From Candidatus Sabulitectum sp. (GTDB lineage: Bacteria; Fermentibacterota; Fermentibacteria; Fermentibacterales; JCC-6): a DNA stretch of 53,709 nt. The DNA is taken from the NCBI GenBank assembly GCA_021107435.1, contig JAIOSV010000061.1:1-53709 (forward strand), given 5' to 3'. The notes beneath the pieces are model-generated. The model was not told the DNA's origin. It worked only from the letters and a program-made list of their open reading frames with translations, and made no database searches. Both the position numbers and the translations under genes were made by a program. Below are positions 1 through 53,709 of the stretch, piece by piece (the first letter of the stretch is position 1; every line of letters begins with the position of its first letter).

Positions 1-1643
1 CCGTATCTGTCAATTCTACCGTTACGCTGTTTGAAGATCATTAGAGACCATGGAATGTCGAAGTGAATCAGTCTGTGGGAAAGGTAGTGAAGGTTTATTC
101 CCTCGCTGGCAACATCAGAGGCAAGAAGCAGCCTTACAGGCGCTTCTTCCCTGCCAAAATCTTCAACTATTCTCTGCTGTTCTATGTCTGACATTCCACC
201 GTGAAGAATCTCTACTTCTTTTTCCTTAAGCTTCAGATCCCTGGTGAGTTGTGCGTGGAGAAACTTGAGAGTTTCAATTCGCTCGGTGAAGATTACCAGC
301 CTGTCTGTTTTTGACTTCCTGCTCCACCCGTATTCATCTTTGCTCTGGAGGAGGTTGAGTAGTTTCCTGTACTTGCTGAAGTTTTCAGAATCAATTTCTT
401 CAACTGCAGTTTTGAGTTGCTCAAGTTCCCTGATGTCTGCGTAGTATGCAGGGTCTTCAGTTTTTCTTAATTTTGCAAGCCTGTTGTTAATTGTCTGAAG
501 ACATGCTGCAGGGCTTGAGAAAAGAGCTTTCTGGAGAGAGGTCTTGATAAGAATAGATCCGGATCTTCTTGCATCAAGCTTGCTGAAGCTGATTTTCTTC
601 AGTGTTTCGTAAGCCTCTTCCTCTACTTGTGACGCTGGTATGTGAACCTCGTTGATTACTCTTTCCTTGAATGCTTCAGTTACCTGATGCTTTATGTCTT
701 TCTTGAAGCGTCTTATGAAGAGACCTTTGATGTCGTCTTTAGTGTATTCATCCTCGTCGGCGATTGCTGTGGGGTCAAGCATGTTCATCAGGCTGGCGAA
801 ACTTTTTGCCTTACCATCGTGGGGTGTAGCAGAGAGCATTATCAATGTGTCGGATTTGTCTGCTAACAGTTTTGCCAGCTTGGCTCTCTGGGAAGACTTG
901 CTGCCCCTCTCTGCAACATTCTGAGCTTCATCGATTACAATGATGTCCCAGTGGGACTTCTCCAGGTAGTTCCTGTACTCTGTATCCTGCTTAAGTGTAT
1001 CTATTGAAATAATAGACTTGTCGTAGTAGTAGAACGGGTTGCTGTTGGTGGGAATATCTCTTCGTATCCTCTGAATACCTATTGAATCCAGTCTGGTGAG
1101 TGGTATTGTAAAGCGGCTCCACCATTCCTTCTGAAATTGTGTGAGCATACTTTTCAGGGCAACCACAAGGATTCTCTTGCCCCTGCCCCGCCTGATAAGC
1201 TCCGAGACCAGTATTCCAGCCTCAAGTGTTTTACCAAGCCCAACAGCATCAGCTATTAGAATTCGCTGCCTGGGTTGCTCAAGAGCCTGTATTGCTGGAT
1301 CAAACTGGTAATCAACTGAATCCATAGCGCCTTTGTGGCCAGTGTATATCTTTTCGTCTGTTGGCGGTTTTCTTCTAAGAAGACTTTCCATATACAGAAT
1401 TGATGAGCGGTACTGTGGAGATTCATCTACCGTTAGAGCAGTTTCCTCCGGTTTAAGTACCTGAATCTCACTTTTGAACTGCTGCTCTATCTCAGAAAGA
1501 AACACTGCTTCTTTGTCGCGAACCAGTTCAGATATTCCAATAGCAGATATAGCCTGGCCACCGGTTGAAGTACGATCAACCCGCCTGACAACCCATTCAG
1601 CATCTCTCACAAGAATTCTTGCACCTGGGGCAACTGTATTCAT
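1..1643 (-). CDS. drmD: DrmD-like SNF2-family helicase, N-terminal 547 codons (runs off the left edge)
   Basis: This is an SNF2/HepA-type superfamily 2 helicase read on the minus strand from an ATG at 1643. Visible motifs are Walker A DAVGLGKT (residues ~132-139), Walker B DEAQ (~238-241), a LSATPHDG motif III (~268) and motif VI QRNGRIDRYG just before the edge, so both RecA lobes are present and the C-terminal region is missing only because the window ends. The N-terminus (RILVRDAEWVVRRVDRTSTG) and the FYYYDKSIISIDTLKQD segment match what I recall of DrmD, the SNF2-like helicase of class 1 DISARM, in which DrmD acts with a DNA methylase and DrmA/B/C to restrict phage. The partners would lie to the left and cannot be seen. 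The helicase assignment is certain; the DrmD assignment is from family memory. A stand-alone HepA-like helicase is the alternative. Confidence 0.8.
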   Translation of the reverse strand, partial: MNTVAPGARILVRDAEWVVRRVDRTSTGGQAISAIGISELVRDKEAVFLSEIEQQFKSEIQVLKPEETALTVDESPQYRSSILYMESLLRRKPPTDEKIYTGHKGAMDSVDYQFDPAIQALEQPRQRILIADAVGLGKTLEAGILVSELIRRGRGKRILVVALKSMLTQFQKEWWSRFTIPLTRLDSIGIQRIRRDIPTNSNPFYYYDKSIISIDTLKQDTEYRNYLEKSHWDIIVIDEAQNVAERGSKSSQRAKLAKLLADKSDTLIMLSATPHDGKAKSFASLMNMLDPTAIADEDEYTKDDIKGLFIRRFKKDIKHQVTEAFKERVINEVHIPASQVEEEAYETLKKISFSKLDARRSGSILIKTSLQKALFSSPAACLQTINNRLAKLRKTEDPAYYADIRELEQLKTAVEEIDSENFSKYRKLLNLLQSKDEYGWSRKSKTDRLVIFTERIETLKFLHAQLTRDLKLKEKEVEILHGGMSDIEQQRIVEDFGREEAPVRLLLASDVASEGINLHYLSHRLIHFDIPWSLMIFKQRNGRIDRY

Positions 1644-1814
1644 CAAATATATGTTCCCTGCAAAAGTCTATCTCTCTATAAATCTGCATTGTTCATGTCA
1701 CTGCATTATTAACCTTCCGGGGTGATGAAGCAAGGTCTATTTTCCTGAATTACCGCTCATTCCCCTCATAATTTCCAGCATAATGATATGGCTATTGGAA
1801 TAAGTAAATATGAG

Positions 1815-2273
1815 TCAGTTCTTTTCGCTTTCAGAACAGAAAAAAGCATAGCCTTTTGCCGTAAGGCGATACTTCTGCCTTCTGCTTGATGGCTTCGCAG
1901 GGATAGTTCTTGCAATAAGATCAGCTTTTAGCGCCAGATCAAGGTAGTTGGCTATTGGGCTGTCTTCATGATCGAGGTCAAGAATATCTATAAGCTCTTC
2001 TTTCGATAGACCAGTATTCAGAGCTTGCAGCAATTCTTTCAGTGAACTGGTCACATGGTCATTATCCGGCTTGTTTTCTTCCTGTTTTTTCTTGAAAAGA
2101 GTGAGATAAACTGAGCTATTTGATTTCTTGATATTCGGTTCTGGTAAACCCCTGCCAATACACTCTTCCATTATTTTTCGAATACCACTTCCCGAAGATT
2201 CCGTGAGACCGGCCTTTTCAAACATTTGATGAATAAGCTTATTGCGGGGCCTGGAGGGATAACTGTCAATTAT
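1815..2273 (-). pseudogene. 3' remnant of an AlbA_2/RecG-like DNA-binding ATPase-fold regulator
   Basis: The open frame encodes GLTESSGSGIRKIMEECIGRG, typical of the end of the HATPase_c_4 region of 'putative DNA-binding' AlbA_2-type proteins, followed by a linker and a winged-helix-like tail. An ATG exists at 2225. The family-like residues PSRPRNKLIHQMFEKAGL continue upstream of it as far as a TAG at 2274-2276, so the gene has lost its 5' part rather than starting at that ATG. Intact relatives are usually three to four times longer. The loss point abuts the stop codon of the ATPase gene at 2270, which suggests that gene arrived by insertion or deletion. It could still be translated as a short protein. 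The identification rests on motif recognition only. Confidence 0.6.
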
Positions 2274-3472
2274 CTATTTCCTTTCGATTTCATAAGGAAA
2301 TCAATCAAATTGATGTGCCTGATTCCGTTTCGACTTAAGTTCATCTCATCCATGCTGATTACTGTTTTGGGGTAGTTATCCCTTATTATTTCCAACGAAT
2401 GAAATTCTCTTTTTACTGTTTCAGGTGAAGCAAGCAGATAGGCAACCTGAAAATACTCCAGGTTCCCTGATTTCTCTGCAACAAAATCAACCTCATATTG
2501 GCCAACAGACCCGATGCTTACTCTGTAGCCTCTCCGGTGCAGTTCCAGAAAAACAAGATTCTCAAGCAAACCGGAAATGTCTGCTTCCCTGTACCCGATT
2601 AATGCATTCCGGATTCCCAGATCATTAACAAAGTATTTTGCACCCAGATCCAGATGTTTCTTCCTTTTTATGTCATATCTGCCAACTCTATGGATCAGAT
2701 ATGCATCTTCCATGTGTGAAAGATAGTTCAGGACAGTTTCAAGGCCCATTGATATCCGCTGTGATTTGAAGTAATCGACTATTTTTTTAGCAGAGAGAAC
2801 ATTCCCGATATTATCGAATACAAAAGCACAGATTCTTTTTAGTAGCTGTACATTCCTTACGCTGTACCTCTGAACAATGTCTCTCAACAAAATAGAATCG
2901 AATACTGATTGAATGTATCTTACGAAAACATCCGGATCGCGCTTGAATTGATGCAGCCCCGGTAATCCTCCAAACCGCAGGTATTCCTGAAAATCAGGCT
3001 CATTGCCGCTGAACTCTATCCACTCCGGCAAACTGAGAGTGTTTATTTCAATCTCTATACACCGTCCGGTAAGCAGGCTGGCAAGCTCTCCTGAAAGCAG
3101 CCCGGCGTTGGAACCGCTTACAACAACATCCAGTTCAGGCTTCTTTATCAATGAGATCACTGCCTTTTCCCAGTGCTTGATTTCCTGCACTTCATCAATA
3201 AGAATAAGCACTGATTTCACAGCCACTGGAATCAGTTCTTCCACCTCCTTCATCAAGTGGTGATAATCTCTGATATGATCAAATGAATAATCTTCTTTAT
3301 CTATGAAACAGACAAAATCATAAAGATCACTTCTCTCTGCAAGCAAATGCATAATGCTGGTCTTACCTGAACGTCTCATTCCGGAAATGACTTTCACAAG
3401 CGGTTTCTTTAGAAATGGTTCCAGCTTATCTAAGCATTTCCTTCTATCGTACAAGTTGTTTCCGCAATTCAT
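2270..3472 (-). CDS. AAA ATPase with DUF4143 C-terminal domain
   Basis: The protein has an AAA_14-type ATPase core: Walker A GMRRSGKTS about residue 31 and Walker B LILIDEVQE about residue 93. It is followed by the DUF4143 region, which contains a nuclease-like YEVDFVAEKSGNLEYFQVAY segment. These ATPases are widespread in accessory regions and their substrate is generally unknown; some sit in toxin or defence contexts. An in-frame ATG lies 11 codons upstream (3505). I prefer 3472 because an AAAGGA Shine-Dalgarno sits six bases before it and family members begin close to this point. The gene abuts the AlbA_2 remnant at 2226-2273. Family assignment is firm; role unknown. Confidence 0.85.
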   Translation of the reverse strand: MNCGNNLYDRRKCLDKLEPFLKKPLVKVISGMRRSGKTSIMHLLAERSDLYDFVCFIDKEDYSFDHIRDYHHLMKEVEELIPVAVKSVLILIDEVQEIKHWEKAVISLIKKPELDVVVSGSNAGLLSGELASLLTGRCIEIEINTLSLPEWIEFSGNEPDFQEYLRFGGLPGLHQFKRDPDVFVRYIQSVFDSILLRDIVQRYSVRNVQLLKRICAFVFDNIGNVLSAKKIVDYFKSQRISMGLETVLNYLSHMEDAYLIHRVGRYDIKRKKHLDLGAKYFVNDLGIRNALIGYREADISGLLENLVFLELHRRGYRVSIGSVGQYEVDFVAEKSGNLEYFQVAYLLASPETVKREFHSLEIIRDNYPKTVISMDEMNLSRNGIRHINLIDFLMKSKGNR

Positions 3473-3759
3473 GGTGCATCCTTTCGGTATATCGAAAGAT
3501 TGCACATTAGCATAGGTCTGTCAATACAGAGAAGGGTTTCCATTGTCATTTTTCAATCATCAAAGCAGAATTGTTCCACTTATCCTGCTGTCTGAACATT
3601 AGACACAGGTGCTAACATTGGCAATGTTGGTTTTGCCGTGTAATCAACATTAGTAATATCGGCTCGTTTTCCTCATATGATTCAAGTGGCAATAACTTCA
3701 GGAACAACCTGGAGGTTTATGTTCCACGAAAAAGAGCAGATTCAATTCTTCCAAGCTAA

Positions 3760-4344
3760 TCAGGTGTTCAGGAACAGTCCTTTCTCAACCGCTTTGTTAA
3801 TAAGGTGTTCTGCAAGTTCCCAGAGTTGCGGGGAAACATCCTTGATGAAAAGCTTCTTTTCTATTACTCTTGAACGGGTCATTTTACCGGGATTGCCTGT
3901 GCCGGTTACATTGTGGTTGATCAGGGGTTGCAGGGCATCGAGAACCGCTGCGGATCTGGCTTCATTTGTCAGTTTTTCTTCAAATTCCTTCCACAGGGCC
4001 AGGTACTCCTGTTTTTGCGGTTCGGGAAGAAGACCGAAAAGCCTTTCTGCGGCAATTGCTTCTTTGTGTATAGCCTGTTTCCTCTTCTCTTCATCGTAGA
4101 GGTAGGTATCTCCTGTATCTATTTCTACAACATCATGGATAAGAAGCATCTTTACCACTTTGTTGATGTCTGTGTCCTCGGGCAGGTAATGCTTCATCAT
4201 GAGTGCCATCACTGCCGTGTGCCAGGAGTGTTCTGCGCTGTTTTCCTGTCTGTTCGGGTCAAGGGTGCGGTTCTGCCGGGTCACCGTTTTCAGCTTCTCA
4301 AGTTCTTCTGTGAACTTAAGGATTTTTTCCATGTTTGCGTTCAT
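3760..4344 (-). CDS. HD-domain phosphohydrolase, YfbR/HDDC2-like
   Basis: A 194-residue single-domain HD protein. The metal-binding set is visible: His in NSAEHSWH, the His-Asp pair in LLIHDVVEIDTGD, and a downstream Asp in AVLDALQPL. The residues ENSAEHSWHTAVMA and IDTGDTY are characteristic of the HD_3/HDDC2 branch, whose characterised members are 5'-deoxynucleotidases acting on dNMPs. A cytoplasmic nucleotide-hydrolase role is therefore likely, but the substrate is not proven. An upstream GACAGGG serves as ribosome binding site. It follows the DUF3795 gene by 23 bases on the same strand and is probably co-transcribed. Confidence 0.85.
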   Translation of the reverse strand: MNANMEKILKFTEELEKLKTVTRQNRTLDPNRQENSAEHSWHTAVMALMMKHYLPEDTDINKVVKMLLIHDVVEIDTGDTYLYDEEKRKQAIHKEAIAAERLFGLLPEPQKQEYLALWKEFEEKLTNEARSAAVLDALQPLINHNVTGTGNPGKMTRSRVIEKKLFIKDVSPQLWELAEHLINKAVEKGLFLNT

Positions 4345-4367
4345 TGTTTTCCCTGTCCTGTTCTTAT

Positions 4368-4844
4368 TTATACCTTGAGGTTTTTTTCCTCTTCCACTGC
4401 GTTGTACAGTTCTTTATTGCATTTGCTGCAGGTGTCGGTATACCAGCTGAAACGGTTACCGCAGTCCGGGCAGGACCACCTTGCTTTTTCAGCAATGAGC
4501 CAGGGTTCAAGGCCCTTCTTTTTAATGTTCTCCAGATTTGAGAATACCGCGGAGTGATGTGGGGCTTTGTCATTGCGGAATTCTGTGATTTTTTCACAGG
4601 GGTACTCATCGCACTGGTAGCAGAACTCAAGCTGTTTCTCTCTGGCACAGATCCGCATTGCACAACTGGTGCAGAATATTGCAGTAAGTTCTGTTTTGCA
4701 GCCGGAGCACTTGAGGTCACTAATTTCAGCTTCCCAGTCTTTGGCCATCTGTTCAATTGCATCGGTGTTGTTTGTTTCATTGGCCAGTCCAATCGGACAG
4801 GCACCGCAGTTAAGGCCACAGTAAGAATCGTACCTTGCTTTCAT
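4368..4844 (-). CDS. DUF3795 cysteine-rich protein with C-terminal zinc ribbon
   Basis: The protein begins with the hallmark of DUF3795 (SYCGLNCGACPIG) and carries further Cys clusters (CSGCKTE, CTSCAMRICA, FCYQCDEYPC). It ends with a CPDCGNRF...CSKC zinc ribbon, so it is likely a metal or Fe-S binding protein of unknown function. The open frame extends to 4925, but the start at 4844 is preferred because GAGGGCAGAGAA lies directly upstream and DUF3795 proteins begin near this point. It is the first gene of a two-gene unit with the HD protein. It is divergent from the VOC gene, with about 160 bases between them. Confidence 0.8.
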   Translation of the reverse strand: MKARYDSYCGLNCGACPIGLANETNNTDAIEQMAKDWEAEISDLKCSGCKTELTAIFCTSCAMRICAREKQLEFCYQCDEYPCEKITEFRNDKAPHHSAVFSNLENIKKKGLEPWLIAEKARWSCPDCGNRFSWYTDTCSKCNKELYNAVEEEKNLKV

Positions 4845-4937
4845 TTCTCTGCCCTCTTTCTCTGGGATGTGTATGTTTTTCTTGCTGTATGCATTTTTCA
4901 TACCGGTCTTCACTTTGATCGTCAACAGCTTCTCTAC

Positions 4938-4965
4938 TTGACATTGATCTACGTATACATATGTT
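4938..4965 (+). promoter_or_regulatory. Probable sigma70-type promoter of the VOC gene
   Basis: A perfect -35 TTGACA (4938-4943) is followed after 16 bases by TATGTT (4960-4965), about 44 bases before the VOC start. The -10 is imperfect, so the -35 is the stronger part of the call. Confidence 0.5.
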
Positions 4966-5008
4966 TACCTTTGTTCGGAGATTCTATTTCTTTAGAGAGG
5001 AGAGAAAA

Positions 5009-5395
5009 ATGGAGAATTCGTGCATGAAGCATGGAGCTTTCGGGTGGTTCGAACTGATGACAACCGATGTGGAAGCAGCCAAAACATTCTACAAAGGTCT
5101 GTTCGGGTGGGAATACGAGACTGTTCCCATTCAAGACGGCGAGTACACAATGGTGAAGGTGGATGGTATTGCTGTTGCCGGTATCATGGGAATGGTGGAA
5201 GAGTGCAAAGGTATGCCTCCTTCATGGGATATCTATGTGACTGTGGACGATGTGGATGCAACGGTTAAGAGCGTTACTGATCTTGGCGGCAAGGTGCTTC
5301 GCCCTGCTTTTGACATTCCCGATGTTGGTCGCTTCTGCGTACTGCAGGATCCGCAGGGGGCCGTTATAATGGCTATGACCTACCTGAAGAAGTAA
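5009..5395 (+). CDS. VOC (glyoxalase-fold) family protein
   Basis: A 128-residue protein with the paired beta-alpha-beta modules of the vicinal oxygen chelate fold. Recognisable signatures are WFELMTTDVEAAKTFY, GLFGWEYE, the second-module start IYVTVDDVDATV and the closing DPQGAVIMAM. Members range from glyoxalases to resistance proteins, and the substrate cannot be read here. The start at 5009 has AGAGAGGAGAGAAAA immediately upstream; an ATG at 4961 lacks such support. It is a monocistronic gene bounded by its own promoter and a strong terminator at 5410. Confidence 0.85.
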   Translation: MENSCMKHGAFGWFELMTTDVEAAKTFYKGLFGWEYETVPIQDGEYTMVKVDGIAVAGIMGMVEECKGMPPSWDIYVTVDDVDATVKSVTDLGGKVLRPAFDIPDVGRFCVLQDPQGAVIMAMTYLKK

Positions 5396-5409
5396 GAACC
5401 TTACTGTAT

Positions 5410-5458
5410 GTAACCGGCTGTTCACTTTCGGCAGCCGGTTACTTCTTCACTGTTTTTT
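5410..5458 (+). terminator. Rho-independent terminator after the VOC gene
   Basis: A perfect 11-bp stem (GTAACCGGCTG at 5410-5420 with CAGCCGGTTAC at 5432-5442) is followed by a T-rich tract ending in TGTTTTTT. It lies 15 bases after the stop codon. Confidence 0.85.
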
Positions 5459-5577
5459 GCTGTTTCTTTGCTGTTTTTTATGCTGATCTGCGGTGCTAAG
5501 ACCAATGAATAGTTTAGCCTTTACTTCTTATTAAACAAACGAATCTATAAAGGCTATACAGCGAGAAGAATTCTGTT

Positions 5578-6912
5578 TTACCTCAAAAAGATCACCTTCT
5601 GTGCAACAGCATTACCCGCGGCATTCAGCATGATAATGTATTCCCCGCATGGAACAGAGGAGTCCGGAACCCAGCTGAGCTGGTTGTTTCCCTGTGAGCG
5701 GTGTTCCGACAGCAGTCTTGAAACCTCTCTTCCCTGCAGGTCATAAACTGTCAGTTCAACATGGCATGGTTCGTGAAGGTTGAAGGACAAGTTAAGACTT
5801 CCGTAAAATGGGTTTGCAACCGGGTTGAAGCTAACCGGTCCTGTTCTTTCTTCATTGTGCTCAACACCTGCAACCTCATCGTTAAATGCATACATGAGGC
5901 TTGGTAGAGAGCCTAAGTGAAATGCAATATGCGGTCTGCCCTGCGAGTCAAGGACAAGGTCAAGATCTCCACCACCGCTCTCCACTGGATAAATACCTTC
6001 AGTCTGCCAGCCAGTTCCATCATTCCATGTGTATGAAAGTGAATCACCATTCAAGTTACAATGGGCAATACGCGGGTGGCCACACCCGGTAAGTGCAAGT
6101 GAAGTGTCAAATTCGTTTGCCCCTGTATCCAGAGCATCAACTGTTTCAATATTCCAGGAAGAACCATCCCATTCTGCGTATCTCAGCTCACCCGGTGCAG
6201 TGTATGAAATACAGGGATAACCGTTTCCGTTATGGACAAGGGAAATACCCAGGGGCTCCGCAATCATTGATGTATCCACAAAAGATGTGTTCCATACTCC
6301 GCTCTCATCACGACTTGCATACTTTAGTCCCGGAGTAGGAAGGCTCATGCTGTAGGCTACATAAACCTTGTTCACACCTTCCCTGAGAATTGAATTGTAG
6401 TTGCCTGCATCATCACCTGCATCCACTAGTTCGATAAGCCACTGACTACCATTATTATACAAATACTTAAGCTTGTGATCATAGGAGTAAAAGCTTATTC
6501 CAGGATTGTTCTCACTACTTAATCCAAGAGAGTTCCACTCACCGTAGGCAGCAGTAGGCATTATATAATTCCAGCTATCTAAAACCGGATCCTGAACGGC
6601 AGAAATAATCCAACCGCTCCAAGCAAATGAAACATGCGAGACATCGGATTCATCAGTGACAATATCGAAATACTCACAATCTCCATAATATGCCTCGTAA
6701 ATAAGCTCCGTGCTCCAGGAAGTTCCATTGTACACTGCATACTTTGCACCTTGCCCTGGTCTGCCGTAAGCAATTCTCGGAAGCCCTGAACTGTCCAGGC
6801 TGATTGCTGGAGTGGCTCCAGTATAGGCTACATTTTCCACAATCCATTCTGCAGATGCAGTAAAAAGCAGACTGCTGGCTAAGACTGTATAAATGAGGAA
6901 TGTTTTATTCAT
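5578..6912 (-). CDS. Secreted repeat protein with FlgD-like/type IX-type C-terminal domain
   Basis: The protein has an N-terminal signal peptide (hydrophobic run ending TASA), then a body of short repeats. Each repeat has a Y-A/W-D-G-S-W pattern with phrases such as DSSGLPRIAYG, LRYAEWDGSSWN and DSQGRPHIAFH, typical of a secreted beta-propeller. The last ~85 residues (NPVANPFYGSLNLSFNL ... YDLQGREVSRLL ... GEYIIML) form the FlgD-like Ig/sorting domain of FCB bacteria, which suggests export and cell-surface attachment. The start at 6912 is chosen over 6921 because GGAAGG lies nine bases before it and would overlap the other ATG. The gene stands alone. The ligand and function are unknown. Confidence 0.75.
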   Translation of the reverse strand: MNKTFLIYTVLASSLLFTASAEWIVENVAYTGATPAISLDSSGLPRIAYGRPGQGAKYAVYNGTSWSTELIYEAYYGDCEYFDIVTDESDVSHVSFAWSGWIISAVQDPVLDSWNYIMPTAAYGEWNSLGLSSENNPGISFYSYDHKLKYLYNNGSQWLIELVDAGDDAGNYNSILREGVNKVYVAYSMSLPTPGLKYASRDESGVWNTSFVDTSMIAEPLGISLVHNGNGYPCISYTAPGELRYAEWDGSSWNIETVDALDTGANEFDTSLALTGCGHPRIAHCNLNGDSLSYTWNDGTGWQTEGIYPVESGGGDLDLVLDSQGRPHIAFHLGSLPSLMYAFNDEVAGVEHNEERTGPVSFNPVANPFYGSLNLSFNLHEPCHVELTVYDLQGREVSRLLSEHRSQGNNQLSWVPDSSVPCGEYIIMLNAAGNAVAQKVIFLR

Positions 6913-7184
6913 TGTTTTCATCCTTCCAACTGATTGTTTGCAATTGAATTATAGACAAGCGGTAGATTGATGTAAAGTTAAAGTACTGGCTGTAACGCTT
7001 CCAGACCATCTATCCATTCACCAGCAGATAAAGAAATGGCGAAAGAGCAGATGGCAGGTTTCCGGGCTGCTCTCTCCTCTCTTATGTCTCCTGCGCAATC
7101 TGCATGAAGTTCTTGTTGTGTTGCTGTATATTGCAATTATTACCCGGCAGGAGTCCAGATGGCTTTGTCGCGTTTTGCCAGCCT

Positions 7185-8228
7185 CTACCCTGTTTTCTTG
7201 AACCTCAGTGTTGCCGTTGTCAGAAGGGCTGTTCCGAGGAGGAGCATGGCAAGGTAGTTGGGCCAGAGAATATCCAGGCCGTTACCCTTCAGGAAGATGT
7301 CCCGGAGGATGGTCATCATGTAGCGCATTGGGTTGAAGATCGTGAAAAATCTGATGACTTTGGGCATGTTGGCTATGGGAAACGCGAAGCCTGAGAGAAG
7401 AGACGCCGGAAAGATCACGAAGAACGCGCTGAGCATGGCCTGCTGCTGTGTACGGCTCACTGTTGAGATGAGAAGACCCGCTCCCAAGGTATTCATAAGA
7501 TAGAGTACTGACCCCAGCATGAGAAGGGGGAGGCTGCCCTGAAGGGGTATGTTGAACCAGAACACCGCCACCGCTGTTACCACCAGCACATTTACCATTC
7601 CAATCGCGCCGAATGGAAGAAGCTTGCCCACAATGAATTCCCATCTTTTCATTGGCGTTACCATGATCTGCTCCATGGTACCTATTTCAACCTCCCGTAC
7701 AACTGCCATGCTGCTGAGTATCAGGGTAACAACCATCACCATCATCGCGATCACGCCGGGCACATAGAAGTTCCGGCTCTCCAGAAGAGGGTTGTACCAT
7801 GCCCTGGCTTCCACAGTTATAGGCGGATGCTGATTTCTGGTTAGTATTGCCGCTGCATAACCTGCGGTGACTCCTGCTGATAACCCCCGGGAACCATCGG
7901 TAACGAATTGCATCTGCCCCTGCCGGTTGAAAAGAATCATTGCCTGAATCTCGCCCTGGTCCATAGAGTACCACGCTTCATCATAGCTGGCTTTGTATGC
8001 GGGAATGAATATTCCTGAAGATATGAACTGATCTGTTATTGTTCTTGTTTCTGTGGTATTGGCCAGGTCGACCACTGCTGTATCAACTTTCTTGACATCA
8101 GTTGTTACCGCATAGCCGAAGATCAGTGTCTGGAATACAGGCATGATCAGAATAACTATTCTCATTCTCGGGTCTCTGAGAGTCTGCAGAAGCTCCTTCT
8201 TCAGCATAAATTTAAGTCTGTTTGTCAT
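7185..8228 (-). CDS. ABC-2 type permease, YbhR-like (last gene of efflux operon)
   Basis: A typical half-permease of the YhhJ/YbhR group. It has one N-terminal membrane segment after the cytoplasmic start (ELLQTLRDPRMRIVILIMPVFQTLIFGYAV, split here by topology), a periplasmic domain of ~150 residues, then five C-terminal membrane segments. The conserved EIGTMEQIMVTPMKRWEFIVGK loop contacts the ATPase. The start at 8228 overlaps the preceding stop as TAATG, indicating translational coupling, and a longer open frame upstream is ignored for that reason. Together with the 8228-9316 permease it forms the membrane channel for export of a hydrophobic compound or drug. The exact substrate is unknown. 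Confidence 0.85.
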   Translation of the reverse strand: MTNRLKFMLKKELLQTLRDPRMRIVILIMPVFQTLIFGYAVTTDVKKVDTAVVDLANTTETRTITDQFISSGIFIPAYKASYDEAWYSMDQGEIQAMILFNRQGQMQFVTDGSRGLSAGVTAGYAAAILTRNQHPPITVEARAWYNPLLESRNFYVPGVIAMMVMVVTLILSSMAVVREVEIGTMEQIMVTPMKRWEFIVGKLLPFGAIGMVNVLVVTAVAVFWFNIPLQGSLPLLMLGSVLYLMNTLGAGLLISTVSRTQQQAMLSAFFVIFPASLLSGFAFPIANMPKVIRFFTIFNPMRYMMTILRDIFLKGNGLDILWPNYLAMLLLGTALLTTATLRFKKTG

Positions 8229-9316
8229 TATCTGCCGTCCAGATTCAGCTTGAGTTTCTTCATGGTCATGGCCAAAATAACTGCCGCGAACAGGGTAAGG
8301 AAAAGCAGTTCTTTTGTGGGAGCCATTCCCCATGTACCTTTCAGGAAAATGGTTCTAAGCAGTGAGACAAAATATGTAGCTGGAATCAGCTTTGTGATGG
8401 CTATTACAACTGCGGGCATTGCCTTTATGTCATACACGAAACCGGAGAGAATAAACCCCGGCAGGAAGGTAATTACCAGTGCAAGCTGGCTTGCCAGAAG
8501 CTGACTTTGGGCAGCAGTGCTGATAAGAATACCCACTGAAAGTGTTGTAAAAATGAACATTCCACTCACACCCGCGAGTGCCGGCAGACTGCCGTTAAGG
8601 GGAACCCCGAAGAGGAACAGCGCCATGAGTACCGCTATGATTAGATCGATCACACCTATAATGTAATAGGGGACAAGTTTGCCTATCAGAAACTCTCCCT
8701 TGCGCATAGGGGTGGATATAAGCTGCTCCATGGTACCGTTTTCCCACTCACGGGCCACACACAGAGAGGTAAGCATTGCGGCGATCACATTCAATATTAT
8801 TGCGATGAGACCGGGAATGATCGACCAGGTGGTGTCCATGGCCGGGTTGTACGCAGTGATGATGCTCATAGCTGCGGTCTGTGCCGCATTCTTTGTTATG
8901 CCGTCGGCATACATTATAGAGAGTCTCGCGGTGTTGGAATCGCTGCCATCAACAAGAAGTTGTACTGTTGCAGGTTCCTGCCTTGCCGTTTTCTCTGCGA
9001 AGTCCGGGGGAATCACCAGAACTGCAATCGCCTGTCCCGACTGTATAATTTCCTCGGTATCTCTTTGAGAGTGGCACACACCTGCAGCCTGAAAAGCTTC
9101 GGAATTGGTGAAATCACGGATGAGATCTCTTGAAGTTACCGTGTTGCTCTGATCCCAGACTGCCAGAGGAACATTGTCTACATTCAGAGATAACCCGTAA
9201 CCAAAAAGAACAAGCAGCAGAACCGGTATGGCAAGACCCATACCAAGGCTGCGGGGGTCACGGATAACATGGGTTATTTCTTTTTTCGCTATTGCTTTGA
9301 TGCGCTGGCGGTTCAC
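8228..9316 (-). CDS. ABC-2 type permease, YbhS-like
   Basis: This is the second, paralogous permease. It begins with KKEITHVIRDPRSLGMGL followed by a membrane segment (LAIPVLLLVLFGYGLSL), a large periplasmic domain and five further membrane segments. The ENGTMEQLISTPMRKGEFLIGK coupling loop separates the halves. Its start overlaps the upstream ATPase stop by four bases and its stop overlaps the next permease start (TAATG). In E. coli the equivalent pair YbhS/YbhR forms a heterodimeric exporter implicated in drug and Na+/Li+ efflux; that role is carried over only by family and gene order. Confidence 0.85.
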   Translation of the reverse strand: MNRQRIKAIAKKEITHVIRDPRSLGMGLAIPVLLLVLFGYGLSLNVDNVPLAVWDQSNTVTSRDLIRDFTNSEAFQAAGVCHSQRDTEEIIQSGQAIAVLVIPPDFAEKTARQEPATVQLLVDGSDSNTARLSIMYADGITKNAAQTAAMSIITAYNPAMDTTWSIIPGLIAIILNVIAAMLTSLCVAREWENGTMEQLISTPMRKGEFLIGKLVPYYIIGVIDLIIAVLMALFLFGVPLNGSLPALAGVSGMFIFTTLSVGILISTAAQSQLLASQLALVITFLPGFILSGFVYDIKAMPAVVIAITKLIPATYFVSLLRTIFLKGTWGMAPTKELLFLTLFAAVILAMTMKKLKLNLDGR

Positions 9317-10059
9317 TGGTCTACCCCCTTCTGAACAAGGGAAACGAAAACATCTTCCAGAGAATCCTTTTTGTTGTTTTGCTTCAGTTTATTCGGAGAA
9401 CCTATAGCAATAACTTTACCGGCTCTCATAATGGACAGGCGATCACAGTACTCCGCTTCCATCATGTAGTGGGTAGTTACAAAGACGGTGGTGCCGTCTT
9501 CAGCAAGTTTTCTGATAGTCTCCCAGAATTTGCGCCTGGTTATCGGGTCAACTCCGGATGTGGGTTCATCAAGAAAAAGAATACTCGGGCCGTGCATTAC
9601 CGCGCTGGCAAGTGAAAGCCGCTGCTTCCATCCAACGGGAAGGCTGCCTGTGATTTTCTTTTCCTTACCGGTAAGATCTGCACTTTTTATGGCCTTTTTT
9701 ACAGCTTCTTTTCTGTTCCTGACCCCGTAGATACCGGCGAAAAAGTTGAGATTTTCCTCAATTGTAAGATCATCGTAAAGAGAAAACTTCTGACTCATGT
9801 ATCCGATGAATGCTTTTACTTTTTCCGGGGTCTTTGAAATATCAACTCCCCCGACTATGCCTCTGCCTGATGTGGGCTTCAATATTCCGCAGAGCATTCT
9901 AATGGTAGTTGATTTGCCCGCCCCGTTCGCGCCCAGGAAACCGAAGATCTCTCCTTTGTTTACTGTGAAGGAGATGTCATCCACTGCTGTGAAGTCTCCG
10001 AACTTCTTTGTAAGATGCTCGATTATTACTGCTGGCTGCTCCTGTTTATTCTCAAGCAT
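9313..10059 (-). CDS. ABC transporter ATP-binding protein, equivalent to the second half of YbhF
   Basis: A complete ABC ATPase with Walker A GANGAGKST, Q-loop MSQKFSLYDD, Walker B ILFLDEPTSGVDP and switch His in VTTHYMME. The signature is LPVGWKQ rather than the canonical LSGGxxQ. This degenerate form is what I expect for the C-terminal half of YbhF-type double ATPases, so the protein probably pairs with the canonical ATPase encoded just upstream. The start at 10059 (MLENKQ) overlaps the end of that gene by eight bases (ATGCTTGA); a longer frame to 10095 is unlikely. It energises the two downstream permeases. Confidence 0.85.
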   Translation of the reverse strand: MLENKQEQPAVIIEHLTKKFGDFTAVDDISFTVNKGEIFGFLGANGAGKSTTIRMLCGILKPTSGRGIVGGVDISKTPEKVKAFIGYMSQKFSLYDDLTIEENLNFFAGIYGVRNRKEAVKKAIKSADLTGKEKKITGSLPVGWKQRLSLASAVMHGPSILFLDEPTSGVDPITRRKFWETIRKLAEDGTTVFVTTHYMMEAEYCDRLSIMRAGKVIAIGSPNKLKQNNKKDSLEDVFVSLVQKGVDQ

Positions 10060-10957
10060 GATTTGTTTCCGAAAGGTAGACAAAGGCATCTTCAACTGAT
10101 CCCTTTGTTCTGGTTATCTGCAGTGGTCTGCTTATACTTCGCTGTATGTCTTCTTCAGTGATGCTGCCCATTACATGTACCTGTGAACCGAACACAGTTG
10201 AAACTGCTTTTGTGCTCTCTGCTATTTTGTTTGATTCTTCAAATGGATTGTCTGAATTGAATTTCAGTACTCCGCCCGGTATCAGGCTTACTATCTCCTG
10301 TGGTGTGCCCCGCGCTGTGATCTTTCCCTTGTCCATGAAGACAAGTCGGTGACATCTTTCCGCTTCATCAAGGTAGGCGGTAGTCATGATAATGGTAAGC
10401 CCTTCGTCCACCAGTTTGTACAGAAGATTCCAGAACTCTTTCCGTGACACCGGGTCTACTCCGTTGGTGGGTTCATCAAGCAGTAGCAGCTCAGGAGTGT
10501 GAATCAGAGCGCAGGCGAGACCCAGTTTCTGCTTCATGCCGCCGGAAAGCTTTCCAGCAGGTCTTTTTCTGAACGGCGCCAGGCTGCTCCAGTCAAGAAG
10601 CTTATCCATGCTCGCTTTAAGTTCACTTCTTTTTACTCCGTACATATCTGCGTAGAATTCCATGTTCTCTTCAACTGTAAGGTCCTGATACAAGCCAAAT
10701 CTCTGACTCATGTATGCTATTCTGTCATGGATTTTTTCTCTGTCAGCAGCAGAGTTGAAACCAAGTATTCGGGCCTCGCCGGAGTCCGGGGTAAGAATAG
10801 CCGCAAGTATCCGCATGGTGGTGGTCTTACCGGCACCATCAGGACCCACAAGGCCGAATACCTCACCCCTGCTGACCTCAAATGAGATACCTTTAACAGC
10901 CTGCACTTCTTTAAATGACATAGTCAGGTTGCGGACTGTTACGCTTTTCTCACTCAT
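10052..10957 (-). CDS. ABC transporter ATP-binding protein, equivalent to the first half of YbhF
   Basis: A full ATPase with Walker A GPDGAGKTT, signature KLSGGMKQKLGLA, Walker B LLLLDEPTNGVDP and H-loop region MTTAYLDEAERC, where the usual His is replaced by Ala-Tyr. It has a ~75-residue C-terminal extension, as in drug-export ATPases of this group. The missing switch His here and the degenerate signature in the partner suggest an asymmetric heterodimer with one competent site. Its start overlaps the HlyD-like stop (TAATG). In E. coli both halves are fused in one protein; here they are separate overlapping genes. Confidence 0.85.
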   Translation of the reverse strand: MSEKSVTVRNLTMSFKEVQAVKGISFEVSRGEVFGLVGPDGAGKTTTMRILAAILTPDSGEARILGFNSAADREKIHDRIAYMSQRFGLYQDLTVEENMEFYADMYGVKRSELKASMDKLLDWSSLAPFRKRPAGKLSGGMKQKLGLACALIHTPELLLLDEPTNGVDPVSRKEFWNLLYKLVDEGLTIIMTTAYLDEAERCHRLVFMDKGKITARGTPQEIVSLIPGGVLKFNSDNPFEESNKIAESTKAVSTVFGSQVHVMGSITEEDIQRSISRPLQITRTKGSVEDAFVYLSETNHA

Positions 10958-11907
10958 TATCGGATTAACTCCACATCCACAGGCATTCCTGCTTTGAAGA
11001 TATTCTGAGGATTGGGAATTATTGCTTCAACACGGTAGACAAGGCTTGTTCTGCCCTCACGGGTCTCCACCTGTGAAGGTGTGAATTCCGCCCTGTCCGC
11101 TATGTGAGTTATGGTTCCTGTTACAGCCTGAGCATCTTGTGTCGTGCCGGTGGTTACTGTTACTGTATTGCCTATTTCTGTGATTGCAAGATAAGGCTGC
11201 GAGATGTAGAAGATAGCCCTGACTGTATCCATGTCCGCCACTGTAAGCAGTGTCATTCCAGGAGCAATGTTCTCTCCCGCTTCAATATTGGTTCCAGTAA
11301 CTTTTCCTGTGAGCGGTGAGGTTATGTTTGTCCATTCAAGTTTGTTCTGAGCAAGCTCTGCGGCTGCTATCGCTGATTGCACCGCAGCTTGTGCCGCCTC
11401 TATTTCTGTTGACCGTGCACCTTCTATTGCCAGTGAATAGTTCTGCTGCGCACCTGTATACTGGGTCTGCGCCTGGGTTGCCGCAGTCTGGGCAACCTGC
11501 AGCTGCTGGTCGGAGATGGCTCCTGCTGCAGACAGTTCCATTGCTCTTGCAAAATCAGTGTTTCTCTGATCTCTTGCAGCCCTGGCAGCTGCCACGGTTG
11601 ATGATGCTGCAATGATCTGCTGCTCCCGGGTACCTTCCAGCATTGTTTGAAGGTTGGCTTCTGCGATTGCAAGCGCAGCCTGTGTTTGTGCAAGAACAAG
11701 CAGGTATTCCGTCTGATCAATCCTGAGTAGGGTCTGCCCGTTTTGTATCTGATCTCCCTGTGTTACAGTGCGTTCTTCAATCGCTCCGCCCACACGGGCA
11801 GAAATTCTTACTTCATCTATTTCTATAGTACCGGAGAACATATCTTCATTGCTGCTTCCGCATGCAAGTGCCAGCAGTAGTAGCGAGATAAGGTATTCTT
11901 TCTTCAT
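10957..11907 (-). CDS. HlyD/YbhG-like membrane-fusion lipoprotein
   Basis: A periplasmic adaptor with a lipobox (LLLLALACG, Cys16), so it is probably anchored by lipid. It has the split biotinyl-lipoyl motif (SARVGGAIEERTVTQGDQIQNGQTL and SPLTGKVTGTNIEAGENI) flanking a long Ala/Gln-rich alpha-helical hairpin (about residues 75-185), then a beta-barrel and a membrane-proximal end (VYRVEAIIP). It would link the inner-membrane permeases to an outer-membrane TolC-like channel, which is not encoded in this window. TAATG overlaps on both sides place it between the TetR regulator and the ATPases. Confidence 0.9.
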   Translation of the reverse strand: MKKEYLISLLLLALACGSSNEDMFSGTIEIDEVRISARVGGAIEERTVTQGDQIQNGQTLLRIDQTEYLLVLAQTQAALAIAEANLQTMLEGTREQQIIAASSTVAAARAARDQRNTDFARAMELSAAGAISDQQLQVAQTAATQAQTQYTGAQQNYSLAIEGARSTEIEAAQAAVQSAIAAAELAQNKLEWTNITSPLTGKVTGTNIEAGENIAPGMTLLTVADMDTVRAIFYISQPYLAITEIGNTVTVTTGTTQDAQAVTGTITHIADRAEFTPSQVETREGRTSLVYRVEAIIPNPQNIFKAGMPVDVELIR

Positions 11908-12518
11908 TACTCAGCTCCTTCCCTGAGTATGCCGTGCGAAATTATGTCATTGAGTGCTTCTGATATTTGTTCAGCTGTAACAGGCCCGGGATTGTCGGGG
12001 TACAGTTCCTGTCGCATTTCTTTTGTTAGCGAAAGCATGAAAACTGCTCCGGTTACTATGAATTGAAGAGCTGTGGGATCAATGTTCCTGAAAGTACCCT
12101 CTTCCACACCCGTTGTTACCAGTAATCTGACTGCATCCATGAATTTTCTTATGCCGTCTCGTCCTTCTTCAGGAAGAGTTTTTGCGTTACCTGCCAATTC
12201 TCTTAGAATGATGGATGGCATCAGCCTGTTCTCTGCTGCGTTTTCGGCAATACCTGTCAGTATGGATACCATTGTCTCTGTCGCTGTTGTTGAGGCTGCA
12301 ACGGCATTCATCATCGCGCTCTGAATACCCGCCTGCCCTCTGAGAACAACTCTGCGGTAAAGTTCTTCCTTGTCTCCTATACGGTAGTAAAGCATTGCCT
12401 TGTTGATCCCGGCTCTCTTTGCTATGGCATCCACCCTTGCTCCACTGAAACCAAGTTCAGCAAATTCTTCTGCTGCTGCATCCAGTATTGCCTTCTCGTC
12501 CATCTTCTTCGGAGACAT
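11907..12518 (-). CDS. TetR-family regulator, CecR-like, first gene of the efflux operon
   Basis: The N-terminal helix-turn-helix is clear (ILDAAAEEFAELGFSGARVDAIAKRAGINKAMLYYRIGDKEELYRRV, split in the gene as three helices). A ~140-residue ligand-binding domain follows. The position at the head of an adaptor-ATPase-ATPase-permease-permease operon matches cecR-ybhGFSR. A palindromic operator overlaps its own -10 region (12542-12559), so autorepression with ligand-induced release is the likely logic for the whole operon. The start at 12518 follows AAGATG-rich sequence and is the only sensible Met. Confidence 0.9.
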   Translation of the reverse strand: MSPKKMDEKAILDAAAEEFAELGFSGARVDAIAKRAGINKAMLYYRIGDKEELYRRVVLRGQAGIQSAMMNAVAASTTATETMVSILTGIAENAAENRLMPSIILRELAGNAKTLPEEGRDGIRKFMDAVRLLVTTGVEEGTFRNIDPTALQFIVTGAVFMLSLTKEMRQELYPDNPGPVTAEQISEALNDIISHGILREGAE

Positions 12519-12541
12519 CTTTCCTCCATTTAACTAATTGG

Positions 12542-12585
12542 TTTAACCGTTTGGTTAAATATAGACAGATTGTTTCTTTTGTCAA
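12542..12585 (-). promoter_or_regulatory. Promoter and TetR operator of the efflux operon
   Basis: On the minus strand a perfect -35 TTGACA (12580-12585) is spaced 16 bases from TATATT (12558-12563). An 18-bp palindrome with perfect 7-base arms, TTTAACC-GTTT-GGTTAAA as read on the plus strand (12542-12559), overlaps the edge of the -10 and the start site. A further related half-site (TTAACTAATTGG) lies just downstream. This is the classic layout of a TetR-family self-repressed promoter. Confidence 0.75.
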
Positions 12586-12676
12586 TGGGACACACAATAC
12601 TGTAAATTGAAACTTGATGATAGATGGGAAAATGTCTTCTATAACTCAATCCTGATGATCTGCATTTGAGTAAGGG

Positions 12677-12705
12677 TTGATCGTTTTAGAGAAGCAATGT
12701 ATACT
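12677..12705 (+). promoter_or_regulatory. Sigma70-like promoter of the RCC1-repeat gene
   Basis: TTGATC (12677-12682) and TATACT (12700-12705) are separated by 17 bases, about 64 bases before the ATG at 12769. Confidence 0.55.
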
Positions 12706-12768
12706 ATGTTTAATGAATAAATAAACAGCAGACTCTTTAATAAATCCTTTCAGGAAGGACGAGGCATA

Positions 12769-14829
12769 ATGAAACTAATAAGATCAACTTCTGCAACTTC
12801 TTATCTTATGTATCTGTGTACTTTGCTACTGTGTACAGGTATCGTACACGCACAAATCGACGGGGCCATTTATGCCTGGGGACGCAACAACTATGGCCAG
12901 TGCAATGTTCCCGATCCGAACTCCGGATTTGTGACCATCGCCGGAGGCGATAACTTCTGTCTTGGTCTCAAATCTGACGGAACAGTCGTTGCATGGGGAG
13001 ACAACGCTTATGGCCAGTGCAATGTCCCCGCACCTAACTCCGACTTCATAGCAGTCACTACTGGTGCCTATCACAGCCTTGGTCTCAAGTCCGACGGAAC
13101 AGTTGTTGCATGGGGGCGCAACAGCTATGGTCAGTGCAATATCCCTGCACCAAACTCTGACTTCATCGCTATCGCTGCCGGCAGAATTCACAGCCTGGGT
13201 CTTAAATCCGACGGGACAATCGTTTGCTGGGGAGATAACTATACAGGTCAGTGCGATGTGCCCGCAACGAACTCAAACTTTGTAGCGCTTGCCGGAGGCA
13301 GGTATCACAGTATTGGCCTCAAGTCTGATGGAACCGTCGTGACATGGGGAAGCAACTCTTTCGGTCAGTGTATCGTACCCGCACCGAACTCAGACTTCAC
13401 AGCAATCACAGCGGGTTCCTATCACTGTCTCGGTCTTAAGTCAGATGGAACCATTGTTGCCTGGGGATGGAATGATGATGGCCAGTGCAATATTCCCGCA
13501 CCGAACTCTGACTTCACAGCAATCGCCGCAGGTGCGTTTCACAACCTTGCTCTTAAGTCAGATGGAACAATAGTGACCTGGGGAAAAAATAACGACGGCC
13601 AGTGCAGCATTCCCGCGCCGAACTCCGGCTTCGTAGCGATAGCCGCCGGTGCACATCACAGTTTAGGCCTCAAGGGCGAGTGGACCATTGTAGCACAGGG
13701 ACTGAACGACTCTGGTCAATGCACTGTTCCGGCACCGAATATTGATTTCACTGCAGTTGCCGGAGGCTCGTTTCACAGCCTTGGTCTTTTTTCAGAAGGG
13801 GCAATCGCAGCCTGTGGACTGAACGACGACGGCCAGTGCAACATCCCCGCACCGAACTCCGACTTTATCGCAATAGCCGGGGGGATGTATCACAGCCTGG
13901 GCCTTAAGTCCGACGGAACTGTCGCTGCCTGGGGAAACAACACTTTTGACCAGTGCGGCATTCCCGCACCGAACTCCGGCTTCATCGCAGTCGCTGGAGG
14001 CGGGCTTCACAGTCTGGGTCTCAAGTCCGACGGAACCGTCGCTGCCTGGGGAAACAATAATCATGGCCAGTGCGACATTCCCGTACCTAACTCCGGCTTC
14101 ATCGCAATCGCCGGGGGAGAGTATCACAGCCTGGGCCTTAAGTCCGACGGAACCGTTGTTGCCTGGGGAAAGAACACTTCTGGTCAGTGCGACATTCCCG
14201 CGCCTAACTCCGGCTTCATCGCAATCACCGGAGGAGAGAGTCACTGCCTGGGTCTTAAGTCAGACGGAACCGTCGCGGCCTGGGGAAACAACTTCTATGG
14301 ACAGTGTAATGTGCCTGCTCCAAACTCAGGCTTCATGACAATCTCCGGAGGCAGCCATCACAGCCTTGGTCTCAAATCCTGCGGAACAGTCATTGCCTGG
14401 GGGGACAACTGCTTTGGACAATGCGATATTCCTGCACCGAATTCTGACTTCATGGCAATCGCTGCGGGCGGTCATCACAGCCTTTGTTTGAAACGCTCAT
14501 ATTCAACATCGGTTGAAGAAACAGAATCCTGCGAAATACCCGGCTCCGCAATACTGACCATAGTCTCTCTTTCTCCCAATCCTTTCAATCAGTTTACAGG
14601 TATTTCTTTCGAAACACAGACATCTGCTCATGTGACCATGGAAATCTATGATGTAAGCGGGAGAAGATTAAGAACAATTCCTGTTGGACATGTGGGAGCT
14701 GGCCTTCATCAGGCCTGCTGGTACGGATGTGATGATAATGGGAACAATGCAACCTCCGGGGTATACTTTGTGTGTCTGTACGGCACAGGGGGCGAACCAC
14801 AAACGGCAAGGGCAGTTCTGATCCGCTGA
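12769..14829 (+). CDS. Secreted RCC1-like beta-propeller protein with C-terminal sorting domain
   Basis: A signal peptide (LCTLLLCTGIVHA) precedes 14 tandem 39-residue units with the consensus W-G-x-N-x-x-G-Q-C-x-(I/V)-P-A-P-N-S, ending in HSLGLKSDGTV. This is the RCC1/BNR-type propeller blade in a bacterial surface version. A ~100-residue FlgD-like tail (PNPFNQFTGISFE ... YDVSGRRLRTI ... GVYFVCLYG) follows. The Cys of each GQC is conserved across all units. The start has GGAAGGACGAGG upstream. Unit 7 lacks the GQC-following canonical loop (LKGEWTI), and units 8 and 9 lack the leading Trp (QGLN, CGLN), so a middle segment is drifting. Function is unknown; surface binding is inferred. Confidence 0.8.
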   Translation: MKLIRSTSATSYLMYLCTLLLCTGIVHAQIDGAIYAWGRNNYGQCNVPDPNSGFVTIAGGDNFCLGLKSDGTVVAWGDNAYGQCNVPAPNSDFIAVTTGAYHSLGLKSDGTVVAWGRNSYGQCNIPAPNSDFIAIAAGRIHSLGLKSDGTIVCWGDNYTGQCDVPATNSNFVALAGGRYHSIGLKSDGTVVTWGSNSFGQCIVPAPNSDFTAITAGSYHCLGLKSDGTIVAWGWNDDGQCNIPAPNSDFTAIAAGAFHNLALKSDGTIVTWGKNNDGQCSIPAPNSGFVAIAAGAHHSLGLKGEWTIVAQGLNDSGQCTVPAPNIDFTAVAGGSFHSLGLFSEGAIAACGLNDDGQCNIPAPNSDFIAIAGGMYHSLGLKSDGTVAAWGNNTFDQCGIPAPNSGFIAVAGGGLHSLGLKSDGTVAAWGNNNHGQCDIPVPNSGFIAIAGGEYHSLGLKSDGTVVAWGKNTSGQCDIPAPNSGFIAITGGESHCLGLKSDGTVAAWGNNFYGQCNVPAPNSGFMTISGGSHHSLGLKSCGTVIAWGDNCFGQCDIPAPNSDFMAIAAGGHHSLCLKRSYSTSVEETESCEIPGSAILTIVSLSPNPFNQFTGISFETQTSAHVTMEIYDVSGRRLRTIPVGHVGAGLHQACWYGCDDNGNNATSGVYFVCLYGTGGEPQTARAVLIR
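12877..14514 (+). repeat. Fourteen in-phase 117-bp coding repeats
   Basis: The Trp or replacing codon that opens each unit recurs every 117 bases from 12877 to 14398 with no insertion or deletion. The last unit decays after about 14490. DNA identity is highest among units 9 to 12, suggesting recent unit duplication or gene conversion. Confidence 0.85.
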
Positions 14830-14935
14830 GCAGTTCAGGATTTTTAGCACAAATCCGTTGTCAGGCTGGTTCTCCGGGTGAAGTCTGAGACAGTATTTTT
14901 AGCTCTTGTAAAACCACAAAAAGGAGTTTGTCAAA

Positions 14936-15595
14936 ATGAATTCCATCAGGATTATGTTGATTCCTGTCCTGCTGTTGCTCCTGGTGTCATCTGCTGCTGC
15001 CGGGGAGGAACTGGAACAACCGGTTTTAACTGAAGAAGAGTTTGATCTGGAGTTCGAGATACTAAGTGCTGCAGCTGCCGGACAGGACACGATTGTTTTT
15101 CCTCGCGCCACCTACCTGCGTGAAAGCACCATAATTCTCTCAAACATTTCAGACATTTATATCATATTTGAACCAGGATCGAAAATTCTTCTTGATGACA
15201 CAGAGCGACATGTGATCCAGCTACAAGACTGCAATAACATTCACATATCAGGTGGATATTTCAGCCATGTGGAACCTGAGGAATTCGATTATTGCCAGGG
15301 TTCTGTATTCGACCTTGTCATATCAAATTCAATTACAATAGATCATTGCGAAGTGCGAGGTTGTGGCAAAGTCGGTTTTTTCGTAACTGAGTGTTCCGAC
15401 CTATTTATTACTGATTGCGTTATCAAAGATAATACTCAAACAGCATTCCTTATTGTAAGTGTAGATGAGCTGCTCATAGCTGATTGCGTCATTGCTGATA
15501 ATGACCGTCTTTTTACATTTCTAGACAATGGAGCGATTACCAGACTGCGTATGGTGGGAAACACTATTACAAACAACGGCTTTACCAGCAACTGA
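14936..15595 (+). CDS. Secreted right-handed parallel beta-helix protein
   Basis: A signal peptide (LIPVLLLLLVSSAAAG) is followed by repeated rungs: NISDIYIIFEPGSKILL, NNIHISGGYF, NSITIDHCEVRGCGKVGFFV, CSDLFITDCVIKDN, DELLIADCVIADN and GNTITNNG. These are pectate-lyase-like/NosD-type beta-helix coils of ~22 residues. At 219 residues it is short for the fold and no catalytic residues are recognisable. A surface or periplasmic binding protein, or a minimal carbohydrate-active relative, is possible. AAAAAGGAG precedes the start. It follows the RCC1 gene by about 100 bases on the same strand. Confidence 0.7.
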   Translation: MNSIRIMLIPVLLLLLVSSAAAGEELEQPVLTEEEFDLEFEILSAAAAGQDTIVFPRATYLRESTIILSNISDIYIIFEPGSKILLDDTERHVIQLQDCNNIHISGGYFSHVEPEEFDYCQGSVFDLVISNSITIDHCEVRGCGKVGFFVTECSDLFITDCVIKDNTQTAFLIVSVDELLIADCVIADNDRLFTFLDNGAITRLRMVGNTITNNGFTSN

Positions 15596-15678
15596 GTATT
15601 GCATCACAGGGAATGATTACACGGAACTTTTGACTCACATGTATCTAGAGTTACACAAACCATAGAATGGAGTTTTCA

Positions 15679-16077
15679 ATGAAAAGAGTACTACCGGTTA
15701 TTATCGTGCTTCTCGCAGTTTTTACTGCTGCAACAGCCCTTGCACAAGAGCCGCCCACCGTTATTACTGTAAGTCACATTCTTGTCTGTTATGAAGGCTG
15801 TGCAGCCCGGGGTACTTTCACTTTAACAAAAGAGGAAGCCCTTGCGAGGATTGAAGAGATCAGCGCAATGATAAGTGATGGTGAAATTAATTTTGCACAG
15901 GCTGCTGCTGAGTATTCCGAGTGTCCTTCCGGTGCCAGTGGCGGCGATCTGGGTGAATTCGGACGCGGTCAAATGGTTCCTCCTTTTGAGGATGCTGCTT
16001 TCAGTCTGCCTGTGGGCGAAATGTCCGGCATCGTTGAAACACAGTTCGGCTATCATCTCATTTTCAGAGAAATGTGA
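15679..16077 (+). CDS. Exported parvulin-type peptidyl-prolyl isomerase (PpiC/SurA domain)
   Basis: A signal peptide (VIIVLLAVFTAATALA) is followed by a single parvulin domain: VSHILVCYEGC, ALARIEEISAMI, FAQAAAEYSECPSGASGG, DLGEFGRGQMVPPFEDAAF and the closing ETQFGYHLI. It should catalyse cis-trans isomerisation of prolyl bonds in the periplasm or at the surface, assisting folding of exported proteins. No SurA-type chaperone region is present. I chose 15679 because GGAG lies six bases upstream; an ATG at 15667 overlaps that Shine-Dalgarno. Paired Cys residues in YEGCAARG and YSECPSG are unusual for the family. Confidence 0.85.
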   Translation: MKRVLPVIIVLLAVFTAATALAQEPPTVITVSHILVCYEGCAARGTFTLTKEEALARIEEISAMISDGEINFAQAAAEYSECPSGASGGDLGEFGRGQMVPPFEDAAFSLPVGEMSGIVETQFGYHLIFREM

Positions 16078-16427
16078 AATATCTTACTTACTTCATATCA
16101 ACAAAGGAATTTTTATTGGTATCCAAGTAAATAGATACTGAGCACCTGCATGGAACGCTCTGCTGTAACCGATGCAGGCAGGGCGTTCTCCTGCATTCAA
16201 GGTTCCTCTATAATCTTCCAGCTTCTTTACGCCTACCCTGTCAAGTAAGAGCTTATCTTATTCTGATTGATTGGTTCATAGCTGCAGTCATTCTATCAAC
16301 TGGAAAGACTGACATACTATCTCAATGTCGTCTTGACAATGAAATGTTCATGCACTAAAGTAAAAAGACTTGATGTTATTGAACTCCTCTTGAACGATTT
16401 GGGCTGAAATCTAAAGTGAGGTTGAGA
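16078..16427. other. Non-coding gap of 350 bases
   Basis: It holds a hairpin at 16153-16188 and otherwise low-complexity A/T-rich sequence. No convincing open frame is present. A GTG at 16416 is in frame with the next gene but overlaps its Shine-Dalgarno. Confidence 0.6.
16153..16188 (+). terminator. Possible terminator hairpin downstream of the parvulin gene
   Basis: GAACGCTCTGC (16153-16163) pairs fully with GCAGGGCGTTC (16178-16188), with one G-T pair and a 14-base loop. The run that follows (TCCTGCATTC) is a poor T-tract, so the hairpin may act as a Rho-assisted terminator or mRNA stabiliser. Confidence 0.45.
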
Positions 16428-17135
16428 ATGAAATTCAATACCACTGGAACCGCGGGATTATTCCTGATGCTGGGAGTAATCCTTTTTGCCTCCGGAGCGG
16501 TGAATACCTCTGTGGCTGATTCTTCTTCAGACAATGACAACTGTGAAGCCCTTGCTCAGAATGGAGATGATCTTTACGAAGCCGGTGACTTCGCCGGTGC
16601 CAGGGAAATGTATCTGCGATGCATTGATACATATGACCTGAACGAAGAAGGATCCCCCGCGCATGCAGCAAGAAGCGCCTTCATGATTGGTGAAATTATC
16701 AGACTGGACTATGACACTCTTGCAGTCTCTGCTGAAACTGTGCAACAGAAAGCTCATTTGAAAAATGATGTTGAGGAATGGTACGCGAAGTCAATAACCT
16801 ACAATGTGGATGTATGGTTCATAGCATCCTCTGTGAGAGCTGGAGAGTTGTACGAGAACTTTGGCAATGCAGTGTACTCAATGGAAATTCCTGAAAGCAT
16901 TGATGAGGAAGCTATAGACGAGTTCTATGCCCAGCTTAATGAACAGTTCTACGAACCGGAAATACAAAAAGCAATAAATATTTATGCAACTGCGATTAAA
17001 AAGGCGGTGTCAGCCGACATCAGCAACGAATGGGTAGACACTGCAGTAGAAAACCTCAGGCGTCTTGCCCCCGGAGAAGGAGAAGCCACTTCAATTTTAC
17101 TTCCGGGTGATTACGCCATGCCATACGTACCCTGA
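16428..17135 (+). CDS. Exported TPR-like protein of unknown function
   Basis: A signal peptide or anchor (GLFLMLGVILFASGAVNTSVA) precedes a helical domain. One TPR-like pair is readable (CEALAQNGDDLYEAGDFAGAREMYLRC, in two helices), followed by further helices and a C-terminal AINIYATAIKKAV. The protein is acidic and has no catalytic motif. The start at 16428 has AGTGAGG six bases upstream. It lies just ahead of the ATCH-like gene with nine bases between, so the two are probably co-transcribed. Confidence 0.65.
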   Translation: MKFNTTGTAGLFLMLGVILFASGAVNTSVADSSSDNDNCEALAQNGDDLYEAGDFAGAREMYLRCIDTYDLNEEGSPAHAARSAFMIGEIIRLDYDTLAVSAETVQQKAHLKNDVEEWYAKSITYNVDVWFIASSVRAGELYENFGNAVYSMEIPESIDEEAIDEFYAQLNEQFYEPEIQKAINIYATAIKKAVSADISNEWVDTAVENLRRLAPGEGEATSILLPGDYAMPYVP

Positions 17136-17143
17136 ATCTACTG

Positions 17144-17662
17144 ATGAATACCGAAAACTCGAAAAAACACAAGTTTCTTGAAGATTCGGGAATGACCTTT
17201 CAGGAAGTTTTTGACTTTGCATTTCAGCGATTTATATCCATTATGCATGGATTGTCAAATGAGCTGGGAGATGACATCTTCCTGGAAACCCTGAAAAGAG
17301 TTTCATCAGAAACGGCATCCGAAGATGTGTCGGAAAACACCTTAAAGCTAATAACAGAGAGTCAACCGAACGATTTTACGGCCTTCAAAGCATGGACAAA
17401 AAATCCGAGTAACCTCATGAAGCATGTCCTGACTTTTGATATTGTTGAAGACACAGACAGAATTTTTGAGATCAGAGTTACCGAGTGCCTCTGGGCAAAG
17501 ACTTTTCGTGAGAACGGTGCTTCGGATATAGGATATGTTACTCTCTGCCATACAGACTACGCAGGCTGTCAGGCGTTTAACGAAAATATCAGGATGACTC
17601 GCACCGGAACACTCATGCAGGGAAACGATTACTGCAACCACCGATGGACCTGGGGGGAATAG
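17144..17662 (+). CDS. L-2-amino-thiazoline-4-carboxylic acid hydrolase-like protein
   Basis: The C-terminal half carries the family hallmark: IRVTECLWAKTFRENGASDIGY, then CHTDYAGCQAFNENIRMTRT and TLMQGNDYCNHRW, with conserved Cys, His and Asp residues. Characterised relatives open the thiazoline ring of ATC on the way to cysteine, but most members of PF14196 are of unknown function, so the activity is uncertain. The start at 17144 lacks a clear Shine-Dalgarno; ATG at 17192 with GGGA upstream is an alternative. It follows the TPR-like gene closely. Confidence 0.75.
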   Translation: MNTENSKKHKFLEDSGMTFQEVFDFAFQRFISIMHGLSNELGDDIFLETLKRVSSETASEDVSENTLKLITESQPNDFTAFKAWTKNPSNLMKHVLTFDIVEDTDRIFEIRVTECLWAKTFRENGASDIGYVTLCHTDYAGCQAFNENIRMTRTGTLMQGNDYCNHRWTWGE

Positions 17663-17758
17663 CCTCCCGGACTTGCATACTGTGTTGTGAGCAAAACACG
17701 TTTGACTGGAAATCGAATTCATATTGATGTTAATTTCTTTTACCGTATCAGGAGTCCT

Positions 17759-19831
17759 ATGAAACCGGAATGCCCGAAAACGAGAATCAGACCTTTCGAA
17801 GAAACTCTGCACGGCCGTAAAATGATTGATAACTACCGCTGGCTGGAAACTGACGGAGAGGAACGAACTACCTGGATAGACCGGCAGAACGAACTTGTGG
17901 ACAAGCTGGTTCTGGATGACCCAAGGCGTGAAATGTTCTCAAAACGATTTGATGAGTTGTTCAACTACGACAGAACAGGTTTCCCTGCACCAACTCTTTC
18001 ACACTTATTCTACTTGAAAATTAAATCAGGCGAGAAACATGCCTCACTGTACATGCGTTCATGGCCCGATGGTGAAGAGCAAATTCTTATGGATATTGAT
18101 GAATTCAGCGAGCTTGGCAATATCAGTTTTGGCAGGTATTGCCCCACCCGTGATAGCAAGCTTCTTGCGTACAGTCTGTCAAAAGACGGCAGTGACTGGT
18201 TGCACTGGTATGTGATGGATTTACAGAGTGGCGACATAATCGATGAGATTCCAAGACTTGTTTACACCTGGATATGCTGGCTGCCTGACAACAGCGGGTT
18301 CATCTACTCCCGCTCTACCGACCCGGATAATCTTTCAAAGAATGGCTTATCTGTTTTCCTGCACAAACTGGGTACTGACTGGCGCAATGACAAGATGATT
18401 CTCGGTAAAGGACTGGTCGAAACAGATATTGCAAATGCTGTGGCCATTTCCCGTGATGGCACCCATCTGATTATTGAGGTGAATCATGGGCTCACCTTGA
18501 ATGAACTCTTTTATACGGATCTTTCCGCTGATAAGCTTACCGCGAAATCGATAACCGGAGATCATACCGGTCTGTTCTACGCAAATATCTACAAGGGTAT
18601 GCTCTATGTGAGAACCAGTAATGAGGCACCAAATCACAGAGTATGCAGAGTAGTCCTGGACGGATCTGTACCGCTAATTGACAAGTGGGAAACAATCGTG
18701 CCCGAGGGTGATGATGCGCTGACTGGACTTAATGTGATTGGTGACCGTTTTTTTATCAAGCAGTCTGTTGATGTTATCACCCACACATTTATCTATTCTC
18801 TGGATGGAAAGAGAACTGGAGAGCTTGAGTATCCCGGCGTTGGCAATGGCTCTCTGCCCTATGGCGAAGAAGATGTGGATGCTATCTTTGTCTCCTACTC
18901 CTCTCCTTTTCAGCCTGCTAAGACGTATCACTATGATATACAGCAAAATAAATTAACCGGATTCACAGAGAGCAGTTTGAAAGTTAGCACTGAAAAATAC
19001 CTTACTGAACAGGTGTTTTTCAAAAGTCTCGATAACACTGTTGTGCCAATGTTTATCATTCGCAACCGCGATATTGAACTGGATGGATCCAATTCTGTGA
19101 TTCTTACCGGGTACGGCGGCTTCAATGCTTCCCGGTTACCGTACTTCTCCTCTGCCGTATTGTTCTGGCTGGAGCAGGGCGGGATATATGCCATTGCCAA
19201 CATCCGCGGTGGCGGCGAATACGGCGAGAACTGGCACCAGGGCGGCATGCTTGGTAACAAGCAGAATGTGTTTAATGATTTCATAGCAGCAGGAGAGGCA
19301 CTGATTGGTGAAAAACCGGTACGACTTGCAGGGGATGATAATTTCTCTGTTCGCAGATACTCCAGTCGCGAACATCTTGGTATATCAGGCGGCAGCAATG
19401 GAGGTCTTCTTACAGGGGCTGTGCTGGTGCAGCGTCCCGATCTGTGGGCAGCGGTTGTTTCTGATGTTCCACTGCTGGATATGCTTCGTTTCCATCTCAC
19501 CCAGGGTGGTAAATTCTGGATGTCAGAATACGGCAGCCCTGATAACCCGGAAGACTTTGAATGGCTCGTCTCATATTCGCCATATCACAATGTAAAAGAA
19601 GGTTCACATTTCCCCCCAACACTCCTGAAAACATCTCTGCACGACGACAGGGGTACTGATTCTCTGCATGCTTTCAAGATGGCGGCAAAGCTTCAGGCAG
19701 TAAATACCTCAGACAACCCGATTCTCCTCCGAACAATGACAAATGTTGGCCATGGAGCAGGTCGAACAACACAGATGAATATTGACGAACAAACCGAAAT
19801 ATTCCTCTTCCTGGTAAAGCATCTTATGTGA
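17759..19831 (+). CDS. Prolyl oligopeptidase (S9A serine peptidase)
   Basis: An N-terminal seven-bladed propeller begins with DNYRWLE and contains RYCPTRDSKLLAYSLSKDG and WLPDNSGFIYSR. The C-terminal alpha/beta-hydrolase domain has GYGGF, NIRGGGEYGENWH, the nucleophile Ser546 in GGSNGG, Asp630 in LHDDRGTDS and His665 in NVGHGAG. It cleaves after proline in short peptides. No signal peptide is visible at the chosen start, so a cytoplasmic location is likely. CAGGAG four bases before 17759 fixes the start; the open frame continues to 17687. The 690-residue length is normal. Confidence 0.93.
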   Translation: MKPECPKTRIRPFEETLHGRKMIDNYRWLETDGEERTTWIDRQNELVDKLVLDDPRREMFSKRFDELFNYDRTGFPAPTLSHLFYLKIKSGEKHASLYMRSWPDGEEQILMDIDEFSELGNISFGRYCPTRDSKLLAYSLSKDGSDWLHWYVMDLQSGDIIDEIPRLVYTWICWLPDNSGFIYSRSTDPDNLSKNGLSVFLHKLGTDWRNDKMILGKGLVETDIANAVAISRDGTHLIIEVNHGLTLNELFYTDLSADKLTAKSITGDHTGLFYANIYKGMLYVRTSNEAPNHRVCRVVLDGSVPLIDKWETIVPEGDDALTGLNVIGDRFFIKQSVDVITHTFIYSLDGKRTGELEYPGVGNGSLPYGEEDVDAIFVSYSSPFQPAKTYHYDIQQNKLTGFTESSLKVSTEKYLTEQVFFKSLDNTVVPMFIIRNRDIELDGSNSVILTGYGGFNASRLPYFSSAVLFWLEQGGIYAIANIRGGGEYGENWHQGGMLGNKQNVFNDFIAAGEALIGEKPVRLAGDDNFSVRRYSSREHLGISGGSNGGLLTGAVLVQRPDLWAAVVSDVPLLDMLRFHLTQGGKFWMSEYGSPDNPEDFEWLVSYSPYHNVKEGSHFPPTLLKTSLHDDRGTDSLHAFKMAAKLQAVNTSDNPILLRTMTNVGHGAGRTTQMNIDEQTEIFLFLVKHLM

Positions 19832-19892
19832 TATCCATCACAGGATGGAGAGCTCTCTGTGTGTACCATTTTGATATCTCAGGGTAGAGTGG

Positions 19893-20561
19893 TCAATCAG
19901 GTTTGATCGCCTCTACGGTCAGGCAGCATATGGAATCATCTTTCTCGATCTCCCAATGGAGTATCCGGAATCCCGCTTCCACTATCTCGTCCCTGATGCT
20001 GTCAGGCGACCCGAAATAGCGTGAAGATATCCCATTATGGATAGTACACCCGGAAGCAGGATCGAAGTTTTCAACCAGCTTCGGATTGACAGGACCGCAC
20101 ATAGTATCCACAAGAAAGTACCCCCCGGGCCGCAATACCCGGTAAACGCTGGAAAACAATTGCCCGCGGTCTTCTCCGATGATGCAGTGCAGGCAGTGCC
20201 CGTCAAGGACGAAGTCAAAGAAATCATTTGAAAATGAAACAAGATCCAGAACACTGCCAACGGAGAATTGAACATTGACACCCAGCTCACGAGCTTTCTC
20301 ACGCGCCCAGGCAATAGCAGTCGGCGCAATGTCAATGCCGTAAGTCTCATAGCCTTTCCCGGCAAGCCAGACTGTTACATTTCCCGCCCCGCACCCGAGT
20401 TCCAGAAGCCTTCCGCTCTCTGGCGCGCGGTCATATTCGAAAATCCTGTCCAGTTTGGTTTTCGCTTCGTCATATCCGTCAGAGCTGGTATCCCATCCCT
20501 CATATCCATCTTCCCTGCGCTTCCGGTATGCCTTGTCATGACCGACGTACCAGGTCTTCAT
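19893..20561 (-). CDS. Class I SAM-dependent methyltransferase
   Basis: Motif I LLELGCGAGNVTVWLA, acidic residue in YGIDIAPTAI, motif II region FFDFVLDGHCLHCI and post-motif VLRPGGYFLVDTM give a clear Rossmann-fold methyltransferase of the Methyltransf_11/25 type. The DGHCLHCIIG segment, where small-molecule enzymes often have a His, resembles thiol or metalloid methyltransferases, but the substrate cannot be assigned. The start at 20561 has GGGAGG directly upstream; a TTG at 20573 is in frame but overlaps it. Convergent with the peptidase gene. Confidence 0.85.
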   Translation of the reverse strand: MKTWYVGHDKAYRKRREDGYEGWDTSSDGYDEAKTKLDRIFEYDRAPESGRLLELGCGAGNVTVWLAGKGYETYGIDIAPTAIAWAREKARELGVNVQFSVGSVLDLVSFSNDFFDFVLDGHCLHCIIGEDRGQLFSSVYRVLRPGGYFLVDTMCGPVNPKLVENFDPASGCTIHNGISSRYFGSPDSIRDEIVEAGFRILHWEIEKDDSICCLTVEAIKPD

Positions 20562-20997
20562 TATGCCTCCCAATATTGATGTAAAAGCTTCTGTTTACCC
20601 CAAAGCCCGAGACCTTCTGCTCAATGATGCTTTCACATCAGGCAAAATCCATCACAGACAACCCCCGAAAGAAGCTCCTGTCTACAGTAAATAAATACTA
20701 TACTCCATGTTGCACAAGTATTACATGAGCTTAATACATTACAATCCATTTCAGTATGATAACTAAATGTCTTTCAAACACACAGGAGGCTGATAATTAA
20801 TGTTGATTCAGCCGGTGACCTCCTTCATTGCATGTAGTAGAGCTATAGTATTCAAGTAGAATCCGCGATAGTGGTGTAAGTATTTATGCCATCTGTACAA
20901 CCATGCAATTCCCCTTTGCTCTTTACCTGCAATTCAAGGATGTGTATTGTATTAGAATGTTGGTTTGTTCGATATTGTTCTCCGTAAGGATGGAATT
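20562..20997. other. Non-coding gap of about 430 bases
   Basis: It contains the divergent upstream regions of the methyltransferase and the EF-hand-like gene. A short GGCTGA/TCAGCC hairpin lies around 20788-20813 next to an AGGAGG. I see no gene longer than a 19-codon frame. Confidence 0.55.
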
Positions 20998-21861
20998 ATG
21001 CTCAAAAAATACTGGTATCTGATAGTCGCTGCTGTTGTTGGACTCGTTCTTCTTTTCACAGGATTACCTGAGCGCAGCAACCTGCCCGGTATACCGGTGT
21101 GCGAACCCGGTGAAATCATGGTGGAGTTGGATACGAATGATGATGGCAATACAGATTTCTGGGCTTTTCTTAATCAGGACAGCGTACCTGTCGGCTCCAT
21201 TGGCGATACCAACTTTGACGGCAGACCCGACAGCTGGTCTCACTTCAGGAATGGAAGGGCTTTTCTTGATCAGGAAGACACGGATAACGATGGGATGATT
21301 GACTTAATTATCCTTAGTCTATACAACAGAGACGAGAGTAAAATCAGATCAATTCTGCTTCGTCTTGAAGAGGAGAATCTCTTTGTGGCAGCGGAAGATA
21401 CCGAATGGCTCGAATGCGGCACGATATTTTCGCATCAGCCCGATAGTCTACACGCCGCCCCGGTATTCGAATCCGGTGAAATCATCACAGAGAGAGACAG
21501 AAACGATGATGGCAACATTGATTTCTGGTTGTTTTCAGATCTTAATAATGTGCCGGTTCGCCTGGTTCTTGATATCGACTTTGACGGCAGACCTGACAAC
21601 TGGTCTCACTTCAAGAATGGAAGGGCTTTTCTTGATCAGGAAGACACGGATAACGATGGAATAATTGACTTTATTTTGCTTTGTATATACGATGAAGAAG
21701 AGCGTAACATGAGAGAAGTTCTGTTTCTTCTTGAGGAGGATAATCTCTTTGCGACAACGGCAGATACAGGGTGGCTTGAATGCTCAACAACATCTTCTAC
21801 TAACCCGTTTTTCCACACCTACAGGGATGGGTATCCCCCGGAAGCCACTGATAATCTATAA
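20998..21861 (+). CDS. Exported protein with duplicated EF-hand-like (DxDxDG) module
   Basis: An N-terminal membrane segment or signal (YWYLIVAAVVGLVLLFTG) is followed by two copies of a ~122-residue module. Each has three acidic loops resembling calcium-binding EF-hand or dockerin loops: DTNDDGNTDFW, DTNFDGRPDSW and DTDNDGMIDL in the first; DRNDDGNIDFW, DIDFDGRPDNW and DTDNDGIIDF in the second. Each ends in an L-E-E-x-N-L-F-x-A helix and TxWLEC. Calcium binding at the surface is likely but not proven. AAGGA upstream of 20998 supports this start over 20965. Confidence 0.7.
   Translation: MLKKYWYLIVAAVVGLVLLFTGLPERSNLPGIPVCEPGEIMVELDTNDDGNTDFWAFLNQDSVPVGSIGDTNFDGRPDSWSHFRNGRAFLDQEDTDNDGMIDLIILSLYNRDESKIRSILLRLEEENLFVAAEDTEWLECGTIFSHQPDSLHAAPVFESGEIITERDRNDDGNIDFWLFSDLNNVPVRLVLDIDFDGRPDNWSHFKNGRAFLDQEDTDNDGIIDFILLCIYDEEERNMREVLFLLEEDNLFATTADTGWLECSTTSSTNPFFHTYRDGYPPEATDNL
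21212..21669 (+). repeat. Recent internal tandem duplication, period 366 bp
   Basis: The 92-base stretches at 21212-21303 and 21578-21669 differ at only five positions, mostly synonymous, whereas the rest of the two modules has diverged more. Confidence 0.8.
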
Positions 21862-21864
21862 CAA

Positions 21865-22017
21865 TCACTCCTCTTTTACTCCGGGGCACTGATCACTGTA
21901 AGGGCACGAGCCGGAACAGCTTGAACACATGCCACCCTCTTTGTGATTGCGAATGGCTCTTCTTATCAGGTATGCGGTCACTGCTGTTACTATAAGTATT
22001 ACTGCTGCTGTTTCCAC
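21865..22017 (-). CDS. FeoB-associated Cys-rich membrane peptide
   Basis: A 50-residue peptide with one membrane segment (VETAAVILIVTAVTAYLI), a basic linker (RRAIRNHKEGG) and a Cys cluster C-S-S-C-S-G-S-C-P-Y-S-D-Q-C. This matches the FeoB-associated Cys-rich proteins found after feoB in many anaerobes. The likely start is a GTG at 22017, two bases after the feoB stop; the frame is open further upstream but inside feoB. It probably supports ferrous iron transport or assembly. Confidence 0.75.
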   Translation of the reverse strand: METAAVILIVTAVTAYLIRRAIRNHKEGGMCSSCSGSCPYSDQCPGVKEE

Positions 22018-22019
22018 GG

Positions 22020-24134
22020 TTAAATCACCAGCTTTCCCACCTGGTACACTATCAGTGTGATGATGTAGGCAAGGACAGTAAGGCCGAAGAGCTGAATCAT
22101 TGCCCACTTCCAGGATTCTGTTTCTTTCTTTGTGGCTGCTATGGTCGCCACACAGGGTGCGCTTATCAGCGCGAACAACATCATTGCAAGGCCCTGAAGG
22201 GGTGTGTAGTTATCTCTGAGTTTTTCCCTGAGAGTACTGGAATCTTCATCCGCCTCCCCCACGGCAAACACCACACCCATCTGTGAGACGAACACTTCTT
22301 TAGCTGCAGTCGCTGCCAGAAGCGCGGTTGTAACCCGCCAGTCGAAGCCAAGAGGCTTCATTGCAGGCTCAAAGAACTTGCCTAGTCTTCCTGTAATCGT
22401 GTGTGTAAACACCTCTGCCTGACGAGCATTCTCAAGAGCGGTTATTGAATCTGTAATCACCTCTGTTGTTGGAATGGCGGAAGCTTCCAGCACTGCAATT
22501 TGATTGTCGTAGTCTGTTGAGAATTCTGTTTTCTTCGGGAATGAAGAAAGAACCCAGAGAACAATAGAGATGGCCAGAATAACAGTTCCGGCTTTCTTCA
22601 CATACTCCCCCGCCCTGTCCCAGGTGTGTCTGAGGATGGATACTGGTGTGGGCAGGTGGTATGAAGGGAGTTCCATTACAAATGGGGTAACCTCGCCTTT
22701 AAAGACACTCTTTCTTAAGAACTTCGCTGCAGTAATTGCCACAAGTATTCCAAACAGGTAGATGAGCCAGACAATAGGAGCCCTCCAGGCATCCGGGAAA
22801 AAGGCCGGGATAATCATCATGTAGATTGGGAACCTTGCTCCGCAGCTCATAAGAGGAGCCACCATGAGTGTTGTGAACCTGTCGTTGCGGTTCTCAAGCG
22901 TTCTTGTTGCAAGGATGGCGGGAATCGTACAGCCAAACCCTATAAGAAGCGGTACAAAACTCTTGCCGTGAAGACCGAGTTTCTTCATTAATGCATCCAT
23001 TATAAAAGCGACTCTCGCCATGTATCCGCTGTCCTCCAGAAGAGCTATCGCGAGAAACAGCAGGAAAATGTTTGGAAGAAATACCAGAACTCCGCCGACT
23101 CCGCCTATTACACCCTCTACAAGAAGAGCTCTGAGCATACTGTCTGAACCGGCTGGCCACAGGTTGTAAACAGCGTTTCCCAAAAACTCGAAGAACTGCT
23201 CCATGTACCCCATGAGAGGCTCACCCAGGGTGAATGTAAATGAGAACACCAGATACATCATCACAAGAAAGATCGGAATTCCCGCATACTTGTTTGTTAC
23301 TACTGCGTCTATCTTATCAGTGCGGGACATACTGGTACTGACCGGCTTAACCACAACCTGCGCGACCAGCTGCTCTATATACTTGTATCTGGCTCTTGCT
23401 ATGAGCATTCCACTTGAGATACCTCTGGTTGTTTCCAGTCTCGAGGCCAGCTGTGACGCGAATCCCACAACGGATTCATCCTCCTGACTTTCCACCACGG
23501 AATCGCCTTCCAGAAGCTTAATTGCCTTCCACTGACAGTGCTGCTTATTTATGCACTCCAGTTCAGCGCAGAGAACGTTCACAGCCTTTTTGATCGGTGT
23601 TGATGCACCTTTTACCCAGGGGCTTGAAGTGCGAACTCCCCTGCTCTCCAGCACTGCGTCCTTCAGCCGGGTAATTCCCCGACCTCTGCTGCCAACAGTT
23701 TTGACCGCAGGCAAGCCAAGAATGGATTCCAATACCTCAAGGTCGGTCTTCAGCCGTCTTCTTTCCGTTACATCCCACATGTTCATCGCCAGAACCATGT
23801 TAACACCCAGTTCCATGAGCTGCATTGTGAGATAGAGGTTCCGCTCAAGGTTTGAGGCATCAATAACATTGATGACCAGATCAGGCTTTTCCTCAAGAAT
23901 TACATTTCTGGCAATAAGCTCTTCCGGGGAGCCTGCCGTGAGGCTGTATGTTCCCGGGAGATCAATGACCCTTACTGAAGTTCCCTTCCATCGGAAGTGC
24001 CCTTCCTTGCGGTCAACGGTTATACCCGGATAGTTTCCTACTGACTGTCTTGCCCCGGTGAGCTTGTTGAAAATGGATGTTTTGCCGGAGTTCGGGTTTC
24101 CAGCCAGCGCAACTGTAAGAGTATGCTGCTCCAT
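22020..24134 (-). CDS. feoB: Ferrous iron transport protein B
   Basis: The N-terminal G domain shows G1 GNPNSGKTS, G2 PGITVDR, G3 DLPGTYSL and the NMWD region, followed by the helical GDI-like spacer. The C-terminal membrane domain has two inverted Gate-type repeats (ARVAFIMDALMKKLGLHGKSFVPLLIGFGC, split by helices, and ATAAKEVFVSQMGVVF), with the conserved Cys in GFGCTIPAI. It imports Fe2+ across the inner membrane. The length of 704 residues is at the short end of the family. It follows feoA by two bases and precedes the Cys-rich peptide. Confidence 0.96.
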   Translation of the reverse strand: MEQHTLTVALAGNPNSGKTSIFNKLTGARQSVGNYPGITVDRKEGHFRWKGTSVRVIDLPGTYSLTAGSPEELIARNVILEEKPDLVINVIDASNLERNLYLTMQLMELGVNMVLAMNMWDVTERRRLKTDLEVLESILGLPAVKTVGSRGRGITRLKDAVLESRGVRTSSPWVKGASTPIKKAVNVLCAELECINKQHCQWKAIKLLEGDSVVESQEDESVVGFASQLASRLETTRGISSGMLIARARYKYIEQLVAQVVVKPVSTSMSRTDKIDAVVTNKYAGIPIFLVMMYLVFSFTFTLGEPLMGYMEQFFEFLGNAVYNLWPAGSDSMLRALLVEGVIGGVGGVLVFLPNIFLLFLAIALLEDSGYMARVAFIMDALMKKLGLHGKSFVPLLIGFGCTIPAILATRTLENRNDRFTTLMVAPLMSCGARFPIYMMIIPAFFPDAWRAPIVWLIYLFGILVAITAAKFLRKSVFKGEVTPFVMELPSYHLPTPVSILRHTWDRAGEYVKKAGTVILAISIVLWVLSSFPKKTEFSTDYDNQIAVLEASAIPTTEVITDSITALENARQAEVFTHTITGRLGKFFEPAMKPLGFDWRVTTALLAATAAKEVFVSQMGVVFAVGEADEDSSTLREKLRDNYTPLQGLAMMLFALISAPCVATIAATKKETESWKWAMIQLFGLTVLAYIITLIVYQVGKLVI

Positions 24135-24136
24135 GA

Positions 24137-24406
24137 TTAGGCTGTTCTAACTTTGCCCGAAAAAAATGGTCTTACCATAATTCTGCTGCTGATTCCCTGC
24201 CCCAGTCCTATCCTGGATCCGCGAATCTCCACAACCATGGGGCCAGTGCTTCCGCCACGCATTACTTTGAGTACGGCATGATGAGTAAGACCCATGGCAG
24301 TAAGCTTCTGAAGCATGTTTCTTCCACCGTTCAGGGCTACTATTTCCATAGGTACACCACTGGGAGCATCAAGCAACTTAATAATCTCCGAGTTAGTTCT
24401 TTCCAT
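24137..24406 (-). CDS. feoA: Ferrous iron transport protein A
   Basis: An 89-residue SH3-like FeoA domain with the typical VALNGGRNMLQKLTAMGLTH and VEIRGSRIGLGQGISSRIMV segments. FeoA binds or modulates FeoB. It overlaps the end of the DtxR-like gene by 14 bases and leads into feoB by two bases, so all four genes form one transcript. Confidence 0.92.
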   Translation of the reverse strand: MERTNSEIIKLLDAPSGVPMEIVALNGGRNMLQKLTAMGLTHHAVLKVMRGGSTGPMVVEIRGSRIGLGQGISSRIMVRPFFSGKVRTA

Positions 24407-24860
24407 ATTCCGTCACCTTTTCTCTGAATTCTTTCCTGTTTTCGCTGTCGTATTCAAAGCCGCCTTTGGCGGCCATTGGACAATTATCAATAAATGCCAG
24501 GAACTCTACAAGCCTGTCTGTTATTTCTTCACCAATGGCATGCTCTACCCTGCAAGCCGCTGAATCCGCCAGTTCCTCATCTGCTCCCAGTATTTCATTG
24601 AAAAATCTGCTGAGAATTCTGTGTTTCCTGAGAACTTCTGCGGCACGTATCCGTCCGTTCTCTGTTAGTGAGATCGTGGAGTAAGGTCTGTAATTCACTA
24701 ATTTCCTGGATGCCAGTGCTCTGAGAGCAACCGTAACTGAAGGGCGGCTTACGCCCAGGGCATCTGCAATGTCTGCGGCACGTGTCTCGCCTGAACTTCC
24801 CGCCAGCGAAGCAATAGCTTCGATGTAATCTTCAAGACTTGCTGAAAGTTTTTCTGACAT
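24393..24860 (-). CDS. DtxR/MntR-family iron-dependent regulator
   Basis: The N-terminal winged helix reads LEDYIEAIASLAGSSGETRAADIADALGVSRPSVTVALRAL in helices typical of DtxR. The dimerisation/metal domain has RFFNEILG, ACRVEHAIGEE (with Cys, Glu and His as expected metal ligands) and ends near the FeoA start. At 155 residues it lacks the SH3-like third domain, as in MntR-type members. It heads the feo operon and probably represses it when Fe2+ is sufficient, by binding the site at 24886-24899. Confidence 0.9.
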   Translation of the reverse strand: MSEKLSASLEDYIEAIASLAGSSGETRAADIADALGVSRPSVTVALRALASRKLVNYRPYSTISLTENGRIRAAEVLRKHRILSRFFNEILGADEELADSAACRVEHAIGEEITDRLVEFLAFIDNCPMAAKGGFEYDSENRKEFREKVTEYGKN

Positions 24861-24882
24861 CTCTTTTCTCCCTTCACTGGTA

Positions 24883-24909
24883 ATATTAGCCTTCTCTAAC
24901 TTTTGTCAA
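24883..24909 (-). promoter_or_regulatory. feo operon promoter with DtxR-like box
   Basis: On the minus strand TTGACA (24904-24909) is followed after 15 bases by TAATAT (24883-24888). Between and overlapping the -10 is TTAGAGAAGGCTAA (24886-24899), a TTAG-N6-CTAA inverted repeat resembling one half of known DtxR-type operators. It lies 25 bases before the regulator's start. Confidence 0.6.
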
Positions 24910-25031
24910 CCCCATGTGCAAACTGACCTGTTGGAATGCTGCGCAACTCCTGCAATATTTGCCCTGTGATATTACATAAACAGCCGCAGGCATTTGCTGC
25001 CTGAAGTGTATAAATCAGAAGGGAATCAATT

Positions 25032-27260
25032 ATGAACATTCACAGACGCATAATTCGATGGACAGGAAAAGCAGCGCTGGCAGTAATTCTGCTTGCAGGC
25101 CCATGTCTGGGCGGAATATGGACAAACTACTCCAGCGCATCCTTCGTTGGAGGACTTGACATACAGGGAAACGACTTGTGGGCAGCCACTTCAGCTGGAG
25201 CACTTCTCTGGGACATAGCTGCACAGACTTATACCAAGTACACAACAATTGATGGACTGGCCGATATGAACCTCAAGGACGTCTTCATTGACAACGCGGG
25301 AAACATCTGGTTCGGCTGCACTGAAGGTGTCCAGTGTTATGACGGCAGCACATGGATTACCTACAACACAGGCAATTCACCGCTTCCCGGCAATACAGTC
25401 TACTCTGTTATTCAGGATCTTGACGGAGCAATGTGGTTCGGTACGAATTTCGGATGCGCTAAGTTCACTGATCCAAACTGGGAGGTTTTCACCAATCTCG
25501 GCGGAGGAGCTACAGACATTGCGGTGCGGGGAATGGGTGTTGATTCTCAAAACCGTATCTGGACCGCCAACAACCCTTCGGATTACGGCGACCCGGGTGG
25601 AGTATCCATGTACAACGGCACTTCCTGGACACGCTACGATCCGAGCTCCAGCTCCATAGGCCAGTACTTCCTTTCTCTCACAATTGACGGTAACGACAAT
25701 GTGTGGGCCGGAAGCTGGGTAAATTATGTGTTTGTTTACGACGGCTCAATCTGGACTAATTACGATAACAGTAACAGTTCCCTTCTGGGAAACAATATTG
25801 AGGCATTCGAAGTCGAGAGTGATTCCATACTGTGGATTTCCAACCATCCGGCATCTCCAACGCCCTCAAACTCCGGCGTTGCCAGATACGATGGATCCTG
25901 GAGCATCCTGACTCCGGCAGGCTCCGGACTCCCCGATCCCTATGTATACGCCATTTCCAACGCTGACGGCGTGACCTGGTTTGGGACATCCATCCACGGA
26001 ACAGCCGGTTATGACGGAACCACATGGGACTATCTGGAGACGATAAACGAACCGCATACGAACTACTTCACATCAGTGGAGTACGGAAGTGTAGGCACAT
26101 CGGATGTGTGTCTCTACTTTGGAACAGACCACACGGGTATCGCCATTCTCAACGAAGGGATATGGTCAAGCTATCAGTCCGCCAGCTGCGGCCTCGGAGA
26201 CAATTACATCAATGATCTGCACATCGACGACAACATTCTCTGGGCAGCCTGTCAGTTTACCGGAGTATGGCAATACGACGGCTCATCCTGGCAGAATTTC
26301 AATGCCGGCAACAGCGACCTCCTTGGCGACATAATTCTTTCAGCAGATACGGACACCCAGGGAAACATCTGGTTCGGAACATCGGGCTGGACAGGTCCGG
26401 GCGGACAGGACGGCGCCGTGTCCAGATTCAACGGCACTACCTGGACCAATTACTACCTTCAAAACAGCGGCTTGATTGATGATGATAATCTTAATGTAAG
26501 CGTTGGTCCCGGAGATACAATCTGGATTGGAACAGAAGAGGGTATCAGCAAGTTCGATGGTTCATCAAACTGGACCGATTATCACACAGGGAACAGCGGT
26601 CTTATCGAGAATCATGTTGTTTCCATCTCATTCGACGAGACAGGTGGAAAGTGGTTTGCCACCCAGGGCGGTATAAGCCACTTTTCGGAAGGAACCTGGA
26701 CCAGCTACACGACTGCTGATGGTCTGCCGGCCAACAGTGTCAGAGAAATCTGCATCTCTGATTCCGGGATCGTATGGGCGGCCACAGACGGCGGTATCGC
26801 CTTTTATGAAGAATCAACCGGATGGACCGCTTATACGCAGACAGACGGGCTCGCTGACGATAATGTAACATGCGCAGGGATGGGAGAAGGAGAACTGGTC
26901 TGGTTAGGAACATACCGATGCGGTGTATCCTCTTTCGATCGCCTGGGCACCGGCATTTTCACTCCCGATCCCGCTGAAACAGGAACGGCAGGGTGGATTC
27001 TTGCTTTCCCGAATCCTTTCACCTCAACTGTTCATATACAGTATTCACTTCCAGTACAGGAACATGTTCAGATTTCTGTTTTTGATATGTCGGGACGCAT
27101 AGTAAAGACTCTTGCCAACGAAACTCAGCAGGCAGATCAGCATTCCGTCTACTGGGATGGAACGGGTCAGAACGGTACTCAGTTATCCGGAGGTATGTAC
27201 TTCTACCAGATTAGTTCAAACTCAATAACTGCATCGGGAAAACTGATGCTTCTCCGGTAG
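25032..27260 (+). CDS. Large secreted two-component-regulator-like propeller with C-terminal sorting domain
   Basis: A signal peptide (KAALAVILLAGPCLGG) precedes about 14 short blades with the Reg_prop pattern: D-x-x-G-N-I-W-F-G-T then GVxxYDGSTWTNY, for example DNAGNIWFGCTEGVQCYDGS and DTQGNIWFGTSG. The last ~90 residues (FPNPFTSTVHIQYSLP ... FDMSGRIVKTL ... GGMYFYQI) are the FlgD-like tail. Propellers of this type form sensor domains of hybrid kinases, but here no kinase follows, so it is a stand-alone surface protein. AAGGGA lies upstream of the ATG. A strong terminator follows at 27278. Confidence 0.8.
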   Translation: MNIHRRIIRWTGKAALAVILLAGPCLGGIWTNYSSASFVGGLDIQGNDLWAATSAGALLWDIAAQTYTKYTTIDGLADMNLKDVFIDNAGNIWFGCTEGVQCYDGSTWITYNTGNSPLPGNTVYSVIQDLDGAMWFGTNFGCAKFTDPNWEVFTNLGGGATDIAVRGMGVDSQNRIWTANNPSDYGDPGGVSMYNGTSWTRYDPSSSSIGQYFLSLTIDGNDNVWAGSWVNYVFVYDGSIWTNYDNSNSSLLGNNIEAFEVESDSILWISNHPASPTPSNSGVARYDGSWSILTPAGSGLPDPYVYAISNADGVTWFGTSIHGTAGYDGTTWDYLETINEPHTNYFTSVEYGSVGTSDVCLYFGTDHTGIAILNEGIWSSYQSASCGLGDNYINDLHIDDNILWAACQFTGVWQYDGSSWQNFNAGNSDLLGDIILSADTDTQGNIWFGTSGWTGPGGQDGAVSRFNGTTWTNYYLQNSGLIDDDNLNVSVGPGDTIWIGTEEGISKFDGSSNWTDYHTGNSGLIENHVVSISFDETGGKWFATQGGISHFSEGTWTSYTTADGLPANSVREICISDSGIVWAATDGGIAFYEESTGWTAYTQTDGLADDNVTCAGMGEGELVWLGTYRCGVSSFDRLGTGIFTPDPAETGTAGWILAFPNPFTSTVHIQYSLPVQEHVQISVFDMSGRIVKTLANETQQADQHSVYWDGTGQNGTQLSGGMYFYQISSNSITASGKLMLLR

Positions 27261-27277
27261 CGTAAGTCTGATTCCAG

Positions 27278-27308
27278 GGGCTGACGGAACCTGACCGTCA
27301 GCCCTTTT
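27278..27308 (+). terminator. Rho-independent terminator
   Basis: GGGCTGACGG (27278-27287) pairs perfectly with CCGTCAGCCC (27295-27304), with a seven-base loop and a TTTT run, 17 bases after the propeller gene. Confidence 0.85.
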
Positions 27309-27422
27309 CCAGTGAAAGAGCGAAGAGACGGCCTGTCATCGTTCTTACAGCATTTCTAAATTGACTTCGGGATGCTCAGCCTGCATTTTACAGTGGAAGT
27401 GTCTTTACATTAAGGAGTAACC

Positions 27423-28067
27423 ATGTGGTACGCGGCAGGTGCCTGTGTTGTTCTTATAATTACAGCAGTTGCAGGCTATGCAAGAACCAGACCGGGAGCA
27501 GGCTCAAAATCTATCACACCACTGGATGCTCTGACATCTTCGACAATTGCCGAGATCATGCCGGAGTCACTGATGTCATTGTCTGTTGAACAGGTGAATT
27601 TCCTTCTCTCTCGACTGGAGAAAGAAGAACCTCCCCAGTCAACCATGGGTGCCATGTGCTACCAGGCAATGGCTCCTCCGGCTACAGCCGAGTACATCTG
27701 CCCCGTCTGCGGAGAGAAAACCCTTTACAGCGACTCACAAACAGCCTTCATCGAATGGGAACTTGAGGGCTGCCGCAGACTTGCTGAATCAATCAACAGC
27801 AACACTGATTTCGAGATTTTTCTGGACGAAGGCCTTTTCTGTGATTACTGTTCACCGGATACAGGAGAAGAGAACCCTGAGATTCTTCTTCGTGTGATCT
27901 ACGAAAGCGACATGGAGGTTGTTAACAGAGTCTCTGTTATAGATCTTATGATGCTTGACTCTTTTCTCCAGGGTAATCTGTTCTACACCACTTCAAATGA
28001 TGCTCAGATGCCTATGCAGAACTATGCAGGCAGAATGAGAGAACTCCTTGGACTCGAAGAAGAGTAA
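27423..28067 (+). CDS. Membrane-anchored CxxC protein coupled to a radical SAM gene
   Basis: I do not recognise the family. The protein begins with one membrane segment (AAGACVVLIITAVAGYA). A Ser/Thr-rich helical region and two Cys pairs follow, in YICPVCGEKTLY and FCDYCSPDTGEE, separated by ~50 residues; the pairs could form a single metal site. The C-terminus is helical (IDLMMLDSFLQGNLFY). The stop overlaps the radical SAM start as TAATG, so the two products are made together. It may be the substrate, an electron carrier or a scaffold of that enzyme; nothing in the sequence decides. AAGGAG precedes the start. Confidence 0.65.
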   Translation: MWYAAGACVVLIITAVAGYARTRPGAGSKSITPLDALTSSTIAEIMPESLMSLSVEQVNFLLSRLEKEEPPQSTMGAMCYQAMAPPATAEYICPVCGEKTLYSDSQTAFIEWELEGCRRLAESINSNTDFEIFLDEGLFCDYCSPDTGEENPEILLRVIYESDMEVVNRVSVIDLMMLDSFLQGNLFYTTSNDAQMPMQNYAGRMRELLGLEEE

Positions 28068-29143
28068 TGAGACTCCGTTCACCGACATTCCTGCCATCCA
28101 CAGTTGTTATTGAACTTACATACCAGTGCAATCACAACTGTATTTTCTGTTCCTGCCCCTGGTACGCGCCGGAGGGCAGCTTTTCGCTATTACCTGAACT
28201 TTCCACCGCACAGTGCAAGAAAGTTATCAATGAATTGTGCAGTCTTGGTATTGCCAGTTTTGCCTTCACCGGCGGTGAAGCTCTCATGCGAGAAGACTGC
28301 ATTGAACTACTGGAATACACCTCTTCCCTCTCCGTTCAAAAAACAGAGACAGTTGATTGCGAGCTGATAACACACACAGTCCATCCCGAAGTGTATCTGC
28401 TCTCGAACGGAGTTCTGGTTGACCACAAAGTAATGGATGTTCTTGAGAGGTTAAACATCAGTCTGAGTATGAGTCTTCCGGGGCTGTCTACTTTTGAGGA
28501 ACACACCGGCTATGACAACGCATCAATGATCCTGGATAAATTCAAGGAAGCTCACAAAAGAGGGATTCCCACAACAGTAAACAGTACTGTGACAGCATTG
28601 AATTTACATGAGCTCAGGAGTACTCTTTCAGCAGCCCTTCTGGCGGGAGCCGGCCAACTGCTTATGAACAGGTTTCTTCCTGGAGGCCGCGGGCTCAGTC
28701 ATGCGGACAGTTTGACCCTCACCGCTTCACAGGTCAGGAAGATGCTTCTTGTGGCCGATGATGTTCTGACAAGAGCAAATCGACTGGGAAACCTTGGCAC
28801 CGAGATTCCTCTTTGTCTCGTTGATGATCTTTCACTTGAAACGTTGCATGTGGGTACCAGATGCTCAGCAGCGAAGGGCTTCTTCGTCATAGGACCTTCA
28901 GGATTTGTCAGGGTCTGCAACCATTCTGAGGTTCGTTTGAATCACATTAATGACTGGAAAAACCTGAAGCACAATGAATACTGGAACACTTTCACCATGA
29001 GAAAATATCTGCCTGCTGAATGCGGAGGTTGCCGCCACATACTGAACTGCGATGGAGGATGTAGAGAAGCCGCACGCATAACGGGCGGCTCTGTCAGCTC
29101 AGTTGACCCGGTTCTTACCGGGAAATTCCCTGATACTCCCTGA
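28067..29143 (+). CDS. Radical SAM enzyme with SPASM-type C-terminal domain
   Basis: The [4Fe-4S] SAM motif is CNHNCIFC (Cys21, 25, 28), followed by the glycine-rich TGGEALMRED SAM-binding segment. The C-terminal ~90 residues hold the auxiliary-cluster cysteines: CSAAKGFF, VRVCNHSE, CGGCRHILNCDGGC. SPASM enzymes of this size modify peptides or proteins (PqqE, anSME, AlbA types). The immediately upstream coupled gene is therefore the best candidate partner; no short precursor peptide was seen. The residues SCPWYAPEG directly after the cluster motif are distinctive. Cytoplasmic; no leader-binding (RRE) domain recognised. Confidence 0.85.
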   Translation: MRLRSPTFLPSTVVIELTYQCNHNCIFCSCPWYAPEGSFSLLPELSTAQCKKVINELCSLGIASFAFTGGEALMREDCIELLEYTSSLSVQKTETVDCELITHTVHPEVYLLSNGVLVDHKVMDVLERLNISLSMSLPGLSTFEEHTGYDNASMILDKFKEAHKRGIPTTVNSTVTALNLHELRSTLSAALLAGAGQLLMNRFLPGGRGLSHADSLTLTASQVRKMLLVADDVLTRANRLGNLGTEIPLCLVDDLSLETLHVGTRCSAAKGFFVIGPSGFVRVCNHSEVRLNHINDWKNLKHNEYWNTFTMRKYLPAECGGCRHILNCDGGCREAARITGGSVSSVDPVLTGKFPDTP

Positions 29144-29245
29144 CCAGCATGCCTGTGCAGGTTGATTTCATCTTTTAATATATCACTTCTTGCGTAATTG
29201 CTTATTTACTTATATATTCATACTCAACCTTTGGGAGGAAACCTT

Positions 29246-30391
29246 ATGAAAAAAACAGCACTGACTCTTACAGCAATATTTATCGCCTGCGGAACACCTG
29301 AGCAGCAGGCAGATGATTCTGTCACTGCCGACAGCACTGAACCCGCGCATTACACAATCACCGCAGTCGATACTATCGGAGTGGAGTTCGGTGACAGCAA
29401 CTATGTTTTCGGCCAGACGGACGCGGCACTTTTCGGCCCGAACAATGAAATACTGGTTCTTGACGGTTCCAGAAACCACATCGCGCTCTTCTCAGCTGAC
29501 GGTGAATTCCTGAGGTCTATCGGAAGACAGGGCAGCGGTCCCGGTGAGTTTTTGCGACCGATGGCAATAGCACTGCTCGGAAACGGACAACTTGCAGTCT
29601 CCGACCCCTGGGCAAGTAAAATCTCCCTGTTCGACTCATCTTACACATTTAATGGCGAAATAACCGGATTCTTTCCTGCCCCTCCTCTGGCCATTGAAGG
29701 CTCTGACGGAGAAGCAATTATCGGATTGATGAGAATAATCGATATCGACAACGGAATGATCGGCTTCTCTCTGGCCAGGCTGAATGGAACTGCGGAACCG
29801 ACTCATATCTATGCTGAAGACATGATCGAGTTCGAACCGACAATGATCGGCCCGGGATACACGGAATCCACAGTTGCCTTTGCTTCTGACCCCACCGGAA
29901 GAGTCTGCACCAGCATCATGTCAACAGACACTTACCGGATAGAGTGTTTTCTTCCCGACGGGAAGCAGTTTCTTGTCATCGAACAACCGTTCGAAGAAGT
30001 TCCCAAGACCGCCCTGGAAATCGAAGAGGAGATTGAGGATTACAACACGGTTCTGGAGAGAAGGGCTGCTGCGGGAGGAGGACAACGCATGCAGAGCATG
30101 GGTATCCAGATGCCTTCGGAAAACATTAATTACGAACCGATCCCTTATCACTATGCGATTTCAGATCTCATGCTGGACACTCAGGAACGCCTCTGGGTAA
30201 GACGGGGTTACGAATCCATACCGCACTTCGATGTATATGATCTTGACGGTAAACTGCTTTTTACCGCATCCGTTGAAGAAGGCGACCCCGATTCCAGGGA
30301 CTGGACAATCGTCGCGGGAGATGACAGACTGCTTGCCTTCTCTGACGATCCGGCAGGATACCCGAAAATCGTTATCCTTGCTGTTGAATGA
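29246..30391 (+). CDS. Six-bladed beta-propeller lipoprotein
   Basis: A lipoprotein signal (LTLTAIFIACG, lipidated Cys14) is followed by NHL-like blades: LFGPNNEILVLDGSRNHIALFSADGEFLRSIGRQGSGPGEF (written as one blade spread over two motifs), LAVSDPWASKISLFDSS and RLWVRRGYESIPHFDVYDLDG. This is the 6-bladed propeller family common in Bacteroidetes-like bacteria, presumably facing the periplasm or surface. GGGAGG precedes 29246, which settles the start over 29198. The stop overlaps the ArsR start (ATGA). A paralogous design occurs at 35852-36979. Confidence 0.8.
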   Translation: MKKTALTLTAIFIACGTPEQQADDSVTADSTEPAHYTITAVDTIGVEFGDSNYVFGQTDAALFGPNNEILVLDGSRNHIALFSADGEFLRSIGRQGSGPGEFLRPMAIALLGNGQLAVSDPWASKISLFDSSYTFNGEITGFFPAPPLAIEGSDGEAIIGLMRIIDIDNGMIGFSLARLNGTAEPTHIYAEDMIEFEPTMIGPGYTESTVAFASDPTGRVCTSIMSTDTYRIECFLPDGKQFLVIEQPFEEVPKTALEIEEEIEDYNTVLERRAAAGGGQRMQSMGIQMPSENINYEPIPYHYAISDLMLDTQERLWVRRGYESIPHFDVYDLDGKLLFTASVEEGDPDSRDWTIVAGDDRLLAFSDDPAGYPKIVILAVE

Positions 30392-30738
30392 TTTCTTCGA
30401 AAGGCACTGATTTGGAGCAAATCCTTGAACTCTCTGAAGTACTCAAAGCTCTTTCCGACCCAACCAGGCTGAAGCTCGTCATTCTTCTTCAGGAACACGG
30501 CAGAGCTCTTTGTGTGAAAGGTCTTGCCCGAAAACTCGAGATTTCGCAACCTGCTGTTTCCCAGCATATTCGCATTCTGAAACAGGCCAGGCTCATAAAG
30601 GGCGGGCGTTGCGGATGCTTCTCGCACTACTCTTTAAATACTGAATGCCTTGAGGGTCACCTGGATAAATTGCAGCATGTACTTGGCTGTAAAAACAAAC
30701 AAGACAGGAGCAGCGCAGAGCATACAGAGCAGGAATAA
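30388..30738 (+). CDS. ArsR-family winged-helix regulator
   Basis: The sequence SEVLKALSDPTRLKLVILL, LARKLEISQPAVSQHIRILKQA and GRCGCFSHYSL is a standard ArsR/SmtB winged helix of 116 residues. The usual metal site in the recognition region (ELCVC) reads ALCVKGL, with only one Cys, so metal sensing may be altered; extra Cys residues lie in GGRCGC and VLGCKN. Translation is coupled to the propeller lipoprotein by an ATGA overlap, an unusual partner for ArsR. Target unknown; autoregulation of this cluster is possible. Confidence 0.85.
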   Translation: MISSKGTDLEQILELSEVLKALSDPTRLKLVILLQEHGRALCVKGLARKLEISQPAVSQHIRILKQARLIKGGRCGCFSHYSLNTECLEGHLDKLQHVLGCKNKQDRSSAEHTEQE

Positions 30739-30793
30739 TCATGTTCGACATTTTCACGACGTTGGTGGTATCCAGGCTAAGCATAAACAGAAT

Positions 30794-30807
30794 GGAGGTG
30801 CTGTATC
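30794..30807 (+). promoter_or_regulatory. Shine-Dalgarno GGAGG positioned for an ATC start
   Basis: GGAGG (30794-30798) is followed by six bases and ATC (30805-30807). No ATG, GTG or TTG exists in this frame between the in-frame stop at 30784-30786 and the ATG at 30871, which lies beyond the signal peptide. Confidence 0.6.
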
Positions 30808-31842
30808 AAACACATATGTATTTACCTTGCCCTTCTGGCACTGTTTTCATCAACTGCTTTCTCCGACTGGATGCTTATGCCAGTTACAGGATACAATCCA
30901 TCCGCGGGTTTCGTGTACGGTATCAGAATTAAATCGATTCAGGAAATGGGGCTGGACACCGGCACTCTCCATCTGGTTAGTTCCACCGGATCAATGCAGC
31001 GAATGGTTCTTTCTCTCTCTGAATCCGCGCTTGACGGCAGCTTCTCTCTCGTTGCGGAACACTTGAAATTACCGGAGATTCAGTTCTTCGGCTATGGGAA
31101 CAATGGCGATGCTGACAGCACTGCTGACTTTTCCGGGGAGGCTCAGCGACTCCGGCTTCTGTACAATCACAGAATTGCTTCTCCGTTTTCACTTAAACTG
31201 GGTATCGAAACCAGACACTCTACCACATACAATCGCGAGGAATCCGCACTGTGGTCTACGCTTCCCGGAGAGCAATACAATTCCGTCTGGACAACAGGTC
31301 CTGTTGCAGGTGTACGCCTTGAATCCGCTTCTTCACCGGCAGGATACATCAAACTCGATGCTGACTGGCAGAGCGGTAATGACATGACTTATTCTACAAT
31401 AACCGGGCAGACAGCACTTTTCTGTCCGATTCCGCGAATCAACACAGTATTTGCGTGCCGTGCGATGCTGAAAAGACACATCGGCACAGAAACCACTCCA
31501 TTCATGTGGCAATCTTCTCTGGGCGGATCAGATGATCTGCGGGGATACAAGAGGAATCGTTTTTCAGGTGATTGGCTCATGCTGAACAACATCGAACTCC
31601 GCCACAGCATCTTCAGAGCCGACTCCGGCAGCAGTTCCATCCTGCACGGAGTTGGAATTACTCTATTCGGTGACGCCGGTCAGGTCTCTGATTCCTTTGA
31701 TACACTGAGATGGAATCGTTACCATCTTTCAGGCGGCGTTGGTATCAGAATACATCTGTCCGGGGACAGAACGGTAAGACTGGATATTGCAAAATCCCCG
31801 GAGGGCATGGGTGGATGTGTCTCATTCGGAGAGATGTTCTGA
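30805..31842 (+). CDS. Outer-membrane beta-barrel (Omp85/surface-antigen C-terminal type), apparent ATC start
   Basis: The C-terminal part has the Omp85 hallmark GGSDDLRGYKRNRFSGDW (L6 RGY motif) followed by LNNIELRH and alternating amphipathic strands ending in an aromatic residue (GEMF). There are no POTRA domains, so it is a stand-alone barrel of ~345 codons. A clean signal peptide (KHICIYLALLALFSSTAFS) lies in frame upstream of the first ATG at 30871, so translation must begin earlier. The only codon at correct spacing from GGAGG is ATC at 30805. A sequencing error (ATG read as ATC) is the main alternative. Possible role: insertion or passage of lipids or proteins at the outer membrane. 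Confidence 0.75.
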   Translation: MKHICIYLALLALFSSTAFSDWMLMPVTGYNPSAGFVYGIRIKSIQEMGLDTGTLHLVSSTGSMQRMVLSLSESALDGSFSLVAEHLKLPEIQFFGYGNNGDADSTADFSGEAQRLRLLYNHRIASPFSLKLGIETRHSTTYNREESALWSTLPGEQYNSVWTTGPVAGVRLESASSPAGYIKLDADWQSGNDMTYSTITGQTALFCPIPRINTVFACRAMLKRHIGTETTPFMWQSSLGGSDDLRGYKRNRFSGDWLMLNNIELRHSIFRADSGSSSILHGVGITLFGDAGQVSDSFDTLRWNRYHLSGGVGIRIHLSGDRTVRLDIAKSPEGMGGCVSFGEMF

Positions 31843-31917
31843 AACTGAAATCACACGTGACTGTCTGCCCGTATTCCTTCACCCGCAGGATGAAGAAAAT
31901 TTCTTGATGGATGACAG

Positions 31918-32760
31918 CTATTCTGCAGTATCGGAAGCCCGTCTCTGCCGGTCGGGTTTCCGACCTATGTAGAGCAGATGTCTTGATGAAGCGACCATTG
32001 ACGGCTCGGTGCTTATGTGAAAAAACAGGTCCAGCCAGAGTTCCCGCCGTTTTCCTTCAAGTTGGTTGTAGCTCTCATCATCAGCCGATATCGCAGGTTC
32101 AGCACCGGCAAACACCAGTGTCTGCAGGCCTGCGGACTCGTGAAGGAGTCTTGTTTCCGACAGCGTACTGAAGTAGCCGCGAAAACCGCCTTTGGGTGCA
32201 TCCTCCGGTTCCCGTCCCTTCTCCACAAGAGACCATACCTCCGCCTGGTCCTCAATCCAGTGCGGATAATCTTTAAGAAGGCTGCCCATAATCCCGAACC
32301 TGCTGATCATAGAAGAAAACACGAGGCCACCGGGTTTCAGCCGGGACATTGACTGAGTAAGCACCAGCAGCCTGTCACTCTCCTCCACAAGATGATACAG
32401 AGGACCCATGAGCAGCACGGCATCGTAATCGCTCTCCGCTATTCCGGAGAGATCTCTTGCGTCTGCCACTGCAAATGAGACACTCTTCTGCAGCCCCGCG
32501 GAATTGACCTGTTCTTCGCACTTTTCAATCAGATTCGCTGACAGATCCACAGCGCAAATGCTGTGCCCGCGACGAGCAAGATGGACGGTATACGCTCCGG
32601 TCGCTGCGCCGATCTCCAGTATGCGTGCACTTGGGGGAAGATACTTGTCAAAGAAACGCAGTGTGATGTCGTACTCGAGCTGGTGTCTCTGAAGTCTTCC
32701 GTCCTCCATGGTCACACTGCAATTATAGAAATCTCGAATATCGCCTATATCATCCTTCAT
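31918..32760 (-). CDS. Class I SAM-dependent methyltransferase
   Basis: Motif I ARILEIGAATGAYTVHLA, motif II acidic ICAVDLSANLIEKC, the VADARDLSG segment, DAVLLMGPLYHL and LKPGGLVFSSMISRFG define a Rossmann methyltransferase of the small-molecule type, with a lid-like insertion in the last third (SLLKDYPHWIEDQAEVW). The GPLYHL motif is common in a family often found next to GNAT genes. Its start overlaps the upstream GNAT stop by four bases (ATGA). Substrate unknown. Confidence 0.85.
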   Translation of the reverse strand: MKDDIGDIRDFYNCSVTMEDGRLQRHQLEYDITLRFFDKYLPPSARILEIGAATGAYTVHLARRGHSICAVDLSANLIEKCEEQVNSAGLQKSVSFAVADARDLSGIAESDYDAVLLMGPLYHLVEESDRLLVLTQSMSRLKPGGLVFSSMISRFGIMGSLLKDYPHWIEDQAEVWSLVEKGREPEDAPKGGFRGYFSTLSETRLLHESAGLQTLVFAGAEPAISADDESYNQLEGKRRELWLDLFFHISTEPSMVASSRHLLYIGRKPDRQRRASDTAE

Positions 32761-33386
32761 GTATTCATTCCCGTTCCTGTGTTAAATTCCTTCAGCTGCA
32801 AATTCCTGTACATATGGATTACTGCTTCAAAACCTGCCGAGCGGGTGATGAAACCGTACTTCACTATTCTTGTAATTCTAAAACCAATTCTTTTGTACAA
32901 TCTCAGTGCGCCTTTGTTTGTATCTACTACTGTCAACTTCAATCCTCTATAACCATTCTGCTCAGCATACCAGATAATCTCGTTCATTATTGCAGTACCG
33001 ATATTTTTCCCTCTCATTTCCTTTTTCACCGAGAGAGCAACAATTTCCATTTCCCCGTTCTTCAAAATACTCAATGATTCAAGCTTAAAACGAATCAGTT
33101 TCAGCAGGGCACTGAAAAAGCAGAATTCATCCAGTAGATCAGCAAACTTTACATTGAAGTACTTGTTGCCCTTTGTTTGAATACCTGCAATGCCTGCCAG
33201 CCTTTTCCCGTGGATGGCGTAAAAACCTGTTTCATAATTTGCGGCAGCCCGGATGATTTTCAGGGCTTTTGCTTTATCACTGATAACAACTCTCATTTTT
33301 TCCCGGAATGCTTCATACAGTAATTCTGCGGCTTGTACTCCGAATTTCTCAGGCAGCTCCCGGACTATCTCTATTTTTTCTGCCAT
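32757..33386 (-). CDS. GNAT family N-acetyltransferase
   Basis: The acetyl-CoA motif A is ALSVKKEMRGKNIGTAIMNEI, followed by LTVVDTNKGALRLYKRIGF, the classic motif B with Asn and Tyr. The N-terminal third contains hydrophobic helices and the FYAIHGKRLAGIAGIQ strand pair. The substrate is not readable; antibiotics, polyamines and protein N-termini are all possible in this family. It is translationally coupled to the methyltransferase downstream and lies 10 bases after the YoaP-type gene. Confidence 0.85.
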   Translation of the reverse strand: MAEKIEIVRELPEKFGVQAAELLYEAFREKMRVVISDKAKALKIIRAAANYETGFYAIHGKRLAGIAGIQTKGNKYFNVKFADLLDEFCFFSALLKLIRFKLESLSILKNGEMEIVALSVKKEMRGKNIGTAIMNEIIWYAEQNGYRGLKLTVVDTNKGALRLYKRIGFRITRIVKYGFITRSAGFEAVIHMYRNLQLKEFNTGTGMNT

Positions 33387-33396
33387 AACCTGCTTC

Positions 33397-34188
33397 TTAT
33401 AGATTCTTCAGTTCCCTTGCTATTTTCTTTTTTATTCTCTCAAAGGATGGAGGCGGACCTGTATTCACTTTTTCCCTGTTGATGAACAAAGAATCAGAAA
33501 TGCCCCATTCGCAAAAAGCTTCCCTGTTGCATGTATTCACCTCGTGGAAAGCAACCTTCTCTCCAAGCTCCGAAGAAGCACGCTTCGCTCTTTCAAATAC
33601 CATGTTGTACGCAGGGCACCACCCGCTAATAAATCCTGTAACCGCTACCTTGTCGTGATCCAGCTCCGGCTCTTTACGGGGTTTAATCCACTTTGGCGCA
33701 ACAGCATCATCCGAAAACGGCTTCCACAGCAGAACCCGACCGAAAAAGCCTTCTTTGTCGACCTGAACATATCCCTGCTTTTTAAACCAGGATGCTCTCA
33801 TAAATACAGGGAAAGGCACTCCCCAGGCAACCAGCCCTTTCGCGTTTCTGCTTCTGGCATCCTCTTCCGCTGCCGATATCAGCGCCTTGCCTATGCCCTG
33901 TTTCTGCCAGTTCCCGACCCCTTTGTCTTTGTATCCGTGAACCCAGATACACAGAATGAAATACAAATTGCTGCCTTCAACAAATGAGTATTCGACGGGG
34001 ATGTATTGAATCATGCCAACCGGTTTCCCCTGATCATTCAAGGCCAGTTTCACGCGAAGTCCCTTGTCTTTCATTTTCCGGAACCAGAGTTCTTTGTGAT
34101 TGCCGGCTTCTCTTATTTCATCCGACCAGTCTTCGAGACAGACAAAGTAGCTGCTCTCGTACTCTTCAGCTAAATCAACGATTTTCAT
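33397..34188 (-). CDS. GNAT N-acetyltransferase with C-terminal YoaP-like domain
   Basis: The N-terminal GNAT domain has the CoA loop NWQKQGIGKALISAAEEDA and motif B-like MRASWFKKQGYVQVDKEG. The C-terminal ~80 residues (VAVTGFISGWCPAYNMVFERAKRA, split, then HEVNTCNREAFCEWGISDSLFIN) match the YoaP domain, with Cys residues in SGWCPAYN and in NTCNREAFC. The architecture is known from Firmicutes and clostridia; the function is unknown. Length 263 is normal. It heads the GNAT-methyltransferase set on the minus strand. Confidence 0.85.
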   Translation of the reverse strand: MKIVDLAEEYESSYFVCLEDWSDEIREAGNHKELWFRKMKDKGLRVKLALNDQGKPVGMIQYIPVEYSFVEGSNLYFILCIWVHGYKDKGVGNWQKQGIGKALISAAEEDARSRNAKGLVAWGVPFPVFMRASWFKKQGYVQVDKEGFFGRVLLWKPFSDDAVAPKWIKPRKEPELDHDKVAVTGFISGWCPAYNMVFERAKRASSELGEKVAFHEVNTCNREAFCEWGISDSLFINREKVNTGPPPSFERIKKKIARELKNL

Positions 34189-34289
34189 GATCCGCCCCTT
34201 TCCGGCATCCTGTTTCCAGTCTTCGTTTACCGGATGCTGATTGCCTTACCATCCAAAGACCAGCAGGAAGACCGGAGAAAAGCCTGTTC

Positions 34290-34781
34290 TCAATCATTCT
34301 CTGCTTTCAGCAGATAACCTTTCATGGCTGTTCCACCCTGATATGAACCGACAACCCCGTCCGCTCTGATAACCCTGTGACAGGGAATAATAAGTGGAAA
34401 AGGATTTGAGGACAGCGCATTGCCCACGGCTCGGGCTGTTCGTGGAAATCCTGCTTCCCGGGCAAGTTCTCCGTATGAAATGGTTTGTCCCCGTGAAATG
34501 TTATCCAGAGTATCTAAAACAATCTTTTTGAATTTGGAAAAGCTTCCAAAATCAAGAAACTCACGAGAAACATCACATTGAAATCCTCCAGCCAGTCTGG
34601 TAAGTTTCGCCGCAGTATCCCTCGTAAAACTGCTGTTTCTTTCTTCCAGGCAGTGATAATTTTTTTTCATCCTGAGCTCTGCCGAAAGATCAGGCGAGGG
34701 GAGGAAAACACGGTGAATCATTTTTTCTTCCCAGACAAGACGACCCGGCCCGAATGGAGTAACAAACTTGCAGTAGTTCAT
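34290..34781 (-). CDS. ogt: Methylated-DNA--protein-cysteine S-methyltransferase
   Basis: The alkyl acceptor motif is IIPCHRVIRADG (Cys134), with ISYGELAREAGFPRTARAVG upstream (the recognition helix including the Arg finger) and GSYQGGTAMKGYLL downstream. It repairs O6-alkylguanine by suicidal transfer to Cys134. An Ogt-type single-domain enzyme of 163 residues with no Ada regulatory domain. The start overlaps the stop of the upstream GNAT gene by four bases. Confidence 0.93.
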   Translation of the reverse strand: MNYCKFVTPFGPGRLVWEEKMIHRVFLPSPDLSAELRMKKNYHCLEERNSSFTRDTAAKLTRLAGGFQCDVSREFLDFGSFSKFKKIVLDTLDNISRGQTISYGELAREAGFPRTARAVGNALSSNPFPLIIPCHRVIRADGVVGSYQGGTAMKGYLLKAEND

Positions 34782-35281
34782 TTGATCGACCTGTTACTGA
34801 ATATGAGTGCCTGTCCGGTCCAGTCCTTTGTTTCCGCTTCCAGTTTCCTGTACTGCCCACGGGTTATGTCTGAAATTACCTTCTCCCAGAATTCCATGGA
34901 TGGTTTGTTCTCCGGGTGCTGAACAACCTCCCATTTACCTGGATACATTTTAAATACGGCCCTTGCCGCCGTTTCCCCGATTCCCGTTCGCCGATACTTC
35001 TTCATCACAAAAAATTCCGAGATGGATCTGGCATCCCCCGGCTCACACATGTAACAGAAATTACTCACCAGGATAAAACCTGCGATGAAATCATCCACTA
35101 CTATGAAAAAGGGATGTCTGCCGGGTTCTGTCCAGTAATGATCAAGATACCTGTACCCGTAAAGACCGTGATCATTAACATCACCCTTGTCGAATTCGCT
35201 GAAATCGTACCGGTAAAGCTCAAGGAGATTCCTGAGAACCTGCTTGTCCTCAATCGCGACTTTCTTCAGAAGAACATTCAT
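34778..35281 (-). CDS. GNAT family acetyltransferase, coupled to ogt
   Basis: Features are the substrate-side strand FFIVVDDFIAGFILVSN, the CoA-binding motif FVMKKYRRTGIGETAARAVF and the motif B region KPSMEFWEKVI. Family members of this exact layout (LLELYRYDFSEF at the N-terminus) are small uncharacterised acetyltransferases. The four-base overlap with ogt indicates co-expression. Confidence 0.85.
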   Translation of the reverse strand: MNVLLKKVAIEDKQVLRNLLELYRYDFSEFDKGDVNDHGLYGYRYLDHYWTEPGRHPFFIVVDDFIAGFILVSNFCYMCEPGDARSISEFFVMKKYRRTGIGETAARAVFKMYPGKWEVVQHPENKPSMEFWEKVISDITRGQYRKLEAETKDWTGQALIFSNRSIK

Positions 35282-35400
35282 GCTGTTCCACCTTGCTCAA
35301 TTCAAGCTGCACATCTTCAATGAAGACTTCTGCTTTGTACAGAGTAAAGATAAAACTTTATCAGTGAAAACGGATAGCAGGTCGAAATACCAGCCTTCGT

Positions 35401-35865
35401 TCAGCAGGGCAGTTCATAGGTCAGTCTGTCTTTGTCTCTTCCCACAATGCAGCCGCCAGGCTTGTCCCAGATTCGTCTTGATGGAACATTATCTTCCGCT
35501 ATTGTGCTGATCAGCTTTGTTATCCCTCGTTCAACAGCTTCGCTTATCACAAGCTTAAATGCTCTGGAACAATAACCGTGAGAACGATACCTGCTGCCTA
35601 TCCAGTAGCCTGTTCTCGCTGTTTTCTCCTCCTTGTTGATGTGACTTAAAGAAATGGTTCCTACAGCCGTCGTGCTATTCAGAAGTACAACATAGGTTAC
35701 GGCGTTTCTACTCCTGCACCAGCTTTGTAACTTCTCCAGGAAATCATCAGCTGTTGGTTTATCATTGTCGCCGAAGCCGAGATATTCCCTGAGAATATTG
35801 TCGGTACAAAGCATGGATGACAGTTGAATCGCATCCTGAGGTGTTGGTTTTCTAATGGTAATCAT
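35401..35865 (-). CDS. GNAT acetyltransferase, RimJ/RimL-like
   Basis: The sequence TIRKPTPQDAIQLSSML, TAVGTISLSHI, YWIGSRYRSHGYCSRAFKLVI and ISTIAEDNVPSRRIWDK is a RimJ/RimL-type GNAT. The CoA loop is RSHGYC, where a Gly or Ala is usual in place of Cys; Ala or Cys is tolerated in some relatives. It overlaps the end of the propeller lipoprotein gene by 14 bases. Substrate unknown. Confidence 0.8.
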   Translation of the reverse strand: MITIRKPTPQDAIQLSSMLCTDNILREYLGFGDNDKPTADDFLEKLQSWCRSRNAVTYVVLLNSTTAVGTISLSHINKEEKTARTGYWIGSRYRSHGYCSRAFKLVISEAVERGITKLISTIAEDNVPSRRIWDKPGGCIVGRDKDRLTYELPC

Positions 35866-36979
35866 TTACAGGGAGACTGTCTTGGAATGTATCATCGAAA
35901 ATGCAGAGAGTTTCCTCCGAGAAACTCCTGACCACCAGCCTGCCGTCGGAAAGAAGTACAGCATAATTCAGACTGGAGTCCGGCAGACAATAGCTGTCAA
36001 GATAATTCCCGTCCCAGTCATATCTGTCCACTGCAGTTACCTGAGCGAAATCAACATAATCAGGATCGCTCAGGAATGAACCATCATCCATATAGTTGGG
36101 GAAGAGAATATTTATCATGCCCTCTCTTCCGAGAAATGCGTTTCCTCCTATGGGATACTGTCTAACCCTGTCCTCGGGCGAAGATGGATAAACACGGCTT
36201 CCGCGGTAGATACATTCTTCCGTTTCAATATCGTAAATTGCCAGTAATCCTTCGTATCTGTTGAAAACAGCAATACGGTTGTTCTCTCCCGGACATATCC
36301 TCAACAGGTCTATTCGAGGAACATTCCTGAGGTGGATCATTTCTGCTTCTCCGAATGATCTTATTATGCCCTCTTCGCTGTTAAGAATGTGCAGATCCCC
36401 ACCCGGTTCAAGTGTGGACCCAACAACGAAAGTGGTGTCGTCTATTGCGGCAATATCCTGCGCTCCCGTAAAGTTCAAACAGTGAGAAAAACTTCCGTCT
36501 CTGTAAAAGAAATCAATTCTGCCCAGATTAATGTTAAGAGCAGCTACATATCTGTCAGATACTGCGAGGGTTGTTACCAGCGAGAAATTGCCGGGACCTT
36601 CTCCCGCCCCGCCGACTTTCCATATCAGCTCACCTTCGTTGGTAAGTGCAACAATCTCTTGTGTACCCGCGTCTGCAACAAAGACAGTATCGCCCGCTGT
36701 GCAGATGGAATAAGGTTTGTATACCATTGGAGCCATAGCTTCAGGATCAGTAAAGTATCCTCCCGGATTGTAGCTTATAAAGTGTTCTTCTATGTCTTCC
36801 CAGAGCCCGTCATCACTGGATTGCAGGTATTCTCTCCACTCCGAGGTGATTCCTTCGTCCGATGATGTGCTATCTCCCTGTGATTCCCCTGTGGTATTTG
36901 TCTGAAATTTTCCGTTTGTATCAGTACATGATAAAGATATCATTACTGCAAAGCTGATCAGTATGAAAATCTTCTTCAT
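35852..36979 (-). CDS. Six-bladed beta-propeller lipoprotein
   Basis: A lipobox (FAVMISLSC) precedes an acidic linker and propeller blades: DTVFVADAGTQEIVALTNEGELIWKVGGAGEGPGNF (one blade in two parts), YVAALNINLGRIDFFYRDG, IAVFNRYEGLLAIYDIETE and DRYDWDGNYLDSYCLPD. The design matches the lipoprotein at 29246. The start at 36979 is preferred because AAGGAAG lies before it; an in-frame Met at 36994 and an open frame to 37096 also exist. A periplasmic or surface function is inferred. Confidence 0.8.
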   Translation of the reverse strand: MKKIFILISFAVMISLSCTDTNGKFQTNTTGESQGDSTSSDEGITSEWREYLQSSDDGLWEDIEEHFISYNPGGYFTDPEAMAPMVYKPYSICTAGDTVFVADAGTQEIVALTNEGELIWKVGGAGEGPGNFSLVTTLAVSDRYVAALNINLGRIDFFYRDGSFSHCLNFTGAQDIAAIDDTTFVVGSTLEPGGDLHILNSEEGIIRSFGEAEMIHLRNVPRIDLLRICPGENNRIAVFNRYEGLLAIYDIETEECIYRGSRVYPSSPEDRVRQYPIGGNAFLGREGMINILFPNYMDDGSFLSDPDYVDFAQVTAVDRYDWDGNYLDSYCLPDSSLNYAVLLSDGRLVVRSFSEETLCIFDDTFQDSLPVNDYH

Positions 36980-37064
36980 TTTCTTCCTTTTCATTGTATG
37001 CCGATATCTTAATTCCCGAAGTATTCTTTCAAAAATATTCTCAGTGAAGCCCGAAGGAATCAGG

Positions 37065-37130
37065 TCAATTAATACCTGACAACAGCACAGCAGCATAAGC
37101 GAACAAACAGAAGAACAGAACGAATTTCAT
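37065..37130 (-). CDS. Possible 21-residue hydrophobic small ORF
   Basis: A short frame (MKFVLFFCLFAYAAVLLSG and two more residues) starts with GGAGG eight bases upstream and ends 85 bases before the lipoprotein start. It could be a leader peptide, a membrane microprotein or the remains of a signal peptide. There is no further support. Confidence 0.3.
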   Translation of the reverse strand: MKFVLFFCLFAYAAVLLSGIN

Positions 37131-37212
37131 CTTGTTTGGCCTCCAGGTAAGTCAATTCACAACAGCTTAATTACCTCTAACTGGGTGAGAAAAAGAAGTT
37201 CCACCTCAGTAA

Positions 37213-38424
37213 TCAAGCCCACTCAATGAGCCCGCCCGCAATGGTAAGACTGCTCATTCTCAGCGGAGGTATCTGCCTGGTGCCAAGCAGGGATACCGGG
37301 TAGAAGTGGTCCTGCCAGTGGTAGTCTGTGTCGTTGCCGGTAAGAGATATCGAGAGAAGGAAGTTGCCCGGTTCGATGATTTCCGGTGTAATAGAAATTG
37401 AAGCTTCGCCTTTCCCGCTGATTGTCAAGAGTGATTCGCCGTTCTCAAGGTTGTTTGATGCAAGGACTGTTTCGCCGTCAGGGCGGTGAAGGGAGAAGCC
37501 CAGAATGATGTTCTTCACCTCTCTGCCCTCTCTGGTTTCAATCAGTGTGTTAACCTTGAGAGTATCGCCCTGTCTGAAAGTTCTGGCGGGTACTCCGTTG
37601 CCGTCGGTGAGAGTGACCCGGCTGAAGAATACCTCGCGGTTTCCCCACTCGCGTGGAGTAGCTGACGCTGCTGTGTTCTGAAGCCTGCCGGCGTTTGCAT
37701 CAAGATAGGTTCCCAGAACATCATCAACTGGTCCGTCCATTCGTACCCTGCCGGAATCAAGCCAGATTGCCCGGGTGCAAAGCCTGCGAACAGCTTCGGG
37801 GTCATGGCTCACAAAGACAATTGTTTTCCCGGACTCGCGGAAGCCGAAGATTCTGTCATAGCACTTTGCCTGGAAGACAGCGTCTCCCACCGCCAGCACC
37901 TCGTCGACAAGAAGAATATCCGGGTTGACGCTGGTCGCGAGGGCGAATCCCAGTCTCATGAACATTCCTGAAGAGTAGTACTTTACAGGGGTATCCATGA
38001 ACCGTTCAAGCATTGAGAATTCAGCGATGCCTGGAATCAGTTCAACCATCCTCTTCTGATCAAAGCCGAGAAGAGCCCCGTTCAGAAAAACATTCTCCGC
38101 GCCGGTTAGCTCAGGGTGAAATCCCACGCCGAGATCAAGCAGAGAAGCAATTCTACCGGAGGTTCTGACTTTGCCTGAAGTGGGGCTGTAGATACCTGCA
38201 AGAAGCTTCAGTGTGGTGGATTTTCCCGCGCCGTTGGATCCCACAAGCGCGACTGACTCTCCCGGTGATATCTGAAATGAAGCGTGATCCAGTGCCCTGA
38301 ACCAGTCACGGCTGGTTCCTCTGCCGAAAACATTCATCAGGGTTTCCATAATGCTCACGGAGCGGTCACGATAGAGCCTGTAGTCAAGGCAGACATCAGA
38401 GAACTGAATCAGGCCTTTCCGCAT
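37213..38424 (-). CDS. wzt: Polysaccharide ABC exporter ATPase, Wzt type with C-terminal substrate-recognition domain
   Basis: The ATPase domain has Walker A GSNGAGKST, SGRIASLLDLGVGFHPELTG typical of the O-antigen/teichoic-acid export clade, signature YYSSGMFMRLGFA and Walker B ILLVDEVLAVGD. After ~residue 245 comes a beta-sandwich Wzt_C domain (VFFSRVTLTDGNGVP ... NNLENGE ... HWQDHFYPVSLLG), which in relatives binds the non-reducing end cap of the glycan. The partner permease is immediately upstream. No glycosyltransferases are in the window, so the exported polymer is unknown. Confidence 0.9.
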   Translation of the reverse strand: MRKGLIQFSDVCLDYRLYRDRSVSIMETLMNVFGRGTSRDWFRALDHASFQISPGESVALVGSNGAGKSTTLKLLAGIYSPTSGKVRTSGRIASLLDLGVGFHPELTGAENVFLNGALLGFDQKRMVELIPGIAEFSMLERFMDTPVKYYSSGMFMRLGFALATSVNPDILLVDEVLAVGDAVFQAKCYDRIFGFRESGKTIVFVSHDPEAVRRLCTRAIWLDSGRVRMDGPVDDVLGTYLDANAGRLQNTAASATPREWGNREVFFSRVTLTDGNGVPARTFRQGDTLKVNTLIETREGREVKNIILGFSLHRPDGETVLASNNLENGESLLTISGKGEASISITPEIIEPGNFLLSISLTGNDTDYHWQDHFYPVSLLGTRQIPPLRMSSLTIAGGLIEWA

Positions 38425-38425
38425 C

Positions 38426-39193
38426 CTACAGCTCCTTCACTACAGAGGGTTCCATGCGCTTGAAAATCAGGAGACCGGCAACAAGGATTACCGCTGTCCA
38501 TGCCACCAGTGAAATCCACGCCCAGAGTTCAGGCCAGGTGCCGTAGTACATGGTGGAGTGGAATATTTCCATGGCACCTGCTACGGGATTGAATTTTATT
38601 ACAGCTTCCATTCTCGCGGGGATGAGCCCCGCGCCCAGAGGATATATCACAGGACTTGCGTAGAACCAGGCAAGAAGGATAACCTCAAGGAACTGTGAGA
38701 CATCTCTGTAGTACACATTACCCACGGAGATCATCATCGCAAAACCGCTTGTCATGGCAGCCAGCAGAACAATTGCAATCGGCAGAGTAATAATGGAAAT
38801 ACCCGGAATATGCCCGAAAGCAATCAGAAGACCTTCAAGAACCACCATAGCCATCAGCATATGAACAGCATTGGCGATAACCGATGAAATCGGCAGAGCA
38901 ACTCTGGGGAAGTAAATCGACCTTATAAGTTTCTGATTATCAAGAAGGGTTTTGGCGGAGGCGGAGAGGGATGCAGCAAAGAAGTTCCACGGCAGAAGGC
39001 CTGTCAGAAGAAACAGTGAAAAGTGTTCAATAGCACCGCCGAAGCGGATAATCTTCGTAAACACAATTGTGTAGACAACCATGCTGAAAAGAGGTTTGAG
39101 GAGAAACCACAGAAAACCCAGAAAGCTTCTCTTGTACCGAACCTTCAAATCCTTTTCCACAAGGCTCTTCATGAGAAGCAGTCCACCGGTCAT
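38426..39193 (-). CDS. wzm: Polysaccharide ABC exporter permease, Wzm type
   Basis: A 255-residue ABC-2 permease with the RYKRSFLGFLWFLLKPL motif after the amphipathic interface helix and six membrane segments. The GLLPWNFFAASLSASAKTLL and VISVGNVYYRDVSQFL-like loop (here ISVGNVYYRDVSQFLEV) match Wzm/TagG. It forms the channel with Wzt. It overlaps the plsY stop by four bases (ATGA) and precedes wzt by one base, so all are one operon. Confidence 0.9.
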   Translation of the reverse strand: MTGGLLLMKSLVEKDLKVRYKRSFLGFLWFLLKPLFSMVVYTIVFTKIIRFGGAIEHFSLFLLTGLLPWNFFAASLSASAKTLLDNQKLIRSIYFPRVALPISSVIANAVHMLMAMVVLEGLLIAFGHIPGISIITLPIAIVLLAAMTSGFAMMISVGNVYYRDVSQFLEVILLAWFYASPVIYPLGAGLIPARMEAVIKFNPVAGAMEIFHSTMYYGTWPELWAWISLVAWTAVILVAGLLIFKRMEPSVVKEL

Positions 39194-39777
39194 TTTTTAC
39201 CGATCTTCCTCTCGGTGCCACTCAAAATCCTTTTAATGTTGGCTCTGTGGGTTACAAGGATTGCAAGAGCGATGATGCCGAGGACAATTTCAGGATACAC
39301 AGGTTCATGGAACAGAATCCCGAGAAACGGCAGGGATGCACCTGCGATCACACTGCCAAGAGAAACCATTTTAAACAGAGCCAGTAGCAGAATGAACAGC
39401 CCCAGAGCACAGAGAACCGGATAAGTGGAAAGCACCAGGAGTGCTCCCAATGCAGTGGCAACACCCTTACCGCCCTTGAAGCCGAACCATGGCATAAACA
39501 CATGGCCACACACAGCCGCTATAGCAACAGCACTGGACAGCCATACTGCGGGAGATGCTGCTGCAGTAACCGCGAGCACAGGAACCGCGCCTTTTGCAGC
39601 GTCCAGAAGAAGACCTGCGACACCCGTAGCTGTACCGCTTGTTCGAAGCAGGTTTGTAGCTCCGGGATTGCCGGAGCCATGATCACGAAGATCAACACCC
39701 TTGAACTTTCCCAAAAACCAGGAAAACGGTATGGAACCGCACAGGAAACCCAGAATAATGTACAGCGCCTGCTCCAT
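39190..39777 (-). CDS. plsY: Acyl-phosphate:glycerol-3-phosphate acyltransferase
   Basis: A polytopic membrane enzyme with the PlsY motifs GSIPFSWFLGK, DHGSGNPGATN and GFKGGKGVATALG. It transfers acyl groups from acyl phosphate to glycerol-3-phosphate, the first step in phospholipid synthesis. At 195 residues it is of normal length. The start overlaps the der stop (TGATG), and the stop overlaps the wzm start. Confidence 0.95.
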   Translation of the reverse strand: MEQALYIILGFLCGSIPFSWFLGKFKGVDLRDHGSGNPGATNLLRTSGTATGVAGLLLDAAKGAVPVLAVTAAASPAVWLSSAVAIAAVCGHVFMPWFGFKGGKGVATALGALLVLSTYPVLCALGLFILLLALFKMVSLGSVIAGASLPFLGILFHEPVYPEIVLGIIALAILVTHRANIKRILSGTERKIGKK

Positions 39778-41075
39778 CAGTGCTCACGCTTTCTGTAGAC
39801 AATCTTCAGGGGAACCCCGTTCATGTTCAACTCTTCGTGCATCCTGTTCTCGAAATAGCTCTTGTAGTTATCTGGAATGAGGTCTGCACGCGAGACAAAC
39901 ACAACAAGAACCGGAGGCGTGTCTTTCACCTGAGTTATATAGAAAAACTTCAGCATCTTCCCCTTTGGGGCCGGAGGCTGTATGGCATTTACAATATTAC
40001 TCATAATCTTGTTGAGCTTGCTTGTTGAAATAACAATCCTGCGCCTTTCAGCCACCGATTGCACCATTGGAAGCAACCTTCCCATTCCTTTCCCTTCAAG
40101 TGCGCTTGTAAAGAAAATGGGTATCCATTTGGCAAGGGGAAATCTCTGAATGACACTTCGGATCCACAGATGTCTGTCCAATCCCATATCGACTTTGTTA
40201 ACGCAGATCAGTAGGCCCTTACCCATCTCCCACGCCCTTGTGGCAAGTCTCAAATCCTGGGTCGTCGGGTATTCATTTCCGTCAAGAACCACTACAACCA
40301 CATCAGCACTGCCAACACTTTTCCAGGAACGGAGAGTACTGTAAAACTCTATATCCTCCATCTTTCTGGACTTTCTGCGAAGACCGGCTGTGTCTATAAG
40401 ACGGAAATTCGTATCCTTCCAGGTGATATAGGAGTCAATTGAGTCTCTGGTGGTTCCTGCCACGGGAGTTACAATATTCCGCTCATCATCAAGAAGACGA
40501 TTCACAATGGAACTTTTGCCCACATTGGGTCTGCCTATGACTGCTACGGAAATTCCATCAAAATCGGGATTCTCCACCACCGGCAGATCCCGTATAACCT
40601 CGTCGAGGAGGTCTCCCACTCCCAGACCGTGAGCGGCACTTACGGGCCACGGTTTCCCCAGACCCAGGGCTGCGAACTCATGTTCCATACCCAGCCGACC
40701 CTGGGTATCTATCTTGTTAACTGCAAGCAGGCACGGAAGACCGCTTTTTCTTACAAGTTCAACGGCGGCTTCGTCAAACGGATGAATACCCTCGGTACCG
40801 TCCACCAGAAGAATAATGATCTGCGCCTCCTGCATCGCAAGGCGCACCTGTTTTACGATAGCTTCCTGAAAAGGATCATCGCTGCCCGGGGAAAGACCTC
40901 CGGTATCAACAGCGATAAAATTAACACCGCTCCACTCTCCGGTACCAATCTTGCGGTCACGGGTGACACCGGCTTCGTTATCCACAATGGCGGTTCTTCC
41001 ACCGATAAATCTATTGAAAAGCGAAGACTTGCCTACATTCACACGGCCAACAATGGCCACTACTGGCAGATCCAT
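39777..41075 (-). CDS. der: Ribosome biogenesis GTPase Der (EngA)
   Basis: Two tandem G domains: GRVNVGKSSLFN with DTGG and NKID, then GRPNVGKSSIVN with DTAGLRRKSR and NKVD. A C-terminal KH-like domain follows (MLKFFYITQVKDTPPVLVVFV, NYKSYFENRM). Der acts in 50S subunit assembly. The first G1 has Val in place of Pro. The start at 41075 has GGAGG upstream (GGAGGTGTTACAGC). A longer frame to 41300 is ignored because it adds a non-family extension and overlaps the divergent cyclase gene. Confidence 0.96.
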   Translation of the reverse strand: MDLPVVAIVGRVNVGKSSLFNRFIGGRTAIVDNEAGVTRDRKIGTGEWSGVNFIAVDTGGLSPGSDDPFQEAIVKQVRLAMQEAQIIILLVDGTEGIHPFDEAAVELVRKSGLPCLLAVNKIDTQGRLGMEHEFAALGLGKPWPVSAAHGLGVGDLLDEVIRDLPVVENPDFDGISVAVIGRPNVGKSSIVNRLLDDERNIVTPVAGTTRDSIDSYITWKDTNFRLIDTAGLRRKSRKMEDIEFYSTLRSWKSVGSADVVVVVLDGNEYPTTQDLRLATRAWEMGKGLLICVNKVDMGLDRHLWIRSVIQRFPLAKWIPIFFTSALEGKGMGRLLPMVQSVAERRRIVISTSKLNKIMSNIVNAIQPPAPKGKMLKFFYITQVKDTPPVLVVFVSRADLIPDNYKSYFENRMHEELNMNGVPLKIVYRKREH

Positions 41076-41168
41076 GCTGTAACACCTCCTGATTCTGCAA
41101 AATATTGAAGGGGAATATACTTTCAGTACCCTGTTCCGTGTTAACCGCGGGGTTATATTCGGGCAATC

Positions 41169-43214
41169 ATGAAAAATATGATATTTGCTATTGCTGTCAT
41201 ATCCACACTGTTTTCTATGGCACTCACACTCAGCGGCTTTGATCGGGGGCTGGAACATCTCACCCTGGATCTCAGGTTCAATCTTTTCCCGGATATTCAC
41301 TCGGTAAACGACAGCATAATTATTATCAGCGTGGATGACGCATCTCTGGAATCCATGGACTGGCTGGGGTGGCCATGGCCCAGACAGATATGGTCTGACA
41401 TGACAGCTTTCCTCTTCCAGGCCGGCGTAAAAGTTGTCTACTTTGATATTACCTTTTCAACCAGTTCAACCTTCTCCGCAAGTGAAGACAGTGTGTTCGG
41501 CGCAGTGGCAGGAAGCGGGAAAACCGTTTTCATAACAGGCCTTGGCCGCGATGAAGGCCAGCCGGTACCGGGAAATGCAGTTATAGATCTTCAACTGCCA
41601 CCGGGGAACCTTGCTCCTTTCAGATTTACTTCACCTCCTGTGTCTCAAATTGCGACAGGTGCCCGCTATCTTGCTTCACCTTATGCCTACCCTGACCATG
41701 ATGGAATATTCAGACAATTTCCCCTGCTCTTTCCTCTTGAAAGCGGCGCGGTCCCATCCCCGGCACTGGCAATTGCAATGCTCTTTAGAGATGATCATTC
41801 TGTTTCCTTCAAAGACGGTACTCTTCTATGGGGAAGTTCAGAGATCCCTCTTACGGAAGACTATGAGATACAGGTCAGATTTGCCGGCCCCACAGGCAGC
41901 TACAGAACAATCAGCGTCTCCGATGTTTTCTCAGCCATGACCGGCGACACAACAGCTCTCCGACCATCAACCCTTGCTGGAAAAATCGTAATGGTAGGCT
42001 ACACTGCTTCAGATCTCATGGATTTGAAACCGATGCCATACTCTGCCAGATGCCCCGGTGTTGAAGTCATCGCGAACACTCTTGACAACATTCTTCAAAA
42101 CAGGCACGTGGCAACTCACGGCATGGCGATTACGCTGTTAGTGACCCTCTTCTTCAGTATTGCGGTTGCTTCCGCTCTGGTCTTTATTCCAAAGGTAATA
42201 CCGGCATCTCTTACCGGGCTGCTTGCAATTCTTGCCTGTGCCGCGGTTTGTCTGGCTGCCTTTAACTACTGGGATATCTGGCTCAGGGCAGTGCCGCCGC
42301 TGACATCAGGCATACTTACTCTGCTTGGCGGATCTGTTGTTGCATACCAGTACGCGACTAAAGACAAAAAATTCCTGAAAGCCGCGTTTTCCCAGTACCT
42401 TTCTCCCGCTATCGTCTCTCTGGTGGCAAAAAACCCGAAGATGCTAAAACTGGGTGGCGAGAAAAAAGTAATGACCGCCTTCTTCAGTGATGTGGCAGGA
42501 TTCACCACAATAAGTGAAAAACTTGATCCTCAGGATCTCGTAAAACTTCTCAACATCTATCTTACGGAAATGACAGATATTATTCTTGAATCCGGCGGTA
42601 CTGTGGACAAGTTCGAGGGAGATGCGATTATTGCGTTCTGGGGAGCCCCTGTGGAATTTGAGGATCATGCGCTGAGAGCTGTAACCTCCGCCCTTGAATG
42701 CCAGAGGGTACACGCGGAACTCAATACAAGGCTCAAAAAAATGAATTTTCCTGCCCTGAGTACAAGAATGGGTCTGGCCACCGGCTCAATGGTAGTTGGA
42801 AACATGGGCAGCAGCAAGAGGTTCGATTACACAATGATGGGCACCGATGTTAACCTGGCCAGCCGTCTTGAAGGAGTTAACAAGGTCTATGGAACACCAA
42901 TACTGATATCGAATAATACACGGGAATTTCTTCCCGAAAGAGTTATCTGCCGTGAAATTGACATTGTTATGGTTGTGGGTCAGAAGACGCCGGTTACCAT
43001 CTGGGAACCTGTACTGGAAAAGCCTGTATTCACTGAGCAGTACAGCGAAGCGCTGAAACACTACAGAAACGGTAACTTCCAGTCAGCCCTGAAGCTGTTC
43101 ATGGATATTGCGGAAGATCCTCCATCGAAAACCATGGCAGCAAGGTGCGGGAAATTCATTAAGGAAGGAACTCCTTCCGATTGGGAGGGGATCTGGGTTC
43201 TGACATCCAAGTAA
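41169..43214 (+). CDS. Adenylate/guanylate cyclase with CHASE2 sensor domain
   Basis: Order of domains: an N-terminal membrane segment; a large extracytoplasmic CHASE2 domain (about 25-310, with DLRFNLFP, IISVDDASLES, WPWPRQIWSDM, VVYFDITF); three membrane segments (about 318-400); then a class III nucleotidyl cyclase domain (about 430-610). Catalytic residues include the metal Asp in FFSDVAGFTTISE and DKFEGDAIIAFWG, plus the NLASRLEG signature. A C-terminal TPR-like piece follows. It makes a cyclic nucleotide in response to a periplasmic signal. No effector is in the window. Divergent from der. Confidence 0.92.
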   Translation: MKNMIFAIAVISTLFSMALTLSGFDRGLEHLTLDLRFNLFPDIHSVNDSIIIISVDDASLESMDWLGWPWPRQIWSDMTAFLFQAGVKVVYFDITFSTSSTFSASEDSVFGAVAGSGKTVFITGLGRDEGQPVPGNAVIDLQLPPGNLAPFRFTSPPVSQIATGARYLASPYAYPDHDGIFRQFPLLFPLESGAVPSPALAIAMLFRDDHSVSFKDGTLLWGSSEIPLTEDYEIQVRFAGPTGSYRTISVSDVFSAMTGDTTALRPSTLAGKIVMVGYTASDLMDLKPMPYSARCPGVEVIANTLDNILQNRHVATHGMAITLLVTLFFSIAVASALVFIPKVIPASLTGLLAILACAAVCLAAFNYWDIWLRAVPPLTSGILTLLGGSVVAYQYATKDKKFLKAAFSQYLSPAIVSLVAKNPKMLKLGGEKKVMTAFFSDVAGFTTISEKLDPQDLVKLLNIYLTEMTDIILESGGTVDKFEGDAIIAFWGAPVEFEDHALRAVTSALECQRVHAELNTRLKKMNFPALSTRMGLATGSMVVGNMGSSKRFDYTMMGTDVNLASRLEGVNKVYGTPILISNNTREFLPERVICREIDIVMVVGQKTPVTIWEPVLEKPVFTEQYSEALKHYRNGNFQSALKLFMDIAEDPPSKTMAARCGKFIKEGTPSDWEGIWVLTSK

Positions 43215-43267
43215 CATCTTTCTTTATATTTACACATGTTTTGGATCATGAATAACAAGGAGGAACG

Positions 43268-43750
43268 ATGAGGTATGTAATTATCCTCGTGACGATTCTT
43301 GCGGGAACCGTCCCTGCCGGGGATACAGATATTGAGGTGGGTGGAAACGCCACAGTGAAAATCCGTGAGCAGCACATTTTCCCCACACCGGTCTTCTATG
43401 CCCGGCCGGTCGGGGAGCTTGCTTTCGGCTCTGTTGTAGAGATTACCGGAGAACAGGGCGACTGGTTCAGCATTGAAGCAGGAAACGGAATTGAGGGCTG
43501 GGTTCATACAACGGCATTAACCGGAGCCGTCCTTTCAGAAGGCTCTCAGGGCACCGATGACAGCGACATGATAATGCTTGCGGGCCGGGGCTTTAACAGT
43601 GATGTGGAAGGTTCTTACGCATCAGGCAAAGATCTTCCCTGGGACGAAGTTGATGACATAGAGAACATCACTGTGGAACCGGAGGATCTTGAGACTTTCC
43701 TGGTTGAAGGCCTTCTTATTGGGGATCTCATTCCCCGGGGAGGAAGATAA
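43268..43750 (+). CDS. Exported SH3-like domain protein
   Basis: The signal peptide (YVIILVTILAGTVPAG) is followed by a bacterial SH3 domain (ATVKIREQHIFPTP ... LAFGSVVEITGEQGDWFSIEAGNGIEGWVHTTAL, two parts). A C-terminal tail is acidic (VDDIENITVEPEDLETFL). Bacterial SH3 domains usually bind cell-wall peptides. The stop overlaps the M48 gene start (TAATG), so it is translationally coupled to a protease. AAGGAGGAACG precedes the start. Confidence 0.8.
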   Translation: MRYVIILVTILAGTVPAGDTDIEVGGNATVKIREQHIFPTPVFYARPVGELAFGSVVEITGEQGDWFSIEAGNGIEGWVHTTALTGAVLSEGSQGTDDSDMIMLAGRGFNSDVEGSYASGKDLPWDEVDDIENITVEPEDLETFLVEGLLIGDLIPRGGR

Positions 43751-44715
43751 TGACCGCAATACTCCTTATCACAATGATTGCTTTCGGCCTTGGAGACATC
43801 ACAGATGTACTGGAAAGCGATGAGCTTGAAAGTGCTGTTACTGTCTACCAGGCTTTTGACGAAGCCAACCGTGAGATTACTGAAACAGAAGAGTACTACA
43901 TCGGCAGGGCTGTCGCTGCCAACATACTGGCTTCATCAACTCCCATGTTCGACTGGGATGCCGTAACCTACATAAACGAAGTGGGAGCGGCTGTTGCAGG
44001 CTTTTCTCCAAAACCTTTCACCTACGGCGGCTGGCATTTCATGATTCTGGATAACACAGGAATCAATGCTCTTTCCTGTCCCGGCGGCATAGTACTGCTG
44101 AACAAGGGTCTCTGTGATCTTGCTCAAAATGAAGACGAGCTGGCGGCAATACTGGCCCATGAAGCTGCCCACATCGTCCTGAGTCACGGAATTCAATCAG
44201 TGGAAAAAGCAAAACTCACATCCGCATGGACAACACTGGGCCACGAAGGCGCAGGACACCTGGGCAGTGATCAGGTGGACGAACTGTCCGAGAACTACGG
44301 CGATGTTGTTGACGACATCACAATGAATCTTGTAACACGAGGCTACAGCCGTGATTCCGAGCAGCAGGCTGACAGCCTGGCTGTTCACATTCTGGCTGGC
44401 GCAGGGTACGATCCAATGGCTCTGGTTTCTATTCTGAACCGAATGGATGATATGACAGAAAGGAACGGCCCGGGCTTCTGGCAAACACACCCGGCACCTT
44501 CCGACAGAGTACAGTGGATCATGGATGAAATCGAAGCCGGATCACTGGCTTCACCTTCCGCTGAGAAAATTGCTGTAAGAACAGCCAGGTTCACCGAAAG
44601 ATACACAAACGCAGGTTCAACCCAGCCTGCTTCCAGCAGCGGAAGATCCTCCGGCAGTTCGGGAACACCGGCAACCGGTACAGGGAGTCGTACTTCCTCC
44701 GGAGGCAGACAGTAA
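43750..44715 (+). CDS. Exported M48-family zinc metallopeptidase
   Basis: The metal motif is HEAAH (137-141) in ILAHEAAHIVLSHG, with the third ligand Glu in SRDSEQQADSLAV and the family residues NALSCPGGIVLLNKGL upstream. The N-terminus is a signal sequence (ILLITMIAFGLG). The C-terminus is a Ser/Gly-rich low-complexity tail. BepA/YfgC-like periplasmic quality-control proteases are the nearest known type. It starts with a TAATG overlap after the SH3 gene and its TAA stop overlaps the next start codon. Confidence 0.88.
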   Translation: MTAILLITMIAFGLGDITDVLESDELESAVTVYQAFDEANREITETEEYYIGRAVAANILASSTPMFDWDAVTYINEVGAAVAGFSPKPFTYGGWHFMILDNTGINALSCPGGIVLLNKGLCDLAQNEDELAAILAHEAAHIVLSHGIQSVEKAKLTSAWTTLGHEGAGHLGSDQVDELSENYGDVVDDITMNLVTRGYSRDSEQQADSLAVHILAGAGYDPMALVSILNRMDDMTERNGPGFWQTHPAPSDRVQWIMDEIEAGSLASPSAEKIAVRTARFTERYTNAGSTQPASSSGRSSGSSGTPATGTGSRTSSGGRQ

Positions 44716-45407
44716 TCTTCTCTCTTCTTTTTCTGCTTTTGTCCGCGCCCGGTGTCACAGGGATGATTCCCCATGACCCGGGCGCATTTACTCAGGGGCT
44801 TGAGATCCGGTGTGGTTATCTCTGGGAGAGCACCGGTATTTACGGGCAGTCCACATTCAGAAAAACCGATATGGAAACAGGAGAAGTTCTGGACATGCTC
44901 AGGCTTCCCGATACCGTTTTCGCGGAAGGGTTTACCTTTCTGGATGATTCCACTGTGTGCCTTCTTACATGGAAAGAACACTCGGCATTCCTGCTGAACC
45001 CCTGGACAATGGAGATCAGGGAAGAATTCTATCTGAATACAGAGGGCTGGGGCATCTGCTGCACAGGTGAGTTTCTTGTGCAGAGCGACGGCACTTCTAT
45101 CCTGCGATTCAGAGACACCGGTGATTTCTCAGTTCGTGATTCCATATCCGTCACCCTCAACGGCAACCCGCAGTTCTTCCTTAACGAACTTGAGTACCTG
45201 AACGGACAGATACTGGCCAACCAGTGGCGCACAAGCAGAATCCTTTTCATAAATCAGGAAAATGGTCATGTTGAAAGGTTTATCAATCTCAGCAGCGTTG
45301 TCCCTCAATCAGTCGGAGTCCTTAATGGAATTGCCGCAGGAGAAGATGAAACTCTTTACTGTACAGGAAAATACTGGCCGATTACTCTGATTCTGGGTAA
45401 CCTGTAG
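44715..45407 (+). CDS. Exported glutaminyl-peptide cyclotransferase (plant/bacterial type), apparent ATC start
   Basis: The sequence PHDPGAFTQGLEI, LWESTGIYGQSTFRKTDMETGEVL, FAEGFTFLDD, LNELEYLNGQILANQWRTSRI and VLNGIAAGEDETLYCTGKYW is the PF05096 glutamine cyclotransferase propeller, which forms N-terminal pyroglutamate. A perfect signal peptide (IFSLLFLLLSAPGVTG) lies upstream of the first ATG (44763), and a TTG at 44739 would cut it in half. ATC at 44715 overlaps the M48 stop (TAATC, mirroring the TAATG overlaps elsewhere) nine bases after GGAGG. So ATC is the best start, subject to sequencing error. Confidence 0.8.
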   Translation: MFSLLFLLLSAPGVTGMIPHDPGAFTQGLEIRCGYLWESTGIYGQSTFRKTDMETGEVLDMLRLPDTVFAEGFTFLDDSTVCLLTWKEHSAFLLNPWTMEIREEFYLNTEGWGICCTGEFLVQSDGTSILRFRDTGDFSVRDSISVTLNGNPQFFLNELEYLNGQILANQWRTSRILFINQENGHVERFINLSSVVPQSVGVLNGIAAGEDETLYCTGKYWPITLILGNL

Positions 45408-45452
45408 GAACACCTGTATTGCCCTGCCTGATGCACTGTGTTATACCTTAGT

Positions 45453-45468
45453 TTGTTTCCGGAAACAA
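45453..45468. promoter_or_regulatory. Perfect 16-bp palindrome upstream of the first selenoprotein-like gene
   Basis: TTGTTTCCGGAAACAA is fully self-complementary and ends 44 bases before the ATG at 45512. It could be a regulator operator. The second paralog does not have it. Confidence 0.4.
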
Positions 45469-45511
45469 CAATTCCCGCATGAATGCATATCAGAACGAAA
45501 GGAGACTCACA

Positions 45512-46489
45512 ATGCTTAAACTACTGTTTGTTCTGCTTCTCATTGCAACCGCTGCTTCAGCAAAATGGATCACCTCAACAATCGACTCCCCTGACGGGGA
45601 TATTTCAGGTCTCGCCTGGGGTGATGGTCATCTGTGGGCAATGGATGCTGTTTCAGACAGTGTCTACAAGCTTGACCCTGCAACAGGCGACATTATCAGC
45701 AGTTTCTACTTCAACCATGCTGCAACAACGGTTCCTACCGGGCTTGCCTACTCCGAGAATCACAATATGGTGCTGTGCGGCGGCTGGTACATCTCCAACG
45801 GCTATGTTTACAAATATTCCCCCACCGGTTCATATCTGGGCATGGTGAACATGTGCGGCGGTTGAGGAAATCCTGTCTCGTCGGTGACGGGACTAAGCGT
45901 CAGCGGAAACTATCTCTTTCTTTCCTCCAGATCACAGAAAAGAGTTTACCGGTACACACTTCCAGGTATAACCGGCAGACAGCTCCTTCTGTACATGCCT
46001 GCTTTCAACAAAACATGTGATATTGCCTTTAATGCTGGAGACTCTCTTACATGGGCAGCCTCGGAAACCAGTGACCCTGCTGTCAAGTGTTTTAATACTG
46101 AAAACGAAATGGTTGACTACATCGATATCAGCCTTATTCCCAATGCAAGAGGAATGGCTCTTGATCCGGCAGGATTCCTCTGGATAAGCGATGTTGATGC
46201 AGACAAAATTTATCAAGTCGATCTCTCTAATGGTATCGGGGATAGCAACCAGCCACAGGCAGGGCTGAATGTTATTCCCTCTTCGAATCCTTTCAGTGGT
46301 GCAGTTACCATTCAGGCACCGGGAATCCACGCTGAAATAACAGTGGTTGATATGTACGGACGACAGATAGAACACGACACCTTCCAGGAAAGCTGGACCT
46401 GGAATTCTTCGGCCCCTGCCGGCAACTACCTCTTTATCATCAGAGATTATCAGGGAGCATCTGCGATTCTGGACATGGTAAAGATTTAA
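45512..46489 (+). CDS. Putative secreted selenoprotein, propeller-like, CxxU motif, copy A (in-frame TGA at codon 118)
   Basis: A signal peptide (LLFVLLLIATAASA) is followed by NHL-like blades (ISGLAWGDGHLWAMDAVSD, VYKLDPATGDIISSF, GLAYSENHNMVLCGGWY). Codon 118 is TGA in Met-Cys-Gly-Gly-TGA-Gly-Asn-Pro. The same frame continues for 207 codons with three more blade-like units and a FlgD-like tail (SSNPFSGAVTIQAPG ... DMYGRQIE). Read with TGA as selenocysteine the product is 325 residues. AAGGAG precedes the ATG at 45512. TGA ends other genes here, so it is not globally reassigned. The paralog 230 bases downstream has the identical TGA. Alternative: two separate short proteins or a decayed gene. 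Confidence 0.75.
45863..45893 (+). promoter_or_regulatory. UGA codon with candidate bacterial SECIS hairpin, copy A
   Basis: After the TGA (45863-45865), GTCTCGTC (45875-45882) pairs with GACGGGAC (45886-45893), eight pairs with one G-U, closing a GGU apical loop (45883-45885). The loop begins 17 bases after the TGA, inside the spacing reported for bacterial SECIS elements, and has the expected G and U. Confidence 0.65.
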
Positions 46490-46504
46490 CAGGCTTCTAA
46501 CAGG

Positions 46505-46535
46505 AAACACCGGAGCATCTGCCCGGTGTTTCTTA
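46505..46535 (+). terminator. Rho-independent terminator after copy A
   Basis: AAACACCGG (46505-46513) pairs with CCGGTGTTT (46523-46531), followed by CTTA. It lies 16 bases after the stop codon. Confidence 0.7.
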
Positions 46536-46558
46536 TCCCGGATATCCGCGTTTCTCGC

Positions 46559-46652
46559 AACGAAGTCCCTGAAACGGGGCATACTGGCCTTGCCACGTTT
46601 CTGGTAACGAAGTCCCTGAAACGGGGCATACTGGCCTTGCCACGTTTCTGGA
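46559..46652. repeat. Two tandem copies of a 47-bp intergenic repeat
   Basis: The unit beginning AACGAAGTCCCTGAAACGGG at 46559 recurs at 46606 with identity over 46 of 47 bases. The preceding bases (CGCGTTTCTCGC) resemble the end of a unit, suggesting a third partial copy. It sits between the two selenoprotein-like genes. Confidence 0.85.
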
Positions 46653-46717
46653 AACTCTGTATCTTTCCTGTATCTTTCCCGCAATTGAGAATTAAGTCGA
46701 ATTCGAGGAGGTGCGCT

Positions 46718-47695
46718 GTGCGCAAGGTACTGTTAGTGTTGTTTATCATAGCAGCCGCAGCATCAGCCAAAGCAATAATAACAACCCTGGATGCTCCTGA
46801 TACCAACATATCAGGACTTGCGTGGGGTGACGGTTCGCTCTGGGCTCTGGATGCTGTTACTGATTATGTCTACGAACTTGATCCTGAAACAGGTAATATT
46901 ATCAGCAGTTTCTACGTCTATCATCCTGTCACAATTACTCCCACAGGTCTTGCTTACTCCGAGAACCATAACATGGTACTCTGCGGAGGCTGGTATAACA
47001 CCAACGGTTATGTTTACAAATACTCACCCACCGGCTCGTATATTGGCATGATAGACATGTGCGGCGGTTGAGGAAACCCTGTCTCGTCGGTGACGGGACT
47101 AAGCGCAAACGGCAACTATGTTTTCCTCGGCTCCAGAACCCAGAATAGAACCTACTACTACACTCTTCCGGGAATTACCACAAGAAAAGAATTTACTTAC
47201 TTTTCCGGATTCAATAATACATGTGACATAGCAATGAATACAGCGGACAGCCTTGTCTGGGTTGCTTCCGAAAACACAAGCATTGCTGTAAAGTGCTACA
47301 ACACCAGCAACACAATGGTTGATTACATTGATATCAGCATGATACCTAATGCAAGGGGAATGGCCCTTGATCCCAACGGCTATCTCTGGATCAGTGATAT
47401 TGAAGCCGATAAGATCTATCAGGTTGATCTTACCGAAGGCATCGAAGAAGGCAATCAGGGTGTTCAGGGACTTACTGTAACCCCCTCCGCAAACCCCTTC
47501 AGCGGCACTGTTACATTCCAGGCACCCGGTGTGAATGCAACCGTTACCGTGTTTGATATGTACGGTCGTCAGATTGAGAACAACAGCTTCCAGGAATCCT
47601 GGACATGGAACTCTTCCGCCCCTGCGGGAAGCTACATCTTTGTCATCATGGATGATCAGGGAAAGTCAACAACCCTTGAACTGGTGAAGATCTAG
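46718..47695 (+). CDS. Putative secreted selenoprotein, propeller-like, CxxU motif, copy B (in-frame TGA at codon 118)
   Basis: This paralog of the 45512 gene aligns to it without gaps over 325 residues. It starts at GTG 46718 after GAGGAGG, with a signal peptide (LLVLFIIAAAASA). The blades ISGLAWGDGSLWALDAV and GLAYSENHNMVLCGGWY are nearly the same. Met-Cys-Gly-Gly-TGA recurs at 47069-47071, again codon 118. The tail (SANPFSGTVTFQAPG ... DMYGRQIE) is the sorting-type domain. The retention of the TGA in both copies, while other codons diverged, argues that it is read as an amino acid. The protein would place an exposed Cys-x-x-Sec redox pair on a secreted propeller. Partner and activity are unknown. 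Confidence 0.75.
47069..47099 (+). promoter_or_regulatory. UGA codon with candidate bacterial SECIS hairpin, copy B
   Basis: TGA at 47069-47071; GTCTCGTC (47081-47088) and GACGGGAC (47092-47099) enclose the loop GGU (47089-47091). The structure is identical to copy A. Confidence 0.65.
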
Positions 47696-47713
47696 ACTGT
47701 TTCAAAACACAAT

Positions 47714-47745
47714 GAAAACCCGGAGTTCTAGCTCCGGGTTTTCTA
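47714..47745 (+). terminator. Rho-independent terminator after copy B
   Basis: GAAAACCCGGAG (47714-47725) pairs perfectly with CTCCGGGTTTTC (47732-47743), with a six-base loop and a T-rich tail. Confidence 0.85.
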
Positions 47746-47790
47746 TTGACAAACCGGGATGAGATTCCGATATTACCGCCTCAACGCAGT

Positions 47791-47866
47791 GCCTCGATAG
47801 CTCAGTTGGCAGAGCGGGTGGCTGTTAACCACTAGGTCGGAGGTTCAAGTCCTCCTCGAGGCGCCA
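47791..47866 (+). tRNA. tRNA-Asn (anticodon GTT)
   Basis: A full cloverleaf: acceptor GCCTCGA/TCGAGGC, D arm GCTC/GAGC, anticodon stem GGTGG/CCACT with loop CTGTTAA giving anticodon GTT at 47824-47826, T arm GGAGG/CCTCC with TTCAAGT, discriminator G and encoded CCA. Confidence 0.97.
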
Positions 47867-47872
47867 GAAAGT

Positions 47873-47897
47873 CCCTTGATTTTATCAGGGGGCTTTT
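47873..47897 (+). terminator. Terminator after tRNA-Asn
   Basis: CCCTTGAT (47873-47880) pairs with ATCAGGGG (47884-47891) with a three-base loop, followed by GCTTTT, six bases after the tRNA. Confidence 0.75.
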
Positions 47898-47978
47898 AAT
47901 TATGAATTATTAGTGTTTTATGCACTCTTAGTTGACATTAGTTTGTTATCCATCAGCAACAATGCTGCATCTAATAAT

Positions 47979-49385
47979 CTAATTCAAGAGAGTAAACTGC
48001 ATCGATATACCTTGAGCACCAGTCGCGGTGTAAACTCCAGCAGGCAGTCTTTCTCCGGAGTAACCAACCCCATTCCAGAATCCGGTTCCGTCAGAAATCT
48101 CAACTGAAGAAACTTGTCTTCCCAAAAGATCAAACACTTTGAGAATAGTAGTTTCATTGGTGGAAAGAAAATATTGCACTCCCCCTTGAACCGGATTCTG
48201 TGAAAGAGTAATGCATTCAGTTTCCGGTAAAGAATCAGTGGTATCTTCTATCCCGAGATAACTGCGATCAAACCACCCGAAGGTTGGGAAGTAATCAATC
48301 TGAGGCTCTGTTTCCACTTGGACATACACAATGTACAGATTGCCCTCTTCATCAACCACTCCGTCAATATTCTTAACATCTTCAGGATCCTCATCAATGT
48401 AGTCATAGGCAATATGCCAGTCTACAATGACATTTCCTTCAGAATCAAAGACAAGGTTGAAAACTCTATGCTCGAGATAGCCGTCTGTCCAGCATAGATA
48501 GAATTGGTCAGATCCAGGTATCTGTCTGACAATAAAATCCTTGCTGGGAGCCATCTCTGGCAGTTCACTGCTTACAAGAATCAGTTGATCAATAAGAGCT
48601 GTTCCACTAATTTGATCCAGTTTCCAATAAATGTATTCACCTGAAATTTTCGCTACAATCATTGGATTACCATAGGAATCGGTGGTTAGTTCAGGAAAAC
48701 GGCCACCGTAAATGTCATCTGGAGTAAAATCAATTAGGGGCACAACAGTGTTTCCATCCAAATCATACTGAATGTACTCATAGGAAAATTTTTCAGGCTC
48801 CTGTACAACAATATGCACCCTGTTACCGTCAACAAGAAGCACACCACCGGCGTATGCACCTTCAATCACCCATTCGTATTCAGTGGTAAATCCGGAACCT
48901 GGGGCAGGATTCCACACAGAATAAACAACATCGGATCCTTCATTGTACAGAACATGCAGCCTCCCAAGACTGTCTGGACTGCAGCGGATGTATGGATATG
49001 GCGTGGATGTCGAAAACAAATATGTTGCAGGAGTGATCTCACTACCGTCAGTAATGCTTCGGATAGAATAATAAATCGGGCTGTAGTCCCTCCAGAAAGT
49101 GTAGATGCTGTCAGCAACTACTGATATAGAGTGAAGGGAACTATGAGAATCAAGAGATATCATAGTTTCGGGATAGAGAGTAGTCCCATCCAGAGAAAAC
49201 ATCTTGTAAGCAATTCTTGATTCATTGTTGAAACCAGCCCATATCAGATGAAACCTGCCAAGGTCATCTCGGTAGATATGCTGCTCTGGCCTTGATGTAT
49301 TAGCGGAATCGGTAGCAAGAAAAGGTTCACTCCAACCCGGACCAACTGTGACGCCCAAATATGTAAGGAGCAGGAGTGCTATCAT
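47979..49385 (-). CDS. Secreted protein with FlgD-like/type IX-type C-terminal domain, coupled to the C25 protease
   Basis: A short signal (IALLLLTYLGVTVG) precedes a propeller-like body with repeats such as DDLGRFHLIWAGF, DSLGRLHVLYNEG, DSYGNPMIVAKIS and DEEGNLYIVYVQVE. The final ~80 residues (LSQNPVQGGVQYFLS ... FDLLGRQVSSVEI ... LPAGVYTATG) form the sorting-type domain. Its start overlaps the protease stop by four bases (ATGATAG region), so the two are translated together. Function is unknown; a surface partner or anchor of the protease is a reasonable guess. Confidence 0.75.
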   Translation of the reverse strand: MIALLLLTYLGVTVGPGWSEPFLATDSANTSRPEQHIYRDDLGRFHLIWAGFNNESRIAYKMFSLDGTTLYPETMISLDSHSSLHSISVVADSIYTFWRDYSPIYYSIRSITDGSEITPATYLFSTSTPYPYIRCSPDSLGRLHVLYNEGSDVVYSVWNPAPGSGFTTEYEWVIEGAYAGGVLLVDGNRVHIVVQEPEKFSYEYIQYDLDGNTVVPLIDFTPDDIYGGRFPELTTDSYGNPMIVAKISGEYIYWKLDQISGTALIDQLILVSSELPEMAPSKDFIVRQIPGSDQFYLCWTDGYLEHRVFNLVFDSEGNVIVDWHIAYDYIDEDPEDVKNIDGVVDEEGNLYIVYVQVETEPQIDYFPTFGWFDRSYLGIEDTTDSLPETECITLSQNPVQGGVQYFLSTNETTILKVFDLLGRQVSSVEISDGTGFWNGVGYSGERLPAGVYTATGAQGISMQFTLLN

Positions 49386-52300
49386 TCCAGCACCCCGGTT
49401 CTTCCAGAGTCATGCTGGAATTGAGGCCATGGTGCATAGCCAGTGGCGCAGGATTCCAGTTCCCAGCAGTGAAGAAGACCTTCACTGGTTCCAAAAACTA
49501 TTTCAACCTTATTGTCTCTGTCTATGTCAGCGATAGCAAAACCACCAAGGGCAGAAACATCTTCGGGTAAAATGTATGGAAAACTCAGGTTATCATCCAG
49601 AGGCTCTCCATCTGAGCCATATGCAAGTAAATTGTAATCACCTGAAAGTTCTGTACTAAACAGAACATCTGCGTCACCGTCTCCATTCAGGTCTCCCAGA
49701 GATGCAAGGCTGTTTAATGATCCTTTCACGGCTCCGGGAAAAGCGGTTGGGAAACCGTTAAATGGATCACCAGCATTATCCCATGCCAAACACTGTCTCT
49801 CAGATGGCAGAACATAAGTATCAGCTCCAGGTGTTGCTGTCCAGTCAGCAAATACACCCTGAATCAATCGTGCTGTTTGCAAAACATCTGTGTTGGAGCA
49901 GGAAACTTCCTCTATAGCCTCACCAGGCTCGATGATCTGAGCCGGGTCACCTGAACTCCCGTTGTAGCTTCTGGCCGAATATCCAATAGACGTAATATCT
50001 GCAAGCGTTCCCGCTGCAAGAACAACACTGTTCACATACTCATTCCAGGTCTTTGAGTATACGGAGCTTGATGTAGACCAGTTGTAGACTTCAATGGTCT
50101 TCTTCTCCGGTTGAGGTGTTCCACCAGAGGGATCAAAACCTCCGTTGAGATAGATCACGTCCTGGTATGTCTGGCTACCCCCAAGGTCGGCACATACAAG
50201 AGAAATTGAATTTCTTGTCATAGGATATCCGAAATTCTTACTGGTTATCGGATCAAACTCATCATTGCTGCTGTCCCAGGAATAAAGATCAAGGCTGTTG
50301 CCCATGCCAACGCAAAGCTCTAAACCGGAGGAACTGTACATGTTTCCAACTGCGAATACCTCGCTTGCATCCTCAAGGGTGTATAAAAGATCACCCTGAT
50401 GACTGATGACCTTAATTTCATCATCACCACAGGCAAGAAGCAGTTCCATGTTCCCGTCTTCGTCAAGATCAGCTGCAAGGGGGTGTACAGTATGCTGAAA
50501 GCTCTCTCCCGTAACCTCCCACATTTTGTCTCCGTCAATATCAAATGCGGTAAGTGATGTTCCAGTGAGTGCTACGATTTCCAGCTCAGAATCTGAATCA
50601 AGATTTGTCAGTACAGGTGTGGTGGTGATAACTCCGTCAACTGCAATAGGCCAACCGGACTGTGTGGGGTAGGTGTCAACGAGTTGTACGGTTGCTTCAG
50701 CTTCGTTATTGCCCCACCAGCTGTCATTGCAGTCTTCATTGAAGTCTACTTCCACCTTGACTGTTACATCAATTGGCATGCTCAGAGAAGAGGGTGTGTA
50801 CGGGTGTTCATACACCACCGATCCTCTTGAGGGGATCTCATCGCAGTCATAGAGGTAGCTTACGTTCACATTGGTGCCGTGAGATACAGTGATTCTCACA
50901 TCATACTCATCTGACTCCTGATTACCGTTGTTCTGTACGGTAAAGGTAATTGGAATATCCATACCTGTGACTGTTTCCCGGGGATACTTTGATATTTGAA
51001 TATCGGCTTCATATATCTCAAGATCGCACTTGTTAGGATATCTTACTCTGTCGCTGATATCCAGAGCAGGATCTCCAAGAAGGTTGAACTGTGCAATCCC
51101 TACTTTATAATCTCCACCAAAACTTTCAAAATAATCAATATTTATGGTTCTCGCTGAAGCAATCGCATCACCAAGTCTTCCAAATCCTCGAGCGTAGATT
51201 CCTTCAAGAATACCTTTGCCATACCACTCATAATCATTAATCGCTGAAGGCTGAGAACTGGCGAATACACCTGCTACAGGTACCGCTGTATTCTTAAACA
51301 TCTTCTCCGCAAGACAATCTGACCCGAAATTATATAATGGGGGGATTGGCGGCGCGCCCCAACCATCATAATAGCAGAACTCCCGGTGGGAAGTTCTATC
51401 ATTGTGTCTCTGAAGAGTATGGTTGTAAGTACCAGATGAACAGCAAAGCTGTAATACGAAAGGCGCAGCATAGTTGATTGAGGGAGTCTGGAGGTTTTGC
51501 TCTATCTGATAGTTGTTGAATGTACTGTCCCGAGAGCCCATAGTGTGTAAATCCTGTGGTATGTAGATATCAAGCCACTCAAGACCTGCGCTGAACATAT
51601 GATATTCACCGTGATCACTGTAAAAAGCTACTCCTGCGCCTTTCTTGAATTCATAAATACAGTCATCTACCCACTCCTCGCTCCAAAGAGTACTACCATC
51701 ACCTGTGGTGAATTCTCGCCCGTCCCCGCAATAGTTAGTTGAATAATCATACCCCAACCAGTCGGTGAAAGCTAAAGTCCATCCTGTCCCCGGTCCCCAG
51801 TCTTTCGGGGTCTGGTATCCGGTGCCATCATCATCTCCAGTTCCTGTAAGTCTAAGAATTCTTCTTCTGTTGTCTACCAAGGGCGCCTGTTGAATTGGAT
51901 CTTCGAGGTCTATAAGATTTTGTATTAATGTGCTGATAGTGTCTGTCTGAATTGTGCTTCCGTTCTTTACAGAAAGCCTGCCAACCATCATATCCGGGAA
52001 ATCATTATTGATATCTGTATCATCATTAAAGTAAGCATACCATTCGTCGTTGCCAATATTCTCAATGAATGAAAGACCAATGTAATCATCGTATTCATGA
52101 GTGGGAAGGAACCAGTCTTCAGCCGCAAAAGAAGAATCTTCATGATCTCCAATGAGAAGCAGGTACTCGGGCTTCTTAATGGATGCCTGTGACCAGTTAT
52201 TCCACATATGCTCGGTAAAGTCACGGATAATATCGTCAGTTATGTACGACTGCCCTGAACCGAAGTCAACAAGAATATCACCTGTGGTCACAAGGGCAAC

Positions 52301-53086
52301 ATCAAAGCCGTTAAGACTAACCCTGTGATCTGCAAGGTCTTCAATGGCATCCTTGCATTGAACAAAAAGACCGCTGGCGCAGATAATCACATAGTCAGGC
52401 ATTCTGGAAGGTCCGTTCTCGGGATCAACCTTCCCGAAGTATACAGGAACAGGTACATGTGTCTGCTCAACCTCATGGTAGCCGAGAATGGGAGAGCCGC
52501 TGACCATTCGCTGAAAAGCTCCAAGCCCTATGTCGCTCCATACAGCAGAAGCACTGTCAAAGGAAACTGAAACACTGAAAGATGAGACTGTGCTTAATGT
52601 ACTGTCTGAAGCTCTGTATTGAGCTGGAAACAGTTGTATTTTCAGGAGACGCTGATCACAGATCCTGGTCTCTCCAATAATTCTAACCCTCTCAGCAGGC
52701 CAGAATTCATCTGAAAGGTATGCTGTAGAATCCTGTACAAAAGAGTCAACTATTGCCACTGTGCTGTACTGGTCGGAAAGTATCTGTGCCGGGGCAGGAT
52801 ATACAGGGTTTACTGTTTCCTCTGTGATACTCGAAAGCGCAAATTCCAGAGCTGGAGTAACACTGTCGGGAACTGCCACCAGGCAGGTTATCATGGGAAG
52901 CTCAGGGTAGCCAATACTGTCTGAAACCGAGGTTCCAGTGAACCTAATGTACCTCAGACTGTCATGCTCAACCATTTCCCATGTGAGTGGAGTTTGAGCT
53001 ATGAATGAAACATGTGAACTGTCTGCTGCTGTTGTGTGAATTGGTGCTGTATCCGAGACAAAAGCGAAGATAAGGAGTGACAGCAT
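49382..53086 (-). CDS. Gingipain-like C25 cysteine peptidase, large secreted protein
   Basis: A signal sequence (LSLLIFAFVSDTAPIHT) is followed by a pro-region, then the Peptidase_C25 domain (about 220-690): PDYVIICASGLF, PEYLLLIGDHEDSS, MMVGRLSV, the catalytic His492 in YSDHGEY and Cys548 or 549 in LQLCCSSGTYN. A CARDB-like Ig domain follows (NNGNQESDEYDVRITV), then VCBS/FG-GAP-like repeats (LDEDGNMELLLACGDD, DLNGDGDADVLFSTE). It ends WPQFQHDSGRTGVLE without the usual C-terminal sorting domain. It is an Arg/Lys-type surface protease by family only; the specificity is unknown. AGGAGG precedes the ATG. Confidence 0.85.
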   Translation of the reverse strand: MLSLLIFAFVSDTAPIHTTAADSSHVSFIAQTPLTWEMVEHDSLRYIRFTGTSVSDSIGYPELPMITCLVAVPDSVTPALEFALSSITEETVNPVYPAPAQILSDQYSTVAIVDSFVQDSTAYLSDEFWPAERVRIIGETRICDQRLLKIQLFPAQYRASDSTLSTVSSFSVSVSFDSASAVWSDIGLGAFQRMVSGSPILGYHEVEQTHVPVPVYFGKVDPENGPSRMPDYVIICASGLFVQCKDAIEDLADHRVSLNGFDVALVTTGDILVDFGSGQSYITDDIIRDFTEHMWNNWSQASIKKPEYLLLIGDHEDSSFAAEDWFLPTHEYDDYIGLSFIENIGNDEWYAYFNDDTDINNDFPDMMVGRLSVKNGSTIQTDTISTLIQNLIDLEDPIQQAPLVDNRRRILRLTGTGDDDGTGYQTPKDWGPGTGWTLAFTDWLGYDYSTNYCGDGREFTTGDGSTLWSEEWVDDCIYEFKKGAGVAFYSDHGEYHMFSAGLEWLDIYIPQDLHTMGSRDSTFNNYQIEQNLQTPSINYAAPFVLQLCCSSGTYNHTLQRHNDRTSHREFCYYDGWGAPPIPPLYNFGSDCLAEKMFKNTAVPVAGVFASSQPSAINDYEWYGKGILEGIYARGFGRLGDAIASARTINIDYFESFGGDYKVGIAQFNLLGDPALDISDRVRYPNKCDLEIYEADIQISKYPRETVTGMDIPITFTVQNNGNQESDEYDVRITVSHGTNVNVSYLYDCDEIPSRGSVVYEHPYTPSSLSMPIDVTVKVEVDFNEDCNDSWWGNNEAEATVQLVDTYPTQSGWPIAVDGVITTTPVLTNLDSDSELEIVALTGTSLTAFDIDGDKMWEVTGESFQHTVHPLAADLDEDGNMELLLACGDDEIKVISHQGDLLYTLEDASEVFAVGNMYSSSGLELCVGMGNSLDLYSWDSSNDEFDPITSKNFGYPMTRNSISLVCADLGGSQTYQDVIYLNGGFDPSGGTPQPEKKTIEVYNWSTSSSVYSKTWNEYVNSVVLAAGTLADITSIGYSARSYNGSSGDPAQIIEPGEAIEEVSCSNTDVLQTARLIQGVFADWTATPGADTYVLPSERQCLAWDNAGDPFNGFPTAFPGAVKGSLNSLASLGDLNGDGDADVLFSTELSGDYNLLAYGSDGEPLDDNLSFPYILPEDVSALGGFAIADIDRDNKVEIVFGTSEGLLHCWELESCATGYAPWPQFQHDSGRTGVLE

Positions 53087-53136
53087 TAAGACCTCCTGAT
53101 ATTCGAATGTTACTGCCAGACTACATTGCTTTGTTG

Positions 53137-53165
53137 AGAATAGAACCAGTTTCAGCTAGTGTCAA
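53137..53165 (-). promoter_or_regulatory. Promoter of the C25 protease operon
   Basis: On the minus strand TTGACA (53160-53165) and TATTCT (53137-53142) are spaced 17 bases, about 50 bases before the ATG. Confidence 0.65.
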
Positions 53166-53233
53166 GAGATGGAGTTTGTGATTTACCTTCTACTTAACAA
53201 TCTCCTTCAGATAACTTCCTGCATAGCATTCTT

Positions 53234-53521
53234 TCAGTGAGAAGCCTTCTCCCCCCAGTAATCCCCCATCGCTTCAATCTCTTCTATCAATTCCTCCGGT
53301 AGTTTCAAAAGATTCAGCATCTGAGTTACTCTTACTCTTGAAATACCGAGTTTTCTAGAAAGGCCAGCCTTTGTAAGGTTCTTCAGTTCCATCTCAAGTG
53401 CCATCTCTTTTGCCTGAATGACGGAGTTTCTGAAGGTCTTCTTTGACTTTGGTGTGGGCTTGCTACCAATGGTTGAATTGAACCAGAAAATAGTGCGCTG
53501 AGAGACACGGTCGAGGCGCCA
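53234..53521 (-). pseudogene. 3' remnant of a helix-turn-helix recombinase-associated or ParB-like gene
   Basis: The open frame ends at TGA 53234-53236 and contains AGLSRKLGISRVRVTQMLNL, a clear helix-turn-helix, flanked by basic KPTPKSKKTFRNSVIQAKEM and LKLPEELIEEIEAMGDYW. Similar segments lie at the end of resolvase-type or ParB-like proteins. No start codon is available in frame before the helix-turn-helix other than internal Met residues. The frame is open only from just outside the tRNA-like repeat at 53511, so the 5' part is missing. A functional short regulator is less likely. Confidence 0.5.
53511..53521. repeat. 11-bp copy of the tRNA-Asn 3' end
   Basis: TCGAGGCGCCA at 53511-53521 is identical to the last 11 bases of the tRNA at 47856-47866, in the same orientation, and both are followed within a few bases by a hairpin terminator. 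It may be an attachment-site remnant. Confidence 0.5.
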
Positions 53522-53558
53522 AAAGGCCCCATGATTTGCTCATGGGGCCTTTTATTAG
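53521..53558. terminator. Perfect inverted-repeat terminator
   Basis: AAAAGGCCCCATGA (53521-53534) pairs perfectly with TCATGGGGCCTTTT (53540-53553), with a five-base loop. It can terminate in both directions. Confidence 0.8.
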
Positions 53559-53620
53559 TCTTCTTGCTTATATTATTTGCCATTCTTTAGCATTATCGCC
53601 AACTGATATATAAACTTCTT

Positions 53621-53709
53621 CTACAGCTTCACTACCATAGTCGCAGCAGTTACTCCCGCGCATGAACCACTAATGTTGTAGCCACCAGCAGGAAGTTCAT
53701 TGCCTTCAG
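53621..53709 (-). CDS. C-terminal end of a possible secreted protein (runs off the right edge)
   Basis: The last 28 codons read ...EGNELPAGGYNISGSCAG then AATMVVKL and a TAG stop. LPAGGYNI with a final hydrophobic basic end resembles the last strands of the FlgD-like sorting domain seen in other genes of this window. Too short to identify further. Confidence 0.4.
   Translation of the reverse strand, partial: EGNELPAGGYNISGSCAGVTAATMVVKL

Follow-up and report, generated by a model that had tools for sequence, protein, structure and literature searches.

Two tandem genes of a Candidatus Sabulitectum genome very probably encode selenoproteins of a real and apparently new family, which we call selenopropellers. 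Both lie in the window, the whole 53,709-nucleotide stretch of DNA that was analysed. The initial annotation had put them forward as a candidate new selenoprotein family, and this proposal is supported by the selenocysteine (Sec) machinery of the genome, a TGA conserved in 124 genes, a covarying hairpin and selection past the TGA. The two genes and their predicted elements are:

45512 to 46489, plus strand: candidate selenopropeller gene 1, 325 codons, ATG start, putative Sec codon 118, TAA end
45512 to 45562, plus strand: predicted signal peptide of gene 1, MLKLLFVLLLIATAASA, assigned by eye
45863 to 45865, plus strand: putative Sec codon TGA of gene 1 (codon 118)
46718 to 47695, plus strand: candidate selenopropeller gene 2, 325 codons, GTG start, putative Sec codon 118, TAG end
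46718 to 46768, plus strand: predicted signal peptide of gene 2, VRKVLLVLFIIAAAASA, assigned by eye
47069 to 47071, plus strand: putative Sec codon TGA of gene 2 (codon 118)

The description of two 325-codon paralogs sharing the same in-frame TGA at codon 118 was borne out when coordinates and frames were checked. In both genes the TGA stands in the context CGG-TGA-GNP and the frame remains open beyond it to a normal stop. The proteins are 70% identical, and a Shine-Dalgarno-like AAAGGAG or GAGGAGG can be read upstream of each start. Elsewhere TGA acts as an ordinary stop, as had been claimed: by a mechanical count it ends 21 of the 42 non-overlapping long open reading frames of the window, and whole-genome recoding of TGA was rejected on this count.

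The initial annotation had asked whether the genome holds sel genes. Tested against an assembly that is 91.86% complete, the answer was positive throughout: a tRNA-Sec with UCA anticodon (70.4 bits), adjacent selA (492 bits) and selB (316 bits) genes on contig C67, selA coming first, and two selD genes were all found. Of the 581 positions of the selB model the match spans 1-347, within a frame of 632 residues. Each selD gene carries an in-frame TGA of its own, in the context CAG-U-AGK, and past it a hairpin with the loop GGU or GGC; these codons and hairpins serve as an internal positive control. Among relatives tRNA-Sec alone was searched, in 42 genomes (41 relatives and G099, a genome of another phylum). 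It scored above the cut-off in 37 of them and reached at least 65.8 bits in 36; the match in G028 was weak (49.4 bits), and five genomes, G032 among them, gave none. Five of these six genomes with a weak or no tRNA-Sec match carry TGA-type family genes. The relatives' genomes are incomplete, yet the listed completeness is 94% for G024 and 91% for G028.

The in-frame TGA recurs throughout the order. Keeping TGA windows only where a Cys lay at most four residues before the TGA, we obtained 126 windows and, after removal of two truncated duplicates (L054 and L055), 124 distinct family genes. All genomes of the order but one contribute to them, 41 of 42 with our own included; G033 is counted among the 41 solely through the fragment L141. 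Other in-frame TGAs near matches were natural ends, lay upstream of starts, or belonged to the frameshifted L138 or, as a second TGA, to L116. Matches confined to the part past the Sec site were excluded (L144, L145, L180, G016:C1, G035:C9 and G033:C212). Up to seven TGA-bearing genes occur per genome (G028 and G034), and a protein search of our own genome found two further paralogues with one TGA each (C91 and C56). At E <=1e-15 a search of 60 genomes (our own and 59 others) gave matches in 41, all inside the order, and none in G032, which belongs to the order, or in 18 other genomes; a profile search found two matches in G032, both of the non-Sec kind. Gene 2 has ten named relatives at 69-83% identity, which are assigned to Candidatus Fermentibacteraceae, Candidatus Fermentibacteria or Candidatus Sabulitectum. 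Homologues ending at the TGA had been named as evidence that would speak against a selenoprotein; none end there, and many matches span the whole protein through the TGA.

Outside the order, a profile search of 385 genomes identified three members in G099, the only genome of its phylum in the searched set, each with the motif HCPGG-U. The tRNA-Sec of G099 scores 65.8 bits and stable folds of -13.6 to -17.6 kcal/mol follow the three TGAs. These three genes show no GGU loop at a fixed distance and are too few for a covariation test. A wider search round G099 (386 genomes, E <=1e-12) added no TGA-type member beyond those of the order and of G099, and a weak partial match in G424 had no TGA. Since mostly five candidates were scored per genome in both searches, distant members may be missed.

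Comparison of genes 1 and 2 gave a dN/dS of ~0.13 before the TGA (dN 0.16, dS 1.23) and of ~0.12 after it (dN 0.23, dS 1.91). Protein selection is equally strong on either side of the TGA, and the value of ~0.12 past it indicates that the downstream part is selected as protein. Synonymous divergence is far lower directly behind the TGA, with a dS of 0.20 for codons 119-131; for codons 132-325 it is 3.0, which is saturated. The DNA just past the TGA is therefore selected as nucleic acid as well. The longest run of identical DNA between the two genes, 28 nt, starts from codon 121. A hairpin falls within this region of each gene:

45875 to 45893, plus strand: predicted SECIS hairpin of gene 1, GTCTCGTC-GGT-GACGGGAC, loop starting after 17 nt from the UGA
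47081 to 47099, plus strand: predicted SECIS hairpin of gene 2, its 19 nt identical to the hairpin of gene 1

Both window hairpins have 8 bp, a GGU loop and a spacing of 17 nt, with -13.0 kcal/mol for the 38-nt stretch. In 123 of the 124 family genes a GGU or GGC triplet (AGU in one of them) lies between complementary arms, at exactly +18-20 or +21-23 nt from the TGA; the sole exception is the fragment-like L141, the only gene of G033, which is without the hairpin. Paired cells amounted to 97.3% in the 75 distinct sequences with the loop at +18-20 and to 96.2% in the 44 with the loop at +21-23. Under a synonymous-recoding null (1000 trials each) pairing was 49.9% and 63.8%, with maxima of 54.8% and 70.1%, and a null that shuffled the 3' letters gave 90.1% and 78.1%, with maxima of 91.7% and 83.3%. 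In two sets of representatives of these spacing groups, 22 and 19 sequences hand-picked from the family hairpin list, double-sided changes that kept pairing were found in 21 cells per set, which none of 500 shuffles reached. Two further measures set the hairpin less clearly apart: 5 of 500 shuffles in set 1 and 41 of 500 in set 2 had at least as many pairs changed in this way, and 4 and 107 of 500, respectively, at least as many types of pair. In the CU group the compensatory changes are directly visible in arms such as ACCGG/CCGGT, ACCAG/CTGGT, ACCTG/CAGGT and ACCAA/TTGGT. Codon choice points the same way: all 44 windows with GNPVSSVTGL (43 genes, one counted twice) use the invariant codons GTC TCG TCG GTG ACG GGA for VSSVTG, codons that elsewhere make up only 13-27% of those for their residues. 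RNAalifold recovered the hairpin unprompted on both sets of representatives. On the second set (19) it also drew two inner pairs beyond our own count.

Folded one by one, the window hairpins were only modestly better than shuffles (z of -0.95 to -2.08 over four stretches), so that the case for a SECIS element rests on comparison; for a longer stretch of gene 1 the preferred fold differed in part from the hairpin. Rfam models matched only a tRNA-Asn and, below threshold, one plastid family between 44500 and 48500, with no SECIS match. The rules for bacterial SECIS elements, as given in the accessible text of a 2026 review (PMC13188914), are G in the first loop positions and a spacing of 16-37 nt, and the minimum free energy rule given there is satisfied by 118 of 119 distinct family sequences. 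The downstream hairpin that had been proposed as a check thus agrees with these published rules and covaries across the family. Judged by sequence comparison, the hairpin past the UGA is a bacterial SECIS element.

The Sec residue and its Cys partner were read from a tree alignment of 141 rows, namely 119 Sec proteins of the order (the 123 prepared proteins minus L116, L142, L143 and L138), 19 non-Sec relatives and the three proteins of G099. The 122 Sec rows carry CxGU (52), CU (67) or, in G099, CPGGU (3). The CxxU motif named in the initial annotation therefore holds for the window genes but not as a motif of the family, as CU occurs in 67 of the 119 Sec rows of the order. The non-Sec relatives form two clades, one of eight proteins that lack Cys and carry Ser in the Sec column, the other of eleven proteins with a single Cys and a loop about five residues shorter. 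This Cys falls in the Sec column in all eleven in the tree alignment; an earlier alignment that held eight of them placed it in the Sec column in three and in the partner-Cys column in five. Trp, Arg or Gly was found at the Sec place in none of the 19. The proposed check for Cys homologues at the site gave only a partial answer, the eleven single-Cys proteins with their shortened loop, and a Cys-Cys form (CGGC or CC) was absent from all 141 aligned rows. Sec and non-Sec proteins separate on the tree with two changes. One FastTree tree, rooted on G099 and with several weakly supported nodes, suggests that Sec is the ancestral state and was lost twice. The absence of a Cys-Cys homologue is unusual for selenoproteins; according to the accessible text by the deep-Sep authors, Cys-containing homologues now seem to exist for every known selenoprotein (PMC12013277). 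We tentatively picture, with reservations that weigh slightly heavier than the support, an order-wide, multi-copy family of exported beta-propellers for which the pair of Cys and Sec would be obligatory; in the relatives aligned, Sec went together with the pair and never gave way to Cys-Cys.

An AlphaFold2 model (mean pLDDT 88.9, pTM 0.71) was made with A1, an alignment of 65 of the 123 prepared proteins that also served for the profile. The model predicts a five-bladed beta-propeller, with an N-terminal strand closing the fifth blade, and an all-beta C-terminal domain. According to its strand list the Sec loop (residues 114-126) joins blade 2 to blade 3; confidence is lower here, with a block mean of 71 for residues 111-120. 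In propellers the ligand-binding face is usually lined by inter-blade loops of this kind. The model places about three blades, together with the sorting domain, downstream of the TGA. The C-terminal domains and a conserved upstream neighbour of the two genes are as follows:

44739 to 45407, plus strand: glutaminyl cyclotransferase (Glu_cyclase_2), conserved upstream neighbour, sharing the fold class with the selenopropellers without sequence membership
46286 to 46486, plus strand: C-terminal sorting-type domain of gene 1, under the NCBIfam and Pfam cut-offs
47492 to 47692, plus strand: predicted Por_Secre_tail of gene 2, a T9SS type A sorting domain, TIGR04183 at 29.9 bits (above the NCBIfam cut-off, below the Pfam one)

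A sorting-type tail had been ascribed to both proteins. For gene 2 this stands by the NCBIfam model TIGR04183 (29.9 bits, cut-off 23), but gene 1 falls below it (14.3 bits), and with the Pfam model PF18962 (cut-off 27) both remain below (19.4 for gene 2, 14.9 for gene 1). By the NCBIfam model gene 2 shares this domain with type IX secretion (T9SS) cargo, and the genome encodes the T9SS component SprA (416.2 bits summed over pieces, cut-off 200). Unlike such cargo, other paralogues carry a short W-x-x-I-K-x-x-F tail at the C-terminus or resemble lipoproteins by eye, with LSAAC or SSAC near the N-terminus. The upstream order of CHASE2 cyclase, SH3, M48 peptidase, cyclotransferase and selenopropeller was found in nine of ten named loci, in some of which the first gene is truncated where the contig or locus stops; the record of the tenth, L184, holds only the cyclotransferase and the selenopropeller. 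No redox partner gene was identified in this conserved neighbourhood.

The best structural match of the selenopropeller model was glutaminyl cyclase (PF05096; PDB 3nol and 3mbr), likewise a five-bladed propeller, with a TM-score of 0.73 by target length and 0.54 by query length. Sequence identity is just 11-14% and the PF05096 profile gave no match in genes 1 and 2 at E up to 1; to our knowledge, glutaminyl cyclase does not need a Cys-Sec pair. Propellers of the NHL/SMP-30 type (TRIM2, PknD and the designed Pizza) gave profile matches over the selenopropeller blades that stayed below the curated Pfam cut-offs, and DUF6923 (PF21959) scored 26.8 bits in both proteins, below its cut-off of 27. 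We know of no Cys-Sec loop in NHL/SMP-30-type propellers or in DUF6923. SELENBP1/methanethiol oxidase, as described in the accessible text of PMC10362175, is a beta-propeller tied to thiol chemistry, as proposed here for the selenopropellers, but it is copper-dependent and binds selenium via Cys, with no encoded Sec. Neither Pfam nor NCBIfam gave a match to a family of this type, nor did either give a family specific to selenopropellers.

The 2026 review counts 119 families or subfamilies of prokaryotic selenoproteins (PMC13188914). Selenopropellers resemble the bacterial selenoproteins catalogued in its accessible text in the UGA, the G-loop hairpin and its spacing, a Cys near Sec, and SelA, SelB, SelD and tRNA-Sec; they differ in that no Cys-Cys homologue was found among the 141 aligned rows. 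The family table of the review has no entry named as a beta-propeller or as a T9SS-sorted or cargo protein, in line with the earlier remark that a propeller scaffold was not familiar among described selenoproteins. The word propeller is also absent from the accessible text of PMC9312934, PMC12013277 and PMC5029168. Literature searches on propeller selenoproteins, Fermentibacter selenocysteine and Sabulitectum found no paper; preprints and most subscription papers lay outside their scope, for which reason 'apparently undescribed' is the fair wording for the family.

How might such a protein work? By the established mechanism, SelB with Sec-tRNA would bind the hairpin loop and place Sec at the UGA. 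The protein would leave the cell via its signal peptide, using type IX secretion where the tail is present, and would fold into the five-bladed beta-propeller that sequence and model predict. Cys and Sec could then form a reversible selenenyl-sulfide at the cell surface. Our first choice, towards which we lean with modest confidence, is that this bond takes part in redox chemistry, with either surface disulfides or a small sulfur or peroxide compound as the substrate. The main rival on the chemistry accepts the selenoprotein and has Sec and Cys bind a soft metal or hold selenium, with no redox catalysis. We consider this unlikely, yet worth serious attention: the position of the Cys partner shifts between CxGU, CU and CPGGU, a change that a soft-metal site could accommodate, Asp170 is invariant (65 of 65 rows), and the accessible text of the review names some catalogued CU or CxxU selenoproteins as metal-binding or mercury-related (PMC13188914). 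Each site offers only two soft ligands, however, and the strict pairing of Cys with Sec fits a selenenyl-sulfide too.

Redox use of the Cys-Sec pair, our preferred reading, also has to be set against a role of Sec as a gate for selenium supply. Without selenium, translation would stop at 117 residues and the surface coat would shift. Any Sec codon makes the full-length product selenium-dependent, and genomes with up to seven TGA-bearing copies (G028, G034) would suit such a switch; the invariant Cys partner and the conserved loop are left unexplained by it, and we regard it as improbable. Still less probable is a UGA read as an ordinary amino acid, whether through near-cognate read-through or through partial recoding, in which case the hairpin would stimulate read-through. 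Read-through elements can be hairpins, and near the Sec place eleven non-Sec relatives carry a single Cys and eight a Ser. Against this stand the full Sec machinery of the genome, a hairpin that follows the SECIS rules, the like hairpins with GGU and GGC loops in its selD genes, a Cys that by eye shortly precedes the TGA in every TGA-bearing match covering the site, and the lack of Trp, Arg or Gly at the site in the 19 non-Sec relatives. That the TGA is a true stop, leaving pseudogenes or short 117-residue proteins, is hardly credible and was rejected: TGA is a regular stop in the host genome, but dN/dS is ~0.12 downstream, the TGA keeps one place in 124 genes of 41 genomes with many end-to-end matches, and about three blades and the sorting domain lie past it.

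Decoding of the TGA as Sec would have consequences for how such genes are found. Selenopropeller genes are probably mis-annotated, because standard annotation ends at the TGA. According to the accessible text of PMC12013277, deep-Sep may filter out selenoproteins without Cys-containing homologues, and families of this kind could therefore be missed systematically. If our reading is true, selenopropellers would be a selenoprotein family whose fold and export route are absent by name from the current catalogue, and one that an uncultured lineage has multiplied to up to seven copies per genome. They would make testable the question of what a cell gains from selenium chemistry outside the cell.

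The two selenopropeller genes of the window, which very probably encode selenoproteins, predicted to be exported and propeller-shaped, are separated by a tandem repeat at 46545-46660 with a unit of about 47 nt. Its core lies between genes 1 and 2 at two positions:

46571, intergenic, repeat core GAAACGGGGCATACTGG
46618, intergenic, repeat core GAAACGGGGCATACTGG

No further match to the core was found within the window when up to 2 mismatches were allowed, and exact matches occurred in only 3 of the 213 fetched loci, all three of which represent this one intergenic place.

The window's own genome (G000) carries two selD genes, on contigs C42 (L148) and C39 (L149). Both contain an in-frame TGA within CAG-U-AGK that is followed by a hairpin.

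Among the family members from other genomes, L116 (G017:C7:43157-45334) has an extra in-frame TGA about 60 codons 3' of the Sec TGA. There is no Cys close to this second TGA, which could mark another Sec or stem from decay or from an error in sequencing. In G099, a genome of another phylum, the Sec propeller (HCPGGU) is part of longer proteins (L177, L178 and L179). By eye, a T9SS-like NPFN tail is reached inside the fetched stretch in two of these three members, both of which also show dockerin-like repeats.

Seemingly unrelated proteins of G000 share a short C-terminal tail that approximates W-(A/G)-x-I-K-(A/S/T)-x-F, with a stop codon after it. The pattern matched 17 times in this genome versus once for a backwards control, and the stop codon came directly after the tail in 16 of the 17 matches and after two more residues in the remaining one.

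Examples of the tail among the 17 places in G000, by pattern match
L201:919-1524, tail-bearing place
L211:931-1524, tail-bearing place
L197:1501-2268, tail-bearing place

The motif is often preceded by E-R-x-(S/T), and most of the tail-bearing proteins have a signal-like N-terminus as judged by eye. Eight tail-bearing proteins were compared with the Pfam and NCBIfam models, and none of the models extended over the tail. The same tail is also found on short selenopropellers, for example the paralogue on contig C91 of G000. In this lineage, W-(A/G)-x-I-K-(A/S/T)-x-F may act at the C-terminus as a new tag for sorting or anchoring.
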